Positions 1 to 64,000 of a DNA stretch of 64,000 bases are shown here, piece after piece. Source of the DNA: Hufsiella arboris (GTDB taxonomy: Bacteria; Bacteroidota; Bacteroidia; Sphingobacteriales; Sphingobacteriaceae); the NCBI RefSeq assembly GCF_009834875.1, contig NZ_WVHT01000001.1, positions 186,001-250,000 on the forward strand. The letters run 5' to 3'. Within the stretch, counting starts at the first letter, position 1. The number at the start of each line of letters is the position of its first letter. Under the pieces are notes generated by a model. That model was not told the DNA's origin. It did no database searches and saw only the letters and a program-made list of their open reading frames with translations. A program made the translations under genes and the position numbers.

Positions 1-1111
1 CATTATCGTACACAACGGTATTGGATATCTTCACAAAATCAATCTTATGACCGCCAAGCGCACCGCGATTAGCCCTGATCATACAATTCAGTGTGTTATG
101 AATAATGCAATTGTCGACTGTAACGGATGAGAAAGTAGCAGCTTCCGCGTCTGAAGCATTACCGACAAGATTGATAAAATATGAAGAGCTTGCTGGTGCA
201 GCGCCGTCGAATTCAATGCCGGAAAGGTTTACACCTGCGCCATTACCTTTCAACGTCAGTTCTTTGAAGTTTACCTTGGTGTCTGACGGATTTCCGGACG
301 TCGATTTCAACGTAATCATTTTTTGAACAATTGGGGTAGCCGCCAGCAGGGAATATGAACCCGGCATCAAACCTATAACCGCATTGTTTGACGCCGTTGA
401 AATAGCCGCTGCAATGTCGTCACCAGGTTTTAAGATAACGGAATAAGTTGTTGCGGCAATCGTTGTAAACGTAAGAATACCTTTGCTTTTCGTTCCAGCG
501 AAAATTTCAGCTTTATAGGTAGTGGCTGCCGCAAGCCCAGAGAATACTTTCATCCCGGCAGAATTGTCTGCCTCGGATAAATCAACTTTGGTTGCAGCAC
601 CCGAAGCTGGCGTAAAAACAACCGAATTTACACCCGTTGTTTTTTTCCATCGAAGTGTCACCGCTGTCTCTTTCACTTCCAGATCACGAACGGGCAAAAA
701 TATCTGAACTCCCTGTATCGTAAATGCTGAGCTTACCAGCCATTTGGAATCAAGATCGCTGGCCGTGCCTTTTGTTTGTACACGGGCATAATATTTCGTC
801 CGTGATGGAATGCTGTCATCGGTTATTACTACGCCGGTGGTATCAGTCAGGTAACGGCGTTCTACTGTATTGAATAGGGAATCTTTCGAAATTTGCACAG
901 AGTACTTCACAGTACCGGTGGTATAAAGCGCCCGCTGCCATTCCAGCTTAACGCTTGTTTCACTACTTGTTGCCTTCACTGTTCCGACTGGCGTGAACTG
1001 CCTCAATGGGCCGCCATCTGTCGACTGATCTGCTTTTTCACAGCATTGCAGAATGATCATGCTCAATAAAGCAGCTGTGATAAGTTTCAGGTTATGTTTG
1101 AATAGTTTCAT
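1..1111 (-). CDS. Secreted DUF4957/DUF5123-type beta-helix protein with Fn3 repeats (3' end outside window)
   Basis: The frame is open from an ATG at 1109-1111 to the window edge (about 370 codons), so the C-terminus is missing. The N-terminus has a hydrophobic signal segment ending in Cys-Cys, so it may be a lipoprotein, although Gln before the Cys is a poor lipobox. Residues about 40-225 read as two fibronectin type III-like modules (SVKLEWQRA; VTLRWKK). Residues from about 228 on (DDIAAAISTASNNAVIGLMPGSY... cut here) resemble DUF4957 followed by DUF5123, domains with a pectate-lyase-like right-handed helix that often sit next to SusD in pectin loci. It lies 22 bp downstream of susD on the same strand, so it probably belongs to the same operon and is exposed at the cell surface. 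Catalysis cannot be judged from the visible part. Confidence 0.8.
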   Translation of the reverse strand, partial: MKLFKHNLKLITAALLSMIILQCCEKADQSTDGGPLRQFTPVGTVKATSSETSVKLEWQRALYTTGTVKYSVQISKDSLFNTVERRYLTDTTGVVITDDSIPSRTKYYARVQTKGTASDLDSKWLVSSAFTIQGVQIFLPVRDLEVKETAVTLRWKKTTGVNSVVFTPASGAATKVDLSEADNSAGMKVFSGLAAATTYKAEIFAGTKSKGILTFTTIAATTYSVILKPGDDIAAAISTASNNAVIGLMPGSYSLLAATPIVQKMITLKSTSGNPSDTKVNFKELTLKGNGAGVNLSGIEFDGAAPASSSYFINLVGNASDAEAATFSSVTVDNCIIHNTLNCMIRANRGALGGHKIDFVKISNTVVYDN

Positions 1112-1133
1112 TTTACTGATCTGCGTTAATCGG

Positions 1134-2987
1134 TTAATAGCCATAGTCCTGCTGCCATTTATAATTTGTGTTCAGGTTGGTAACGTTAATCGGGAAAACC
1201 TCTGAATGGTCCGCCCTAAAATACCTGGCCCACCCACGCTTATCGCCGGAAATGTATTCCGCATCGACAGCTTTTCGCCAGTTTTTTACGGTATACCCGG
1301 TTGGTGCTGTACTGCTTCCGCTGCCCGGCACGAAAAATGCATTTGCACCGCCAACAAGATCCAGGGTTTTGGCCTCCTGCCCCGCTGCCCCGTTAGCAAA
1401 AGCTGCGGCCTTAGCATAGATGTACAATGGAACGTCTTTATATTTCCCTCCAAACGCGGTAGCATCAGCATTCATAAATGCGGTTAATTTATCCCGTGTT
1501 TCCTGCAATTTGGTATTTAGCAAATTCCACCTGATCAGGTCATATTTCCGTATTCCTTCACCGCCGAATTCCAGCAGTCTCTCCTGAACCAGGTATTTAA
1601 AGAAGCCATCCTTATCGGTTGGTGTTGTTCCCACACGTGTCAAATCGCTGGAAAAAGCTCTTTTTCTAACTTCCTCTAATGCAGTTACAGCATTTTCGCG
1701 ACCATCTGCGCTACCAGTTGGACCGTTATTTATTTCATTGTAAGCTTCAGCGTACATTAAAAGAACATCGGCAAAACGCATAATAGGCCAATTGATGGCA
1801 AGGTTTTGAGCAGTTCCGGTAATAGTTGTCCATGAGCGGCGGAATTTACCGTCGCACATATCGGTTGCACCCCGTAATATCTTCTGTGTATTTTTATCTA
1901 TTTCGAAATATGCCAGCGTCACATCGCGACGAGCGTCTGCGCCGGTTTGATCAAACTCATAGAAATAAGTCGGTGTAGCGTTTATCCCTCCTCCACCTGC
2001 GCCGTAAATTGAAGCTGCGTCGAGTTTCAATCCGTTATAATAACCTAGTTTACTATCGGTACTGGCATTTCCGCCAAAAGCTCCCACTTCAAAGATCCAT
2101 TCGTGTTTAGAATCCAGTCTTGATGCCGTATGCAATGTTTTAAACAAATTCTCATAACTTGGATTTAAATCATGCTCACCCCGCTGCTGGATAATATCCC
2201 AGCATTCGTCATAGGCGATCTGGTAATATTTGTTGTAATCCGTACCTCTTTCCATTTTATTCGTCCTGCGCAAAGAATATCCGCCACGTGCCAGAGCGAT
2301 GCGAGCCCGCAAGCCCTTCGTAAATGCTTTTGATACGCGCGTATCAAATCCTCCAGCCTGTGAAAGCCATGGAACAAGCTCCTCCGCTGTTTTTAAATCC
2401 TCAAGTAGCTGATCGTAAATCACGTCTGTATTTGTTTTTTCCAGGTAAGGATCAGTCTGATCTGCTGCAGGAACTGTTAAAAACGGCAGATCTCCCCAGT
2501 TGCGAACTAGTTCATAATAAAATTGAGCACGCAATGTCAATGCCTCTCCATACAGTTTTGCCATAGCAGCCTTATCTGACGCCGACCCATTCAGATACAC
2601 ATCAGAAAGGGGAATGTATTTTATACAGATGTTAGCCCTTTCGATCCCTTTATATAATTGATTGAAAGGCGCCAGCAATTCGCTGTTCGTTGGCGTGGCG
2701 TTATACATACTGATCCCGCGGCGGGCATCATCCAGGTCGCCGGAAGTTTTGAAATCGTCTGCCGACTGCGGATACAGACAGCTGATACGGTTACCATAAC
2801 CATTGTCGCCAATCAGTTGTGAATATACTCCTACCACCGCTGAGTTCGCATATGAGACGCTGCTGAATTGTGCATCCTGCGAAGTAGTCGAAGGATTTTC
2901 CAGCTCAAGATATTTTTTACACGATGTAGCCGACATACTCAATGCGACAACTACCGGAATTATATATTTTAATTTCTTTGTGTTCAT
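1134..2987 (-). CDS. SusD/RagB-family glycan-binding lipoprotein
   Basis: This is a 617-residue protein, slightly long for the family. The lipobox is SATSC with Cys23, followed by KKYLELENPS, the usual SusD start. TPR-like helices (LTLRAQFYYELVRNWGDLPF) and the C-terminal family signature (RFADVLLMYAEAYNE; VQERLLEFGGEGIRKYDLIRW) are clear. SusD proteins sit on the outer face of the outer membrane and form the lid of the SusC transporter, capturing oligosaccharides. It lies 12 bp downstream of susC and 22 bp upstream of the beta-helix protein, so the three genes form one operon. The neighbouring KdgF gene suggests an oligo-uronide substrate, which is an inference. Confidence 0.95.
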   Translation of the reverse strand: MNTKKLKYIIPVVVALSMSATSCKKYLELENPSTTSQDAQFSSVSYANSAVVGVYSQLIGDNGYGNRISCLYPQSADDFKTSGDLDDARRGISMYNATPTNSELLAPFNQLYKGIERANICIKYIPLSDVYLNGSASDKAAMAKLYGEALTLRAQFYYELVRNWGDLPFLTVPAADQTDPYLEKTNTDVIYDQLLEDLKTAEELVPWLSQAGGFDTRVSKAFTKGLRARIALARGGYSLRRTNKMERGTDYNKYYQIAYDECWDIIQQRGEHDLNPSYENLFKTLHTASRLDSKHEWIFEVGAFGGNASTDSKLGYYNGLKLDAASIYGAGGGGINATPTYFYEFDQTGADARRDVTLAYFEIDKNTQKILRGATDMCDGKFRRSWTTITGTAQNLAINWPIMRFADVLLMYAEAYNEINNGPTGSADGRENAVTALEEVRKRAFSSDLTRVGTTPTDKDGFFKYLVQERLLEFGGEGIRKYDLIRWNLLNTKLQETRDKLTAFMNADATAFGGKYKDVPLYIYAKAAAFANGAAGQEAKTLDLVGGANAFFVPGSGSSTAPTGYTVKNWRKAVDAEYISGDKRGWARYFRADHSEVFPINVTNLNTNYKWQQDYGY

Positions 2988-2999
2988 GTTTCGATCGAA

Positions 3000-5900
3000 T
3001 TAAAAACCAACATTTATACCTGCCAGGATGTATCTGCTGCGAGGATAAGCAGCATAATCTACGCTTGGGGTAAGCGGGTTGCTTCTTCGCGTATTCGCTT
3101 CAGGATCAAAGCCCGAATAACCGGTGATTGTCCATAAGTTATTGACGGTACCGTACACCCGGAAACGCGAGAAAACTTTGGTGCGTTGCAGTAATTTTTG
3201 CGGCAGTGAATATCCCAGGGTTACGTTATTTATTCTCAGGAACGATCCGTCTTCAATAGCGAATGAATGTAAGAAGTACTGTCCTGCAGATGGGCTCCAA
3301 TATTGCGCGCCTGCGTTCATTGCGGCCAGTTGGGCCGGATCAGTAACTTTCACGCCATTTTCATCATAGTTTTTCCAACGGTTACTCATCAGCGCAAGCA
3401 TGTTGTTATCCTTATACAGGTAGGCCGTGGTGTTTTCAATATTATTCGCGTTGTAAACATCATTTCCGTAAGAGAAATTCATTGAAATGCTCATGTCGAA
3501 ATTTTTGTAAGCGAACTGTTGTGATAAGCCTCCGGTGAAATCAGGCTGCGCGTTACCAAGAACGGTACGGTCATCAGCACTGATCATCATACTACTTGAG
3601 TTAGACAGCTTTTTCAACTTCAAATCTCCGGGCTGAGGGTCTTTGCTTCCGAGCGCAATCACACTGCTATTGGGAACATCAGCCTTAATAGTGTATTTTT
3701 TTGTTGATGGGTCATAGTTGAAATCATCGACGGTGTAAAAGCCGTCTGTTACGTAGCCATAAAACTGGCCGATAGGCTTACCAACTTCCACAAGAAAATC
3801 TTGTGATGAGCTGGCTATCCAACCGGAATTTTCATAATATGATTTCTTAAGTGATCCGTCAGGGCTGTAGCCAAGGTTTACAATCTTATTCCGGTTAAAC
3901 GCGATATTAAAGTTGGCGTTCCACCTAAAGTTTTTCGAATTGATGATTCCGCCATCAAGCTGAACTTCGAGGCCTTTATTCTGCGTCTTACCAATGTTCT
4001 GAATCTGCGTGGCATAACCGAGGTACGGCGGAATTTGCGCGTTAAGCAAAAGTCCCTTAGTATTATTTACGTAATAATCTACCGACGCGTTGAACCTGTT
4101 GTTAAGGAAAGAAAAATCAAGACCTGCGTTTCTTGAAATGGTTGTTTCCCACTGCACATTTGGATTTGAGAGTGCCACTGGCCCTGAACCCGCGGTAACA
4201 GCTTCTTCAAAAGCATAGCTTGATGTGCTGATTCCAAACATGGTGTTGAACAAGTCATCACCGATACGGTTATTTCCTGCTGTACCATAGCTCAGACGAA
4301 GCTTCAGGTTTGACAACCAGTTCTGAGTATTTTTCATGAAATCCTCTTCAGAAATTCTCCAGGCAAGCTGTCCGGAGGGAAAATATCCAAAGCGATTTTC
4401 CGGAGCAAATTTAGACGAACCGTCCGAACGGAGTGAGAAGCTGGCCAGGTATTTTCCTTTATAATTATACATCGCCCGGCCAAAGAACGACAGCAACCTG
4501 TTCATTGATTCAGATGTTGTCGGAGCATCCTGAATAAGCCCTGAGGGTGGAACCGCCTTTTGAATTCCGGCGAAAGCCTCCTCAGCTGAAATATCTACCG
4601 GCAAATATTTCGTGGTATTGTTGAAGGTTTTCGACTTATACTGATACATCTCTTCGCCGACAACCAGATCAAGGTTATGATTGCTCTTGAAAGTTTTATG
4701 GTAAGCCAGCGTGTTAGAGTTGGTGAAAGTAAAATTATTCCCGGTAGCTATCACGGCAACAGGCATGTTTGAATTTTGCCGCGCAACGCTCGTAATCGCG
4801 CCGTTGAAGGTATTTGTCCGGGCATCCGTTGCTGTAATACCGAACAAGGTTTTCAGTGTCAGATTCTTTATAAAGTCGTAGCTCAGGTAACTGTTTATGA
4901 TCGCGTCATTACGATAGTCGTATTTCAGTTCGTTGTTGGCTAACAACACCGGGCTTGTAAGATTGGTCAGGTTGGCGTAATCCGGATCAAATTCATCAAT
5001 AAAGCTTTGCTGCCCGGGAGCCTCAAACGGTTGATAACGAACTGCGTTGCGCAACCTGTTAGTGCTCTGACTTCCGGTATTTGATGTTCCGACACCGTCT
5101 ATACACTGACGGCTATAGCGTGCACTAAAACCCATTTTAAACCGGTCGGATGCTTTGTGGTCGAAACGGAAACTTGCAAAGGTTCTTCTGAAGCCAGAAT
5201 TAAGCATGATCCCATCTTCATCCGTGTTATTTACGCTAAAGTTGAATGTGGTATTTTTGGTACCACCCATAATGCCCAGGTTTTCCGTGTTGGAAAACGC
5301 ATTACGCCCGAACACTTCATTTTGCCAATCTTTGAAAGGCATATTTTTATAAATGTCGATATCGCTGTATTTGCCATAACGATTTTCGAAAGAAGATAAT
5401 CCATCGGTTGCTTTGTTGTAAAGCTCATATTGATACTGAACAAAATCGTATGGATTCATTACTTCCAGTTCGTTTACGATCGTGCGTGAACCTGCATAAG
5501 CATCAAATGACACGGTGGTGCGCATATCCCGGCCACCTTTTGTGGTGATCAGCACAACGCCGTTAGCGCCCCTTGCACCATAAATGGAGGTGGACGCTAC
5601 GTCTTTTAAAACATCGATCGACTGAATTTCCTGCGGAGACAGGATAGACAGTGCATTTTCAACCTGCACTCCGTCAACGATATACAACGGCGAGTTATCC
5701 TGTGTGATAGAACCACCGCCACGCACACGTATCTGAATATCAGCTCCCGGCCTTCCTTCGGTAGTAGTTACCTGGACGCCTGCCAATTTTCCCGCAAGGG
5801 CTTCCGCCGCGGTGCTCACTGGAAAATCTTTCAGTTCTTTCGATCCAACCGATGAAACAGATCCGGTCAGCGCTTCTTTCTTAACCGTACCATAACCAAT

Positions 5901-6221
5901 GTTTACGACAACTTCGTCGAGTTGTTTGGAGTCGGCCTCTAACTTAACTGCCAGGCTGGTTTTTGAGCCAACTGCAATTTCTTGTGTTTTATAGCCTACG
6001 TATTTAATAACGATAATCGCACTTTCCGGTACGCTCATTTTAAAATCGCCATTAACGTCGGTACTTGAGCCTCGTGTGCTGCCTTTTAGCGTAACATTGG
6101 CTCCGATGATGGGTGCGCCGTCGTTTTTATCCGTCACTTTACCGGTTACCACGCGAGATTGTGCGGCAACCTGAAAAATAAACAATACGATGGCTGAAAA
6201 AAAGAGTAGAACTTTCTTCAT
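3000..6221 (-). CDS. SusC/RagA-family TonB-dependent outer-membrane transporter
   Basis: This 1073-residue protein has a signal peptide ending at VAAQS (about residue 22), a carboxypeptidase-regulatory-like domain (VVTGKVTDKNDGAPIIGANV, about 23-100), a TonB plug (NIGYGTVKKEALTGSVSSV; SIYGARGANGVVLITTKGG) and a beta barrel ending in aromatic Phe (ILAGINVGF). It imports oligosaccharides across the outer membrane using TonB energy, together with the SusD lid encoded 12 bp downstream. The gene is divergent from the LacI-type regulator; the 252-bp gap up to that regulator's likely start holds two candidate operator palindromes. Length and architecture are normal for SusC. Confidence 0.96.
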   Translation of the reverse strand: MKKVLLFFSAIVLFIFQVAAQSRVVTGKVTDKNDGAPIIGANVTLKGSTRGSSTDVNGDFKMSVPESAIIVIKYVGYKTQEIAVGSKTSLAVKLEADSKQLDEVVVNIGYGTVKKEALTGSVSSVGSKELKDFPVSTAAEALAGKLAGVQVTTTEGRPGADIQIRVRGGGSITQDNSPLYIVDGVQVENALSILSPQEIQSIDVLKDVASTSIYGARGANGVVLITTKGGRDMRTTVSFDAYAGSRTIVNELEVMNPYDFVQYQYELYNKATDGLSSFENRYGKYSDIDIYKNMPFKDWQNEVFGRNAFSNTENLGIMGGTKNTTFNFSVNNTDEDGIMLNSGFRRTFASFRFDHKASDRFKMGFSARYSRQCIDGVGTSNTGSQSTNRLRNAVRYQPFEAPGQQSFIDEFDPDYANLTNLTSPVLLANNELKYDYRNDAIINSYLSYDFIKNLTLKTLFGITATDARTNTFNGAITSVARQNSNMPVAVIATGNNFTFTNSNTLAYHKTFKSNHNLDLVVGEEMYQYKSKTFNNTTKYLPVDISAEEAFAGIQKAVPPSGLIQDAPTTSESMNRLLSFFGRAMYNYKGKYLASFSLRSDGSSKFAPENRFGYFPSGQLAWRISEEDFMKNTQNWLSNLKLRLSYGTAGNNRIGDDLFNTMFGISTSSYAFEEAVTAGSGPVALSNPNVQWETTISRNAGLDFSFLNNRFNASVDYYVNNTKGLLLNAQIPPYLGYATQIQNIGKTQNKGLEVQLDGGIINSKNFRWNANFNIAFNRNKIVNLGYSPDGSLKKSYYENSGWIASSSQDFLVEVGKPIGQFYGYVTDGFYTVDDFNYDPSTKKYTIKADVPNSSVIALGSKDPQPGDLKLKKLSNSSSMMISADDRTVLGNAQPDFTGGLSQQFAYKNFDMSISMNFSYGNDVYNANNIENTTAYLYKDNNMLALMSNRWKNYDENGVKVTDPAQLAAMNAGAQYWSPSAGQYFLHSFAIEDGSFLRINNVTLGYSLPQKLLQRTKVFSRFRVYGTVNNLWTITGYSGFDPEANTRRSNPLTPSVDYAAYPRSRYILAGINVGF

Positions 6222-6285
6222 TATGACTGTTAGTTTGTTTTAAGAGCTGTTCGGATAATGCCCTGATTCTTAAAGGGATTGATCT

Positions 6286-6297
6286 GGAACCGGTTTC
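6286..6297. promoter_or_regulatory. Candidate LacI-family operator between susC and lacI-type gene
   Basis: GGAACCGGTTTC holds the perfect palindrome AACCGGTT (6288-6295) with a central CG, the shape usually bound by LacI/GalR dimers. It lies about 65 bp upstream of susC. Binding by the neighbouring regulator is inferred only from position and symmetry. Confidence 0.35.
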
Positions 6298-6382
6298 TTG
6301 TCGAAAATTTAGTTAGTTAGCGGCAAGTCTAACCGCTTTAATTCACAATGCAAACGTCCCGGTTAAATAAATTTGTGCAATC

Positions 6383-6407
6383 GTTCCCGGCAACGTTATC
6401 GGGAAAC
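6383..6407. promoter_or_regulatory. Second candidate operator: interrupted inverted repeat
   Basis: The arms GTTCCCG (6383-6389) and CGGGAAAC (6400-6407) flank a core holding the palindrome AACGTT (6392-6397). It lies about 67 bp before the likely lacI start. A TAGATTTG box (6419-6426), matching TAnnTTTG, follows but has no good -33 partner. This may be an autoregulatory site. Confidence 0.3.
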
Positions 6408-6473
6408 ATAAAATGCTGTAGATTTGAATTTAGAAGGTATAGCAACTGTGTTTTTTATTATCTTAACCACCCA

Positions 6474-7511
6474 ATGAAATTTGAGCCGATCACCATTAAA
6501 GATATTGCGAAGGCGCTGGGTTTTTCGACCTCAACGGTGTCCCGTGCCTTAAGAGGAGGGTATGAAATAAGTGAGGAAACAAAAAGGATTGTGCTGGAAT
6601 ATGCGGAGAAAATAAATTATCACCCAAACCCTATTGCGTTAAGTTTAAAAGAAAGAAGAACTTATTCAATTGGCGTTGTTGTAAGTGAGATTGCCAATAA
6701 TTTTTTCTCTCAGGTGATCAATGGCATCGAATCGATTGCTTATGACGCAGGCTATCATGTTATCATCACGCAAAGTCATGAATTACACAAGCAGGAAAAA
6801 TTAAACGTAGAGCACCTTGCATCACGATCAGTAGACGGGTTATTGATTTCACTAGCCTCTGAGACCAATGACGTTTCATACCTTAAATCACTGAATCAAA
6901 AAGGTTTACCAATCGTATTTTTTGATCGAACAACGGATGAAATAGATACACACAAGGTTATAGCAAATAATTTCCAGGGCGCTTTCGACGCTACCGAATA
7001 CTTAATAAAAAACGGCAAAACCAAAATAGCACATCTCACTAACTCGCCGCATTTATCCATAACCCGTCAAAGGCTGGATGGTTATAAGGCGGCGTTAACA
7101 AAGAACGGCCTTGTTGTAAATGAACAGTACATTAAATATTGTGAGCAAGGCGGACAGGATTACAATGAGATACTTGCAGCGGTACGTGAGCTTCTAACGT
7201 CCGAAAACCCTCCGGAGGCGATTTTTATTGCAAGCGACAAATTAACCACCGGCTGTCTGAAGGCTCTCAGAACCTTCAGCCGAAAAGTTGTTGATGGCTT
7301 GTCAATCGCAGGGTTTACTAATTCAAACCTCGTTGAACTTTTTGAATTTTCTCTCACGACAGTGCGACAGCCAGCCTTTGAAATGGGACAAATCGCAACA
7401 AAACTCCTGATACAACTAATTGAAAGTAAACGTCCTCTTAGTGAAATCGATTTTGAAACCCGTACGTTACAAACCGAGCTGATCTTAAAAAATCAGGAAA
7501 TTATGGCCTAG
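6474..7511 (+). CDS. LacI/GalR-family transcriptional regulator
   Basis: The protein has 345 residues when started at ATG 6474. The frame is open from 6348, but the first 42 residues there are unrelated to the family and the LacI helix-turn-helix (IKDIAKALGFSTSTVSRALR) begins directly after 6474. The rest is a periplasmic-binding-protein-like sensor domain (YSIGVVVSEIANNFFSQVINGIE; VIFFDRTTD-like hinge; EAIFIASDKLTTGCLKAL). It is divergent from susC and convergent with kdgF (6 bp between stops), so it most likely controls uptake and breakdown of the locus sugar. The ligand is unknown; a KDG-type keto acid would fit pectin, which is an inference. Confidence 0.92.
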   Translation: MKFEPITIKDIAKALGFSTSTVSRALRGGYEISEETKRIVLEYAEKINYHPNPIALSLKERRTYSIGVVVSEIANNFFSQVINGIESIAYDAGYHVIITQSHELHKQEKLNVEHLASRSVDGLLISLASETNDVSYLKSLNQKGLPIVFFDRTTDEIDTHKVIANNFQGAFDATEYLIKNGKTKIAHLTNSPHLSITRQRLDGYKAALTKNGLVVNEQYIKYCEQGGQDYNEILAAVRELLTSENPPEAIFIASDKLTTGCLKALRTFSRKVVDGLSIAGFTNSNLVELFEFSLTTVRQPAFEMGQIATKLLIQLIESKRPLSEIDFETRTLQTELILKNQEIMA

Positions 7512-7517
7512 CAACCC

Positions 7518-7853
7518 TTATCCTAAAAAATCCTCTCTTACAGGATTAAAGCTATCGACCAACACCCCAGCCTGCCTGCAAACAACTCCATGTAATACAT
7601 TTGGCGGAACGAAATAGCCATCACCGCTTTTTAACGTTGTTACTTGCTCACCTATCGTTGCTTCAAAGACTCCGCTCTCTATGAACGAGACCTGCGTATG
7701 CGGATGATGATGCATAACGCCAATAGCACCGCTTTCAAATTTCACTTTAACCATCATAAGATCGGCGTTGAATCCCATGATCTTCCGTTGAACGCCGGCG
7801 CCTAGATCTGTCCAGGTTGATTCATTTTCGTACTGAAAATATTCGCTTTGCAT
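7518..7853 (-). CDS. kdgF: KdgF-like cupin, unsaturated uronate linearisation (pectin/alginate degradation)
   Basis: This is a 111-residue single-domain cupin of normal KdgF length. Characteristic segments are WTDLGAGVQRKIMGF, the metal-binding motif HHHPHTQ (His48-50, His52, Gln54), GDGYFVPPNVLHGVVC with His88 as the last metal ligand, and the C-terminal PVREDFL. KdgF enzymes open 4,5-unsaturated monouronates released by pectate or alginate lyases to the linear keto form feeding the KDG pathway. It is cytoplasmic, with no signal peptide. It has its own promoter candidate ending only 3 bp before the ATG, so the message may be leaderless. It is convergent with the LacI-type gene. This is the best clue that the SusCD locus handles uronides. 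Confidence 0.85.
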   Translation of the reverse strand: MQSEYFQYENESTWTDLGAGVQRKIMGFNADLMMVKVKFESGAIGVMHHHPHTQVSFIESGVFEATIGEQVTTLKSGDGYFVPPNVLHGVVCRQAGVLVDSFNPVREDFLG

Positions 7854-7856
7854 ATT

Positions 7857-7887
7857 TCAAAGGTAGAAGATTTTGAACGAGCAGGCA
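7857..7887 (-). promoter_or_regulatory. kdgF promoter (Bacteroidota type)
   Basis: On the minus strand TTG (7885-7887) is separated by 20 bp from TACCTTTG (7857-7864), matching the TAnnTTTG consensus of the Bacteroidota primary sigma factor. The box ends 3 bp before the kdgF ATG, so transcription would start at or very near the start codon. Confidence 0.55.
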
Positions 7888-7914
7888 AAACGTCAAAAAA
7901 TCAATTGGCTTAAC

Positions 7915-8175
7915 TTTGTTTTTGACGGCTTCCGCTTCATAAAATTCACGTTTGTCCGGATCTTCCACCCGAACCAGTAGTCGATATTGCGTCCAACTCA
8001 ATTGCGAACGCAGTGCGTTCGCAATTGTAAATGTGCGATGAAACCGCCGCAACAATTCTAATTGACGATGTCCAAAGCCACTGCCGAACTCCGGCTGTAA
8101 CTGCTCGGAAAGTTGTTTGATTAGATACGTGCCGTAATCGGCCCGTTTCGAACGGAGGTCTAGCTTGTCAAAGTG
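7915..8175 (-). pseudogene. Remnant of a DUF1016/YhcG-type PD-(D/E)XK nuclease N-terminal domain
   Basis: Reading the minus strand from 8175, about 87 codons match the N-terminal DUF1016 domain of YhcG-like proteins: DLRSKRADYGTYLIKQLSEQ, FGHRQLELLRRFHRTF, ANALRSQLSWTQYRLLVRV and EDPDKREFYEAEAVKN are all family hallmarks. Homology stops at about 7915, after which the frame runs into the kdgF promoter and gene. There is no proper start: a TAG lies directly before residue His at 8175. The C-terminal nuclease domain is absent. This is a truncated, dead gene, probably left by a deletion. Confidence 0.75.
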
Positions 8176-8481
8176 CTAAAATAAAAATGAATATTTTCAT
8201 TTTTAAGCATCAGCTTGACCTTTTCAAGGAATTTGACGGCTTGTGACGGAATAGGAAATTGAGCAACCAGTTCAATGCAATGGGCTTGCCTTCGATGGGT
8301 AAGTCTCATACAGTTGGCCACTTTCAATGAATTGGCGATAGTCGTTCAATTTACATTGCAACTGGTGGCAGTGGATTTCATAATCCTCCCAATCAAGGTG
8401 GTCTGATATAGTAAGAATTACTAAACCTTTTCGCTTGTCTGTTCCAATCAAGTCGATGCTGTTAGTTTCGGTTATTGCCAT
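8160..8481 (-). pseudogene. Frameshifted DUF6572 protein gene
   Basis: From ATG 8481 the product reads MAITETNSIDLIGTDK, VILTISDHLDWEDYEIHCHQ and LNDYRQFIESGQLYETYP, the DUF6572 pattern, but the frame ends early at a TGA near 8274. In another frame the sequence continues as IELVAQFPIPSQAVKFLEKV to a TAG at 8160-8162, which fits the family's C-terminal half. A single indel around 8275-8300 therefore splits the gene. A longer start at 8514 is less likely because those extra residues derive from the overlapping resolvase remnant. The function of DUF6572 is unknown. Confidence 0.6.
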
Positions 8482-8491
8482 GTTAATCAGA

Positions 8492-8592
8492 CTAAGTTTG
8501 TTGAGCAATCTCAATATACCGGTAACAAGTTGCCCGGCTAATGCCTAATTCTTTGGCGATCTCTTCAACCGATTTTTTGTTGGAGGCAGATA
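8492..8592 (-). pseudogene. Remnant of a resolvase/invertase-type helix-turn-helix
   Basis: About 30 codons on the minus strand read SVEEIAKELGISRATCYRYI before a TAG at 8492-8494, a strong match to the C-terminal HTH of serine resolvases/invertases. The frame is closed by a TGA just upstream (about 8588), and no catalytic domain is present. It marks a decayed mobile element or recombinase next to the DUF6572 and DUF1016 remains. Confidence 0.5.
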
Positions 8593-8628
8593 TGTTTCAT
8601 TGACGATTCTGAGTATAGTGCAAATAAA

Positions 8629-10974
8629 TTAATCAAAGGACACATTGAGCGAAGCAGATGGAATAATTGGAAGCAATGAAACCGACTGGATACGGGGCAC
8701 CAAATTTCCTTGCGGATCTTTTTTTACACCTACTGTATAAAAATAAGAGTTTCGCCTGTTATAGAGGTTATAGATGCCTAACTCCAGCTTTCCGGGATAC
8801 TTTTTCAGTAACTTCAAATTCCTTTGGGCTGCAATGTCAAGCTTATGAAACGGCTTCATTCTGGACATTCCACGGTCTCCGCCTTCATAGACAAAATATT
8901 TAGAGCCATTATTATTGGAATTTCCAGCTTTCGGGAAAGGCACTTCACTGGCATTTACGAAATAGGTTGGAACCGTAATCGCCTGGCCGCTGGCGTAATT
9001 GAACGTACAGGAAATTTGCCATTTATCAGACAAGACAACAGATTGATAAATATTCAGGACATTCCTACGGTCCTGAAGTGGAAAGAAAGGTTTCCCTGCG
9101 TCAAGCTCCGCGAAGCTATGCCTGACCTTTGACCATGTATAATTGACCCACCCCTGAAGAATTCCCGAACGTTTTTCAGCGGAAAGTTCCACGCCGAAGC
9201 TTTTTCCCTTACCGGCAGCCACACCATCATGCCAGTTGCTAGTACTGATTACTGAACCAATAGTAAAACTCCTGGAATCATACCCATCACGATAAGTTAT
9301 CAGGTTGTTCTGTCTGTTATAATAGCCTTCAAGCGTGAAAGTGAAGTTATTTTTAAAGATACTGGCTGATCTGTTTATGGAAGCTGAATATTGTTTTGAG
9401 GACTGTGGCTTAATCAATTTGTCGGCTGATAAAATAATGTCGACCGGCAGACCGAGGCCGTTATTTACCAGTGCCTGTATAGGCTGATAGGCTTTGGTAT
9501 AGGAAAGCTTTATTGAAGTTCTGGAATTCAGCATATAATTTGCAACTATCCTTGGTTCAATAAACTGGTAAGTCGTGTCACTTGTGGAATACCAGTTGGC
9601 CCGAAGGCCATATCTCAGGATTATTTTTCTGAAAATAGTCCATTCGTCCTCAGCATATACAGCTGCATCCCTAGCTTTTCCACTTGGGAGGATGTGAAGC
9701 TTTATAACATTGCCGTCGATATTTTGGGTCGTGCTGCCAGGGCTGAAATCATGAAAAATCACATCAGCACCCGCGTTGAATTTGTTTGAATTACTTAGTC
9801 TGGTCTGGTTAATGAATTTCAACCCGAGATCTCTTATTTTACTTCTCGAGGTGTAATCCTGGTAAAAGGGCAGATTCAGGTGGCCAATATCCTCAAGCTT
9901 TAAGTGATATTCATTGTAGAACAACTGATAAGATTCAGTATGTATTGAAGCTGCGTTTTTCAGCTCAGCCATGGCATAGGACTGTGCTTTGTTTAAAGAA
10001 GACTTATTATATCGCTGACTGTCGTGATCATCAATTTGCCGGAATGAATAACCATCTTCATTGTGATATCCGGTGAAGCTAATGGTCTTAGTTTCGCTTA
10101 CGCTGGAGCTAAACTTTGCGTATCCATCATAAAAATAAAACTGCTCTCCCTGAGGATCGGCAAGACGTTTCAGCAAATCAAACATGGACCTTCTCGCTGA
10201 CATCAATAAACCGGATTTGTTTTTTTCAATTGGAACGTTAACCATCATAGAACTGCTGATAACGCCCAGGGAAGCGTTGCCAACAAAATGGTCTGTTTCA
10301 GGAGACAAGGTTGTAACATCAAGTACAGAAGCTATCCGACCTCCGTACCGTGCCGGAAAGCCCGTTTTGTACAAATCAGCCGAACGGATTAGCGAAGGAT
10401 TAAAGGTAGAAACCAAGCCAAGTAATTGTGAACTGCTGTACAGTGTTATTCCATCCTGTAAAACAAGATTTTGATCAGGAGTGCCTCCTCTGACATTGAG
10501 GTCGGCTGCACCTTCTGAGGTCGGGTTAACACCTGCCAATGTCTGAAAAGATTTGAGGACATCTTTCTGACCTAACAGCATTGGTAGTTTATTAATATCA
10601 TCCTGCATAAGTCGTTCCCGTCCTATCTGGACATCTTTCACTTTATTGAGCGATGTACCATTAACCACTACCTGTTTTAATATATAATTTTTTGCACTCA
10701 GGTCAACAATTATTGAAGTGTCGCTTTTTACCTGAATCGAAACTGTCCTGGTATTGTAAAGCGGGCTACTTATAATCAGCATTTGCATTCCGGCCTGGCG
10801 TTCTATTTTGCCTGGAGAAACCTGGTGAATTACTTTTTTTTCTGCATTCTGAATGATAAGAGATTCGATCGGAGTACCTGAAACTGAGTCCTTGGCAACA
10901 ACGCTTATTCCTATCTGCTGTGCAGATGCTGTAAGCCTCAAAAGAAAACAAGCTATAATAACAGTCAGACGCAT
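8629..10974 (-). CDS. TonB-dependent receptor with N-terminal carboxypeptidase-like domain
   Basis: This 781-residue protein has a signal peptide ending near TASAQQ (residue about 19), an N-terminal beta-sandwich like CarboxypepD_reg (about 20-95), a TonB plug (VVVNGTSLNKVKDVQIGRER; ADLNVRGGTPDQNLVLQDGI; SGFPARYGGRIAS-like) and a beta barrel ending LNVSFD. It is not SusC-like: it is shorter and paired with a DUF4249 gene, an arrangement common in Sphingobacteria. The start lies 1 bp after the stop of the DUF4249 gene, so the two are translationally coupled. The substrate is unknown. Confidence 0.9.
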   Translation of the reverse strand: MRLTVIIACFLLRLTASAQQIGISVVAKDSVSGTPIESLIIQNAEKKVIHQVSPGKIERQAGMQMLIISSPLYNTRTVSIQVKSDTSIIVDLSAKNYILKQVVVNGTSLNKVKDVQIGRERLMQDDINKLPMLLGQKDVLKSFQTLAGVNPTSEGAADLNVRGGTPDQNLVLQDGITLYSSSQLLGLVSTFNPSLIRSADLYKTGFPARYGGRIASVLDVTTLSPETDHFVGNASLGVISSSMMVNVPIEKNKSGLLMSARRSMFDLLKRLADPQGEQFYFYDGYAKFSSSVSETKTISFTGYHNEDGYSFRQIDDHDSQRYNKSSLNKAQSYAMAELKNAASIHTESYQLFYNEYHLKLEDIGHLNLPFYQDYTSRSKIRDLGLKFINQTRLSNSNKFNAGADVIFHDFSPGSTTQNIDGNVIKLHILPSGKARDAAVYAEDEWTIFRKIILRYGLRANWYSTSDTTYQFIEPRIVANYMLNSRTSIKLSYTKAYQPIQALVNNGLGLPVDIILSADKLIKPQSSKQYSASINRSASIFKNNFTFTLEGYYNRQNNLITYRDGYDSRSFTIGSVISTSNWHDGVAAGKGKSFGVELSAEKRSGILQGWVNYTWSKVRHSFAELDAGKPFFPLQDRRNVLNIYQSVVLSDKWQISCTFNYASGQAITVPTYFVNASEVPFPKAGNSNNNGSKYFVYEGGDRGMSRMKPFHKLDIAAQRNLKLLKKYPGKLELGIYNLYNRRNSYFYTVGVKKDPQGNLVPRIQSVSLLPIIPSASLNVSFD

Positions 10975-10975
10975 A

Positions 10976-11866
10976 CTACTGGGGATGATTGACTGTTATG
11001 GTCTTTTTCTGTGAAAAAACACAGCTGCCGAAAACTCCAAATCCATTATCGATATTGCTAAAAGGAGGAATGATTCCTTTAAAACCGGATAACACGGCAA
11101 GTCCGAAACCATCTGTTATATAGTCATGAATATTAAGGAAAACATCGTTTGCCTGGTAAAATGATTTAAAAACGGAGTCAGTAGTGATGAGGAAAACATC
11201 GAGCTTGCTATCCGCTAGTTTTGATCCACCACGCACGGAATGAAAGTGTCCCTCGTACTTAAACGTATAGTCATTATTTGATTGAGTTACATCAGAACCC
11301 GAAATGAAAGTGGTTGTCGTGTAATATGAGCCGTAATCTAAAACGAGGATTTTATAACCGAAACGATCATTTCCCGGAGAGCTCCATCTGCCGGTTAAAC
11401 TATACATATAACCGCCGTAGGAATTGTTGTAATAAGGAGTGGGTACAGGAATTGTGTCCGGCTCTAACGCTGCCGGGGGAACCTGGGTTTGTGCTGACAC
11501 TTCCTGAAAACCTGGAGCTGACACAGTTAATTGATAAGTTTCTCCTTTTGTCACCGGAAATTTTTGTTGAGAAATTGCATAGATATTCCGGATGGAATCT
11601 TTGAGTGTAAGCAGGCAGGAGCTGTTCGTTTTGAGGTTGCTTATCTTGACTACGACGCTGTCGTTGGAAAAAAGGGTCTTGTTATCGGACATTCCTATGA
11701 TCGAGACAGGGTTAACAGAGACAAATACACTGTCGCTGGGATAAATGATACTGAACACAGCAAGCTTCTTATCACGGGGTTTGTTTATTTGTATGTCTTC
11801 AAAATGAGTGCAGGCGCAACAAATTATAGACATAAAAATAAAAGACGTAAAATTTAATTTAATCAT
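10976..11866 (-). CDS. DUF4249 family lipoprotein, partner of the TonB receptor
   Basis: This 296-residue protein has a lipoprotein signal (FIFMSIICCACTHFED, Cys19) followed by the DUF4249 beta-rich fold: KLAVFSIIYPSDSVFVSVNP at the start and a Gly/Tyr-rich centre. DUF4249 proteins are almost always encoded immediately upstream of a TonB receptor with a carboxypeptidase-like domain, as here (1 bp gap), and probably act as surface ligand-binding partners. That role is inferred from context, as no biochemical function is established. The 200 bp upstream (11867-12066) contain no gene. Confidence 0.85.
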   Translation of the reverse strand: MIKLNFTSFIFMSIICCACTHFEDIQINKPRDKKLAVFSIIYPSDSVFVSVNPVSIIGMSDNKTLFSNDSVVVKISNLKTNSSCLLTLKDSIRNIYAISQQKFPVTKGETYQLTVSAPGFQEVSAQTQVPPAALEPDTIPVPTPYYNNSYGGYMYSLTGRWSSPGNDRFGYKILVLDYGSYYTTTTFISGSDVTQSNNDYTFKYEGHFHSVRGGSKLADSKLDVFLITTDSVFKSFYQANDVFLNIHDYITDGFGLAVLSGFKGIIPPFSNIDNGFGVFGSCVFSQKKTITVNHPQ

Positions 11867-12066
11867 ATTTCTTTGCTGTTAGACGGCATTTTTTTAACTA
11901 AATAAATTAGTCCTAATATAGCTTTATCTAAAGTTTTATTGTGAGTTAATTAACGATTTGTAATTAGCGGCAATAATTATTCAAAAACGCCCGTGGATTA
12001 CCAAAAATTGGGCTCCGACATCGGACGATATAAGCCTGTTATTTAATTCCCGAAAGCGGTGACGTC

Positions 12067-14517
12067 TTAGTTTCCATTCCTTACCCGCTGTTGTTCCCCC
12101 AGGGAACCGGACGATCGATCTCGGGCAGCGCTTACACTGGTACGACCGAAGTTATAAGTAGCTGTCAGCCTGAACACCCGGCTTTCCTGCTTTTGAGATA
12201 ACCGGTAATCCTGCGATGGTATTGCGCTTTTAATCTTAATAATTCGTTGATTAAACAAATCGTTACCCGCCATCTTTAAGTTAATTCTATTTTTTGCAAA
12301 TGACTTACTTACGCCCAGATCAACGCCGTAAATTGGTTTTGCAAGGTAGGTTCCATAAGCCTGGGCTGAGGTGTAGTTTACAGATAGCTCTGTACTAACA
12401 GTAGGGCTCAGCGTAAATGTTTGTACCGAGTTTAAGATTAAAGTTACTTTTTGATTTTCAAATGGCGCACCCATCAGATTAGGCGACTTATAACGATTGT
12501 AATAAATCGTTGCGTCATTGTTTGTTTTCCACCAATCAGCAATCGATATGGGTTGATTGATATTGGCACTTAAAATATCCCTTGATGCCAGGTTTTGATC
12601 AAACAGCGTAAGCGTTTTGTTAACGGTATCTGTAAGCAGCGTGGTTGTAATTACATCTTTAGTACGCGAATAATTAAGCGTCACATTGGTGGTTTTCTTG
12701 AAGCCGTAGGACAGTTCAAAGTTATTCGAATACTCCGGTTTCAGGTAAGGATTGCCTTTTACCGAAGTGTACAGATCAGCATAATATAAAAATGGATTTA
12801 AAGATTGATAATCCGGACGGTCTATGCGTCTGTTGAATGAAATACCGAGCTCATGATCTTTAGATAAAATTTGATTGATCGTAACGTTTGGAAAGAAATC
12901 TATATAGTTTCTTTTGACACTGTTTGATGATGTATTGGAAGTGCCTTCGGAATTCGTGTTTTCTACCCTAAGACCCAGTTTTAAGTTGGTTGATTTAAGG
13001 GCCTCGTTCAAAGCTATATAGCCGGCAGTTATTTGCTCTTTATATTTAAAATGGTTGCTTAATGCTGCATTATTTCTCCACTCATTCTGTTCCAGTATTT
13101 CTGATTGAAAATCATTGTCTGTGAGCACCAAACTGCTTTTCACGCCGGTTTCTAGTTTAGTATTTGAGTTAATGGGGTAGCTGTAGTCTAACTTACCTGC
13201 ATATATTTTGATATCTGACGGAGTTCTGTTTTTAAAAATAACAGGCTCCTGAATACTATTTGATTCCCGATCAAAGAAGTAATTATTGTAAATGGTTTCC
13301 TCGGTATTGTGAAACTTTGCATAATCCAGATCAGCAACTAATTCCTGCCCGGCAGTATCTAAAACATTTGAGTAGTTTAAGTTATAAGTCTGGTTGCTGA
13401 ATAAGCCGTGACTTGTATTCAATCCTTTGATGGTAGTGTCCGCTTGTCTTTGATTGTTTGTAACCAACGTGACGATGTTCGTTTGAAACGAATTGGAATT
13501 GCGGTAACCGTTGAATGTAAAGCCTACTATGCTCTTCTTACTTAGGTTATAATCAACGCCTGCCTTTAGTGTGTTATTGATTTTATGCTCGACCTGGTTT
13601 CCGTCCTGGTCTAGAAACGTCACTTGATTTTTTGAAGTAATACTCCGGTCAATAGTGAGGTTTTCACCCAATTCATTATTTCCGTAATTATAGTTGCCGA
13701 AAATATTTAATTGTCTGACGCGGTGATTTAAAGTTAAACCTGCCTCAGATTTATAATAACTTCCATAGCCCAGCCCTCCAAGAAGCGAGCCGTTTGTACC
13801 GTAGGCGGCATTTTTCTTTAATTTTATATTTATAATCCCTCCTGAACCCTCGGCATCATATTTAGCTGACGGATTGGCAACAATTTCTATACTTTGGATA
13901 GCGCTTCCGGAAGTAGAACTTAAAAGATCCTTTAATTGGGAAGCAGATAAATGAGTTAATTTTCCATCGAGCATAACCGTCACACCGGTTTTGCCTCGAA
14001 AGCTAATGTTACCATCATTATCTACGGTAACACCAGGTGCCTTGGACAAAATTTCCAAAGCGGAATTTCCAGCGGCCAATATACTCCCGGCAATATTCAT
14101 GATAAGTATATTGTCCCGTTTCTCTATTAGAGGCTTTTTCCCTGTTACCAAAACAGAGTTTAATTCTTGCACATCCGGGATCAGCCGGATAGTGTCAGTT
14201 TTTACGAATTAATTATCCTTCATCTCGATTCCCTCGTATTGGTATTTTTTGTATCCTGTGGCGTCAACGGACAAATAATAGGATCCAAGAGGAATTTTTT
14301 TGAATAAGAAAACACCTTCCAGGTCTGTTTGCGAAGTTTTTAGGAGCACAGAGTCTTTTGAATAATACAAGCGAACGGTTACAAAACTCAATGCTTGTTT
14401 TTTTTCGTTAACAATCTTACCACGAATTTCATTTTGCGAATCGTCGATTTGTGCAAAAACTGAAAAAGGAAGATGGCAGATAAAAAGAAATATTGACTTT
14501 CTGTAAAGATTAGGCAT
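12067..14517 (-). pseudogene. Outer-membrane TonB-type beta-barrel receptor interrupted by one in-frame TAA
   Basis: A single frame runs from ATG 14517 to the stop at 12067 (817 codons) but carries TAA at 14209-14211. The first 102 codons encode a signal peptide (FICHLPFSVFAQ) and a carboxypeptidase-regulatory-like domain (IRGKIVNEKKQALSFVTVRL). After the stop the same frame continues FVKTDTIRLIPDVQELNSVL, VTGKKPLIEKRDN, a plug (ALEILSKAPGVTVDNDGNIS; DAEGSGGIINIKLKK) and the barrel of the OMP_b-brl_3 type. A GTG at 14172 could restart translation but would give a protein without signal peptide, so export is unlikely. No frame change is needed, so one substitution explains the break. Sequencing error or recent inactivation are both possible. 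Confidence 0.8.
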
Positions 14518-14699
14518 TAGTGGATTAATTTGCTCTAAAATAGTGGAGCTATTTAACCGAAGTGTAATTTTAACAGATTTTAACGATTTATTTGAAAATA
14601 ACCAGCCATTAGACTTAAAAAAGTTAAAAATCGTTAAATGTGTAACCCCCTTAACTTATTTAAGGTTTAAGCATTGACATTTATACGAAACAAACCTTT

Positions 14700-15125
14700 A
14701 TGAAACATCACTTTACAATTTTTTTTCTGTTTATTGGTTTGATCAGTTTCGGCCAAACCAAACCAACTGAAAGTTTAGCCAGTCAGCTCAAAGCAGATAT
14801 TGGGTTTGAAGGGATTGGCTTGTCTTATGAACCAAAGTTGTTAAACCAGCTAACGATTCAGTGCAGCGGCGGTATCGGAGGATATTACTCAGTATCCGAA
14901 TCGAGTTTTGATTATGATTTAAATCCAACTAAACCAGCCTTCTTTGTATCTGTAAATCCTAAATTTTTCATCGCTCAGAAAACAAGAGCGCTAAAGAGCA
15001 AGGATACACGTCTGAATTCCGGTAACTATATGCTGAGCGCTTTAAGCAAGCTAATTTTAGATGGAACGAGAGATTGTGTGAGTATAACGAAAAGTATTTT
15101 TAAGTCCTACGGTCAGTTAGATTGA
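14700..15125 (+). CDS. Short secreted outer-membrane-protein-like product, probably truncated
   Basis: This 141-residue product has a clear signal peptide (FTIFFLFIGLISFGQT) and beta-strand-like stretches (LKADIGFEGIGLSYEP; CSGGIGGYYSV; PAFFVSVNPKFFI) reminiscent of small porin-like barrels of Sphingobacteriaceae. The barrel-like pattern fades after about residue 110 (SGNYMLSALSKLI), where a full-length relative would be expected to continue with more strands, so a frameshift near 15040 is suspected but not proven. A different frame is open briefly beyond that point. The function is unknown. Confidence 0.5.
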   Translation: MKHHFTIFFLFIGLISFGQTKPTESLASQLKADIGFEGIGLSYEPKLLNQLTIQCSGGIGGYYSVSESSFDYDLNPTKPAFFVSVNPKFFIAQKTRALKSKDTRLNSGNYMLSALSKLILDGTRDCVSITKSIFKSYGQLD

Positions 15126-15436
15126 CAGGCTTTTGAGATTCGAGAATAACTTAACAATATGTTCAGAGATGTGATAAGTTATGCTCACATGTGAGAGTGG
15201 TTGGTGCATGTTATATACATGCACCATTCTCCGTTTTGTTAATTTGTTAGTTTGTAATTTATTGGAGAATACACCACTCTCACTTTAATCCATCTGATTT
15301 TCGATTGAATATTTGAATATGAAAGCTTGCCTAAATAATTGATGAAAGGTCGTTAGATGTAGTAACCCAATTTAAAGCCGATAGATCGTTTCGTAGGCTT
15401 TATTGTCCGAAGGTCGTTGAGGAATGAATTTGTACT
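15126..15436. other. Non-coding gap with nested inverted repeats
   Basis: No gene is seen in this 311-bp gap. It holds an organised set of inverted repeats at 15184-15283 (listed separately); the remaining about 150 bp up to the stop of the next minus-strand gene show nothing recognisable. Confidence 0.6.
15184..15283. repeat. Nested inverted repeats, possible structured RNA or miniature element
   Basis: The palindrome CTCACATGTGAG lies at 15184-15195. An outer 11-bp pair, GTGAGAGTGGT (15191-15201) and ACCACTCTCAC (15273-15283), encloses a 9-bp hairpin GGTGCATGT / ACATGCACC (15203-15225, loop TATAT) and a 7-bp pair ATTCTCC (15226-15232) / GGAGAAT (15264-15270). Together these could fold as a three-way junction. 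It may be a non-autonomous mobile element, a transcript-end structure or an RNA; no family was recognised. Confidence 0.6.
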
Positions 15437-15886
15437 TTACAGGGCTTTAAAAAAGCGTTCCGCATCTTTTAATAATATTTCTTCCTGTACCCTATAAATA
15501 TACCCAAACCAGCCAAGCACTATAAGATAAAAAATGATTCCCCATGCAGGCATTTCCGTATTGCCTATGAAATGCGCTAAAAGCCAAATGATACCTAATA
15601 GCGCAATTATTATTAATTCAATCCGCAGCTTTGTTTGTAGTATAACGTTTGTTTTATTTTTATCGACAGGCTCTATTTTTGCATTTACATTTATGCCTTC
15701 TATATTAAACATATTGATTCTGGCTGTTCCTACAGATAGAACAGATATGAATTTATAATCATCATCATTTATCTTTCTTATTGTAAATTCAGTTTGGGAA
15801 TAATGATTAAGCTTGTTTTTTACTTTCTCGGCAGGAATGAATATGTTGACTTTTTTATGAAGTAGAAGAGGTTTTAAAAAGTTCAT
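15437..15886 (-). CDS. Hypothetical membrane protein with two C-terminal TM segments
   Basis: This 149-residue protein has a soluble N-terminal half (about 1-85, beta-rich: FTIRKINDDDYKFISVLSVG) followed by two hydrophobic helices at about 89-107 (LIIIALLGIIWLLAHFI) and 113-132 (PAWGIIFYLIVLGWFGYIY). There is no signal peptide. It is AT-rich like the surrounding accessory genes. No family was recognised. It stands alone, facing the nested-repeat region downstream. Confidence 0.65.
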   Translation of the reverse strand: MNFLKPLLLHKKVNIFIPAEKVKNKLNHYSQTEFTIRKINDDDYKFISVLSVGTARINMFNIEGINVNAKIEPVDKNKTNVILQTKLRIELIIIALLGIIWLLAHFIGNTEMPAWGIIFYLIVLGWFGYIYRVQEEILLKDAERFFKAL

Positions 15887-16004
15887 GGTTAGTACCGCTT
15901 TTATAGAAAAAGTTATCTAATTAAGTATTGAGGATGCTTTTTTAGAAGCTTTCATTGAATCGATATTTATGGAAATCAATTTATATTTTTAAATAAAAAC
16001 GATA

Positions 16005-16856
16005 ATGAATCTTCCCCCTGAGGCTACGCACTTTTTTACAAATGTCCAGTTTGAGTTAATCCCAGAAATCAGTTACACAAAATTAGAAACGCTAAGCCAA
16101 TTTTCGAAGAATACAGGCTTCAATTACATTGAGCTAAGAGAAGCGTTGATTAAAGTCGTATGGTCTAAAATATCTGGATTAAAAGCAATAGCGTATGATA
16201 AAGAACTTACCGATCAATATCAAAGCGAAATTCTAATTATTGATGGAATGCTCCAAATGGAACATGAACGATCGGTATGCGAATTTATTTTTTATGGCAA
16301 ATCGTCTTTAGATGCTATGGCAACATTTGTTAATAAAAGGTTTAACCTAGGTTTTAATGGAGGAGATATTGATTTCAAAAAGGCGAAGTTCCGAAAAAAA
16401 CTCATTGAAGCTAATAATAGTTTTGGCACAATACTAAATACGTTGAGTGTTTGGCTTGAACCGAATAGAGGAAAATCAGACAGTATAATATCTTTGCGTG
16501 ATTTTTGGATTCACCAAAGTAACCCTTGGATAATAATGGTTTATCCTCCAAGTGTTAAAGGCTCTCTTCCTATACCGTTAGCTCTTTCTAAAGCTAACAT
16601 ATTCCAAGGTGAAAAATGGGCCAACGAAGATTTTTTTAATTATCATTTTCAAAACCTTACAAATTTATTTAATCACATAATCGATACTATGGTAAATTTA
16701 GAGGGTCAATCCTTCGATGGAGAAGTGAAGCATAGTATAGATCCTGTACCATTCTTTCCGTTTGAAGTGAGTGATAAGTCAGGCAAAGTCAATATTAAAG
16801 AAATGGCGATAGGTAGAATAACGCAGAATTACTTATTAAATGGTATCAAGATATAA
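16005..16856 (+). CDS. Uncharacterised HEPN-like protein
   Basis: This is a 283-residue soluble, mostly helical protein with no signal peptide. No named family was recognised with certainty. Around residues 163-172 it carries SLRDFWIHQS, in which Arg165 and His170 form the R-x4-H pattern of HEPN ribonuclease-like or HEPN scaffold domains, with a preceding helix (ANNSFGTILNTLSVWL) as expected for that fold. The C-terminal helices (FQNLTNLFNHIIDTMVNL) also fit a helical bundle. Its place in an AT-rich segment with an ABC-3C system makes a conflict-related role plausible. The HEPN call rests on a short motif only. Confidence 0.5.
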   Translation: MNLPPEATHFFTNVQFELIPEISYTKLETLSQFSKNTGFNYIELREALIKVVWSKISGLKAIAYDKELTDQYQSEILIIDGMLQMEHERSVCEFIFYGKSSLDAMATFVNKRFNLGFNGGDIDFKKAKFRKKLIEANNSFGTILNTLSVWLEPNRGKSDSIISLRDFWIHQSNPWIIMVYPPSVKGSLPIPLALSKANIFQGEKWANEDFFNYHFQNLTNLFNHIIDTMVNLEGQSFDGEVKHSIDPVPFFPFEVSDKSGKVNIKEMAIGRITQNYLLNGIKI

Positions 16857-16975
16857 ATGGAATAATTAAACCAGTAGATCGTAACCCTATTAAATACTTA
16901 CAATTTTAAACAGCTTGTTTAATAAGTTTACTTTATTTATTGAAACTTGAAAATCATACATAAGGTAAACTTTAA

Positions 16976-17163
16976 TTAATCAAATTCTCTTTCATCAAAG
17001 TAATCGTATACTATCTCACCACTGACAGGATGAAGAAATTCGCCGTACCATTCATAATTTGGGTTGTACTTTATCAGTTTTAGAATCACGGTATATCCAC
17101 CTAATTTCGGAGACTTAGCATATACTTGTTCGCCTGCTTAAATTTGCTTTTTTTTATCGTCAT
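16976..17163 (-). pseudogene. Possible remnant of a small gene
   Basis: In the 308-bp gap 16857-17164 the minus strand holds about 52 well-formed codons (GEQVYAKSPKLGGYTVILKL; YNPNYEWYGEFLHPVSGEI) ending at TAA 16976-16978. An in-frame TAA lies directly before them. An ATG at 17161-17163, overlapping the end of the upstream gene as coupled genes do, is out of frame by one base, next to a run of eight A. A lost start through a slip in the A-run plus a nonsense change would explain this. No family was recognised. Confidence 0.35.
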
Positions 17164-17164
17164 T

Positions 17165-17993
17165 TTAAAAGTTTAGATGAATTCCGTTTGAAGTATTTTG
17201 AAAGCTATCTCCATATTCTTTTTTATAAGATAATGCTATAACGACATCTTCATAATCTTTTGCTTCGATTTCGTCAAGGCTCAAAAGTTCAAAATACTTT
17301 TGACCTAAAGATGTCAACATTAAATTATTCCCTCTAATGGATTTCCATCCTAATAATATCTCCTGAAAATCGACAAAGTTTAATGCGGTTAGTTCCAAAA
17401 TATCATTTAAAATACCGCTTGTCTTAATATCTAAGTTTATTGCCGGATACCAACTAAAAGGATCTTTCATAAGTTCAGGCTCGCCTTTTAAAGTTTTTCT
17501 ACCCGCCAAAGAAAGAATACATAATTTTCGATAAGTTAAGCCGGTCACTAGTGAGAGAAGTTGATTTACATCCTGCCAATCAATATCTTCTACAAATAAT
17601 GCATTGCCATAAAATGGCGCCGATGTGTCTAATTTTTCTTTCTTCATACTCATTTTTAGCTTTAATCATTATTCCTTCATACAATTCTTCAGAAGAACTC
17701 TTGTAATCCTCATGTACTGAATTGTAGAAATTTTCATTTATTATTTTACCTTGATCTAAATTCGAACTTATTTTATTGATACAGGCAATTGTAGCGGCTC
17801 CAACTCTAGCTCTTTCCTTATTTGAAAGTACTCTCGATGACAAATCATTAAGAACTTTTGTAATCAAAATGCCACAACCAACGCTGCTAACTTGATCGAT
17901 TCCATTAATCTGACTTATAATGTTACTTGCTACACCACCTAGAACGCCACTTCCAAGTTGAATAATATCTTTCGAGTCTTTGGAAATTTCCAT
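17165..17993 (-). pseudogene. Uncharacterised protein gene split by a frameshift
   Basis: Two overlapping frames look like halves of one protein of about 275 residues. From ATG 17993 the first reads DIIQLGSGVLGGVASNIISQ and NKERARVGAATIACINKI to YEERKIRHIG, then becomes unconvincing and stops at 17580. The second frame picks up as FYGNALFVEDIDWQDVNQLL, SLVTGLTYRKLCILSLAG and ends at 17165. The join YEERKIRHI-x-FYGNALF with LTYRQLCIL-like continuation matches a pattern I recognise from uncharacterised bacterial proteins with no assigned function. A one-base indel near 17600-17620 would restore it. Confidence 0.6.
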
Positions 17994-18095
17994 TTTGGTT
18001 TATTTTTTAAAGATAATTATTGAAAACTTAAGCTGGTACTATTTGAAATCAGCAAATATTACACCTTTAAAAGATTATGACTAAAAATCAGACAT

Positions 18096-18839
18096 ATGAA
18101 AATTAGCAGTATGAACACAGGAATAGTATGCATATTAGATGCTCTCGCAACTAAAGGCGTATGGAGTATTGATGAACCAGCGACCTATCTTCAAAAATTA
18201 AAAAGAGTACATAACTCAATCTTTGATGTTAAAAATTATGTTATCAATCAGGGTTATCCGTTTATCGTCGACTACCTTACATTCTCGGATACTATAATAA
18301 TTACTCTGCAATGGAACAAATTTGAAGATGAAACACTAATTCCTTACGTTGTAAGACTGATTGACGGTGTATTATCCACTTGCCTGGCGGAAAATTTATT
18401 AATGAGAGGAGCCTTATCATTTGGGAAATTTATAAAAGAAGATAATATTATAATTGGTCCAGCCATTGATGATGCCGCTTACTGGCATGATAAAGCGCAA
18501 CTGATTGGATGTGTCCTTACACCAAATACAACTCTGCTATATGATTCAGGAATAGAATATATCGAAAAAAATCATCATGAAGACCACGATTACCGACAGC
18601 ATGCCATTAAATACAAGACTCCATTTAAAAACAATACTATCTACGACCTTTACAATGTGAATTGGCCACTAAGTACTTATAAAGCTTTTAAACCTTTAGG
18701 TGATCCCGCTCCTTTAATTAGGGTTAAATCTATTTTAGGAAGATATCCCATTCCAGCGGAAGCCTACAATAAGCACGAAAATACAATCTCTTTTTTCAAT
18801 TATTGTATTGAGCAAATTAGTAACGAAGAAGTTGGGTAA
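18096..18839 (+). CDS. Class III nucleotidyl cyclase-like protein, catalytic set incomplete
   Basis: This 247-residue soluble protein follows the segment order of the class III cyclase fold: GIVCILDALATKG with Asp15 (first metal-binding Asp position), YLTFSDTIIITL with Asp65 (second), MRGALSFGKF (Arg104-Gly105, as in the R-x-G-I-H-T-G strand) and IIIGPAIDDAAYW (Gly121, as in the G-x-A-V-N-x-A-A-R-L helix). The Asn and Arg of that last motif are replaced by Asp125 and Tyr, so ordinary cyclase activity is doubtful. It is convergent with the ABC-3C ATPase (32 bp between stops). It could be a modified second-messenger enzyme, a nucleotide sensor or a palm-fold protein of another type. The assignment comes from motif reading only. 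Confidence 0.5.
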   Translation: MKISSMNTGIVCILDALATKGVWSIDEPATYLQKLKRVHNSIFDVKNYVINQGYPFIVDYLTFSDTIIITLQWNKFEDETLIPYVVRLIDGVLSTCLAENLLMRGALSFGKFIKEDNIIIGPAIDDAAYWHDKAQLIGCVLTPNTTLLYDSGIEYIEKNHHEDHDYRQHAIKYKTPFKNNTIYDLYNVNWPLSTYKAFKPLGDPAPLIRVKSILGRYPIPAEAYNKHENTISFFNYCIEQISNEEVG

Positions 18840-18871
18840 ATTTATTTTAGCAAATAATCGTTAGTTTGTTA

Positions 18872-20623
18872 TTAGTATTTCCTTTTAGAGACCTCATTGT
18901 ATTTTGTAACCTTTAGAAATCTATCAGCTTTAGTAAAACGGGCTCTGATATGATTTTTCACATTAAAGTTTAAAACCCTTTTTTCTTCCATCGCTTCAAC
19001 CATATCTCTATTTATCGTTAATATATACTGAAATTCATCCGCTCTATTCAACTCCTGATGATACATAAAATTTAGACTTTTCTCCAGCGAATCATTGTCA
19101 ACATTAAATAAATTGTCATGAACTAAGAATAAAGGATGGTAAGTCCTCGTGAATTCATTAAACATTAAGGATGTGTCGTAAATAAAAACTTTTATTCGCT
19201 CAGTACTCCAACTATGATCATCATCAGTTCGTAAATCAAAAGTTAAAAATTCCTTTGATTGGGAGTTGCTTTTAGTCGTTATCTCAAAATGCGCTTGACG
19301 ATTTCCTATAATCTTTTCATGTATATCTAAGATCGTTTGCTCAAAACTATTAAGAACCATTTCATGTGTGGTAATTGCAAGATCAAACTCCGAAATTTTA
19401 CTGCTTTTTTTTGTTGTTAATTGCTTTTTGGCTTTATCAGCCTGATTATATTGATCAATAAGTGTCCTCAATGTACTCAATTCAATATTTTTTTCATTAA
19501 AAATCTTAATGGCAGATTTCAAATTACCTAAAAGCTCCCCATTATCAAGTAAAGAGAGTTTTTGACTATAATTTTCATCTAATTTCCGCGCCTTTTCATT
19601 TAAGACCTGTAATTCAGTTCGAAGTTTAACTAGATTATCGTGAACGATCGTATTACGAAAATTGTCAATTTTATCACGAAATTGCTTTACCTCCTCCAAT
19701 GATTTTTTGACCATGTCTCCCAAGCCATCTTTGAACTGATTAAACAAGATGGACATTTCAAATTCATTAATATTTTCAGGTTGTGGTAATATGTCGATCT
19801 GCTTAATATTAAACTTAATAGCATTTTGTTGTTCCCGAATTTCTTTTAATTGAGCATCAAGAGATATAAGTTCATTTTGCACTAGTTCAAAGGAGTCATT
19901 ATTTCTCAATTGTTCCAATGATGCATTAATCTTAGAAACCTCACTTTCTAGTTCATTCAAACGAGCTTTTGCATCAGAAACCTTGATTTGTCTGTCTTGA
20001 GTTAAAAGCTTAGTAATCTCCGTTAAGTATTTGGTTTTTTGTTGCAATTCCAATATTATTTTGCTGATCTCAAAATACAGTTCTAAGCCGAAGCCTAAAT
20101 AAAATAAGTGAGGTTTAAAATCCCGCGGAATAAGCGAATCAGTGTCATATGTTTTTATAATGTCCTTAAATTCTGATCGTTCATCTCTAATAATCGGAGC
20201 GAGCAAATTTCTGAAACTAATTCGTTCTGTATGTGCTGGATACTTTTCGAAATAAATATTACTCAAATATTCAGAAGCTGCTTCTAAACTTTCAAAATGT
20301 ATTTCCCTCCCAAATCTTGAAATCGATATTTTTTCGGGCGTGCTTAAGCCACGTGAAATGGTAGTTTTAACTCCGTTAAATTCAAAATCAAGTAAAACGA
20401 TTACATTGGAAGCAATTAAATTTTTCGGGATTAGAGATACTCTGCTATCAGAATACTTTTTAAGAAGACAATAATTAAGAAATTCTATGCAAATCGATTT
20501 TCCAACTCCATTTGTTTTGTTACTTCCTTCAGATTTTTCACCAACAATAAGATTAAGGCCAGATTCAAATTGAATAGGCAAAAATATCTCAGGGTGACTA
20601 TATAACTTTAATAACTTAATCAT
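18872..20623 (-). CDS. ABC-3C system ATPase, DUF2326 (SMC/Rad50-like)
   Basis: The protein has 583 residues from ATG 20623; an upstream start at 20671 would add 16 residues lying inside the preceding gene. The N-terminus is ABC/SMC-like with the P-loop end TNGVGKS (about residue 37-43). Long coiled-coil arms follow (about 190-440). The DUF2326 Walker B region HPLFLVHDN (Asp about 503) is followed by LFNVDNDSLEKSLNF. This is the ATPase of ABC-three-component systems, a family proposed as biological conflict or defence systems. The ATG lies inside the last codons of the middle-component gene (8-bp overlap), so the two are translationally coupled. Confidence 0.8.
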   Translation of the reverse strand: MIKLLKLYSHPEIFLPIQFESGLNLIVGEKSEGSNKTNGVGKSICIEFLNYCLLKKYSDSRVSLIPKNLIASNVIVLLDFEFNGVKTTISRGLSTPEKISISRFGREIHFESLEAASEYLSNIYFEKYPAHTERISFRNLLAPIIRDERSEFKDIIKTYDTDSLIPRDFKPHLFYLGFGLELYFEISKIILELQQKTKYLTEITKLLTQDRQIKVSDAKARLNELESEVSKINASLEQLRNNDSFELVQNELISLDAQLKEIREQQNAIKFNIKQIDILPQPENINEFEMSILFNQFKDGLGDMVKKSLEEVKQFRDKIDNFRNTIVHDNLVKLRTELQVLNEKARKLDENYSQKLSLLDNGELLGNLKSAIKIFNEKNIELSTLRTLIDQYNQADKAKKQLTTKKSSKISEFDLAITTHEMVLNSFEQTILDIHEKIIGNRQAHFEITTKSNSQSKEFLTFDLRTDDDHSWSTERIKVFIYDTSLMFNEFTRTYHPLFLVHDNLFNVDNDSLEKSLNFMYHQELNRADEFQYILTINRDMVEAMEEKRVLNFNVKNHIRARFTKADRFLKVTKYNEVSKRKY

Positions 20624-20849
20624 TGACAACGTATATAAATGGCTCTTGAAAATCGATAACACCTGTCGCAAATAAAAATGACAAACCGAAAAATAATTGC
20701 CTATACTGCGTTATATTATTTTTTTTCAAAGCTGTAGCGATCTGAAAAATTGATAATCTGTTCTGTTTCTGATTTTTAAATTCCTTTAAAATCAATGAGG
20801 CAACATAAACGGATGAAGTTCTTAAATTTTCGTCTTTACTAACTAGCAT
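20616..20849 (-). CDS. ABC-3C middle component, small winged-helix-like protein
   Basis: This is a 77-residue protein between the SMEK gene (2 bp upstream) and the ATPase gene (8-bp overlap). Its sequence fits a small HTH-type adaptor: SVYVASLILKEFKNQ, LSIFQIATALKKN, FFGLSFLFATGVIDFQEPFI. Middle components of about 70-80 residues with an ending of this kind (leucine-rich helix, then a Gly-Val/Ala-Ile-beta hairpin) are part of ABC-three-component systems and probably link the sensor/effector to the ATPase. The exact subtype was not determined. Confidence 0.7.
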   Translation of the reverse strand: MLVSKDENLRTSSVYVASLILKEFKNQKQNRLSIFQIATALKKNNITQYRQLFFGLSFLFATGVIDFQEPFIYVVND

Positions 20850-20851
20850 AA

Positions 20852-21799
20852 TTAATTATTGGGGAAAACATTGCATTTTATCATCTCCTCTAAAAGATAA
20901 AATCTGATTGCCTGTTTATCAAAAGTCTTGAACCCATTCTCAGATAGTTTACCATGAAAAAAGTTAACTAAGTCGTCTAATGCTTCCCTAGGATTGTTAT
21001 TATGCTTGTTTAAAAGAACGTCGCTTTCATCTTTTAAATAACTAGAAATAATAAGGGACATTACATCGTCGAGGCCCCTCCTTGCAACCTGCAACGCGGA
21101 ATAGTAAACTGGCATTAATTCGCTATATTTTCCTATTAGGTATGTTGCATGCTCCGAGAACCTTTTATTAATTTTATACTCCGGATCAATATTGTCTTTT
21201 TTCTCTGCAAGAGAACGATTTTCAGGCTTGCTTAAATAATTAATTAAAGCCATAATAGTTTCGACTTCCGTAGATTCCGTTTTCAGTCGCTCCGTTTGGA
21301 CTTCTTTATCCAAAAATCTTTCTATTTCTAAAAGCTCAGGTGTAGTTTTGTTATGGATTATCGCAAGCAATCTTTTAATATCTATAACGTCTTCTTTGTG
21401 ATTAAAGTTATTTCCAAATTTCGTTGTATAATCCTTCGCATCCTTTGATATCAACAGAACTTGTAATTTAAAATCATAATACTTAGGGTTTTTATAAAAG
21501 CCATTCAATGATTCGGTAATCTTACCACTATCATTTTGGGCAGTAATTTGAATTGCGATTTTCCGCTCATAGTCTATAAGATCTATATATGCGGAGTTTT
21601 GATCATCGAAATTTGAATTTGTGAATGTATACCCCAATAACTTAAGTAAATCACGGAAAAAATTTTCTGCGTGAATATTGACATCGGTCAAATTCAGAGA
21701 ATTGTTATTAGTTACCCTTTGCTGAAGGTACGTCAGCTTTTTAGAAATGCTATCAAATTTAGCCTTTCGAACGTCCATATATACTCGATTGTACACCAA
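20852..21799 (-). CDS. SMEK-domain protein of an ABC-3C system
   Basis: The protein has 315 residues (308 if started at the second ATG, 21778). The N-terminal SMEK domain (about 10-150) shows HAENFFRDLLKLLGY, AYIDLIDYERKIAIQIT and a run of strands (YDFKLQVLLIS). The spacing of Glu, Asp and the IAIQIT strand resembles a PD-(D/E)XK nuclease-like core, but Lys is not at the usual place, so nuclease activity is uncertain. The C-terminal 120 residues are helical and would contact the partner proteins. It is the first gene of the three-gene operon. In this system type such proteins carry the sensing or effector function. Confidence 0.75.
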   Translation of the reverse strand: MVYNRVYMDVRKAKFDSISKKLTYLQQRVTNNNSLNLTDVNIHAENFFRDLLKLLGYTFTNSNFDDQNSAYIDLIDYERKIAIQITAQNDSGKITESLNGFYKNPKYYDFKLQVLLISKDAKDYTTKFGNNFNHKEDVIDIKRLLAIIHNKTTPELLEIERFLDKEVQTERLKTESTEVETIMALINYLSKPENRSLAEKKDNIDPEYKINKRFSEHATYLIGKYSELMPVYYSALQVARRGLDDVMSLIISSYLKDESDVLLNKHNNNPREALDDLVNFFHGKLSENGFKTFDKQAIRFYLLEEMIKCNVFPNN

Positions 21800-21978
21800 A
21801 CATACTGATTAAATAAACAAGAAGAATTACCGAAGAATGACTTAGAAAGAATATATTATGATAAAATTCGTATTTGCTTCGACTAAAATCAATTTGACTG
21901 TATTTTTATCGTTAAGATAAATAATTGAAAAAGAAATATAAACTAGTTATTTGACAGCTATATTGACAGCATCTAAAC

Positions 21979-22014
21979 AAAAAGCCCCGTAAGTGATTGA
22001 CTTACAGGGCTTTT
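21979..22014 (-). terminator. Intrinsic terminator of tRNA-Asp
   Basis: On the minus strand AAAAGCCCTGTAAG pairs with CTTACGGGGCTTTT across a 7-nt loop (one mismatch), followed by a T-run. It lies 14 bp beyond the 3' end of the tRNA. Confidence 0.8.
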
Positions 22015-22027
22015 ATTTGTTTTTCAG

Positions 22028-22101
22028 CGGTCCGGACGGGACTCGAACCCGCGACCCCATGCGTGACAGGCATGTATTCTAACCAGCTGAACTACCGGAC
22101 C
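22028..22101 (-). tRNA. tRNA-Asp (GTC anticodon)
   Basis: The minus-strand gene begins GGTCCGGTAGTTCAGCTGG and ends CCGGACC plus discriminator G. The acceptor stem GGTCCGG/CCGGACC is perfect, the anticodon loop reads CTGTCAC with anticodon GTC, and the T-arm has GGTTCGAGTCC. CCA is not encoded. Its 3' end faces the AT-rich accessory segment, as is usual for tRNA genes used as integration sites, although no duplicated tRNA end or integrase was found. Confidence 0.95.
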
Positions 22102-22413
22102 TTTTCCCTCGCTTGCAGTAGCTGCTTGCGTTTGGGACTGCAAATATAGCGTCTTTGATCTATTTGTCAATAATTATTTAAAAAAAATCTCATCCCAGCG
22201 TTTTTAGCCCGTGTTGAAATTCGGTGGAGGAGTCCGTCTTTTGGAAATTTTTCATGCTAATAACCTCAGACACTGTTGGAACCGGCATCTACCCTATTAC
22301 TCCATTTCCCACAACACATCAAAAATAACCTGCTAAATGTTACCTGATTTTTCAAAAATGCCTTTTATTTGAATAACCAATTATCCAATTACCGTTTATC
22401 AACTCGGAACAAT
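22102..22413. other. Intergenic region between tRNA-Asp and sugar permease
   Basis: This 312-bp gap separates the divergently oriented tRNA-Asp and permease genes. It holds the tRNA promoter at 22141-22170. No gene and no clear promoter for the permease were seen in the remainder; a TTG-started extension of the permease frame at 22369 is possible but not preferred. Confidence 0.6.
22141..22170 (-). promoter_or_regulatory. tRNA-Asp promoter
   Basis: On the minus strand TTG (22168-22170) and TATATTTG (22141-22148) are separated by exactly 19 bp, a full match to the Bacteroidota consensus TTG-N19-TAnnTTTG. The box lies 39 bp upstream of the mature tRNA 5' end. Confidence 0.85.
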
Positions 22414-23688
22414 ATGCCTAAGAGCTCTTTTTCATTTGCCTTTATCCTAATTACGAGTTTATTTTTTCTTTGGGGTTTTGCGCACAATCTTGATCCGATA
22501 CTCATCCCGCATCTCAAGAAGTCATTTACCCTGACCACCGTTCAGGCTACGCTTGTTGATTCCGCTGTTTTTATTGCTTATTTCCTGATGGCGCTTCCTG
22601 CTGGGTTTATCATGAAAAAATACGGCTACAAAAACGGGATCATCACCGGATTATTACTATTCGCACTGGGATGTTTCCTGTTCATTCCGGCTGCGAACAC
22701 CCAGCAATATAATTTCTTCCTTATCGCACTATTCATAATAGCTTGTGGTTTAACAGTTCTTGAAACCGCGGCAAACCCTTACGCGGCCGCTTTGGGAAAT
22801 CCTGACACATCGACCCAGCGATTAAACTTTGCTCAATCTTTTAACGGGCTGGCCGCAGCTTTGGCACCTATAATCGGAGCGAAAATCATTTTAACAAAGG
22901 GATACAGCGAAAGCCAGTTAAACACTATGACGGAAGGCGCACGAAAGTTGGCCCTGGCGGCTGAAGCATCATCCGTGAAAATGCCGTATTTTGTATTAGG
23001 AAGTGTACTGGTATTGATAGCACTCGTTTTTGCATTTACCAATTTGCCAAAAATCCAACAAACGGATGGGCACATCGCAAGTAAGAATATCCTTCACGCA
23101 TTTAAATATAAACAATTGCGTTGGGGGGTAGCTGCACAGTTTTTCTATGTCGGAGCGCAGGTCTGCGTGTTTAGCTTATTCATTTTGTATGCAACCGAGG
23201 CGGCAGGTATAACCGACGTAAACGCTTCCTATTACCTGGGCGCCTGCGGCATCGCGTTTTTAATCGGCCGGTTTGTAGGGACATTCTTAATGCAATATTT
23301 TAAGTCGCCTAATCTGCTGCTGACTTATTCGGTCATAAACACCCTGTTGTGCGTTGTCGCAATTTTTGCACATGGAATAATTACCATTTATGCTGTAATT
23401 GCTATTTGCTTCTTTATGTCCATCATGTTTCCAACTATTTTCTCACTGGGAATAAAAGGCCTGAAGGGTGATACGGAATTCGGCAGCAGCCTCCTGATTA
23501 TGTCAATCGTCGGAGGTGCCGTTTTGCCACGTTTTTTTGGAATAATAAGCGACGCTACAGGCAATATTCAATATGGATATGTTGTGCCGCTCATCTGCTT
23601 TATTGTGGTTGCGTTGTTTGGTCTGACAGGACACAAGGAAAACAGCGAATCGGAAAAAGAAGAAATACAAGCACCACAAGTATTTTGA
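22414..23688 (+). CDS. FucP-type sugar:proton symporter (MFS)
   Basis: The protein has 424 residues from ATG 22414; the frame extends to a TTG at 22369, but MFS FucP proteins begin close to FILITSLFFLWGFAHNLDPI, supporting the ATG. It has about 12 TM helices and hallmark stretches FLWGFAHNLDPILIPHLKK, VDSAVFIAYFLMALPAGF and ETAANPYAAALG (the FucP/GluP signature around the fourth to fifth helix). It takes up a monosaccharide such as fucose, glucose, galactose or N-acetyl sugar at the inner membrane; the substrate cannot be decided from sequence. The dehydrogenase gene starts 6 bp downstream, so the two form an operon. Confidence 0.9.
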   Translation: MPKSSFSFAFILITSLFFLWGFAHNLDPILIPHLKKSFTLTTVQATLVDSAVFIAYFLMALPAGFIMKKYGYKNGIITGLLLFALGCFLFIPAANTQQYNFFLIALFIIACGLTVLETAANPYAAALGNPDTSTQRLNFAQSFNGLAAALAPIIGAKIILTKGYSESQLNTMTEGARKLALAAEASSVKMPYFVLGSVLVLIALVFAFTNLPKIQQTDGHIASKNILHAFKYKQLRWGVAAQFFYVGAQVCVFSLFILYATEAAGITDVNASYYLGACGIAFLIGRFVGTFLMQYFKSPNLLLTYSVINTLLCVVAIFAHGIITIYAVIAICFFMSIMFPTIFSLGIKGLKGDTEFGSSLLIMSIVGGAVLPRFFGIISDATGNIQYGYVVPLICFIVVALFGLTGHKENSESEKEEIQAPQVF

Positions 23689-23694
23689 CGATCG

Positions 23695-24711
23695 ATGAAA
23701 ACGCTTAGCTGTACAACACCCGGAACACTTGATTATATCGGTAGGAAACAGCCCGATTTAAAAAAAGATCATACGATACTCAAGATTAAACGGGTAGGAA
23801 TTTGCGGAACCGATCTGCATGCTTTCGAAGGTAAACAACCTTTCTTCGAATACCCGCGTGTACTCGGGCATGAGCTTGCCGGCGAGATCGTTGAAATGGA
23901 TAATGCACCAGGCTTTGAACTGGGTGAAACAGTTACTATCATACCTTATTTCAGCTGCGGAAATTGTATTTCATGCCGGAATGGAAAACCTAATTGTTGC
24001 GTAAGAATCAAAGTTTGCGGAGTGCACACAGATGGAGGTATGGCGGAATATCTTTCAGTGCCGTCCAATTCGCTGGTACACAGCCAGGGCTTAAGCCTTG
24101 ATGAACTCGCTTTGGTTGAACCGCTTGCTATAGGTGCTCACGGAATAAGCCGGACGAACTTAAAACCTGGAGAATTCATTCTTGTTGTTGGAGCCGGGCC
24201 AATCGGATTAGGCGCTATGGAGTTTGCGAAAATCACCGGAGCTAATGTTATTGCATTGGATGTTAATGAGTCAAGGCTTCAGTTTTGTAAAACAACGCTG
24301 GGCATCGATTATACGATCGATGCCAAATCGGCGGACATTTCCGGCCAGCTTGCCAATATAACGAATGGAGATATGCCTACCGTGATTATTGATGCCACAG
24401 GAAGCCAGGCCGCTATAAACAATTCTTTCCAGTACATGGCTCATGGAGCGAGATATTTGTTAATCGGTTTGCAGAAAGGCGATATTTCCTTTAGCCACCC
24501 GGAGTTTCATAAACGCGAAGGGACATTGATGAGCAGTCGAAACGCACTTCGCTCAGACTTCGACCATGTAATCGCTTCTATGAAAAACAATCTTGTTAAA
24601 CCCTCAACATATATAACTCATAAGGTTTCCTTTGACAAAGCAAAAGATTCGTTTAAAGGTTTTTTAGCGCCTGAAAACAACGTTATTAAAGCAATGATAT
24701 CTTTTGACTAA
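23695..24711 (+). CDS. Zinc-dependent medium-chain sugar/polyol dehydrogenase
   Basis: This 338-residue MDR enzyme has catalytic zinc motifs CGTDLHAFEG and GHELAGEI, a structural zinc cluster CGNCISCRNGKPNCC, and a Rossmann motif VVGAGPIGLGAMEFA (about 165-180). It resembles the RspB/LgoD group (L-galactonate or polyol oxidoreductases). With the FucP-type permease 6 bp upstream it probably oxidises the imported sugar or its acid using NAD. A role in uronate or L-galactonate metabolism linked to the pectin locus is possible but unproven. Confidence 0.85.
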   Translation: MKTLSCTTPGTLDYIGRKQPDLKKDHTILKIKRVGICGTDLHAFEGKQPFFEYPRVLGHELAGEIVEMDNAPGFELGETVTIIPYFSCGNCISCRNGKPNCCVRIKVCGVHTDGGMAEYLSVPSNSLVHSQGLSLDELALVEPLAIGAHGISRTNLKPGEFILVVGAGPIGLGAMEFAKITGANVIALDVNESRLQFCKTTLGIDYTIDAKSADISGQLANITNGDMPTVIIDATGSQAAINNSFQYMAHGARYLLIGLQKGDISFSHPEFHKREGTLMSSRNALRSDFDHVIASMKNNLVKPSTYITHKVSFDKAKDSFKGFLAPENNVIKAMISFD

Positions 24712-24754
24712 CTGGCTGCCAATAATTGTAAATCTTTACAGCTAAATTTACCGC

Positions 24755-25699
24755 ATGAAATTTCAGTTGGGTGAGTTTGTTCGTTTTGTAGAAGAGAAGT
24801 ATGAGGGGATTATTACCAAGATCATCAGTGATGACATGGTTGGTGTAACCGGCGACGACGACTTTGAAATTCCGGTGCAGGTATCAAAAATCACCTACGT
24901 CCATGGCCGCGAGCCCGACCGCAAAGAGGTTCATGAAACTACGGATGAGACGCCTCAATCGGGTGAATTCAAAACGCATGGAATTCAGCTGGCCGTAGTA
25001 CCAGATTTAAGCAAAAGCTCAGCGGTTACTTTTTTTGTGATTAATCAAACTTCCTGGCAGTTACTTCTTTCATTGTCAACCGAAAAAAACCATCAGTATA
25101 AAGGTGAATACGCAGGGCTTCTTGGACCGCGCTCAGCAACAAAAATTTATGCTGCTAATTTAGGCGAGATAGAATTGTGGCCGTCTTTTATATTCAGCGC
25201 CCTGTATTTTACGAAACAATCTGTTGCGCCGTTAAAACCGCTTCAGCTGACTAAAAAGTTTAAAGGGAAAGATTTTTCTGGGTCAAAATCAAAAACTGAT
25301 ATTATTAACCAGCAAGCATGGATCATCGAGATGGATGAACCGGAGCCAAAAATCGACCCCGAAAAGTTAAAGGAAAGTTTCTTTAAGCCTACAACTGAGA
25401 AGCAACAAATAGAAAAACCTTCAAAAGAGGTGGACCTTCATATTGAAAAACTTCGCGATGATCACCAATTTTTAAGCAACCGTCAGATACTTGAAGTCCA
25501 GATCAAGCAATTTCAAACGTCACTCGATGCGGCCATTGTACATAAGCTTCCTTCCATCATCTTTATTCATGGCACCGGAAATGGCACGCTGAAACAGGAG
25601 ATTCATAAAGCGCTGGGCAAACATCAGCAAGTAAAAACATTCATGGACGCCCGAAAGGAGAAATTCGGTTATGGCGCAACAGAAGTTATGTTAAAGTGA
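24755..25699 (+). CDS. DUF2027 and Smr-domain protein
   Basis: This 314-residue protein has a DUF2027 N-terminal half (LGEFVRFVEEKYEGIITKII, about 1-200) and a C-terminal Smr domain (about 228-314) with VDLHIEKL and the loop IFIHGTGNGTLKQEIHKAL. Smr domains of the MutS2 type nick nucleic acids; DUF2027-Smr fusions are a standard single-copy gene in Bacteroidota. It lies 43 bp downstream of the dehydrogenase on the same strand but is probably an independent housekeeping gene. It is convergent with the efflux operon. Confidence 0.88.
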   Translation: MKFQLGEFVRFVEEKYEGIITKIISDDMVGVTGDDDFEIPVQVSKITYVHGREPDRKEVHETTDETPQSGEFKTHGIQLAVVPDLSKSSAVTFFVINQTSWQLLLSLSTEKNHQYKGEYAGLLGPRSATKIYAANLGEIELWPSFIFSALYFTKQSVAPLKPLQLTKKFKGKDFSGSKSKTDIINQQAWIIEMDEPEPKIDPEKLKESFFKPTTEKQQIEKPSKEVDLHIEKLRDDHQFLSNRQILEVQIKQFQTSLDAAIVHKLPSIIFIHGTGNGTLKQEIHKALGKHQQVKTFMDARKEKFGYGATEVMLK

Positions 25700-25710
25700 G
25701 GCGGCGGTAA

Positions 25711-26832
25711 CTAATTTCCGGCCGCCGGCTTTACGTTCTTCACCTCCGAGCTGTCACGAATTTCTTCTGAAGCGGTTTTGACAAGTTGCTCGCCATCCTT
25801 CAGGTCGCCATAAACTTCCGTCTTGTCTTCCGCCGTTGTTCCGGTTTTAACAGGCACCCAAAAAGCTTTACTGCCCGACACCCGGATCACATAAATGCCT
25901 GTCGTTGAATTTAAAACTGCCGAAGAGGGAACAATAAAAGTGGGTATGCTGCCCTGCAGGGGAATATTCACTTCGGCAACCATTCCGGGTAAAAGCGTTT
26001 TATCCTTATTCAGTACGTCCATTTCAATACGTTGAGAACGCAGTTTACTATCGAGAGCGCCAGCCAACCGTGCGACTTTTGCCGTAAATTCCTGTCCGGG
26101 TAACGATTTTACGGTGAACTTAACCTCTGTTTTATTACTAAGTTCGCCGGAGTATAATTCGGGAACGCTTACCGCCAAACGCAGTTTACTTTGTTCCTGC
26201 AATGTAAACACAGGCATCTCAGATCCTTTTCCCGAAGGACCGACATAAGCGCCCGCGCTCACATTCCTTGAAGTAATAATGCCATCAAACGGCGCACGTA
26301 TCTGAAGGTAATTTTTAGTATCACTTACTTCCCGGTAGGCCGCACGTGCAGCGTCTAACTGCGCCTGATCGGACTTTTGTTTAGCCAATGCGACTTCCAG
26401 GTCATTCGCCGAAACGGTTCCCGGCGTTTTGCTTGTTTCAAGTAATCGGTTGTATGTCGCTTTGCTTGCGAGATATATTGCTTCCTGCGACTTCAGTCTC
26501 GATTCTGCTCCTGAAAGCTGAGCCGTATACTCCGGCGCTTCCAGGACTGCCAAAACCTGCCCGGTATGCACCTGGCTGCCAATATCTGCCTTCATTTTCT
26601 TTATAAAACTGCTGACCTTCGCATACAGATCCACCTGTTGATACGCGACAAGCTCACCAGGAATCTTTACAGATGAAGCCAGTTTTCCGCTGCTTACAGC
26701 CACCACTTCTGTAACCGGAGCCTGTGTAGTATCTGTTTTTTCCTGATCCTTGCTTTCAGATGATCCGCAAGCTTGAAGTAATATGGCCGCCGACAAGATG
26801 CTCAGTATATTTTTTATCGCAAACTTATTCAT
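25711..26832 (-). CDS. RND efflux periplasmic adaptor (membrane fusion lipoprotein)
   Basis: This 373-residue protein has a lipobox near ILLQACGSS (Cys about 22), a barrel-sandwich segment (VDLYAKVSSFIKKMKADIG; LQIRAPFDGIITSRNVSAGA), an alpha-hairpin between about 110 and 170, and beta-barrel and membrane-proximal domains to the end. It bridges the inner-membrane RND pump and the TolC channel. It is the last gene of the tolC-permease-adaptor operon, 11 bp after the permease gene. This order, with the outer-membrane factor first, is common in Bacteroidota. Confidence 0.93.
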   Translation of the reverse strand: MNKFAIKNILSILSAAILLQACGSSESKDQEKTDTTQAPVTEVVAVSSGKLASSVKIPGELVAYQQVDLYAKVSSFIKKMKADIGSQVHTGQVLAVLEAPEYTAQLSGAESRLKSQEAIYLASKATYNRLLETSKTPGTVSANDLEVALAKQKSDQAQLDAARAAYREVSDTKNYLQIRAPFDGIITSRNVSAGAYVGPSGKGSEMPVFTLQEQSKLRLAVSVPELYSGELSNKTEVKFTVKSLPGQEFTAKVARLAGALDSKLRSQRIEMDVLNKDKTLLPGMVAEVNIPLQGSIPTFIVPSSAVLNSTTGIYVIRVSGSKAFWVPVKTGTTAEDKTEVYGDLKDGEQLVKTASEEIRDSSEVKNVKPAAGN

Positions 26833-26843
26833 ATTGTAATTAG

Positions 26844-29800
26844 CTAATTTTTAAGGTTGATATAATGCAGGCTTTCTTCATCTTCCGGATCAAGGGAAAT
26901 ACTTTTTACGCTAGCCTTACCCTGTCCCCAGGCGAAAACCAAAGGTAAAATAAACAATGCGGCGAAGGTGGAAGCGATCAAACCGCCAACAACGGCCCGA
27001 CCCAATGGCGAAGACTGATCGCCCGCCTCACCCAAACCACTTGCCATTGGAATCATGCCTACTACCATCGCAAGCGCCGTCATCAGGATCGGACGCATCC
27101 GCAAGGCCGCAGCTTCTTTTGCCGACAGTACCGCGTTCGCATTCTGCATCCGTATTTCCTCTGCGTTTGTAATCAGCAATACGGCGTTGGAAATGGACAC
27201 ACCGACAGACATGATCATACCCATATATGACTGCAGATTGAGCGTTGAACCGGTTATTACGAGTAAAGTTAACGATCCGAGAATTACCGCAGGCACCGTC
27301 GCCAGTACAATTCCAGAAACTTTAAACGACTGGAAGTTGGCTGCCAGCATCAGGAATATAACTATAATAGCGACGAGTAACCCGCTTTCAAGGCTATCCA
27401 TTGTATCGGTAAGTGTGTTACTCAAACCGATCTGTTCCACGTTTAAACCGCGCGGCAGCTTTCCAAGATTTTTTATCGCGGCCTGAATGTCTTTTGATGC
27501 CGATCCAAGATCATGGTTATTTAGATTCGCTGTTACCGACAACAAGGGCGTGGCCCCGAGATTATCGTTTTCACCATAAGTAGTTCCGGGAGTAAGCGTC
27601 GCCACATCTCCCAAAACCGGACGGGCCGAATTTCTTGATAACGGAATTTCGCTCATATCGTTTATACTGCTCATCTTACTTTCGGGCACCTGTAACTGCA
27701 CTGCATAGCTGTATCCACCCTTTTCATCGATCCAGATATTTTTTTCCGTATACCGGGAAGACGATGTACTTGCGATCAGCGAACGCGAAATGTCGTTCAT
27801 GTCAACGCCAAGCTGTGCAGCTCGTACGCGATCTACTTCCACGTTAACAGCCGGATATTTTGTAGACTGTGACATTTGCACATCACGCAGGTAACTTATT
27901 TTATTCAGCTCTCCGATCAGCTTTTGCGCATATTGCTCATTCAGCTTCTTATTTCTTCCTGAGACACGCACTTCAACTGGTGTCGGTGAGCCCTGGCTAA
28001 GGATCTTGTCGGTTAATTCGATGGGCTCAAACGACACTTTTGTATACGGAAGTTTCTCTTTCAGGTCTTTGCGAATTTTTTCTTTTAAACCGTCAAGATC
28101 TGTTTTATAGCCTTCCGACAAACCAACCTGGATAACTGCCTCGTGCGGCTGAGCCATCCATAAAAATATCGGGCTGGTTGAAAACAAAGGAGGGTGTGTT
28201 CCGACATACGCGGAGGTAATCGAAATATTTTCAGGACCAGTTATTTTCTTTATTTCATTGATAGCGGTTAAAGTTCTTTTTTCCGTCAGCTCAATTCGTG
28301 TTCCTTCCGGCGCGCGTAAGCGGAGTTGGAACTGAGATCCGTTAACTTTTGGCAATACATCGCGGCCGATTGTACTCATCAACAGGAATGCCAGCAGGCA
28401 TGTGGCGACCAGGTAAACCGAAACGATGATTCTACGATAAGGCATCATTCGGTCGATGAACGCCATATAACGGCGCCTTAATTTCTCAAACCGGCTGATC
28501 TTTCCATTATTATCGCTGTCGGCTTTTTCAACAAGCGCTCTCTTCTGAGCCCAGGTATCATGCTCTTCTTTCGGATCTAAACCAGCCGCCGCATATTCCT
28601 CTGCATCGCTCAGGTTCTCCCCTTTGGCATTTTTATGATGATGCACTTTCATGATCCAGTTGGCCATCACCGGAACAAAGGTTTGCGCCAGAAAATAGGA
28701 AGCGACCATACTAAAGCCGATAGCAAGCGCCAATGGAAGAAAAAGCGATCCGGGAATGCCCCCCATCGTAAAGGCCGGTGCGAACACCGCCAGGATACAG
28801 AACAGGATCAGCAATTTTGGAAAGGCAATTTCCTTACATGCATCCCAAATTGCCAGCGCCTTGGGCTTATTCATATCGAGGTGCTGGTGGATATTTTCAA
28901 TTGTCACCGTACTTTCGTCAACCAAAATTCCTATGGCAAGAGCAAGGCCGCTAAGGGTCATGATGTTTATCGTCTGACCGAATAAACTTAAAAACAACAC
29001 CGACGATATAATCGCGACAGGAATCGTCAGGATTACAATCAGTGCTCCACGTAAATCTCCCAGGAACAGGAATACCATTAATCCGGTTAATATGGCTCCG
29101 ATAACACCTTCACTTATCAAGCTCTTTACTGAGTTCATTACATAAGCCGACTGGTCGAACTCATAACTTAGCTTAACATCATCAGGCAACTGGCTCTGCA
29201 TTTTCGGAAGCGCTTTTTTCAAACTCTGCACCACTTCCCAGGTAGAAGCGGATGCACTTTTCGCGACACTCAGGTAAACTGAGCGCTTGCCGTTTACTAG
29301 TCCGTAGCCCACAGTCACGTCGGCACCATCTTCAATTTTTGCCACATCCCGCAGGTACAGGTTCTGGACACCTCCTTTGAACAAGGGAATATTTTCGAAG
29401 TCCTTAATATTATGTACTGTTGTGTTCGTTGGCGTGATGTAGTTTTTATCGCCAATCCGCACATTCCCCGAAGGAGCAGTAAGATTGTTCAACCGCAATG
29501 CTTCCACCAGTTGATCGGGTGATAAATTATGCGAGCGAAGCTGCTCCGGGTCTACTTTCACCAAAACAGTCCGTACATTTCCACCAAACGGAGGCGCGGA
29601 AACGAGGCCTGGAATCGAGGTGAAAGAAGCTCTGACATACACATTGGCCAGATCGAGCAATTCATTGTTACTTCGCGTGGCGCTACTCAGCACGAGCTGG
29701 CCCACAGGGAGCGTGGAGGCATCAAAGCGAATAATAAAAGGTGGATTGGACCCTGGCGGAAAGATAGCCTGGATCCGGTTTGAAAACGCCGAAACCTCAG

Positions 29801-30116
29801 CAGCCGCCTGTGCCATGTTGGTGCCCGGATAAAAATTGATTTTCATCAGTGTCAATCCCTGGATATTCTTGGTTTCTATGCTCTTAACACCGTTAACGAA
29901 AAGCAGGATATTGATATACTGTTTTCCGAACATGGTTTCCATCTGCGAGGGCGTATAACCAGCGAATGGATGGGAAAGATAAATTACCGGCAGATCAAGT
30001 TTCGGGAAAATATCCACCTTGATCGTAGTCGCCGACTTGATCCCGAAGAAAAGCAAACCGGCAACCAGCACCATGATCGTTACAGGTTTACGAAGGGCGA
30101 AGCGTATTAAATTCAT
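26844..30116 (-). CDS. RND efflux permease (AcrB/HAE-like) with an EF-hand loop in the central cytoplasmic segment
   Basis: This 1090-residue protein has the duplicated RND layout: TM1 at about 13-31, a periplasmic porter region, a TM block at about 338-490, then the second half. The proton-relay position in TM4 reads GILVDESTVTIEN (Asp400, Glu401), where AcrB has two Asp. Between the two halves (about 490-560) the cytoplasmic loop is longer than in AcrB and contains a perfect EF-hand loop, DSDNNGKISRFE (533-544). It exports drugs, metals or lipids by proton antiport; metal-type CusA motifs were not seen. It is co-transcribed with TolC (8 bp upstream) and adaptor (11 bp downstream). Confidence 0.94.
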   Translation of the reverse strand: MNLIRFALRKPVTIMVLVAGLLFFGIKSATTIKVDIFPKLDLPVIYLSHPFAGYTPSQMETMFGKQYINILLFVNGVKSIETKNIQGLTLMKINFYPGTNMAQAAAEVSAFSNRIQAIFPPGSNPPFIIRFDASTLPVGQLVLSSATRSNNELLDLANVYVRASFTSIPGLVSAPPFGGNVRTVLVKVDPEQLRSHNLSPDQLVEALRLNNLTAPSGNVRIGDKNYITPTNTTVHNIKDFENIPLFKGGVQNLYLRDVAKIEDGADVTVGYGLVNGKRSVYLSVAKSASASTWEVVQSLKKALPKMQSQLPDDVKLSYEFDQSAYVMNSVKSLISEGVIGAILTGLMVFLFLGDLRGALIVILTIPVAIISSVLFLSLFGQTINIMTLSGLALAIGILVDESTVTIENIHQHLDMNKPKALAIWDACKEIAFPKLLILFCILAVFAPAFTMGGIPGSLFLPLALAIGFSMVASYFLAQTFVPVMANWIMKVHHHKNAKGENLSDAEEYAAAGLDPKEEHDTWAQKRALVEKADSDNNGKISRFEKLRRRYMAFIDRMMPYRRIIVSVYLVATCLLAFLLMSTIGRDVLPKVNGSQFQLRLRAPEGTRIELTEKRTLTAINEIKKITGPENISITSAYVGTHPPLFSTSPIFLWMAQPHEAVIQVGLSEGYKTDLDGLKEKIRKDLKEKLPYTKVSFEPIELTDKILSQGSPTPVEVRVSGRNKKLNEQYAQKLIGELNKISYLRDVQMSQSTKYPAVNVEVDRVRAAQLGVDMNDISRSLIASTSSSRYTEKNIWIDEKGGYSYAVQLQVPESKMSSINDMSEIPLSRNSARPVLGDVATLTPGTTYGENDNLGATPLLSVTANLNNHDLGSASKDIQAAIKNLGKLPRGLNVEQIGLSNTLTDTMDSLESGLLVAIIVIFLMLAANFQSFKVSGIVLATVPAVILGSLTLLVITGSTLNLQSYMGMIMSVGVSISNAVLLITNAEEIRMQNANAVLSAKEAAALRMRPILMTALAMVVGMIPMASGLGEAGDQSSPLGRAVVGGLIASTFAALFILPLVFAWGQGKASVKSISLDPEDEESLHYINLKN
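28485..28520 (-). other. EF-hand calcium-binding loop inside the RND permease
   Basis: Codons 533-544 encode D-S-D-N-N-G-K-I-S-R-F-E. Positions 1, 3, 5, 6, 8 and 12 all match the canonical EF-hand loop (Asp, Asp, Asn, Gly, Ile, Glu). Flanking sequence (RALVEKA before, KLRRRYMAF after) could form the entering and leaving helices. Only one loop is present. Confidence 0.65.
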
Positions 30117-30124
30117 ATCGCGGG

Positions 30125-31522
30125 TTAAAGTTCGTTAGCAAATAAATTGAAATCGCCGGAAGCTGCCGCACGCAAGAGTAAGGCCTGCCAGATATTGTTA
30201 TAGGCGATATCACGATCAGTTTCTGCACGTATCAACGTATATCGCGCCTGGCTTACGTCCACAAGGTTGGTTAAGCCATTTTTATAAAGCACAGACTTTT
30301 GTATCCAGGCTTCTGATGCAGCTTTGAGCTGCACGGGAGCTTCGTTATAATTCTGTAAAGCATTCCTAATTTTCGTATCGGAAAGGGTCAGCTGTGCGTT
30401 AAGCTCCTGGTTAGTCAGGTCGTATTCCTGCTGCAAACCCTGACTGATATAGCGCTGCGCCTTCACCTGTTGTGAAATCCGCAGAGGCTGTGTTAGGTTC
30501 CATGTAAGCCCGATACCTACCAGGTAATTTGTACGCGTGGGGTTTACTCCGTCAAAGTAATTTTGCGTAAACGATGTTTGATCGGCCGCGTAGTTATTAT
30601 TAAACCCTGAACCACGTGTTTGCAGAACACCTACGAAGGTAAAAGCGGGATAGTTGAAACTTCGATAATAACTCGTTTGGTTCTGGCTGATCTCAACAAG
30701 ACTTTTATAATATTTAAGCAAGGGATGATTTTCCGTTGAGCCGGCAGATACCAGGATATCTTTTGGGATAGATGACAAAAACACACTGTCGAGCCTGAAC
30801 TCCTGGGGCTGCATATTCAGCAGAACAGCCAGATTTTTTGCCTGCTCCTGTTCGTAATCCACTGCTTTTGTAAGAGTAATTCTTGCGCCAGAAACTTCGG
30901 CGCTGGCCTGGGAAGAATCTACGCCTGCAATCAGACCGTTTTTTACGCGTGTAACTACGATATGCCTGAAAGTATCGGCCCGGCTTAGGTTTTTGCGGTA
31001 AGATTCAGTAAGCTTTTGCGCTGCCAAAAGATTGAGATAAGCAGAAGCCACTTTTACCTTTTGCTGAAATATCTCCTGCTGCAGATCGTTGTTGTCACGC
31101 TCATAAACCGCCTCAGCCGTTTTTATCCTGGCCTTCGCACGCCCAAATGCAAAAAAATCCCAGTTGACATTGGTTAGATACAATGCACCAAAGGATGCAT
31201 TCCAGTTCTGATGATCGAGCGGCAGTCCTGAAGACGCCACACCGAGACCGCCAAAACTGTATAAAGGACCATTTTGTCCGTTAATAGTGCCATAGTCCTG
31301 CTGGGCGCCGATACTAAGATTAGGCAGGTAATCGCGTTTGGCCTGAGTTACACCCGCTTTGGAAGCCTCTGCATAATATGACTTGGCCTTGATCGTTTTG
31401 TAATTATCTACCGCAAGCTGAAGGGCTTCTTTCATCGAAAGCTGTTGCTGAGCGTTTACAAAACCGGCATATAAAAAAATCGAAAGGAATAGTGTCGTTC
31501 TGATTATCTTCATGTAAGACAA
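30125..31522 (-). CDS. TolC-family outer-membrane efflux channel
   Basis: This 465-residue protein has a signal peptide (FLSIFLYAGFVNAQQQ) and the two-repeat OEP fold: LSMKEALQLAVDNYKTIKAK at the start, long helices with NLLAAQKLTESYRKNLSRAD, and the repeat end GLTNLVDVSQARYTLIRAET. It forms the exit duct of the tripartite pump. It is the first gene of the efflux operon; its promoter carries the same direct repeats as the two-component genes upstream, which points to direct control by that response regulator. Confidence 0.93.
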   Translation of the reverse strand: MSYMKIIRTTLFLSIFLYAGFVNAQQQLSMKEALQLAVDNYKTIKAKSYYAEASKAGVTQAKRDYLPNLSIGAQQDYGTINGQNGPLYSFGGLGVASSGLPLDHQNWNASFGALYLTNVNWDFFAFGRAKARIKTAEAVYERDNNDLQQEIFQQKVKVASAYLNLLAAQKLTESYRKNLSRADTFRHIVVTRVKNGLIAGVDSSQASAEVSGARITLTKAVDYEQEQAKNLAVLLNMQPQEFRLDSVFLSSIPKDILVSAGSTENHPLLKYYKSLVEISQNQTSYYRSFNYPAFTFVGVLQTRGSGFNNNYAADQTSFTQNYFDGVNPTRTNYLVGIGLTWNLTQPLRISQQVKAQRYISQGLQQEYDLTNQELNAQLTLSDTKIRNALQNYNEAPVQLKAASEAWIQKSVLYKNGLTNLVDVSQARYTLIRAETDRDIAYNNIWQALLLRAAASGDFNLFANEL

Positions 31523-31551
31523 TTTTTGCGTGTACGCGTGACGTAATGCCG

Positions 31552-31585
31552 CAAAACTATCCGATCATTTTGAAGCAATTTTGAA
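31552..31585 (-). promoter_or_regulatory. Efflux operon promoter with response-regulator direct repeats
   Basis: On the minus strand two TTCAAAA half-sites (31579-31585 and 31568-31574) lie 11 bp apart, then 8 bp, then TAGTTTTG (31552-31559), which matches the TAnnTTTG -7 box. No proper -33 box is present, so the repeats probably take its place as activator sites for the OmpR-type regulator encoded upstream. Confidence 0.7.
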
Positions 31586-31629
31586 GTCTTGATACAAAAT
31601 AGAAAACTGTATAAAAAAATGACGATTGA

Positions 31630-32955
31630 TTAAACAATAGCCGGCGAATCCAATAAAATTCCGACCTGCTTTTCTTCAAAGGCTTCAGCAATAGCGGGCG
31701 ATTTAGTAAACTCCACCTGAAGAATATGATAGCCTTCAAGATAGTTATAGGAAATATGAAACCCGTTTACGTTGCAAATCTGTTTGACGATAGCCAGTCC
31801 GAGACCAACGCTCTCCGCGCACTGGTTGCTTTTCTTAAACCGCTGAAATAACTGCTCCGCGGGAATTTCCAGTGGTGACCCTGTATTCTTAATCGTTAAT
31901 GAGTGTGAAGTAAGAGTCACGACTATAGAGCCGTTCTCCCAATTATAACGAATGGCATTACTCAACAGGTTAGTCAGCAGAATTTCGGCAAGCGAGGGAT
32001 GAATGCGTAGCGAAACTTTCTTGTCGACGTTTTTAACGAGGCTGATATTTTTGAGTTGAATCCAGTTTTCGAAAGAAGCCAATACACTATTGGTTATTTT
32101 GCAGAAGCGAAGATCTTCGGCCGCTTCATATTCAAGGTTTTCCAGCTTGGTAAGCAGCAGCAGTGAGCGGTTAATCCTGACTAGTTTCTCGATCGCATTT
32201 TGCATATCGCCGATCAGGTCAGCCTGCTCGGCACTAATGTCTGTTTCAGCAAACAGCTCAAGTTTACTCCTGATGATTGCCAGCGGAGTTTGCAGTTCAT
32301 GCGACGCGTTCTCACTAAACTCCTTCATTTTTGAATAATCATCAGCAGCTTTATCCGTCATCTTTTTCAGGAAACTGTTCAATTGCCTGAACTCTTTGGT
32401 ATTCGTTTCAGGCAGCTCCAGCTTTTCGCGCTGCCGCAGGCTGAAAACTTGTATAGTATCGAGCGTTTTTTGAAAGGATGAAAGTATGTATTTAGAAACC
32501 AGGCGAGTAGTTATAACGATCAATAAAATAATTAAGGCCATTTTCCAGAAAACAGCCCGCAGCATGCCATTTAATATTTCCTTACTTTTGGTAACATCGT
32601 TATACGATGATATTTTATAGTAGCTATCATTTATGTTATAAAAAGAGCTTACCGTCAGCTTGCATTCGTTTTGATTTCTATTGCGGTTAAACCGCTGTTC
32701 TTCACTTACCTCGACCTTATTTACCGGCAGCGCTGCCACCCGTTCAATTGTAATGGGATGACTGATGGTGAACTGCTGAGGAGCAGCACCGCTCTTTAGC
32801 TGCATGGCAATATGATTGTTCAGATCAGTAAGCCGAACCGTTTCTGACGTATCCATCCTTTCCTTGATGCTGCGGTACGAGATGAACATGCTGACCGGGG
32901 TAACCAACACAAAAATTATGATGAACCAGATGGTAAATTTGTCCACTAACCTCAT
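31630..32955 (-). CDS. Sensor histidine kinase of the efflux-linked two-component system
   Basis: This 441-residue protein has TM1 at about 9-27, an extracytoplasmic domain to about 138, TM2 at about 139-158, then a HisKA domain with the phospho-acceptor in SENASHELQTPLAIIRS, an N-box NLLSNAIRYN and a G-box ESVGLGLAIVKQI. The ATG overlaps the end of the response regulator by 4 bp (ATGA), so the pair is translationally coupled. It lies 107 bp upstream of the TolC gene. The signal is unknown; envelope stress or a pump substrate would be typical. Confidence 0.93.
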   Translation of the reverse strand: MRLVDKFTIWFIIIFVLVTPVSMFISYRSIKERMDTSETVRLTDLNNHIAMQLKSGAAPQQFTISHPITIERVAALPVNKVEVSEEQRFNRNRNQNECKLTVSSFYNINDSYYKISSYNDVTKSKEILNGMLRAVFWKMALIILLIVITTRLVSKYILSSFQKTLDTIQVFSLRQREKLELPETNTKEFRQLNSFLKKMTDKAADDYSKMKEFSENASHELQTPLAIIRSKLELFAETDISAEQADLIGDMQNAIEKLVRINRSLLLLTKLENLEYEAAEDLRFCKITNSVLASFENWIQLKNISLVKNVDKKVSLRIHPSLAEILLTNLLSNAIRYNWENGSIVVTLTSHSLTIKNTGSPLEIPAEQLFQRFKKSNQCAESVGLGLAIVKQICNVNGFHISYNYLEGYHILQVEFTKSPAIAEAFEEKQVGILLDSPAIV

Positions 32956-33635
32956 ATCGCTGTCGATTTAAATCTGTATCCAAGCCCGTAAACCGTGTCG
33001 ATATAATCTACACCGTTTAATGAACTGATTTTCCTGCGCAGGTTTTTTACGTGCTGATACACAAAATCCAGGTTCGCCAGGTTGTCGGTATAATCACCCC
33101 ATAAATGTTCGGCGATGGCCTGCCGCGATAAAACCCTGTTTTTGTTTACAAGAAAGTACAAAAGTAGTTCAAATTCTTTACGTGTAATGTCAAGAAATTT
33201 ACTGTTCACAGTTGCTTCCAGCGTGTCGGTATTCAACGCAATTTCGTTAAACGTGATGACATGATCGCCATTTAACTGCTTACGGCGGTAGATAGCACGA
33301 AGTCTTGCCTGCAACTCTGACAAGTGGAAAGGTTTGGTGATGTAATCGTCGGCGCCTCGCTCCAGGCCCACGATTTTGTCGTCCAGTGAATCTTTGGCTG
33401 AGATGATCAACACGCCGCTGCTGATATTTTTAGTCCGTATGAATTTCAGGATTTCCAGGCCGTTGCCATCGGGAAGCATGATATCCAGCAAAATACAGTC
33501 GTAGGTGTACTGCGAAAGTTTATCGACAGCCTGCTCATAATTTTCTGCGTGCTCGCAAATATTATTATCCTGCGATAAAAATTCCAGCATACTTGCAGCC
33601 AGCTCCTTATTGTCTTCAACGGCTAGTATCTTCAT
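32952..33635 (-). CDS. OmpR/PhoB-family response regulator
   Basis: The protein has 227 residues from ATG 33635; the frame runs up to 33680, but the receiver domain begins directly at MKILAVEDNKE. The phospho-acceptor is Asp51 in DCILLDIMLPDGNG, with Lys in ITKPFHLSEL. The C-terminal winged helix (FDLLLYF-like, YQHVKNLRRKISSL, TVYGLGYRF) is of the OmpR class, which binds direct repeats. Exactly such repeats lie upstream of this gene and of the efflux operon. The -7 box ends 5 bp before the ATG, so the mRNA may be leaderless. Confidence 0.93.
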   Translation of the reverse strand: MKILAVEDNKELAASMLEFLSQDNNICEHAENYEQAVDKLSQYTYDCILLDIMLPDGNGLEILKFIRTKNISSGVLIISAKDSLDDKIVGLERGADDYITKPFHLSELQARLRAIYRRKQLNGDHVITFNEIALNTDTLEATVNSKFLDITRKEFELLLYFLVNKNRVLSRQAIAEHLWGDYTDNLANLDFVYQHVKNLRRKISSLNGVDYIDTVYGLGYRFKSTAI

Positions 33636-33640
33636 ACTCA

Positions 33641-33674
33641 CAAAGATAAAACGGAATTCTGAACGAATTTTGAA
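33641..33674 (-). promoter_or_regulatory. Autoregulatory promoter of the response regulator gene
   Basis: On the minus strand TTCAAAA (33668-33674) and TTCAGAA (33657-33663) lie 11 bp apart, then 8 bp, then TATCTTTG (33641-33648, TAnnTTTG). Repeat period, orientation and distance to the -7 box are identical to those before the TolC gene. Confidence 0.7.
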
Positions 33675-33740
33675 GCACACTCATTAGCCGGCTCTCAATC
33701 TCATCCCCATTTTTTATATTTACCCTTCACCTTAAGCGAC

Positions 33741-35858
33741 ATGAGCATAAAAAACCTTTATTTGTCATTTATGGGTGCCGCTTGCATAGCCGGCGCTTCT
33801 GCACAAACACAAGAAAACATGATTTATCCGCAAACGAAGAAGGGCGATGTTGCCGATACCTATTTTGGAACATCCGTAGGCGATCCTTACCGCTGGCTGG
33901 AAGACGACCAGGCGGCAGATACCAAAGCATGGGTTAAAGAAGAAAATAAAGTTACCCAGGCTTATCTTTCGAAAATACCTTACCGCGATGCAATTAAAAA
34001 CCACTTGCAGGAACTATGGAACTACGAAAAATACAGCGCACCTTTTAAGGAAGGCGCATATACCTATTTCTATAAAAACAACGGACTACAGAATCAATCG
34101 GTTTTGTACCGGCAGACAGAAAAGGGCGAGCCGGAGGTTTTTCTCGATCCGAATAAATTTTCTGCCGACGGCACTACTTCGCTGGCGGGGATCGATTTCA
34201 GCAAGGATGGCAGCCTGGCAGCTTACCAGATTTCGGAAGGCGGTTCTGACTGGCGTAAAGTGATCGTTTTGCAAACCGCTGATAAGACGATTGTGGGTGA
34301 TACATTAACAGACATCAAGTTCAGTGGCCTGGCCTGGAAAGGCAAAGAAGGATTTTATTACAGCAGTTATGATAAACCTAAAGCAGGCAGCCAGTTATCG
34401 GGCTTGACCCAGTACCACAAATTATACTTCCATAAGCTCGGCACTTCGCAAAGCGATGATAAACTTATATTTGGCGGAGAGCAGACGCCGCGCCGCTATA
34501 TCGGCGCTTACCTTACGGAAGATGAGCGCTTCCTGATCATTTCAGCGGCAAACTCTACGACAGGCAATGAATTATATTTCCAGGATCTGGGTACACCCGG
34601 CTCAGCGATCATACCGATCGTTTCGGATTTCAACAACGAACATGGCGTTATCGATAATGTGGGCAGCAAGCTTTATATCTTCACTAACCTGAATGCACCG
34701 AACTATCGCCTTGTAACGGTCGATGTGTCTAACCCGGGCACTGCTAACTGGAAGGACCTGATCCCCGAAACTGAAAATGTATTGCAGGTTAGTACCGGAG
34801 GCGGAAAGATCTTTGCGGAATACCTGAAAGACGCAACTTCGCTGGTTAAACAATATAATATGGAAGGTAAATTGGAACACGCCATTAAACTGCCGGGATT
34901 AGGCACCGCTTCCGGATTCAATGCCAAAAAGCATGAAAAGGAAACATATTATACTTTTACCTCTTATGTATATCCCGCCACCATATTCAAATATGACATC
35001 ACATCGGGAAAATCAACCGCCTTTAAAAAAGCGGGTGTAAAATTTGATCCTTCGAAATACGAATCCAAACAGGTGTTTTTTAATTCGAAAGACGGAACAA
35101 AAGTGCCTATGATCATTACCTATAAAAAGGGGTTGAAACTGGATGGACATAACCCGACCATTTTGTATGGGTACGGCGGCTTTAATGTGAGCCTCACGCC
35201 GGCTTTCAGTGTATCAAATATTATTTTGATGGAGCATGGAGGAATTTATGCAGTACCGAATCTGCGTGGTGGCGGCGAGTACGGCGAAAAATGGCACAGC
35301 GCCGGAACGAAAATGAATAAGCAGAACGTATTCGACGACTTCATTGCAGCGGCCGAATACCTTATCGCAAACAAATACGCGTCGAAGGATTACCTGGCGA
35401 TTTCGGGCGGTTCAAACGGCGGATTGCTGGTAGGCGCCGCCATGACACAGCGGCCCGACCTGTTTAAAGTTGCCTTTCCGGCTGTGGGTGTAATGGATAT
35501 GTTGCGCTACAATAAATTCACGGCCGGCGCAGGATGGGCATACGATTATGGAACCGCCGAAGATTCGAAGGAAATGTTTGAGTACTTGTATAAATATTCG
35601 CCTTATCAAGCCTTAAAAAAGGGAACAGCTTATCCGGCAACACTTGTTACAACCGCCGATCATGACGACCGTGTGGTGCCCGCGCATTCATTTAAATTCG
35701 CCGCTCGTTTGCAGGAATACCAGTCGGGCAAGGCGCCGGTCTTGATTCGCATCGAGACGAAAGCTGGTCATGGAGCCGGAAAATCAACGGCGCAGGTCAT
35801 CAGCGAACAGGCAGATAAATGGGCCTTCCTGTTTTACAACATGGGATTGAAGTTCTAG
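33741..35858 (+). CDS. Prolyl oligopeptidase family serine peptidase (S9A)
   Basis: This 705-residue protein has a signal peptide ending near AGASAQT, an N-terminal family start (DPYRWLEDDQAADTKAWVKEEN), a seven-bladed propeller in the middle (about 80-430) and a catalytic alpha/beta-hydrolase domain at the C-terminus. The nucleophile is Ser558 in GGSNGGLL, the Asp lies in DHDDRVVP (about 640-647), and the His is His677 in AGHGAG. It is secreted to the periplasm and cleaves short proline-containing peptides. It is a monocistronic gene divergent from the response regulator, and its stop overlaps the convergent DUF4386 gene by 4 bp. Confidence 0.94.
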   Translation: MSIKNLYLSFMGAACIAGASAQTQENMIYPQTKKGDVADTYFGTSVGDPYRWLEDDQAADTKAWVKEENKVTQAYLSKIPYRDAIKNHLQELWNYEKYSAPFKEGAYTYFYKNNGLQNQSVLYRQTEKGEPEVFLDPNKFSADGTTSLAGIDFSKDGSLAAYQISEGGSDWRKVIVLQTADKTIVGDTLTDIKFSGLAWKGKEGFYYSSYDKPKAGSQLSGLTQYHKLYFHKLGTSQSDDKLIFGGEQTPRRYIGAYLTEDERFLIISAANSTTGNELYFQDLGTPGSAIIPIVSDFNNEHGVIDNVGSKLYIFTNLNAPNYRLVTVDVSNPGTANWKDLIPETENVLQVSTGGGKIFAEYLKDATSLVKQYNMEGKLEHAIKLPGLGTASGFNAKKHEKETYYTFTSYVYPATIFKYDITSGKSTAFKKAGVKFDPSKYESKQVFFNSKDGTKVPMIITYKKGLKLDGHNPTILYGYGGFNVSLTPAFSVSNIILMEHGGIYAVPNLRGGGEYGEKWHSAGTKMNKQNVFDDFIAAAEYLIANKYASKDYLAISGGSNGGLLVGAAMTQRPDLFKVAFPAVGVMDMLRYNKFTAGAGWAYDYGTAEDSKEMFEYLYKYSPYQALKKGTAYPATLVTTADHDDRVVPAHSFKFAARLQEYQSGKAPVLIRIETKAGHGAGKSTAQVISEQADKWAFLFYNMGLKF

Positions 35859-36535
35859 ACCGCAGGAGAAGGCGATTGCTGACTTGCCGGTTTATTTCTT
35901 AGCAGGTATATGCTTATTATAAAAATCCACAGGAAGAAGAAACTTGCGGCAATCGGTATGTTCCAGCCATTAGTGCTGTAAAAATCAAGTGGCGTCGTCA
36001 TGTAAAACATGGTTGGAATAAACAGTAAATTGTACAAACAGGAAAAGTAACCAAAGCCAGCCGTCCATTTTGGAAATAGCCGGCTTTTTAATACCAACGT
36101 GCTTCCGGCAAAAAGTATCAGGGAATTCAGCAGGCGATTAATCGGCCCGTAAATGAGCAGCGCACCTTCAGCACCAGCGCCTACCCAGGTAGGATTTATC
36201 GTCTTTGTGCCGGCAGCCCACACACTTCCGACCTGTATAGAATCGGCTACCAGGGCTACGATTGAAAAAGCCATTCCAAGAGCCGACATCAGGGCCGCAA
36301 TCCATTCAACCTCCGGCTTCGCGCAAGCTACAATCGTTCTGAAGCCTGAAAAAAATCCGATCAGACCAATGCAAATAAACAGGTCGATCAAAATCCTGAT
36401 TAATACAATATTAACCGGCGTGGTTCCATCCGCCGCTGGCGTGTAAAAAAAATAAAACGGTATTTCCAGCAACACTAATAAGTACATAACGATTCCAGAA
36501 ATTCCGGTGCTAAGATTTACGGCAGTGTTTTTCAT
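35855..36535 (-). CDS. DUF4386 family membrane protein
   Basis: The protein has 226 residues from ATG 36535; the frame is open to 36655, but the 40 extra residues would overlap the divergent AraC gene. It begins MKNTAVNLSTGISGIVMYLL and has about six TM helices (LIDLFICIGLIGFFSGF; LLNSLILFAGSTLVL; IPIAASFFFLWIFIISIYLL). DUF4386 is an uncharacterised integral-membrane family. It is divergent from the AraC-type regulator with 88 bp between the starts, so that regulator probably controls it. Confidence 0.8.
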   Translation of the reverse strand: MKNTAVNLSTGISGIVMYLLVLLEIPFYFFYTPAADGTTPVNIVLIRILIDLFICIGLIGFFSGFRTIVACAKPEVEWIAALMSALGMAFSIVALVADSIQVGSVWAAGTKTINPTWVGAGAEGALLIYGPINRLLNSLILFAGSTLVLKSRLFPKWTAGFGYFSCLYNLLFIPTMFYMTTPLDFYSTNGWNIPIAASFFFLWIFIISIYLLRNKPASQQSPSPAV

Positions 36536-36623
36536 AAGCTTGCTTTTAACTACAGCAAGTATATCCGCTTTCGGGCTAGGAATGGTTATATTAGAAGGAG
36601 TAAAACTTATAAAATCGGGAGCA

Positions 36624-37637
36624 ATGTCATTTGAGATGTCTGATATTTCAAGCAACCATTTTGAAACGCTCAGTCAGTTTTTTTCAAACAGCCTCCAAAG
36701 TGATGCGTTAATCGAGCAATCGCAAAAAATAGAGCACTCTGATGTTGAGGGGCATGCGACCGACTGGTATTTCGACGGTCTGAGAATGGGATTTTCCGAC
36801 TGGCATTATAAAGAACCGGTCGATCTGAAATGGAACTATAGCATCGACGTCGGCCTGGTCACTCTCCAGGCGAACCTTCGGGGTTCTGTTTTTGCCGGAA
36901 GCAACACAAGAAACGGTACGAAGTTATTTGGGAATTATCAGCACAACCTGTTTTATACCGATACCGATAATGCCGGCGAAGGCTTATTAAAAAGCGAACG
37001 CCTGCGGAGCTCTATGTTTTTCATACAGTTTCCCAAAGAGATCTTTTTGCGACTTACTGCAAACGCGAATGATGCACTTAGCCGTTTTAGCGAAAATGTA
37101 CTAAACGGACGCACAAGCCTTTTATCGCCTGAAAATCTCCCGATGGATGCTGAAATGATCAATTTAATCGACAGCATCGTAAATTGTGCTTACCGGGATG
37201 GATTAAAGAAAATGTACTTGCTTTCAAAAAGCATCGAGTTTCTTGTACTCCAGGCAGAGGTCTGCAATAAAAACTTAAGTCAGTCATATACCTATATAAA
37301 ATCAAGGTATGACCAGGAATGTATTCGCTATGCCCGTGAATATCTATTGAATCATATTGAAGCGCCGCCAAGCCTTTTCCAACTGGCTAAAATAGCCGGG
37401 ATAAATGAATACAAATTAAAACGCGGATTTAAGGAAGTCTTTGGCACCACTGTTTTTGGATATCTGGCTGATGCCAGGCTGGAAATTGGAAAGAGCCAGT
37501 TGCTTCAAAAAATAAAAAGCACGAGCGAGATTTCTTTCGAGCTTGGTTATTCCTCAGTACAGCACTTTAGCAATGCATTCAAAAAGAAGTACGGGCTTTC
37601 ACCCAATAACTTGTTACTGCGCGACAAATTAAAATGA
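36624..37637 (+). CDS. AraC-family transcriptional regulator
   Basis: The protein has 337 residues from ATG 36624 (MSFEMSDISSNHFETLSQFF); an open extension to 36507 reads as a hydrophobic stretch antisense to the DUF4386 start and is not needed. The N-terminal 220 residues are a sensor domain of unknown ligand. The C-terminal AraC double helix-turn-helix is clear: APPSLFQLAKIAGINEYKLK, then FKEVFGTTVFGYLADARLE and FELGYSSVQHFSNAFKKKYG. It most likely controls the divergent DUF4386 gene. Confidence 0.9.
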   Translation: MSFEMSDISSNHFETLSQFFSNSLQSDALIEQSQKIEHSDVEGHATDWYFDGLRMGFSDWHYKEPVDLKWNYSIDVGLVTLQANLRGSVFAGSNTRNGTKLFGNYQHNLFYTDTDNAGEGLLKSERLRSSMFFIQFPKEIFLRLTANANDALSRFSENVLNGRTSLLSPENLPMDAEMINLIDSIVNCAYRDGLKKMYLLSKSIEFLVLQAEVCNKNLSQSYTYIKSRYDQECIRYAREYLLNHIEAPPSLFQLAKIAGINEYKLKRGFKEVFGTTVFGYLADARLEIGKSQLLQKIKSTSEISFELGYSSVQHFSNAFKKKYGLSPNNLLLRDKLK

Positions 37638-37643
37638 TAATTG

Positions 37644-39368
37644 CTATTTTCCAGCATTCGCAGAGAAATCTTCTCCGGGTTTGCCGATAGTTTTATAAGT
37701 TCCTTCGCCTTTCAAAATGGAAGCTATCATCACTTTATCCGATAGAACGTTGATTGCCTTTTTCAGGTCGTTATCATATTTAAATCCTGTTTCCAGCCGG
37801 CCTTTCTGAAAGTAATAGCGGGATACGATCTCGTTTTCCAACACCTGTCTGATTTCGCCTTTAAACTGGGTCAGATCATTCTTTTTACTGTAAAACACTT
37901 TGCTTTTCAAGGCGTCAAATTCCGGCTTGATCTCAGTCATTTTGCGGTCCTTTTCAGCTTCCTTTTGCAAGGTTGTCAGCATTTTTTCAGTTTGTGTGCT
38001 GTAGTTATAATCCTTATCAGAAAGGTAGCTTACAAATTCCGCGTATTGTGCATCTGTCAGCTTAAATGTTTTGGGTTCGGTTATCGAAGGATTAGCGTTT
38101 CGGAATTTGGTTGCATAATCGAAAATGTAATACTTGCTAACCAGCGTTTGCGTGATTTGGCTGTATTTCGGAGCAGGTATAACCAGGTCCGGATAGATGC
38201 CGCTGCCATCATAAACCGAGCGGCCATCAGCAGTTTTGTATTCAGTGATAAGCGAATCGGCTACTTTCTCAACATTGCCTTCGGTGGTGCGGTGCGTGTA
38301 ATCCAATGCCTGGATACATCTTCCGGAAGGCGTGTAGTATTTTGCTACGGTAACTTTTACCAAACTGTTATAAGGCAGGCTGAACGTTTGCTGAACCAGA
38401 CCTTTTCCAAAACTACGCTGCCCGATGATCACGGCGCGGTCCAGATCCTGCAGGGAACCGGCAACTATCTCTGAAGCCGAGGCTGAACGGTTGTTAACGA
38501 GTACAACCAAAGGTAAAGTCGGTTCTGCCGCGGCCTGGAATGTGCGGTAGGGAATTGTCTTTTCGGCGTTCCTTCCTTTTTGTGTTACCACCAGGATATC
38601 TTTATTTACAAATAGATTAACGATTTTTACCGCTTCCTGTAAAATACCGCCACCGTTATACCGCAAATCCAGCACGAGGCTGTTTATGTTATTTTTCCGC
38701 AGGTTCACCAGTGCATCCTTTACTTCCTGGGCAGAATTTTCAAGGAATTTGTCGAGCTTAATATAGCCTACATTTCCGCCGACCACACCGTAGTAAGAAA
38801 CATTTGGCTGAGTGATTTCCTCTCGCGCGATATTCTTTTCAATCGTTTTTGTTTCGCCGGGGCGGTTAATCAGCAATTTTATCGGCGTACTTTTTGGGCC
38901 CTTCAGCAGCGTACTTACCTCATCATTGGGTTTTCCCTTAAGTGTTATGCCGTTGATCTGAACCAGTTCATCGCCGGCACGGATATCAGCTTTTTGCGCT
39001 GGAAATCCCTGGTATGGATCGGAGATGTAGATGCGCCCGTTCCGCGACATGATCGTAGCGCCGACACCGCCATACTGGGTGCTTACATATTTCATCCGGT
39101 AGTCTTCCACGTCTGATTCAGGCACGTATTCTGTGTAAGGATCCAGATCATCGAGCATAGCGTCAATACCGGCACGCATCATTTTGGACGAGTTAATTTC
39201 ATCAACATAATTGATGTTTAACTCCTTGTAGACCGACGCAAAAATCTCCAGGTTTTTAGATGCCTGAAACAAGTCGTCGCGGAAAGCAAGTGCCGTTATA
39301 CTTACCAGGATACAAGCAAACAGGATCGTCTTTTTCAGGGGAGGGAATAATGTCTTACTCAGCTTCAT
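37644..39368 (-). CDS. S41 C-terminal processing peptidase (CtpA/Prc-like)
   Basis: This 574-residue protein has an N-terminal signal anchor (ILFACILVSITALAF), a helical lead, a PDZ domain (about 90-170; GGVGATIMSRNGRIYI, ADIRAGDELVQINGITLKG) and the S41 protease core with the nucleophile in VNNRSASASEIVAGSL and the general-base Lys in FGKGLVQQTF. The C-terminal 180 residues are the helical extension typical of Bacteroidota tail-specific proteases. It is periplasmic and trims membrane or envelope proteins from their C-termini. It is convergent with the AraC gene (6 bp); 260 bp upstream contain no gene. Confidence 0.93.
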   Translation of the reverse strand: MKLSKTLFPPLKKTILFACILVSITALAFRDDLFQASKNLEIFASVYKELNINYVDEINSSKMMRAGIDAMLDDLDPYTEYVPESDVEDYRMKYVSTQYGGVGATIMSRNGRIYISDPYQGFPAQKADIRAGDELVQINGITLKGKPNDEVSTLLKGPKSTPIKLLINRPGETKTIEKNIAREEITQPNVSYYGVVGGNVGYIKLDKFLENSAQEVKDALVNLRKNNINSLVLDLRYNGGGILQEAVKIVNLFVNKDILVVTQKGRNAEKTIPYRTFQAAAEPTLPLVVLVNNRSASASEIVAGSLQDLDRAVIIGQRSFGKGLVQQTFSLPYNSLVKVTVAKYYTPSGRCIQALDYTHRTTEGNVEKVADSLITEYKTADGRSVYDGSGIYPDLVIPAPKYSQITQTLVSKYYIFDYATKFRNANPSITEPKTFKLTDAQYAEFVSYLSDKDYNYSTQTEKMLTTLQKEAEKDRKMTEIKPEFDALKSKVFYSKKNDLTQFKGEIRQVLENEIVSRYYFQKGRLETGFKYDNDLKKAINVLSDKVMIASILKGEGTYKTIGKPGEDFSANAGK

Positions 39369-39628
39369 CTCACATTAAATAAGGGAATTAAATGTACGAA
39401 AAAAGTTTACAGATTTTATTGTGCCTGCAACAAGGAGGTGATTTTTCGGCGAAGACTGATTGCAGGACATCTGCAAAAACAATAAAGCTATAATAAAACG
39501 CAGAAATCTTTACTTACCGTCACACTAGCCAGCCACATCATTTAAAATGCAAAGCAGAAAGCAGTGTTGTAAGTCATAACTTGATCAGCTAAGGACGATA
39601 AGGCAAACGAATTGCGATCGCTGCGATA

Positions 39629-39844
39629 TTACAGGCGGTTATTATCGATATTGGCGAGGCCTTTTTTTAGAGTGAAAAGGACATAATCCCGGCTGCGTTT
39701 TACACGCTCCATTAAATGACTGATAAGTTGCTCCTCTTGTCCTGGCTCATATTTCAAGTCCTCGTCGGTTAAGTGATTGTACTTGCGACGAACTTTGATT
39801 TTTAGACGGTCCCAGTCTGCTTTGCTGATTGTAATCTCTGCCAT
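39629..39844 (-). CDS. CsbD-like general stress protein
   Basis: This is a 71-residue small, charged, helical protein with no signal. Segments ADWDRLKIKVRRKYNHLTDE, DLKYEPGQEEQLISHLMERV follow the CsbD/YjbJ pattern (W-x-x-L-K-x-K-x-K-x-x-x-x-L-T-D-x-D-L) of stress-induced proteins of unknown mechanism. It is divergent from the PorT-like gene. Confidence 0.7.
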   Translation of the reverse strand: MAEITISKADWDRLKIKVRRKYNHLTDEDLKYEPGQEEQLISHLMERVKRSRDYVLFTLKKGLANIDNNRL

Positions 39845-39931
39845 AATTTGTAAAGCTGCAAAAATAAAAATAAACCTATTTAATCGAAATGAGTTTAATA
39901 TGGTAAACTTGACAAAAATTAATGCTCACTC

Positions 39932-40534
39932 ATGAAAAAAATCATTTTTATATGCGCAATAGCCTTACTCAGTGCCCCCGCTTTTGCGCAGTCGTTCAAT
40001 TTTGGGATAAAGGCTGGCGTGAACACGTCAAAGCTGACATCGGATTTTACTGATGAAAATAATCTCACTGGCTATGACGTTGGTGTATTCGCCCGTTTAG
40101 GCGGATTGGGCCTCTATGTACAGCCAGAACTTTACCTGGGCAGCAAAGGAACTAACTTCACTAGCGTAAAAGCTGATGAAAATGGCACCGAGGTAAACGC
40201 CAGCCAAAAGGTGAAATTTACAACACTGGATTTCCCTGTTCTTTTAGGAACTAAAATCGGTTTACCTGGTATTGGTATTCGTTTAAACGCAGGACCAGTT
40301 GTTTCTTTCAATCTTGACAAGGATGCGCCTTTTTCCGCGGCTTACGACGATCTTTCTGACTTTAAAAACTACAAGAACAATGCATGGGGATTGCTCGCCG
40401 GCGCGGGAGTCGACATCAGTAAAATCACGCTTGACATCCGCTACGAGGCGGGTTTAAGCAATATCAGCGAAAGTGAGAAGTATGATCAGAAAGCCAACTT
40501 GTGGCATTTCACGTTGGGATACAAGATCTTTTAA
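39932..40534 (+). CDS. PorT-family outer-membrane beta-barrel protein
   Basis: This 200-residue protein has a signal peptide (IIFICAIALLSAPAFAQS) followed by the start FNFGIKAGVNTSKLTSDF, typical of the PorT/OMP_b-brl_2 family, and alternating strands ending in Phe (WHFTLGYKIF). It is probably an eight-stranded barrel in the outer membrane; the function is unknown in most members. It has a strong bidirectional terminator 17 bp after the stop. Confidence 0.88.
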   Translation: MKKIIFICAIALLSAPAFAQSFNFGIKAGVNTSKLTSDFTDENNLTGYDVGVFARLGGLGLYVQPELYLGSKGTNFTSVKADENGTEVNASQKVKFTTLDFPVLLGTKIGLPGIGIRLNAGPVVSFNLDKDAPFSAAYDDLSDFKNYKNNAWGLLAGAGVDISKITLDIRYEAGLSNISESEKYDQKANLWHFTLGYKIF

Positions 40535-40551
40535 AACCAAAAAGCTCAATA

Positions 40552-40583
40552 AAAATGGCCGTCAGCATTTAGACGGCCATTTT
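40552..40583. terminator. Bidirectional terminator
   Basis: AAAATGGCCGTC pairs perfectly with GACGGCCATTTT across an 8-nt loop, flanked by A-runs on the left and T-runs on the right. It serves the PorT-like gene on the plus strand and the phosphoesterase gene on the minus strand. Confidence 0.85.
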
Positions 40584-42429
40584 ATTTATACTGCAGAAAT
40601 TCAATCTTCCCATCCATAGTGCTGACAACCAAAGCTTGATTGCCCAATGGGAGCATCGGGTTCACCAGTGCGTTCGAAACTTTATGCTTCCATAAAACAC
40701 TGCCCGAGCGGCGGTCGACGGCGCATACCATACCGGAGTGCGTCGGTACATAAATGATCCCACCTTTTTCAATAATTTGCGATGGACAAAGTTCGTAAGG
40801 CAATTTAAATTTGGATTTCCAGGCAATTTCCATAGAGTCTGCTTTAGTTGATACGCCCAGCAGATCACCGTCCATTGTCTTAACATAAATCAGCGAACTA
40901 TCCGCTGACAAACCCATTGACTCGCGTACCCGGTATTTCGGATCCTGTTTACGCCAGATAACGTTTCCGGAAGCAGCATCAAGGCAAGTCATATAACGAT
41001 CGGGCGCTACAATAAAAACCCGGTTGTTAGTACCTGCCGGATAACACGCGGCAGGCGAAAACATTCGATTGGTTGACCCATTGCTCCACTTCCATGCTAG
41101 CTCTCCCGTTTGTTCATTCAGCGCATAAAAGTCGTTTGCCCAACAGCCGAAGTAGAGCTTTTGCTGATAGCTAAGCGGTTTATCAACAACAAAACCTTTC
41201 ACCTGGTTAAAGCTCCACAGGGATTTTCCCGTCACAAGATCAATCGCCCTGAAAAGGCTGTCACTTGCGCCGATATACACAACATTATTTTTAATCAGCG
41301 GTGAACCGACGATCGCTTTAGCCGCCGCCACCCTCCATTTCAATTTACCTGTTTGAGCAGACAAGCAATAAACGTTTCCGTCGCTTGAACCGGCAACCGC
41401 TAAACTGCCGCTTACGGCCGGTGTGGAATAGATCTTACCGTGTGTTTTATACACCCAGGCTTTTTTGCCAGAAGCGACGTTCAATGCATAGATTTCGCCA
41501 GCCGTGTTAGCAGTGATCAGCAGTCCACCATAAATTCCCATTCCCGCGCCAACATCACTTTTATTCTGGAAAGCCCATTTAACTTTAACTCTTGGAAAAC
41601 TTTTATTAACAGCGTAGGATGGCCTGAAATATCGAGTAGGATCTGTATTAAAGTGATGATTGTAAAGTTTCACTTGCGTCCACTGCTGCCGGATTGCAGT
41701 AAGCGGGCGACGCAGTTCGAAAAGCGCTTCACCATTGTTAATTGTTACGATGTTATAACCGCCAACACTATCCTTTGCCCGCAGATTAGACCGGCCCATT
41801 ACTGCCGGAATGCCGTCGAAAGAATAGGTATGATTCTGGTGTCCGTGGCCGCAAAGGATCAACTGAACGTTTCGCTTTTTCAGCCGGTCGACGGCTTCGT
41901 ACCAATTGTTTTGCGAAGAGTCCTGCGGATAGTGATTAAGATAAATCAACGGCATACCGGGCTGCTTCATTCGATTAAGTACTGAGTCCAACCAAACGAT
42001 ATTTTCGCGGGGAACCTGACCGGGCCCCATACGCATGTTCGGACCGGAGCCAGTACCGGCAAACAGATACCCTCCGTACGTGAACACGAAAGTCTCAGCG
42101 CCAAACACTTTCTTAAAAGTATTACTTCCGCTCTCCGACCAGTTGGCATCATGATTTCCCGGGATAATATACCAGGGTTTATTCAGGCTGTCGAGAATTT
42201 GCTTCGCAAGACGAATTTCCGTATCGGCACCAAAATCGGTAATGTCGCCCGTGATGACAACGAACTTCAACGAATCATTCGCATTGATGTCATTAACCGT
42301 CCTTCGCAAATCGTCTGCAGCATTATTACTGCCGATATGCGTGTCAGACACGTGAGCAAATTTGAAACTTTGGGCACCTGCACAAACCGAAAGCAGTAGT
42401 AAACAGATCAGAAGCAGATTCTTTCGCAT
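40582..42429 (-). CDS. Secreted metallophosphoesterase fused to a PQQ-type beta-propeller
   Basis: The protein has 615 residues from ATG 42429; the frame extends 15 codons to a TTG inside the upstream terminator, which is rejected because a good signal peptide (LLLICLLLLSVCAGAQS) begins at the ATG. Residues about 20-250 are a calcineurin-like phosphoesterase with all metal motifs: HVSDTHIG, GDITDFG, PGNHDANW, LNHYPQ and GHGHQNH. Residues about 290-615 are BamB-like PQQ repeats (ALNVASGKKAWVYKTHGKIY; AGSSDGNVYCLSAQTGKLKW). It is periplasmic or surface-bound. It follows the SusCD pair and so may be part of that locus, although a terminator separates it from susD. Confidence 0.9.
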   Translation of the reverse strand: MRKNLLLICLLLLSVCAGAQSFKFAHVSDTHIGSNNAADDLRRTVNDINANDSLKFVVITGDITDFGADTEIRLAKQILDSLNKPWYIIPGNHDANWSESGSNTFKKVFGAETFVFTYGGYLFAGTGSGPNMRMGPGQVPRENIVWLDSVLNRMKQPGMPLIYLNHYPQDSSQNNWYEAVDRLKKRNVQLILCGHGHQNHTYSFDGIPAVMGRSNLRAKDSVGGYNIVTINNGEALFELRRPLTAIRQQWTQVKLYNHHFNTDPTRYFRPSYAVNKSFPRVKVKWAFQNKSDVGAGMGIYGGLLITANTAGEIYALNVASGKKAWVYKTHGKIYSTPAVSGSLAVAGSSDGNVYCLSAQTGKLKWRVAAAKAIVGSPLIKNNVVYIGASDSLFRAIDLVTGKSLWSFNQVKGFVVDKPLSYQQKLYFGCWANDFYALNEQTGELAWKWSNGSTNRMFSPAACYPAGTNNRVFIVAPDRYMTCLDAASGNVIWRKQDPKYRVRESMGLSADSSLIYVKTMDGDLLGVSTKADSMEIAWKSKFKLPYELCPSQIIEKGGIIYVPTHSGMVCAVDRRSGSVLWKHKVSNALVNPMLPLGNQALVVSTMDGKIEFLQYK

Positions 42430-42438
42430 AGCATTAAT

Positions 42439-42462
42439 AAAAAAGCCGGACGAATCCGGCTT
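42439..42462 (-). terminator. Terminator after the second susD gene
   Basis: On the minus strand AAGCCGGA-TTCG-TCCGGCTTTTTT forms an 8-bp GC-rich hairpin with a T-run. It lies 14 bp beyond the susD stop and 9 bp before the phosphoesterase ATG. Confidence 0.8.
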
Positions 42463-42475
42463 AATCCAAACCAAC

Positions 42476-44125
42476 TTACCACCCTGGATTTTGAGTCAGG
42501 ACTCCGGGTGGATATAATGAAATTTGTCCTGTAGGGATTGCTGACAGATAGTTTTTAGGATCGACGAAGGTACGTGTCAAGGCATCCGAATAAGGCTTAA
42601 TATATCCATTAGCATCAAGCTGAACTTTTCCGTTCGCAGGCACCTTCGCACCTAAAAACGCCTCCGGATTTTTCGCTTTATCAAGATATTCGCCTTTTTT
42701 CCATCGCATAAGATCTGTATACCTGAAGCCGTCCATCATAAATTCCACGCGTCGCTCACGGCGGATCTCCCACATTAGCGGTGATATGTCTGCATCCCGC
42801 TTAGGGTCGTTAATGATTGTTCCGCTTGCGGAAACGCTTCCTGCCCCGTTGAGCGTAAGAGCTGCAATTCCACCACGTTTTCTTAAAAGGTTGACAGATT
42901 TATCCAGATCTGTTTGCGTAACAACATATTTACCGATCTTCTCAAGGATCGCACAGGTTTCAGCGTAGTTCAGGAGCACTTCCGCGTACCATAAAATCGG
43001 CGCGTCTGTTTCATTATACGGCGCGAGCTGATTTGATGCAGGCTGTAAAAATTTAGCGGGACGGTATCCGGTGCTTGAGCTTAACCCATTCACCAGGTTC
43101 CCGTTATATGCCAAGAAGTTATCTACTGTTACTAACAAACGGTTATCTCTGTTTGTACGCACATCGGTAATGGTTGCATCACCTTTATAAAGCGGCGACT
43201 GACTGATAGGTAACCCGTCGGTGGTTGTGTAAGAATCTACAGCCGACTTTGTCAAACCACTCATTTGTGTTGTACTATTGGTATAACCGATAACTGAGTG
43301 CGTTAAAATGGCTGTTACATACCTCTTATACAAAAGGATCTCCTTGTTGCCTGCAAGATCCATCGAACTGTATAGCGCTTTATAATCGCCTAACAGGTAT
43401 TTTCCCGTCATCAACTTTTCGCTGGCATCTTTAGCCTGTGTTAAAAATTTCTCGGCATCCGGCAGGCCAAGTTCAGTATGATAAACCCGGTATGAACCTT
43501 CATATAAACAAATGCGTGCCTTTAACGCCAAAGCAACATCCTGGTTTACTGTATTATCCTGGTCTTTTACCCGAAGATTTGCAACCGCGTAGTTGATATC
43601 GGAAAGCACGCTGTCCATTACCAATGTTCTCGGATCACGTGCCTTATATATCTGATCAGTTTCCGAAACATCGAGCGATTTATTAATAAAAGGCACATCG
43701 CCAAACGTTTTTACCTTATTAAAATAATCCATCGCTCTGAAAAAATGGGCAACACCTTTCCAGTGTCTTTTCGCCTCATCGCTCATAGGCACCTGGTCAA
43801 TACGCTCAAGCATAATATTAGCCTTGCGGATGTAAGTCCAGTTCCAGTCTGACGACGTTGTCGGTGCCGTTAGCGCGAAGTTCTGGAATGTCGAAGCCGC
43901 CTGATCGTCTGTAAAGGAAGAGAAATAAAAGTCGCCTGTGGTACCAGTTCCGAAGCCGGTAAACAGCGAATAAAAACTCCAGTTGTAAGTACGAACGTTG
44001 TTCTCGCTCGTCCAGAAGTTATCATCAGTAAACTGATCCGGTGTGTCTTTATCGAGATCTTTCGTACAGCTGCTGAAGATTGACAGCGCTAAACAAATAC
44101 CGGCTATTGATTTATATAATTTCAT
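42476..44125 (-). CDS. SusD/RagB-family lipoprotein (second locus)
   Basis: This 549-residue protein has lipobox LSIFSSCTKDLDKDTPDQF (Cys about 20), TPR helices (HWKGVAHFFRAMDYFNKVKT; ALKARICLYEGSYRVYHTE) and the family end (IRRERRVEFMMDGFRYTDLM). It is the outer-membrane lid protein working with the SusC encoded 18 bp upstream. Nearby AnmK, DeoR and glycosidase genes suggest an amino-sugar or muropeptide substrate, which is an inference from context. Confidence 0.95.
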   Translation of the reverse strand: MKLYKSIAGICLALSIFSSCTKDLDKDTPDQFTDDNFWTSENNVRTYNWSFYSLFTGFGTGTTGDFYFSSFTDDQAASTFQNFALTAPTTSSDWNWTYIRKANIMLERIDQVPMSDEAKRHWKGVAHFFRAMDYFNKVKTFGDVPFINKSLDVSETDQIYKARDPRTLVMDSVLSDINYAVANLRVKDQDNTVNQDVALALKARICLYEGSYRVYHTELGLPDAEKFLTQAKDASEKLMTGKYLLGDYKALYSSMDLAGNKEILLYKRYVTAILTHSVIGYTNSTTQMSGLTKSAVDSYTTTDGLPISQSPLYKGDATITDVRTNRDNRLLVTVDNFLAYNGNLVNGLSSSTGYRPAKFLQPASNQLAPYNETDAPILWYAEVLLNYAETCAILEKIGKYVVTQTDLDKSVNLLRKRGGIAALTLNGAGSVSASGTIINDPKRDADISPLMWEIRRERRVEFMMDGFRYTDLMRWKKGEYLDKAKNPEAFLGAKVPANGKVQLDANGYIKPYSDALTRTFVDPKNYLSAIPTGQISLYPPGVLTQNPGW

Positions 44126-44143
44126 GACTGTCTTTTCTATATC

Positions 44144-47100
44144 TTAAAATGTCAGATTAAGTCCGAATGAATACATTCTGTTAAAAGGGAAAGTACGACC
44201 GGTAAATCCTGATTCGCCATCGGTCATTTCCGGATCGATCGAAACTCCAACATTTGAAATTTCCGCCAGATTCTGGCCGCTAACATATACCCGCAACTTC
44301 TGCACACCATATTTCTTCAGCAACTGCTGAGGAATTGTATAACCAAATGTCACATTCTTCAAACGGCAATAAGCCAGGTCGAGCAGGTAACGCGTTTGCG
44401 GATAAAAGTTATTGCCGCTGGTTGGGAAATTTGAGATTTTTGTTGAATTGTTTCCGATATAAGGACTCGGATAAAAAGCGTTGGTGTTTTCAGGTGTCCA
44501 GTAGTTAAGCTGGTTCGCGTAGAAAATATCCGCTCCCTGGTAAGCCGGGATAATCATATTACCAAGTCCCCAGTAATCGCGTTTGCCAACTCCCTGAACA
44601 AATACATCGAGGTCAAATCCTTTGAACGTACCACCCAAACGAGCACCGTATTGATAACGAGGCTGCGTATTTCCGATTACTTTCAAATCGCCATGATCTG
44701 TAGCAGTAGTTTTTCCGGTGTTGATAACACCATCACCGTTCAGATCCTTATATTTGATATCACCGGCACCGTAAACGAAGTTTCCGTTCTGAAGCGTCGC
44801 CTGGCTCGGCGAATTTTTAACATCATCGGCCGACTGGAAGAACCCGTTAGTTTCAAAGCCCCATATTTCGCCATATGTCTGCCCTACATAATAAATACCG
44901 TTATCTATCTGTGAGATCAGCTGATTAGGATTATCCCATTTGGTGAATTTGGTTTTATTGTCAGCCAGAGTGAATATACCATATAAACTCAGCTTACTTG
45001 TAACGGGATAATTTACGTCAATACTTAACTCCCAGCCTTTGTTTCTGAAATTACCGGCATTGATCTTCGGACCAGCGGAACCAAACGTTGCGGGAACACT
45101 GGCATTTTGCAGCATTCCTTTAGTGTCACGCTGATACCAATCGAACGTCATCCCCAGATAATTCTTCCAGAAACGGATATCGGTACCGAAATCAAGCGTC
45201 TGGATTTTCTCCCAGGTGAGCGACTGTGCCACAGGAATTGGAGCACTGATACCGGTAACAACGGATGTTCCTGTTGGTGTAACCCAATTAATTGGCGAGC
45301 GGTCAGGGGCAGTTCCAGTGAAGGAGCTTGACGGAGACATAGAAGAAAGATAATATTGGCCACCTACGTTCTGGTTGCCTACCGAACCGAAAGAAGCTCT
45401 CAATTTAACATCGTCCACGGCTGGCTTTATGAATTGCATAAAACTTTCTTCGCTCAATCGGTAACCTGCAGAGGCTGATGGGAAAAAGCCCCAGCGCTGA
45501 TCTTGCGAAAAAGCAGAAGATCCGTCGTAACGGCCATTCAGTTCTAACAAGTATTTTCCTTTATAGTCATAGTTGATACGGCCAAAATATCCGGCGTATG
45601 CGCCAAGAGCATGTGCCGGTATCCCATTACTAGCATTTCCCCCAACGGCTAACTGATTTCCAACTGTCAACGGTAGCTCGCCGTAATTTGGATCTAAAAC
45701 GCCCTGGCGGGACGCGGTAAAGTTTATATTTTCATAATTCTCAGTATTTACACCGGCAGTCACTTTTAAATTATGACTTTCAGCTAAAGTTTTCTGATAG
45801 GTTGCATAGGCATTTAATGTATTCACCAAATACCTTCCGTCGGTATAATTTACAACATCCTGTGAGGCTGTGGCGATATTTGCCAAAGCCGGCGGAGTGC
45901 CTGCGCTCCAGAAATCCCAGGCCATGATAGGCCCCCCTGTTTCATGTCTTAGTGCATTATCACGACCAATCGTATAATCTGCGCGGATACTCAGATCCTT
46001 CGTTAACTTAAATGTTGCACCCAGGTCGATACGCGAATAATTATCAGCCACGTTTGCCTGTTGTGCCTGTGCTAAATACGCGGGTGTATGGCGAAAATAC
46101 TGACCGTTGTATGTTCCATACGGAAAGTAAGATCCCCAACGCCAGAAATAGTACCAGTAGTTTTGATAGCTGTAAGGATACTCATATTTAAAATTTCGGT
46201 ATAAGAATTTAGCATCTACGTCCAGCCATTTTGTTGCGGAAACATTTAATGATCCTGTAATATTGTATTTACCAAACTGATCGGGATTCATCTTTAATAT
46301 GCCATTTTCGTTAGCATATCCCGCAGATAAATAGTAGCCGATTTTTTCACTTCCGCCACGTAAACTCAGGCTATGATTTTGTTCGTTGGTATACTTTTCA
46401 AGCATCACTTCTTTCGGATCCCATTCCTTGAAAAAGTAAACGCGGCCGCCGATATAATCGAAATCCTGCCCGAGGATCATTTCCGAACCGGTATTAGTTG
46501 AGGCATAATTCTTTTGCCAGTTTGCTATACCGTCACGCAGGGTTGTTAACTGCATACCAAAAATTTCCGGAGAGGTAGTTCCCGCTCTGATTGATGCATT
46601 ATTCAGCGCGGTAAGCTCGGGAACCGGGTCAGCAAAGTCAGGCATGACAGTTGGTTTGTTCCAGGAAAAGTTATTGGTATAACTGATACTTGTTGGCTGA
46701 TTTTTTTTTCCGGATTTTGTTTTGATCAGGATAACACCAAATGCAGCACGTGCACCGTAAATAGATGTGGAAGCAGCATCTTTTAATACTGATACACTTT
46801 CTATGTCGTTCGGATTGATTACAGACAGATCCGGGGTTTCGACGTTATCAACCATAATTAAAGGCGAGCTGTTGCCGTTTATTGATCCGACACCGCGAAT
46901 GTTAATCTTTGGGCTGGCAACAATACCGCCGTTACCCTGCGTAATGGTCAATCCCGGGACCACGCCTTGAAGCGCTTTGGCAGGATCGTTTAAGGGTCTG
47001 TTTGGAAAAGTCTTTGCTACATCAACCGTCGTAACGGCTCCCGTCAGGTTTGCCTTCTTTTGCGTTCCAAATCCGACAACAACCACCTCGTTTAAGCTTT

Positions 47101-47398
47101 TTGCGTCACTTTTCAAAGTAACGTTTACGGCTCCGGAGGCACCAACCGTTACGTCCTGTGGCGTAGTGCCTATCGAAGTAAACACCAGCACCTGCCCATT
47201 TGCGGCACTGATAGAATAGGTTCCGTCGCCGCCGGTGGATGTACCCGATTGCGAACCTTTGATTTTCACTGAAACACCGGGCAATGGCTGGCCATCTTCT
47301 GCCGATGTTACTTTTCCGGTTACCGTCCGTTGCTGAGCCCAGCTTTGTACAACGGCCGTTATCATAACCAGAATTAATACAAGTAATCGTTTTCTCAT
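44144..47398 (-). CDS. SusC/RagA-family TonB-dependent transporter (second locus)
   Basis: This 1084-residue protein has a signal peptide ending VQSWAQQ, a carboxypeptidase-regulatory-like domain (RTVTGKVTSAEDGQPLPGVS), a plug (VGFGTQKKANLTGAVTTVDV; VGSINGNSSPLIMVDNVE; SIYGARAAFGVILIKTKSGK) and a barrel ending GLNLTF. It imports a ligand captured by the SusD protein encoded downstream. It is divergent from the DeoR-type regulator across a 290-bp region with several repeats. Confidence 0.96.
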   Translation of the reverse strand: MRKRLLVLILVMITAVVQSWAQQRTVTGKVTSAEDGQPLPGVSVKIKGSQSGTSTGGDGTYSISAANGQVLVFTSIGTTPQDVTVGASGAVNVTLKSDAKSLNEVVVVGFGTQKKANLTGAVTTVDVAKTFPNRPLNDPAKALQGVVPGLTITQGNGGIVASPKINIRGVGSINGNSSPLIMVDNVETPDLSVINPNDIESVSVLKDAASTSIYGARAAFGVILIKTKSGKKNQPTSISYTNNFSWNKPTVMPDFADPVPELTALNNASIRAGTTSPEIFGMQLTTLRDGIANWQKNYASTNTGSEMILGQDFDYIGGRVYFFKEWDPKEVMLEKYTNEQNHSLSLRGGSEKIGYYLSAGYANENGILKMNPDQFGKYNITGSLNVSATKWLDVDAKFLYRNFKYEYPYSYQNYWYYFWRWGSYFPYGTYNGQYFRHTPAYLAQAQQANVADNYSRIDLGATFKLTKDLSIRADYTIGRDNALRHETGGPIMAWDFWSAGTPPALANIATASQDVVNYTDGRYLVNTLNAYATYQKTLAESHNLKVTAGVNTENYENINFTASRQGVLDPNYGELPLTVGNQLAVGGNASNGIPAHALGAYAGYFGRINYDYKGKYLLELNGRYDGSSAFSQDQRWGFFPSASAGYRLSEESFMQFIKPAVDDVKLRASFGSVGNQNVGGQYYLSSMSPSSSFTGTAPDRSPINWVTPTGTSVVTGISAPIPVAQSLTWEKIQTLDFGTDIRFWKNYLGMTFDWYQRDTKGMLQNASVPATFGSAGPKINAGNFRNKGWELSIDVNYPVTSKLSLYGIFTLADNKTKFTKWDNPNQLISQIDNGIYYVGQTYGEIWGFETNGFFQSADDVKNSPSQATLQNGNFVYGAGDIKYKDLNGDGVINTGKTTATDHGDLKVIGNTQPRYQYGARLGGTFKGFDLDVFVQGVGKRDYWGLGNMIIPAYQGADIFYANQLNYWTPENTNAFYPSPYIGNNSTKISNFPTSGNNFYPQTRYLLDLAYCRLKNVTFGYTIPQQLLKKYGVQKLRVYVSGQNLAEISNVGVSIDPEMTDGESGFTGRTFPFNRMYSFGLNLTF

Positions 47399-47688
47399 AC
47401 GCTAATTATTGTTAATGGTAAAGGGTGTGCGATAGTTGATCTAAAAAATTATAAAATCTTAAAAAAATGAAGGCCCGACGAATATTTAGTCTATAATCGA
47501 AAATAGTCTATAAGTTAAATACGCATAAACATGCAGAAAAAAGTATAAAACCGCCTAAGCAACCATAAAGGTATATAAATTTACATCCAAAAAACGCAAT
47601 TTTCTCAAACATTTTTTAATAATCATGCAAAAACATGCATTACTTAATTGCAGTACTTTTTTATATTTGGAAGACTTAACGCTTCAAT
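47399..47688. promoter_or_regulatory. Divergent control region between susC and deoR-type gene
   Basis: This region has no gene. TAGTCTATAA occurs twice as a direct repeat 17 bp apart (47487-47496, 47504-47513). CATGCA occurs three times (47530-47535, 47624-47629, 47634-47639); the last two create the inverted pair ATGCA-N6-TGCAT (47625-47640). TATATTTG (47662-47669) matches the TAnnTTTG -7 box 19 bp before the deoR-type ATG. The repeats are candidate binding sites for the DeoR-type protein. Confidence 0.5.
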
Positions 47689-48435
47689 ATGTTGAAAAGG
47701 GAACGCCATGCTTTTATTATCAAGCAAATCAATCTTCATAATAAGGTTCTCTCATCCGATCTTAGTATTCAGTTAAATGTGTCGGAGGATACGATCAGAA
47801 GAGATCTCAACGAATTATCCGAGGACGATAAAATCTTAAAAGTTCATGGTGGAGCCCTATCGAAATCCTTCCATTCGCCTTATCTTCAAAATGAGATTTA
47901 CGCGCACCAGTCAAAAAAAGCAATTGCGCAAAAATCTATTTCTCTATTACATGATGGCATGAGCGTGTTAACGGGCGGTGGAACCACGATGAATGAACTG
48001 GCACGTGCAATTCCTGACAGCCTTAAGGCAACTTTTTTTACTATCAGTCCAACTGTTGCCATACAATTAGCTGAACATCCGCAATTGACGGTTATCCTTA
48101 TCGGCGGACAGCTTAGCAAGGACGCCCAGGTAAACCTCGGCTCAAAAACGGTAAGCGAGCTGAATGAAATACGTGTAGATCTTTGTTTTTTAGGTGCCAA
48201 TGGGATTGACTGGCAGGAAGGAATGACCGATTCGGATTGGGAGGTTGTGCAGATTAAGAAGGCCATGATTAAAGCTTCGTCTAAACTGGCTGTTATCAGC
48301 ATTGCCGAAAAGCTCAATTCCGTGCAGAAGTTAAAGGTTTGCCCCGCAGGGTCGGTCTCCTACCTGGTAACTGACATGGAAAGTTCAGCCGCCGAGCTGC
48401 AACCCTATATCGACAACGGAATTAATGTCCTTTAA
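47689..48435 (+). CDS. DeoR-family transcriptional regulator
   Basis: This 248-residue protein has an N-terminal winged HTH with the DeoR signature (LSSDLSIQLNVSEDTIRRDL; LKVHGGA) and a C-terminal sugar-phosphate-sensing domain of the DeoRC type (LHDGMSVLTGGGTTMNELAR; VDLCFLGANGIDWQEGMTDS). DeoR proteins generally respond to phosphorylated sugars. It is divergent from susC and convergent with anmK (4-bp overlap of the stops), so it probably regulates the amino-sugar locus. The ligand might be MurNAc-6-P or a related phosphosugar, which is an inference. Confidence 0.92.
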   Translation: MLKRERHAFIIKQINLHNKVLSSDLSIQLNVSEDTIRRDLNELSEDDKILKVHGGALSKSFHSPYLQNEIYAHQSKKAIAQKSISLLHDGMSVLTGGGTTMNELARAIPDSLKATFFTISPTVAIQLAEHPQLTVILIGGQLSKDAQVNLGSKTVSELNEIRVDLCFLGANGIDWQEGMTDSDWEVVQIKKAMIKASSKLAVISIAEKLNSVQKLKVCPAGSVSYLVTDMESSAAELQPYIDNGINVL

Positions 48436-49601
48436 GCTGGGAATGATATTTTTCCCATAGTAGGAATTGTTGACGAAAAACTTTCACCGGCAACAGCTTC
48501 ATTGGCAAGTATCGCGAAAAGCAGTGCTTCCTTTGCATCGGCATTGTAGCCAAGACTACTCAAATTGGACACAGCCAGCCCGGGTAATAATTTTCTAAGG
48601 GAATCCATAATCAAAGGATTGCTGGCACCGCCGCCACTTACATATACCGCCCCTTCTTTGCAGATTTTCTTTATAGCATCAGCTATTGACCTGGCGCTTA
48701 ACATTGTTACGGTGGCCAATAGATCAAGGCTTGAAACAGGTTGGTTAAATTTTCTCAGGCTTTCCTCAATAAAACTGATATTAAATAATTCGGGCCCGGT
48801 GGTTTTTGGTGGATTTTCGGTAAAGAAAGGGTGAGCCAACATTTTTTCCAATAATGCGTCCACTAATTTTCCGCTTAGCGCGAGTTTGGCATCGCGATCG
48901 AAGGCAACGTTGAAATCACGTCGGGTTAACGCATCGATCAGCGTATTTCCTGGACCGCAATCCGTGGAAACCACTTTATTCACATCGCCGTTTTTGGGCA
49001 GAAAGGTAAAATTGGAGATACCTCCTATATTAAGCATGACTCTGTTTTCATCAACCGACGAGAACAGAAGATAGTCGCCGATATGAGCAAGCGGCGCCCC
49101 CTCCCCTCCGGCAGCAACGTGTTTTTGCCGGAAGTCGCTCACCGTAATAATTCCTGTTCGGTAAGCGACATGGTCACCGTCGCCGATTTGCAAGGTCGCA
49201 TCCGGATAGTCTTTTAATTGATGAAGCCGTTTCGGCGAATGGAAAATTGTTTGCCCGTGGCTCGCTATAAGGTCAACATTCTCTTTCGGGAAGCTCCATT
49301 TAGTTAATGTTTTGAGAACTAGATCCGCGTGGATAATGCCAATCTCTGCATTCAGAAGGCACAGTTCTTCAATGCTTCCTTCTTTTTTTGCAAATATCTT
49401 CCTGATCTCTTTTTTGAAGGGTTCATCATAAGAGACAGATTCAAACTTGAGTACACTGGCTTCGGTTTGAATTCCGTTGTTAGCAATTCGGCATAAGGCG
49501 ATATCAAGGCCATCAAGTGATGTTCCCGACATCAGACCGACAATCAACCTCTCCGGCTTTTGCAAGATTTTATACAAGCGGTCAATATCAGATTTTGCCA
49601 T
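48432..49601 (-). CDS. anmK: Anhydro-N-acetylmuramic acid kinase
   Basis: The protein has 389 residues from ATG 49601 (a TTG five codons upstream is less likely). Family motifs: the ATP-binding start LIVGLMSGTSLDGLDIALC, IASHGQTIFHSP, TLQIGDGDHVAYRTGIITVS, NIGGISNFTFLP, DCGPGNTLIDAL and VYVSGGGASNP. AnmK hydrolyses the 1,6-anhydro ring of anhydroMurNAc and phosphorylates it to MurNAc-6-P, a step of peptidoglycan recycling. It is cytoplasmic. No murQ etherase is seen in the window, so the next step must be encoded elsewhere. Confidence 0.94.
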   Translation of the reverse strand: MAKSDIDRLYKILQKPERLIVGLMSGTSLDGLDIALCRIANNGIQTEASVLKFESVSYDEPFKKEIRKIFAKKEGSIEELCLLNAEIGIIHADLVLKTLTKWSFPKENVDLIASHGQTIFHSPKRLHQLKDYPDATLQIGDGDHVAYRTGIITVSDFRQKHVAAGGEGAPLAHIGDYLLFSSVDENRVMLNIGGISNFTFLPKNGDVNKVVSTDCGPGNTLIDALTRRDFNVAFDRDAKLALSGKLVDALLEKMLAHPFFTENPPKTTGPELFNISFIEESLRKFNQPVSSLDLLATVTMLSARSIADAIKKICKEGAVYVSGGGASNPLIMDSLRKLLPGLAVSNLSSLGYNADAKEALLFAILANEAVAGESFSSTIPTMGKISFPA

Positions 49602-49684
49602 AATTGAATGTGCCAACGATAATAAAAAAATATTATGTTTGATTGATATGCCGGCAAATTAAATCTTAACTCTCAATAGCACAA

Positions 49685-50839
49685 ATGTCTCAACCTTCGA
49701 TCGTTCAATCCCATCGCCTACTTTCACTGGATGTTTTCCGCGGTATCACTGTTGCAGCTATGATACTTGTTAATAACCCGGGCGACTGGGGCCACATTTA
49801 TGCGCCGCTGGAACATGCTGAATGGAACGGCTGTACGCCTACCGACCTCATATTCCCGTTCTTCCTTTTTATTGTAGGCGTTTCAATAGCCTATGCGCTT
49901 GGTACAAAAAAAGAAAAGAATGAACCTCAGGGAAAAATACTTTTTACAGCTTTCAAGAGGGGACTTATTCTTTTCGGACTAGGGGTATTTCTTTCGCTTT
50001 ATCCAAAAGTATTTACTGAACCAGTTGAAGCTTTTAAACATGTGCGCATTCCCGGAGTTTTACAGCGTATCGGGGTGGTATTTTTTATCTGCGCGGTATT
50101 ATTTATGAAAACATCGAGCCGAACGCAGATCCGGATTTTTTGGGGCATTTTAATCTTTTACTGGGCGATGATCCTGTTTGTTCCGGCTCCAGGAGCGGGT
50201 TATCCCAATATGGAAAAAGAAACCAGTATCGGCGCCTGGATAGATCGCACACTGCTTGGCGAAAACCATTTGTGGTCATCATCGAGAACCTGGGATCCGG
50301 AGGGCATTTTCAGCACGATCCCGGCAATTTCAACCGGACTGTTTGGCGTATTGGTGGGAACATTCCTGCGCCGAAAAGATAAGGCTGCCGCCGAAAAGGT
50401 TGCCTGGCTATTTACAGTTGGCGCCGCTGCCGTTATCCTTGGCTTGCTGTGGGATCTGGAATTTCCGATTAACAAGGCGATGTGGACCAGTTCTTATGTC
50501 CTTTACGCGGGCGGACTTGCATCGATTGCCCTTGCATTCAGCTACTGGTTAATTGATATACAGGGTTACAACAGGTGGACAAAACCTTTTGTGGCATACG
50601 GAGTCAATGCCATTACTGTTTTCGTACTTTCTGCCGTTATAGTTAAAACATTATGGCTCATCAAGATCGGACCAGCCGGCCCCGGACAGCTAAACGCACA
50701 GTCCTGGATGTATGCGCATTTTTTTGCGCCGAACTTTTCCCCCATTAATGCTTCCCTGGCCTGGGCGATATTTTTCGTCCTGTTTTGGCTGCTTATTTTA
50801 TGGTGGATGCTAAAAAAGAAAATTATTATCAAGATATAA
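49685..50839 (+). CDS. HGSNAT-like membrane acyltransferase (DUF5009, NagX-like)
   Basis: This 384-residue polytopic protein starts HRLLSLDVFRGITVAAMILV and continues with WNGCTPTDLIFPFFLFIVG, the signature of bacterial homologues of heparan-alpha-glucosaminide N-acetyltransferase. About ten TM helices are predicted by eye. Homologues such as NagX are linked to uptake or acetylation of amino sugars, which agrees with the neighbouring AnmK gene. It is divergent from anmK (83 bp between starts) and 31 bp before the M16 peptidase gene, so it probably leads that transcript. Confidence 0.87.
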   Translation: MSQPSIVQSHRLLSLDVFRGITVAAMILVNNPGDWGHIYAPLEHAEWNGCTPTDLIFPFFLFIVGVSIAYALGTKKEKNEPQGKILFTAFKRGLILFGLGVFLSLYPKVFTEPVEAFKHVRIPGVLQRIGVVFFICAVLFMKTSSRTQIRIFWGILIFYWAMILFVPAPGAGYPNMEKETSIGAWIDRTLLGENHLWSSSRTWDPEGIFSTIPAISTGLFGVLVGTFLRRKDKAAAEKVAWLFTVGAAAVILGLLWDLEFPINKAMWTSSYVLYAGGLASIALAFSYWLIDIQGYNRWTKPFVAYGVNAITVFVLSAVIVKTLWLIKIGPAGPGQLNAQSWMYAHFFAPNFSPINASLAWAIFFVLFWLLILWWMLKKKIIIKI

Positions 50840-50870
50840 CTACCCGATTTGTGTTGAAAGCTGTCTTATT

Positions 50871-53711
50871 ATGAAAAATAACATGAAAATTAATATTTAT
50901 ATCCTTTTGCTGGCAGGAAGCATTTTACCAGCTTCCAACAGCGCGTTTGCCCAAGTAAAAAAACCTGCGGCAGCAACGGCGAAGCCCGGCGTGCTTCTGC
51001 CAATGGACCCGGCCATTAAAACAGGGAAATTAGCCAATGGCTTTACGTACTATATCCGTAAAAATACTGAACCGAAAAACAGGGCGCAGCTATACCTGGT
51101 TGTTAAAGCGGGTTCAATTCTTGAAACCGACCAACAGCAGGGTCTGGCGCATTTCATGGAGCACATGAGCTTCAACGGCACCAGGCATTATCCAAAGAAC
51201 GAACTGGTTAATTACCTGCAAAAATCGGGTATCCGTTTTGGTGCCGATCTGAACGCTTACACCAGTTTTGATGAAACCGTTTATCAGCTTCCTTTGCCAA
51301 CTGACAGCGCGGATGTGTTTAAAAATGGTATCCAGATCATGCGCGACTGGGCACAAGATGCCTCACTCGATCCTTCCGAAATTGATAAGGAACGCGGCGT
51401 TGTGCTGGAAGAAAAACGACTAGGAAAAGGCGCTCAGCAAAGGATGCAAAACAAGTATCTTCCGATGATCTTCAACGGATCGAGATATTCAACGCGTATT
51501 CCGATCGGCACAGAGGAAGTACTTAAGAATTTTAAGCCTGAAACTATCCGCCAGTTTTACCAAACCTGGTATCGTCCGGATCTGGAAGCGCTGATTGTTG
51601 TCGGCGACATCAACGTAGCTCAGGTTGAACAAATGATCAAACAGAAGTTTTCCGACCTGAAAACTCCGGCCAAAGAGCAGCAGCGAACTAAATACAGTAT
51701 TCCATTAATCGATAAAAACCAATTTATGGCTGTTACCGATAAGGAGTTCCCGGTAACCGTAGCGCAAATACTTATAAAGCATCCGTCGGTAACTATCAAA
51801 ACAACCACGGATATGCGAAACAGCATCATCCGTACATTAGGCAACCAGATGATTTCTGCACGCTACAGTGAACTGAGCAAACAGGCAAACCCTCCATTTA
51901 TCCAGGGTGGAAGCAGCATTGGCGATTTTATGGCAGGACTGGATATTGCCAGCACCTTTGTAGTTGCACGTCCGGGCGAACTCGAAAAAGGATTTAAAGC
52001 TGCGGTAACAGAAATTGAACGCATAAAAAAATACGGCTTTACTCAGTCTGAGCTCGACCGCGCAAAAGAGGCGTATATGACGAACCTGGAAAACGCTTAT
52101 CGCGAAAGAGACAAAACCAAGTCGGAAAGCTACGTACAGGAATATGTACAATTATTTTTGAATGGAGAAGCAAGCCCCGGCATTGCTTATGAGTACGATT
52201 TCAATAAAAAAGCGATTAGTTCCATAACCCTTGCCGATGTAAACACCTATGATAAAAGCTATTTCATTGACACGAACCGCGATGTGATCATTATGGCGCC
52301 GGAAAAGGATGCCGCTAACTTACCAACAGAAGCTACTATAAATAAATGGTTTAGCGACGTTCAGAAAGACAGTTTGAAAGCTTATGTTGACGACGTAAAT
52401 ACGAAGCCGCTTATGGCTGCTAAACCGACGCCAGGTAAAATAGTAGCCGAAGTAAAAGACCCGAAACTTGGAACCACAAAGCTAACCCTAAGCAACGGCG
52501 TGCAGGTTTACCTGAAGCCAACAGACTTTAAAAACGACGAGATCCAGTTCAATGCATTCAGCCCGGGTGGAACATCATTATACAGTGATGCAGATTTTCA
52601 ATCGGCGGATAACGCATCAGGCATTATTGCGCGAAGCGGCCTTGGCGATTACAATGCCGTACAGCTTACTAAATACCTGGCAGGTAAACAGGCTTTCGTA
52701 TCTCCATATATCGGCGAGCGAACAGAAGGAATCAATGGCTTCGCGACACCAAAAGACTTCGAAACGGCACTTCAGCTGGTTAACCTTTATTTTACCGCTC
52801 CGCGTAAAGATTCGAGCATATTTTTAAGTACAATAACTAAAGCTAAAGCCGGCCTGCAAAACCGCAGTGACGATCCAAACAGTGTTTTCTCGGATACCGT
52901 TTCCGCTGTTTTAGGTAACTATAACATTCGCAGTACCGGGCCAAGTTTGCAGAAGATCGAAAATATTGATCTGAATAAGGCTTACAGCATTTACAAAGAG
53001 CGTTTCGCTGACGCCGGAGATTTTACCTTCACATTTGTCGGTAGTTTTGATCCTGAAAAGATTAAGCCATTGCTTGAAATGTACTTAGGGTCACTCCCTT
53101 CAGGCAAAAAAGAGGAGGCAAAGAATCTTGGAATCCATATTCCAGCCGGAAAAATCAGCAAAACAGTCTACAAAGGCCAGGAAGCAAAAGCAACTGTACG
53201 CCTTGTATTCAGCGGTGAGTACCAGTTCAATGAAACGAATAACAACTTGCTAAGCGCATTGAGCGAGGTTCTTCAAATTAAACTTATAGAGCGGTTACGG
53301 GAAGAAGAGAGCGGCGTTTACAGTCCAAGCATTCATGAATCGTACGCTAAGTATCCAACTAATCGCTATTCATTTATTGTTTCATTCAGCTGCGGGCCTG
53401 AAAACGTTGATAAGCTGATTGCAGCTACATTGGATGAGATCAATAAGATCAAACAAAATGGCGCGCAACAAACAGACATTAATAAATATATTGCTGAAGA
53501 AACACGCACCACGGAAACACAATTAAAAGAAAATGATTTCTGGCTTGGCTATCTTTCCAACCAATACGAAACCAACGAAAATCCGGAGTATATTCTGAGT
53601 TATTCTGATTACTTAAAGAAGCTGAGTCCTCAGAACTTGAAAGAAGCGGCTAATACTTATTTAAGCGGGAGCAACTTTATTCAACTGGTTTTAATGCCAG
53701 AGAAAAAGTAA
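50871..53711 (+). CDS. M16 family zinc metallopeptidase (pitrilysin-like)
   Basis: This 946-residue protein has a signal peptide (YILLLAGSILPASNSAFAQ), so it is periplasmic. The inverted zinc motif HxxEH is complete as HFMEH (His94, Glu97, His98) with a downstream Glu in ERGVVLEEKR. Four M16 homology units are present in the length of two pairs, with the second half (from about 540: LGTTKLTLSNGVQVYLKPTD) lacking the zinc motif, as usual. The start Met of residue 1 or 5 is open. It degrades peptides, perhaps including released stem or secreted peptides. Confidence 0.93.
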   Translation: MKNNMKINIYILLLAGSILPASNSAFAQVKKPAAATAKPGVLLPMDPAIKTGKLANGFTYYIRKNTEPKNRAQLYLVVKAGSILETDQQQGLAHFMEHMSFNGTRHYPKNELVNYLQKSGIRFGADLNAYTSFDETVYQLPLPTDSADVFKNGIQIMRDWAQDASLDPSEIDKERGVVLEEKRLGKGAQQRMQNKYLPMIFNGSRYSTRIPIGTEEVLKNFKPETIRQFYQTWYRPDLEALIVVGDINVAQVEQMIKQKFSDLKTPAKEQQRTKYSIPLIDKNQFMAVTDKEFPVTVAQILIKHPSVTIKTTTDMRNSIIRTLGNQMISARYSELSKQANPPFIQGGSSIGDFMAGLDIASTFVVARPGELEKGFKAAVTEIERIKKYGFTQSELDRAKEAYMTNLENAYRERDKTKSESYVQEYVQLFLNGEASPGIAYEYDFNKKAISSITLADVNTYDKSYFIDTNRDVIIMAPEKDAANLPTEATINKWFSDVQKDSLKAYVDDVNTKPLMAAKPTPGKIVAEVKDPKLGTTKLTLSNGVQVYLKPTDFKNDEIQFNAFSPGGTSLYSDADFQSADNASGIIARSGLGDYNAVQLTKYLAGKQAFVSPYIGERTEGINGFATPKDFETALQLVNLYFTAPRKDSSIFLSTITKAKAGLQNRSDDPNSVFSDTVSAVLGNYNIRSTGPSLQKIENIDLNKAYSIYKERFADAGDFTFTFVGSFDPEKIKPLLEMYLGSLPSGKKEEAKNLGIHIPAGKISKTVYKGQEAKATVRLVFSGEYQFNETNNNLLSALSEVLQIKLIERLREEESGVYSPSIHESYAKYPTNRYSFIVSFSCGPENVDKLIAATLDEINKIKQNGAQQTDINKYIAEETRTTETQLKENDFWLGYLSNQYETNENPEYILSYSDYLKKLSPQNLKEAANTYLSGSNFIQLVLMPEKK

Positions 53712-53733
53712 CACCCAAGAATTCTTTATACAG

Positions 53734-53771
53734 AAAAGCCACATAGAGAAATCGTTCTATGTGGCTTTTTT
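53734..53771. terminator. Bidirectional terminator between M16 gene and digH-like gene
   Basis: AAAAGCCACATAGA pairs perfectly with TCTATGTGGCTTTT across an 8-nt loop, with T-runs on both strands. It lies 22 bp after the peptidase stop and 15 bp beyond the convergent gene's stop. Confidence 0.88.
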
Positions 53772-53785
53772 CATTAGGGAATTTC

Positions 53786-55345
53786 TTAAAAAGAAGCAAT
53801 CATCTTTTCAACTACCAGGTTAGAGGGAAGACTTTCATTCTTTAACCTGTCTATCGCCGTAACAGCATACGTATACCGGACGCCAGGCCTTACCGACTCA
53901 TCTGTAAAAGTGGTGATCTTAGAATCGAATGATATCTTGATGATGTTTCTTGAGTTTTGGATATCCACATCTTCGCCTTCGTTAAAGCGATAAATCACGT
54001 AGCCATAGGCAGCTTCGCCATCTTCAGCCCGCAGCGGCTCATGCCAGTTTAATACGATTTGCTTGCCGGTGGTCGCCTTAGCGGAAAGTTCAATTGGCGG
54101 ACGCGGCGGAACATTATCAAGCCATAACATCGAAGGCTGCAAAGCAGGATATTTATAAAGATCATATTGCAAAGAATCACGGAAACCCGCCAGGTTGCTT
54201 GTTATCGATTTGGAGCTGAAGTAAACACTTCCCTGCACCCGTGGGTTTTGCCTGATATAACGTACCTGTCGCGGCAATTGTGTCTTGTCCTGCCAGGCTG
54301 CCTTTCTTTCGGTGGTGCGGTATGGAGCCTGCCCCACATACAGATGTTTATTGTAAGTGTTAACCGACCACCAGTCGACGAGCTTTTCAAAAGCGGCTGC
54401 AGGATAGTTAAAAGGGAAGTAAATTTGCGGATTGACATAATCCACCCAGCCCATTTTTACCCATTTGCGGGCATCCGCGTATAATGCACTGTAACCTTCC
54501 AATCCACTTGTTTCGGAGCCCTCGGCATCACGTTTGTTATTCCGCCAGATACCAAAGGGGCTTATTCCGAATTTCACGAATCGCTTTTCTTTGTGAATAC
54601 TATCAGATAAGTTATGGATCAAGGTATCTACGTTATGTCTCCGCCAGTCTTCGATATCCGCAAAATTATCCATGTTAAATAAGCGGAAAGTGGCCGTATC
54701 AGGCAATTGCTCTCCGCCCTCGGGATAAGGGTAGAAATAATCATCAAAATGAATTCCGTCGACATCGTACTGACGAAGCACATTCATAATAATTTGGATA
54801 ATATAATCGCGCACCTGCGGAATTCCGGGATTAAACAGCTTTTTACCAGCATAGTTAAAAAACCAGCCGGGATGTGTTTTGGTGATGTGATCAGAAGTTG
54901 TGTTAGCCGGGTCCATATCAGTTGCAGCTCGGTAGGGGTTAAACCAGGCATGTAGTTCCATGCCTCGCTTGTGGCACTCATTGATAGCAAACTCCAGCGG
55001 ATCGTAAAAAGGAACAGGCGCACGACCCGGCTTTCCGGTTAAAAAACGACTCCATGGTTCATTGCTTTTTGCATATAAAGCGTCGGCAGCCGGCCGTATC
55101 TGAAACATAACTGCATTTATTCCTGTGCGTTGATGGCTGTCCAGGATCTTTGATAGTTCCGCTTTTTGTGCTTCGGCCGAAAGATCTCTTCGCGATGGCC
55201 AGTCTATATTGCCTACCGTGGCTATCCAAACACCCCTGAATTCGTATTTTGGACTTTCATAAGGCGCCTGCGCAAATGCGCTAAAGCAGCTCAGTGAAGT
55301 TAGCAAGAGGCTAACGATGTATATTGTAGATTTATTTTTCAGCAT
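53786..55345 (-). CDS. DigH/YddW-like glycosyl hydrolase (GHL10) with C-terminal Fn3
   Basis: The protein has 519 residues from ATG 55345; a GTG 15 codons upstream would spoil the signal peptide (IYIVSLLLTSLSCFSAFAQA). The GHL10 barrel covers about 30-400: EFRGVWIATVGNIDWPSRRD, INAVMFQIRPAADALY, ELHAWFNPYRA, DGIHFDDYFYPYP, VKFGISPFGIW and WVDYVNPQIYFPF. A C-terminal Fn3-like domain follows (about 420-515). Escherichia coli DigH of this family cleaves denuded peptidoglycan glycan strands at the septum. Its nearness to anmK supports a cell-wall role. TATCTTTG (55365-55372) may be its -7 box. Confidence 0.9.
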   Translation of the reverse strand: MLKNKSTIYIVSLLLTSLSCFSAFAQAPYESPKYEFRGVWIATVGNIDWPSRRDLSAEAQKAELSKILDSHQRTGINAVMFQIRPAADALYAKSNEPWSRFLTGKPGRAPVPFYDPLEFAINECHKRGMELHAWFNPYRAATDMDPANTTSDHITKTHPGWFFNYAGKKLFNPGIPQVRDYIIQIIMNVLRQYDVDGIHFDDYFYPYPEGGEQLPDTATFRLFNMDNFADIEDWRRHNVDTLIHNLSDSIHKEKRFVKFGISPFGIWRNNKRDAEGSETSGLEGYSALYADARKWVKMGWVDYVNPQIYFPFNYPAAAFEKLVDWWSVNTYNKHLYVGQAPYRTTERKAAWQDKTQLPRQVRYIRQNPRVQGSVYFSSKSITSNLAGFRDSLQYDLYKYPALQPSMLWLDNVPPRPPIELSAKATTGKQIVLNWHEPLRAEDGEAAYGYVIYRFNEGEDVDIQNSRNIIKISFDSKITTFTDESVRPGVRYTYAVTAIDRLKNESLPSNLVVEKMIASF

Positions 55346-55434
55346 TAACTTTGGAATATCCGGCAAAGATAAGAATGCTTTTATCTGCACGAAAGGAATA
55401 CTTTAAGTACTTAAACCCGATTAGTTTCCCTTTA

Positions 55435-55464
55435 TTGCATCGTTTTATTTAAATTTTATATTTG
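55435..55464 (+). promoter_or_regulatory. Promoter of the coiled-coil anchor gene
   Basis: TTG (55435-55437) and TATATTTG (55457-55464) are separated by exactly 19 bp, a full match to TTG-N19-TAnnTTTG. It predicts a leader of about 85 nt before the ATG at 55555. Confidence 0.8.
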
Positions 55465-55554
55465 TCAATTAAGTTTAACGCACAACATTTAATAAGCTAT
55501 TACGTTTGTTAATAATCAAAAATCAATATAAACAACCTCTCTTAACTAATCAGA

Positions 55555-56469
55555 ATGGAAACAACTTACCAGGACAAATCACCCAAAAAGGATTCAAACA
55601 AGATCTATTTTCTCATTATTGTGATCCTGGCGCTGCTTGGTACGAATGCCTACCTGTTTTTTAAAGATAAAAAGGCCAACGATCGTATCGTTACATTAAG
55701 CGACGAGAAATCGAGAATGGAAACCGAGATCGACAAGATCGAAGCGGAGCTTGACAAAGCCAATAACTCCAACCTGAAGCTGTCAGATGATATGAAGAAG
55801 GAACAGGAAATTGCCCGTCAGAAAATTACCCAGCTTCGCGAACAGCTCAAAAAAGGTCAGTTATCACAAGGCCAGTTAGCTAAAGCTCAGGAAGACATTA
55901 AACAATTGCGCTACTTTGTTACAAAGTATACTGCGGATATTGACGAACTAAAAAAGCAAAACGCCACTTTACGCACAGAGCGCGACAGCTTACGCACAAC
56001 CGTTAACGATGTAACTGCTAAAGCTACTGATCTTGAAAAACAGAATGAAGAATTAAATACCAAAGTAAAGGCGGCAGCGGCTATAAAAGTTGCCACTATT
56101 TCAGTAACTCCTTTAAAGGTTAAAAACAGCGGAAAAGAAACTGATGTAACACGTGCCAGCACGGCAAAGAAACTACGCATTACTTTCAATGTTGCTGACA
56201 ACGCAATTGCTGAAAAAGGAATGCATGATATTTATCTCAGAATAATTGACCCAAGCGGCAACCTGATTGTTTCTGATAACACCACCATGTTTAACGCAGA
56301 CAATGAAGACATGCAGTACACTTATAAAACTGCTATAGAGTTTGCAAACGACGGCAAGGTTTATAACGTTGACTGGACCAATCCTGCGGCATTTCAAAAA
56401 GGAACATATAACGTTATGCTTTACGCAGACGGCTACGCGATGGGCAAAACAACTGTTAGCCTTCGTTAA
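55555..56469 (+). CDS. Membrane-anchored coiled-coil protein
   Basis: This 304-residue protein has one TM helix at about 18-36 (YFLIIVILALLGTNAYLFF), a long coiled coil from about 40 to 180 (heptads rich in Lys, Glu, Leu) and a beta-rich C-terminal domain (about 185-304; KKLRITFNVADNAIAEKGMH, YNVMLYADGYAMGKTTVSL). The TM near the N-terminus with a positive lead suggests that the coil and domain lie in the periplasm. Relatives are widespread in Sphingobacteria without known function. It has a strong promoter and a strong terminator, so it is a single-gene unit. Confidence 0.85.
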   Translation: METTYQDKSPKKDSNKIYFLIIVILALLGTNAYLFFKDKKANDRIVTLSDEKSRMETEIDKIEAELDKANNSNLKLSDDMKKEQEIARQKITQLREQLKKGQLSQGQLAKAQEDIKQLRYFVTKYTADIDELKKQNATLRTERDSLRTTVNDVTAKATDLEKQNEELNTKVKAAAAIKVATISVTPLKVKNSGKETDVTRASTAKKLRITFNVADNAIAEKGMHDIYLRIIDPSGNLIVSDNTTMFNADNEDMQYTYKTAIEFANDGKVYNVDWTNPAAFQKGTYNVMLYADGYAMGKTTVSLR

Positions 56470-56489
56470 TTACTTAATCACATATACGA

Positions 56490-56519
56490 AAGCCCTGCCG
56501 ATACAGCAGGGCTTTTTTT
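56490..56519 (+). terminator. Terminator of the coiled-coil gene
   Basis: AAGCCCTGC and GCAGGGCTT form a 9-bp stem with a 7-nt loop, followed by seven T. It starts 21 bp after the stop codon. Confidence 0.88.
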
Positions 56520-56542
56520 GTGAGTTATCTTCAATTAAAAAC

Positions 56543-56626
56543 AGACGCGTTCGTTTTTTATTTGGACGTGTCTATTTAAAAAAAGGACGTGTCCTTTTAC
56601 CAATTGGACGTGTCCTTTTTCTGCAT
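56543..56626. repeat. Degenerate tandem repeat with exact 21-bp period
   Basis: GGACGTGTC occurs at 56564, 56585 and 56606, each exactly 21 bp apart; a weaker unit (AGACGCGTTC) begins at 56543. Each unit pairs a near-palindrome GGACGTGTCC with a T- or A-rich spacer. The array lies between the coiled-coil terminator and the 3' end of the sensor kinase gene on the other strand. Confidence 0.75.
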
Positions 56627-56653
56627 CCCTTAAACAGTAGTATTACGCTTAAA

Positions 56654-59600
56654 TTATCCAACTAGCGGGAGCGTGATATAGAATTCAGTCCCTTCGTCAT
56701 GAGATGTCTTAAAACTGATTGTTCCCTGCATATTCTCGATCGCCTGCTTTACAAATGCGAGCCCAAGGCCGGTGCCCGAGCTTTTTGTTGTAAAATTCGG
56801 GTTAAAGATCCGGTCTTTTAACCCGTCAGGGATACCGCGCCCGTTATCACTTATAGAGACCGCTGCTCTGCGATCCTTTTTCTGCATGTTGATTTGAATT
56901 AAGCCGGGGCGATCGGCAGGAATGGCTTCTATTGCATTTTTAATGAGGTTGTTAAAGCATCTTAACAGCTGCTCGGGGTCGCCCTGAATAAAAGTGCCTC
57001 CCAACTCATCATTTAAATTAATAACTAAATGTTCCGAGTTTTTATAAACCTCTATTGATTTATCGATCACTTCGCGCAAATTTACGTCGCCGAGAGTTGT
57101 TTCGGGCATTTTGGCAAAGTTTGAGAACTCCGACGCTATTAAAGAAAGGCTCTCGATCTGTTCAATGAAGGATTTGCTGAATTTTTCAAATTTCTTGTTA
57201 AAGTTCGGGTCTTTCTCACGGTAGGATCTTTCAAGTAGCTGAACACCTAGTTTCAGCGGAGTAAGCGGATTTTTAATTTCATGAGCAACCTGCTTCGCCA
57301 TCTCCTTCCAGGCAATTTCTCGTTCGCTACGGGCAAGTTTCTGTGCACTATCATCAAGAGCGGTAAGCATGTTATTATACTCTTTGATCAGGCTGCCAAT
57401 CTCATCGTTCCGTTTCCATTCAAGCTTTTCATTTTTATGGCCGATCTTCATTTCCCTGAAACTCTTTTCTATCATTGTTAAGGGATACGTAATCCGGTTG
57501 GCAATAAAAACAGCAAAAAAACCTATCGCCACAAAAACGAGCGCATATACGTTGATCAGTGTATTCAAAAATTGGCCGATGCGGGCCTCATAATCGTGTA
57601 CGTTTGAAAAGTATGGAAGCCCGATATAAGCAATTGTTTCATTGTTCCGGTTCGTTATTGGTTTATAGGCTGCGAGATATTTCATTCCGCCGATATGCTC
57701 ACTGCCGATAAACTCGGATCGCTCGAATTCATGCATATTGATATAAACCAGCGGGTTAATTCGGTTTGAAATCAAGCCATAGTCGAACAATTTCGGCTGT
57801 GTTGTATAAACCAGTTTGCCGGATGAATCATAATAATTCAGGTCGGTAGAGTTACTTTCGGCGAAGATGTTAAATGTTTGCTCATTAATGATCAATTCAC
57901 CATTACTGAACATTTGCTTTTGAAAAGCCGCTATCACCTTGTTGATCTGGCCGACTACATTTTCTTTCTGCTGTTCCTGGTATTGTACACTTGTGCTGAT
58001 GTAAGTAACAGCTCCAACAAGAAGCAGCGTCAACACAACAGCGGCAACCATTGATGCCTGGATCCGTGTTTTATACAATATCCGGTTCTGACGCATAAAA
58101 GCTTTCAAACTTAAGCCGTTGCTGCTTAGGTCGTAATTATCCACGGCATTGACAATCCAGCCAATCATAACCAGCATGAATGAAAACACCAGCAAAACCA
58201 AAAATAGAAATGAAATCGAAGCCAGTTGCATAACCCATGTAACCCTGGGTTTGCTCACAATAATCAACCTGCTATCGTTCGTTTGATAAATAAGATGATT
58301 GTAGCCATTGCGATTCTTGAATATAAAAGATTTGAGTTTTCCGCTGAAATCTAAATTACTAAGCGAATAAACGTAACGGCCGCTTTGTGCGATAAGACGG
58401 TTGCTATGATAAAAAGCGAATGAATAATTAGAGAAATTATCCCTCGAGTTCATTTTGCTGTCTTCAAGTACTCCCGGAAAATTGTTAACGTCGGCAAAAG
58501 GTTTTGATTTCAAATCGATGATCAGTGTTCCCAGCGTTTTGCCGTTTTCGACAATTGGCAGCAAAGCAAAATAGTTTTGATACCCAAAAGTGTTGTTTAT
58601 GCGATAGAAATAATCGGTGACCTTAATTGCACCATGCACAACCAGATCGCGGTAATGGTTCAATGACGATGTTTCGTTTTCAAACCGCTTACCGTTATAT
58701 TCATATTCGAACGTTTTAAAGTCGAACCTCGAGAGATAGCCATCAAAATATGAACGCTGAAGGCGATTATTAAATGTGCTATAATCTCTTTCCGGCGATT
58801 TAAAATATTCTGCAATTAGCTCGTCTTTTAAAATACTTTTTTCCAGATTGGAGAAAAGCACAATAGCATTTGGATCGTCTGACGATTCAAGTCTTTGTAC
58901 AATTACCTTCCGCTCTTCATGCTCCCTGATCAGATTAAATTCTGATAATTTTAATGAAGCAATTACTGCCAGTACCAACACAGTAAATACAAATATGCCG
59001 AGGTTAAATGAGGCGTCCGTTTTATAAATATGAAAGCCGCGAATGAATATGATCAGGCTGAACAACAGGTAATAAAAGCTATAATCTGCGATGATTAATT
59101 TACAGATGGTGACTACCAGCAAACCGCCAATAAAGAGCGTGGAGCGTAATTTATTGGACAGATTTAGCGTAGTGCTTAAAACAATAATAATCTCAACGAT
59201 CAGGTAGAGATTTAATACGGTGATGCATAAAATGAGAATCCCCAGCCAACTGTAAGCGTTCAGGTTTAAAATGTTACTCAGGTCAAAATTGATTTTTGAA
59301 TTGGTAATCATCCCAAAAAACACGTTGTTAAGCTGCATAGCAACCAGCGATATAACCAGTCCTAAAAGGACAAAGATTACGATGCTGACCCATTTGCTTA
59401 ACTGAAAATCAGATAGCCGGATTTTGAACCGGTTATAATACACAAACACCAGGAACCAGGTGGTGGCAATGACATTTAAAAGCAGATCGCCAATGGAAGG
59501 AAAGAAGAAATTATCGGCATAGAGGCGTGGATCAAAAATCGGCAAATCAAAATGACTGCCCAGCCAATTATATTGCAGGCTGAAAAGCCTTAACGTTAAT

Positions 59601-60349
59601 AAAATAGAGAACAGCACCACTACAGCTGTTTTGGGAAAGCCCTGCGCAACAATTCGGCTGCAAAAAGAGGTAAAAAACACACAACCGAATACCGCGGCCA
59701 GCAGCCACATCCAAAACTCCACTAATGAATAAATGGAGTTATTTGTCGCATGTCTTAGCTTAACAGAAAAGAGGTATTTACCATCTGCATTCCGGATGTT
59801 ATAATCATCTTTATCATTCAATCCGGCAATATCAAGATTGTTGGATCTAAGCAAATCAGTCGAGAATTGATTTTTTAAATACCGGTTTTCAACTGCATAT
59901 TGTGCTTTTACCGGTATATAAAAAACTACCGAAAAATCTCCGCTGGTTTGTTTAATTGATTCATACCATCCATTCTGCCATTCGATCATTCTTGAACCTT
60001 CGCTTAAACCCGCGTCAGTTTCGGGCACCACCATATTGGTTCCCCAGAACAAAAGGCTTTGTTTGTGGTAGGTGAATACGTAAATGCCATTTTGTTCAAT
60101 AAAGTCGTTAATAAAATACGCAGCAAGCTTTCCATCCTTATGCAGATTTTTAAGCATTGAAATATTAACCGGGTTCGCTAAGAATTCCTTTACAATATTT
60201 TCCTTATTGTGGAGGTTCGATTCAAGAATCCGGGCGTCGTAATTAAGCACCTCCTCCTTACGCGAGGTAAGATTAATTGTAACCGCGGTTGCAACGAAAC
60301 AAAGACTTAAAATGAATATGAGTAAGCGAATTTTAAAAGGGGTATTCAC
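56654..60349 (-). CDS. Giant multi-TM sensor histidine kinase (NtrY-like)
   Basis: This 1231-residue protein has TM1 at about 8-28, a first outer domain to about 210, a block of about ten hydrophobic segments (about 212-475), a second outer domain (about 480-715), TM at about 718-742 and 772-795, a third outer domain and TM at about 935-957. HAMP follows (NRITYPLTMIEKSFREMKIG), then HisKA with VAHEIKNPLTPLKLGVQLLE and a HATPase domain (NNLIKNAIEAIP; ISDNGRGIPDGL; SGTGLGLAFVKQAIENMQG). The kinase core is closest to NtrY. No response regulator gene lies next to it. The extra TM block is unusual for a kinase. Confidence 0.88.
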   Translation of the reverse strand: MNTPFKIRLLIFILSLCFVATAVTINLTSRKEEVLNYDARILESNLHNKENIVKEFLANPVNISMLKNLHKDGKLAAYFINDFIEQNGIYVFTYHKQSLLFWGTNMVVPETDAGLSEGSRMIEWQNGWYESIKQTSGDFSVVFYIPVKAQYAVENRYLKNQFSTDLLRSNNLDIAGLNDKDDYNIRNADGKYLFSVKLRHATNNSIYSLVEFWMWLLAAVFGCVFFTSFCSRIVAQGFPKTAVVVLFSILLTLRLFSLQYNWLGSHFDLPIFDPRLYADNFFFPSIGDLLLNVIATTWFLVFVYYNRFKIRLSDFQLSKWVSIVIFVLLGLVISLVAMQLNNVFFGMITNSKINFDLSNILNLNAYSWLGILILCITVLNLYLIVEIIIVLSTTLNLSNKLRSTLFIGGLLVVTICKLIIADYSFYYLLFSLIIFIRGFHIYKTDASFNLGIFVFTVLVLAVIASLKLSEFNLIREHEERKVIVQRLESSDDPNAIVLFSNLEKSILKDELIAEYFKSPERDYSTFNNRLQRSYFDGYLSRFDFKTFEYEYNGKRFENETSSLNHYRDLVVHGAIKVTDYFYRINNTFGYQNYFALLPIVENGKTLGTLIIDLKSKPFADVNNFPGVLEDSKMNSRDNFSNYSFAFYHSNRLIAQSGRYVYSLSNLDFSGKLKSFIFKNRNGYNHLIYQTNDSRLIIVSKPRVTWVMQLASISFLFLVLLVFSFMLVMIGWIVNAVDNYDLSSNGLSLKAFMRQNRILYKTRIQASMVAAVVLTLLLVGAVTYISTSVQYQEQQKENVVGQINKVIAAFQKQMFSNGELIINEQTFNIFAESNSTDLNYYDSSGKLVYTTQPKLFDYGLISNRINPLVYINMHEFERSEFIGSEHIGGMKYLAAYKPITNRNNETIAYIGLPYFSNVHDYEARIGQFLNTLINVYALVFVAIGFFAVFIANRITYPLTMIEKSFREMKIGHKNEKLEWKRNDEIGSLIKEYNNMLTALDDSAQKLARSEREIAWKEMAKQVAHEIKNPLTPLKLGVQLLERSYREKDPNFNKKFEKFSKSFIEQIESLSLIASEFSNFAKMPETTLGDVNLREVIDKSIEVYKNSEHLVINLNDELGGTFIQGDPEQLLRCFNNLIKNAIEAIPADRPGLIQINMQKKDRRAAVSISDNGRGIPDGLKDRIFNPNFTTKSSGTGLGLAFVKQAIENMQGTISFKTSHDEGTEFYITLPLVG

Positions 60350-60384
60350 GCGTAATGCTTTAAACTAAGTTACCATAAAACAGC

Positions 60385-60408
60385 AGAGGCTCAAAAATTT
60401 GAGCCTCT
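60385..60408 (-). terminator. Hairpin after fabD, weak terminator
   Basis: AGAGGCTCAAA and TTTGAGCCTCT form an 11-bp perfect stem with a 2-nt loop (effectively a shorter stem). Only a poor T-run follows on the minus strand. It separates fabD from the sensor kinase gene. Confidence 0.5.
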
Positions 60409-60427
60409 TATAAAATTTCGTCTACTA

Positions 60428-61312
60428 TTAAGCAACTGTAGCGCTATTTGTTTCAATCGAACGGTTAACTTTCTTAACAAGTCCCTGCAACACATTTCCC
60501 GGGCCGACTTCGGTAAACGACGTCGCGCCGTCATGTATCATGGCTTCAATAGTCTGCGTCCACCTTACGGCTCCGGTTAATTGGGCGATGAGGTTATGCT
60601 TGATGCTTGCCACATCTTTATATGGATGTGCGTCAATATTCTGGTAAACAGGGCATACCGGCTCCTGGATGTTGGTTTCCTCAATTGCGGCCTGCAATTC
60701 TACGCGTGCAAGTTCCATTAAAGGCGAATGAAAAGCTCCGCCGACATTCAACTTCAATGCACGTTTAGCTCCTTTTTCAAGCAATTTTTCACAGGCTTTA
60801 TCGATGCCTTCAATTGTTCCGGAGATAACGAGCTGCCCGGGACAGTTATAGTTAGCGGGAACAACAATCTCGGCGATCATCTGGCAGGTATCTTCTACGG
60901 TAAAATCGTCAAGGCCCAGGATTGCAGCCATAGTTGACGGCCTGATTTCGCAAGCTTTTTGCATAGCGTTCGCACGAATTGCGACCAAGCGTAAGCCGTC
61001 TTCAAATGATAGTGCCCCTGCAGCTACCAAAGCGGAGAATTCGCCCAGCGAATGTCCGGCAACCATATCAGGTTGAAAGTCATTTCCTAACGTTTTTGCC
61101 AGAATAACTGAATGGAGGAAAATCGCCGGTTGTGTAACATTGGTTTGTTTAAGTTCTTCTTCTGTACCATTAAACATGATATCAGTGATACGGAATCCAA
61201 GAATGTCGTTTGCTTTTTCAAACAGCGCTTTTGCCTCTGCGGATCTGTCGTATAAGTCCTTACCCATTCCTGTAAACTGCGCACCCTGGCCAGGGAAAAC
61301 ATATGCTTTCAT
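60428..61312 (-). CDS. fabD: Malonyl-CoA:ACP transacylase
   Basis: This 294-residue protein has the usual start MKAYVFPGQGAQFTGMGKDL, the nucleophile Ser88 in GHSLGEFSALVAAG, the catalytic His in GGAFHSPLM (about 194) and an Arg-containing helix with VAIRANAMQKA. It transfers malonyl groups to acyl carrier protein for fatty-acid synthesis in the cytoplasm. It lies 19 bp downstream of folE in a probable queD-folE-fabD transcript. The length is normal. Confidence 0.96.
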   Translation of the reverse strand: MKAYVFPGQGAQFTGMGKDLYDRSAEAKALFEKANDILGFRITDIMFNGTEEELKQTNVTQPAIFLHSVILAKTLGNDFQPDMVAGHSLGEFSALVAAGALSFEDGLRLVAIRANAMQKACEIRPSTMAAILGLDDFTVEDTCQMIAEIVVPANYNCPGQLVISGTIEGIDKACEKLLEKGAKRALKLNVGGAFHSPLMELARVELQAAIEETNIQEPVCPVYQNIDAHPYKDVASIKHNLIAQLTGAVRWTQTIEAMIHDGATSFTEVGPGNVLQGLVKKVNRSIETNSATVA

Positions 61313-61331
61313 AAATCTTTATCTAATTAGG

Positions 61332-61982
61332 TTAATCTAAACTGGCAGTAATCAATCTTAAAAACTCAGCCCGTGTTTTTTCGTTAACAAACTCGCCGGT
61401 GAAAGCCGAAGTTGTTGTAACCGAGTTTTGTTTCTGGGCTCCGCGCATCGCCATGCAAAGATGCTTGCATTCGATAACCACAGCAACACCAGCAGGTTTT
61501 AATGTATCCTGTATACAATCGCGAATCTCATTGGTTAACCGCTCCTGGACTTGCAGACGCCTGGCAAAGGCATCAACAACGCGTGGAATTTTACTAAGTC
61601 CTACAATATGTCCGTTAGGAATATAGGCGATATGCGCTTTGCCAAAAAAAGGCAGCATATGGTGCTCGCACATCGAATAAACTTCAATGTCTTTAACCAC
61701 AACCATCTGACTGTAATCTTCCTTGAACATGGCGCTTTTCAATATTTCCGCCGGCTTCATGTCATACCCGTGAGTTAAAAACTGCAAAGATTTAGCTACA
61801 CGCTCGGGAGTTTTAAGCAGGCCTTCGCGAGACGGATCTTCACCCAGCTTGCCCAAAATATCGTGATAATGGGCGGCAATGCTTTCTATTTTCTCGCTAT
61901 TGTAACGATCAATCTTTACATAGCCTTCGAACTCGGATTCTTCCGAGATGTCGTTTAATATTTTATCGCTAAGCTGGGTCAT
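61332..61982 (-). CDS. folE: GTP cyclohydrolase I
   Basis: The protein has 216 residues from ATG 61982; a TTG four codons upstream would overlap the preceding stop. Zinc and active-site motifs: [40 protein letters not shown] and [10 protein letters not shown]. It converts GTP to dihydroneopterin triphosphate, feeding folate and, with the neighbouring 6-pyruvoyl/6-carboxy-tetrahydropterin synthase homologue, queuosine or biopterin-type compounds. Its start is separated by 1 bp from the stop of that gene, implying translational coupling. Confidence 0.96.
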
Positions 61983-61983
61983 T

Positions 61984-62397
61984 TTACTCACCAAAGTATT
62001 CTACAAAATTGTTCTCTGTTTCATGCAGCTTTATGCTGTGAAGCTGTGCGCCGTACTCTTCAACAGGTTGTTTCAGCTGATTAAAGATTTCGATAGCCAA
62101 AATTTCGGTCGATGCCATTTTATCCTTCATGAAGTCAACATCCAGGTTGATATTTTTATGATCAAGCTTATCGGTAACACGGCTTTGAATAACATCTTTT
62201 AAAACTTTGAGATCCATTACAAAACCTGTGTCAGGATCTATTTCACCCTTAACAGTTACAAAAAGCTCATAGTTATGGCCATGCCAGTTTGGATTGGCGC
62301 ATTTGCCGAACGTATCAAAATTCTTGTCATCGCTCCACTCCTTTCGGGCAAGCTTATGTGCGGCACTGAATCGTTCTCTGCGTGTAATATAAATCAT
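61984..62397 (-). CDS. 6-carboxy/6-pyruvoyl-tetrahydropterin synthase homologue (QueD/PTPS)
   Basis: This 137-residue protein has zinc-binding and catalytic motifs [49 protein letters not shown] and the Glu in IKLHETENN. The Cys-x-x-x-x-x-H-G-H-N-Y spacing is closer to the animal-type PTPS than to compact QueD, so either 6-carboxytetrahydropterin (queuosine) or 6-pyruvoyltetrahydropterin may be made. It is the first gene before folE. A -7 box candidate, TATATTTG at 62417-62424 (minus strand), lies 20 bp upstream. Confidence 0.88.
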
Positions 62398-62416
62398 TCC
62401 CTGTCAAAATATGACG

Positions 62417-62424
62417 CAAATATA
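62417..62424 (-). promoter_or_regulatory. -7 box candidate of the queD-folE-fabD transcript
   Basis: TATATTTG on the minus strand matches TAnnTTTG and lies 19 bp before the start codon. No clear TTG partner was found at the expected distance, so this is tentative. Confidence 0.45.
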
Positions 62425-62520
62425 AGTCATTTGGATTTGGCGTTTAATGCCAGCTTTCACAGGCTTGTAAAATTTGATGATTGCCAGCTGAATATTCTTT
62501 CACACATTTGTTAAATAAAT

Positions 62521-63168
62521 ATGCCTATGACTATTCTTATCGTAGCAGCAACTATCGAAGAAATAACGCCCCTGCTGAGCGAATTTAAGCTACAAGCCGG
62601 AACGAATAATTGTCGCGGTAACAAAATCGGCGTATTAATTACTGGCGTCGGAATGACAGCTACTGCATTTGCCCTGGGCACCGAATTCGCCGGAGCGTCT
62701 TACGACTTAGCGATCAACCTTGGCATTGCCGGAAGTTTTGACCAGTCGGTTGAGCTGGGCAAGGTGGTTCGGGTTGCCGAAGATTGTTTTGCCGAATTGG
62801 GCGCTGAAAATGACGCCACGTTTATTTCCATCGATAAGTTAGGATTTGGCCAAAGCGTCTATCGCGAAAAATTACCTGCGAACATTCAAGATTTTGCTCC
62901 CGTGCCAGTGAAATCGATAACAGTAAATAAGGTACACGGAAACGACCAAAGCATTGAACAGACCCTCACCCGTTTACATCCGCAAATTGAAAGCATGGAA
63001 GGGGCCGCTTTCTTTTATGCCTGCGATAAAGCCGGCATAGATTGCTTACAGGTCAGGGCAATATCAAATTATGTAGAAAAACGCAATCGCGACAATTGGA
63101 AAATAGGTTTAGCCGTTAAAAACCTCAATATATTTGCGACGAAATTTTTAACCCAAATCCTCCACTAA
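62521..63168 (+). CDS. mqnB: Futalosine hydrolase
   Basis: This 215-residue protein of the nucleoside-phosphorylase fold has VAATIEEITPLLSEF at the start, NLGIAGSFDQSVELGKVVRV in the centre, and ESMEGAAFFYACDKAGI with RAISNYVEKRNRDNWKI at the end, the MqnB pattern. It removes the base from futalosine to give dehypoxanthine futalosine in the alternative menaquinone pathway. mqnD follows 19 bp downstream, so the two are an operon. A second Met three codons in (MPMTILIVA) could be the start. Confidence 0.92.
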   Translation: MPMTILIVAATIEEITPLLSEFKLQAGTNNCRGNKIGVLITGVGMTATAFALGTEFAGASYDLAINLGIAGSFDQSVELGKVVRVAEDCFAELGAENDATFISIDKLGFGQSVYREKLPANIQDFAPVPVKSITVNKVHGNDQSIEQTLTRLHPQIESMEGAAFFYACDKAGIDCLQVRAISNYVEKRNRDNWKIGLAVKNLNIFATKFLTQILH

Positions 63169-63187
63169 TCTGGGAGGTAAGTAAAAC

Positions 63188-64000
63188 ATGGAACTTACAC
63201 TTGGATTTTCACCTTGCCCGAACGACACGTTTATTTTCGATGCGCTGATTCACCATAAAATAGACACCGAAGGCCTTACCTTTAAAGTAGTTTATGAAGA
63301 TGTCGAAACGCTTAATCAAAACGCATTTCAGAGCATACTCGACATTACTAAACTAAGCTACCACGCTTATGCTTACGCTGTCGACAATTACATTTTGCTT
63401 GATGCAGGAAGCGCGCTCGGTTTTGGCGTTGGGCCACTGCTCATTTCAAAAAAAGGAATTGATCCTGAATCGGATAAAAACCTGAAGGTTGGAATTCCCG
63501 GGAAATATACCACCGCTAATTTCCTGCTTGGCGTTGCGTTTCCAGGTTTACAAAATAAACAGGAAATGCTTTTTTCAGATATTGAAAATGCGTTGCTCAA
63601 TGAAAAAATAGATTTGGGCCTTATCATACATGAAAACCGGTTTACTTACCAGGATAAAGGCCTGAAAAAAATCATCGACCTTGGCGACTTCTGGGAGAAA
63701 AAAACCGGATGTCCAATACCACTTGGCGGGATTGTCATGAAAAGAAGCCTGCCGGAAGACGTGATTCAAAAGGTTAACCGGGTGTTACGAAGAAGCGTTG
63801 ATTTCGCCTTTCAAAATCCAAAATCAGGCTTGAATTTTATTCGCTCACATGCCCAGGAAATGAGCGTTGAGGTGATGTATAAACACATTGAATTGTATGT
63901 TAACAAATACTCCGTAGATTTGGGCGATGATGGAAAACATGCCATCAAATTGCTTTTTGACACAGCCGTACAAAGCGGAATCATTCCGGCTGTGAATAAA
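63188..64000 (+). CDS. mqnD: 1,4-dihydroxy-6-naphthoate synthase (3' end cut by the window)
   Basis: 271 codons from ATG 63188 are visible and the frame is open at the edge; only about 5-15 residues should be missing. The protein has the MqnD start LTLGFSPCPNDTFIFDALIH, the conserved DITKLSYHAYAYAVDNY and GFGVGPLLIS, then LGLIIHENRFTYQDKGL with the base-acting His-Glu region, and GCPIPLGGIVMKR. It converts cyclic dehypoxanthine futalosine to 1,4-dihydroxy-6-naphthoate for menaquinone. It lies next to mqnB. Confidence 0.93.
   Translation, partial: MELTLGFSPCPNDTFIFDALIHHKIDTEGLTFKVVYEDVETLNQNAFQSILDITKLSYHAYAYAVDNYILLDAGSALGFGVGPLLISKKGIDPESDKNLKVGIPGKYTTANFLLGVAFPGLQNKQEMLFSDIENALLNEKIDLGLIIHENRFTYQDKGLKKIIDLGDFWEKKTGCPIPLGGIVMKRSLPEDVIQKVNRVLRRSVDFAFQNPKSGLNFIRSHAQEMSVEVMYKHIELYVNKYSVDLGDDGKHAIKLLFDTAVQSGIIPAVNK

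Follow-up and report, generated by a model that had tools for sequence, protein, structure and literature searches.

The tolC promoter and the regulator promoter of a Hufsiella arboris locus carry the same pair of TTCAAAA-type half-sites, repeated directly every 11 bp and followed at 8 bp by a TAnnTTTG box. In all likelihood these repeats serve as operator for the OmpR/PhoB-type regulator encoded at 32952-33635, which would switch on its own operon together with the adjoining tolC-RND-adaptor operon. The genes of the locus are listed below in coordinates of the window, i.e. the whole stretch of 64,000 nucleotides that was analysed.

32952..33635, minus strand: response regulator of the OmpR/PhoB type, 227 aa (scores above cut-off for PF00072 and PF00486)
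31630..32955, minus strand: sensor histidine kinase, PorY family (PF00512, PF02518; NF052314)
30125..31513, minus strand: TolC-type outer-membrane efflux protein (PF02321)
26844..30116, minus strand: RND efflux pump (PF00873, 1.4e-177)
25711..26832, minus strand: RND periplasmic adaptor (PF16576 and PF13437; TIGR01730 above cut-off)

The regulator has the composition of the OmpR/PhoB type, a receiver domain followed by a Trans_reg_C winged helix, and its recognition helix, positioned by alignment, is NLDFVYQHVKNLRRKI. Assignment to CreB (NF008296, 141 bits against a cut-off of 273), to PmrA (NF007928, 163.5 against 330 bits), to PhoB (TIGR02154, 150.9 against 296.2 bits) or to the heavy-metal CopR group (TIGR01387, 138.2 against 279.2 bits) was rejected. 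The kinase reached 381 bits with NF052314, above the curated cut-off of 350, PorY being a subfamily name only; a PorY-family kinase is here paired with an OmpR-type regulator. The same genome encodes, on contig C53, a paralogous regulator that is 51% identical and has a similar recognition helix. Residues 533-544, in the central part of the RND pump, form an EF-hand-like loop (DSDNNGKISRFE), found in similar form (approximately DxNxDGKxSxFE) in most, not all, orthologues and representing a possible calcium-binding site. A prolyl oligopeptidase-family gene (PF02897/PF00326; 33741-35858, plus strand) is divergent from the regulator; because only about 105 bp separate the two start codons, the operator could act on this gene too.

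Both promoters are on the minus strand and their sequences were read directly, as TTCAAAA ttgc TTCAAAA tgatcgga TAGTTTTG for tolC and TTCAAAA ttcg TTCAGAA ttccgttt TATCTTTG tgagt ATG(33635) for the regulator.

33668..33674, minus strand: regulator promoter, upstream half-site TTCAAAA (about -38 to -32)
33657..33663, minus strand: regulator promoter, downstream half-site TTCAGAA (about -27 to -21)
33641..33648, minus strand: regulator promoter, -7 box TATCTTTG, 8 bp past the repeat and 5 nt before the ATG
31579..31585, minus strand: tolC promoter, upstream half-site TTCAAAA (from the sequence and orthologous promoters)
31568..31574, minus strand: tolC promoter, downstream half-site TTCAAAA (from the sequence and orthologous promoters)
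31552..31559, minus strand: tolC promoter, -7 box TAGTTTTG, 8 bp past the repeat and 38 nt before the ATG at 31513

They share the pattern TTCARAA-N4-TTCARAA-N8-TAnnTTTG. When the sequence was read again, the original prediction proved correct to the base at both promoters, in its repeats, their period of 11 bp and the gap of 8 bp. It also says that neither promoter has a usable -33 element, which holds literally: that place is taken by the first half-site, and the tolC promoter offers nothing but a TTG with a 16-bp gap as a candidate. As an argument for an activator, the absent -33 element is weak and non-diagnostic evidence in this phylum, since the element is faint throughout F. johnsoniae, where it is barely visible genome-wide (PMC6847099). 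A sigma-70 promoter scan is uninformative for Bacteroidota.

The -7 box of the regulator ends 5 nt upstream of the ATG. The simplest reading predicts a leaderless regulator mRNA, because the receiver domain begins at the ATG at 33635 and a later start codon is unlikely. Among 31 well-scoring regulators with a DFxYxH helix, the box lies 4-5 nt from the start codon in 13 and at most 9 nt from it in 16. Such short distances would predict leaderless mRNAs for about half of these regulators, compared with 5.5% leaderless mRNAs in F. psychrophilum (PMC9723704); in F. johnsoniae the distance from box to transcription start is 4-5 nt (PMC6847099).

The host genome was analysed as a whole by pattern searches. 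TTCARAA-N4-TTCARAA occurs exactly seven times in its 4.8 Mb; TAnnTTTG follows at 8 bp in two of these seven, namely the tolC and regulator promoters, which are the sole perfect matches in the genome. When up to 3 mismatches were allowed, the 34-base pattern gave 7 matches, including both promoters with 0 mismatches, versus 6 for the reversed-pattern control, and no further strong site was found beyond background in this search. A large regulon of exact sites was rejected on this ground, and the exact-site regulon of the host looks like two promoters, since the remaining matches are about as many as the reversed control gives. The idea that the repeats are chance or compositional AT-rich elements, A/T tracts at -18 and -28 that happen to resemble them, is strongly disfavoured, to the point that we give it almost no weight. 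F. johnsoniae promoters do contain AT-rich motifs, with centres at -18 and -28, near the second half-site (PMC6847099), but the repeat was obtained neither from dinucleotide shuffles or reversed patterns nor from homologous promoters that lack the regulator, and across diverged promoters the C and A of TTCA show little or no variation.

Homologues were examined in the genomes of the family (399 genomes, 25 genera). Close relatives of the regulator have a patchy distribution, being present in 19 of the 399 genomes and 8 of the 25 genera; the patchiness of the regulator-kinase-efflux block (25711-33635 of the window) suggests transfer or frequent loss. A scan of genome contigs returned mainly remote OmpR homologues, and only six Bacteroidota loci were taken from it. 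Among the fetched loci, the order and orientation regulator-kinase-TolC-RND-adaptor seen in the window was found in 14 further genomes, all of which have the repeat upstream of tolC. The repeat also precedes 18 of 20 orthologous regulator genes; at the other two (L048 and L067) it was not found within 260 bp. The scan of related genomes suggested with the original prediction thus turned out in its favour, the repeat and the 8-bp spacing being kept before orthologous regulators and tolC genes alike.

Alignment of the promoters on the repeat revealed nearly invariant cTTCAAAWTT and cTTCAAAAT half-sites, with an information content of up to 2 bits, against about 0.1 bit in the sequence that flanks them in the regulator promoters. 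When the offset of TAnnTTTG was scanned, each of the two promoter sets gave a single clear peak, at exactly 8 bp, with means of 4.6 and 5.1 of 6 versus 0.8-2.7 at other offsets. At the regulator promoter itself, the -7 box comes near the consensus. Among the orthologues, most tolC promoters combine an imperfect -7 box with a near-perfect operator; in several genomes of genus g15 the tolC box is degraded (e.g. TCAATTTC), so that the 8-bp gap is found there without a consensus box. In the window and in its orthologues, one and the same operator sequence stands upstream of both operons, that of the regulator and that of the transporter, and 11-bp direct repeats are conserved at regulator and target promoters.

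TolC homologues were gathered from the family, L213 being omitted as its upstream region is not covered. Where tolC lies directly behind the kinase gene, the repeat was present in 16/16 cases and scored 12-14 of 14 positions. In contrast, 31 of the 32 homologous tolC genes that lack the pair scored at the level of shuffled sequences (8-11 of 14), and the remaining one scored 12. The difference (16/16 versus at most 1/32) has a Fisher p of 7.5e-12, a value in which independence is overstated, the sequences being related. The contrast is present within genera too. One genome (G036) has a tolC copy of each kind, and in G313 proteins 65-66% (TolC) and 77% (RND) identical are encoded without an adjoining regulator-kinase pair and without the repeat.

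The reverse situation was met in three genomes (L040, L045 and L046), in which the regulator-kinase pair has no pump and is followed by a gene for a TonB-type outer-membrane protein of about 815 aa (domains OMP_b-brl_3 and CarboxypepD_reg in the one protein scanned). The promoter of this replacement gene contains four half-sites with an 11-bp period, exactly 8 bp from a TAnnTTTG-like box; the respective sequences agree at 28, 23 and 27 of 34 positions (shuffle p 0/2000, 0.0015 and 0/2000). The operator accompanies the regulator and not the pump. The two-part site is very probably the regulator's own control site, because it is kept where regulator and pump adjoin and absent at pumps without the regulator, and comparative genomics makes binding by the adjoining regulator a well-supported prediction. 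The repeats might instead serve another regulator, such as a paralogous OmpR-type protein, the adjoining one being incidental. Related repeats with an 11-bp period also stand before many other OmpR-type regulators whose helix is similar, so that cross-binding is conceivable, and the 51% identical paralogue could share the site; nevertheless, the TTCAAAA repeat at tolC tracks the regulator-kinase pair and follows it to a different target in the three genomes, which makes such an arrangement highly improbable.

With the adjoining regulator as the preferred binder, an OmpR/PhoB dimer would most likely act as a class II-type activator in an autoregulated system. The PorY-family kinase would phosphorylate the regulator, a dimer of which would bind head-to-tail to the two 11-bp-spaced half-sites (consensus cTTCAAAWTTkCTTCAAAAT), at about -38 to -21. 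The bound dimer would recruit the Bacteroidota sigma-A RNA polymerase to the TAnnTTTG box 8 bp downstream. The regulator would thereby turn on its own operon, as positive autoregulation from a probably leaderless mRNA, and would turn on the tolC-RND-adaptor efflux operon as well. Binding sites of the OmpR subfamily typically consist of direct repeats separated by 4-5 nt (PMC2689224). Flavobacterium promoters have the -7 box at -12 to -5, and transcription starts 4-5 nt after it (PMC6847099; PMC9723704). This position of the box places the half-sites at about -38 to -32 and -27 to -21. Such positions are occupied by class II-type OmpR/PhoB activators.

The sign of the effect deserves separate consideration. 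The regulator may bind and repress, blocking RNA polymerase across the -33/spacer region until a signal relieves the repression. Repressors also use this position, where the half-sites overlap the core promoter, and an activator is maybe unnecessary at the regulator's own promoter, given its near-consensus -7 box and a -33 element that is faint in Flavobacterium anyway. However, repression can do without fixed phasing relative to the -7 box, the four half-sites upstream of the replacement gene, at an identical 8-bp distance, resemble an activator array, and the tolC -7 boxes are mostly non-consensus despite the near-perfect operator. We therefore consider repression unlikely. Activation would be the likelier sign, because of the position of the half-sites and because imperfect tolC boxes beside a near-perfect operator suggest a promoter that needs help. 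The original prediction held that the regulator activates its own gene and the RND pump by replacing the -33 contact: the co-occurrence with the regulator-kinase pair and the transfer to another target support the regulator as the binder, whereas activation and the replacement of -33 are what we infer.

Related repeats were found beyond the orthologues. Degenerate TNCARAW repeats gave 38 matches at 33 regulator loci versus 0 in the reversed control, recurring at the regulator promoter and directly after the kinase gene. An unbiased scan of the class (295 genomes) gave 19 matches in 15 genomes, again versus 0 in the reversed control; with one mismatch allowed, most genomes of the class gave none. 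Nearly all matches of the class scan are intergenic, the one at L299 being within an ORF and maybe spurious. Several adjoin OmpR-type regulator or kinase genes, and others precede genes for PAP2, PepSY-like, sulfatase-fold or other membrane proteins. Related repeats before PAP2-family phosphatase or TonB-type outer-membrane genes were noticed at L053 (at -58 and -1107 from its regulator), L058, L297 and L311, and at L053 the -7 box is 4 nt from the ATG of the PAP2 gene. These repeats at PAP2 and TonB-type genes hint at an envelope-modification regulon.

Repeat scores were higher for regulators with the helix DFxYx[HQ] than for those of the FVDVH type (75 versus 15 genes, p 5e-5). This contrast is supporting and not independent evidence of a link between helix and operator, because the orthologues of the regulator described here are among the DFxYx[HQ] genes. 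Comparison by eye of helix residues and bases is suggestive, YQH going with CAAA and Y[TSA]H with CAGA. It is about an even question whether TNCARAW-N4-TNCARAW-N8-TAnnTTTG is a general operator of a large Bacteroidota clade of OmpR-type regulators (helix DFxYx[HQ]xKNLRKK) that governs neighbouring envelope functions with a fixed activator-promoter geometry, the regulator mRNAs being often leaderless. If this is true, the envelope targets of the clade would comprise efflux pumps, TonB-type outer-membrane proteins, PAP2 phosphatases and PepSY-like proteins, and the fixed geometry would suit the unusual sigma factor of the phylum.

In the open-licence literature we found no description of this Bacteroidota operator and no paper that brings together TAnnTTTG, a response regulator and a direct repeat; the operator is apparently new for Bacteroidota. 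Little is known of how activators cooperate with the divergent sigma factor of Bacteroidota (TAnnTTTG, faint -33), and the fixed distance from operator to -7 box, together with homologous promoters with and without the operator, provides a directly testable system. The operator also permits sequence-based target prediction for many uncharacterised two-component systems of the phylum.

The layout, in which an autoregulated two-component system and an adjacent transporter are preceded by direct repeats, is already known as a kind. Like PmrA/BasR and PhoB, the regulator has a receiver domain and a winged helix (PF00072 and PF00486), and BasR (8jo2) is among its closest solved relatives. The PmrA/BasR box and the pho box of PhoB are 11-bp direct repeats just upstream of a -10-type element and mediate class II-type activation; the half-site, the sigma factor and the promoter differ here. 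In the same phylum, PhoP of Riemerella anatipestifer is likewise a two-component regulator that binds upstream of its own operon, but its DAP-seq motif is TTTAACA with 583 peaks across the genome, compared with an apparent local regulon of two promoters here (PMC9603813). The nearest half-site found is that of the cre/blr tag of CreB/BlrA, TTCAC-N6-TTCAC upstream of creD, which similarly combines an OmpR-family regulator, a TTCA motif repeated directly every 11 bp and a neighbouring envelope gene (PMC4689548). In contrast to this tag, the half-site here is TTCAAAA(TT), a Bacteroidota TAnnTTTG promoter follows at a fixed 8 bp, and the repeat also precedes the regulator's own operon.
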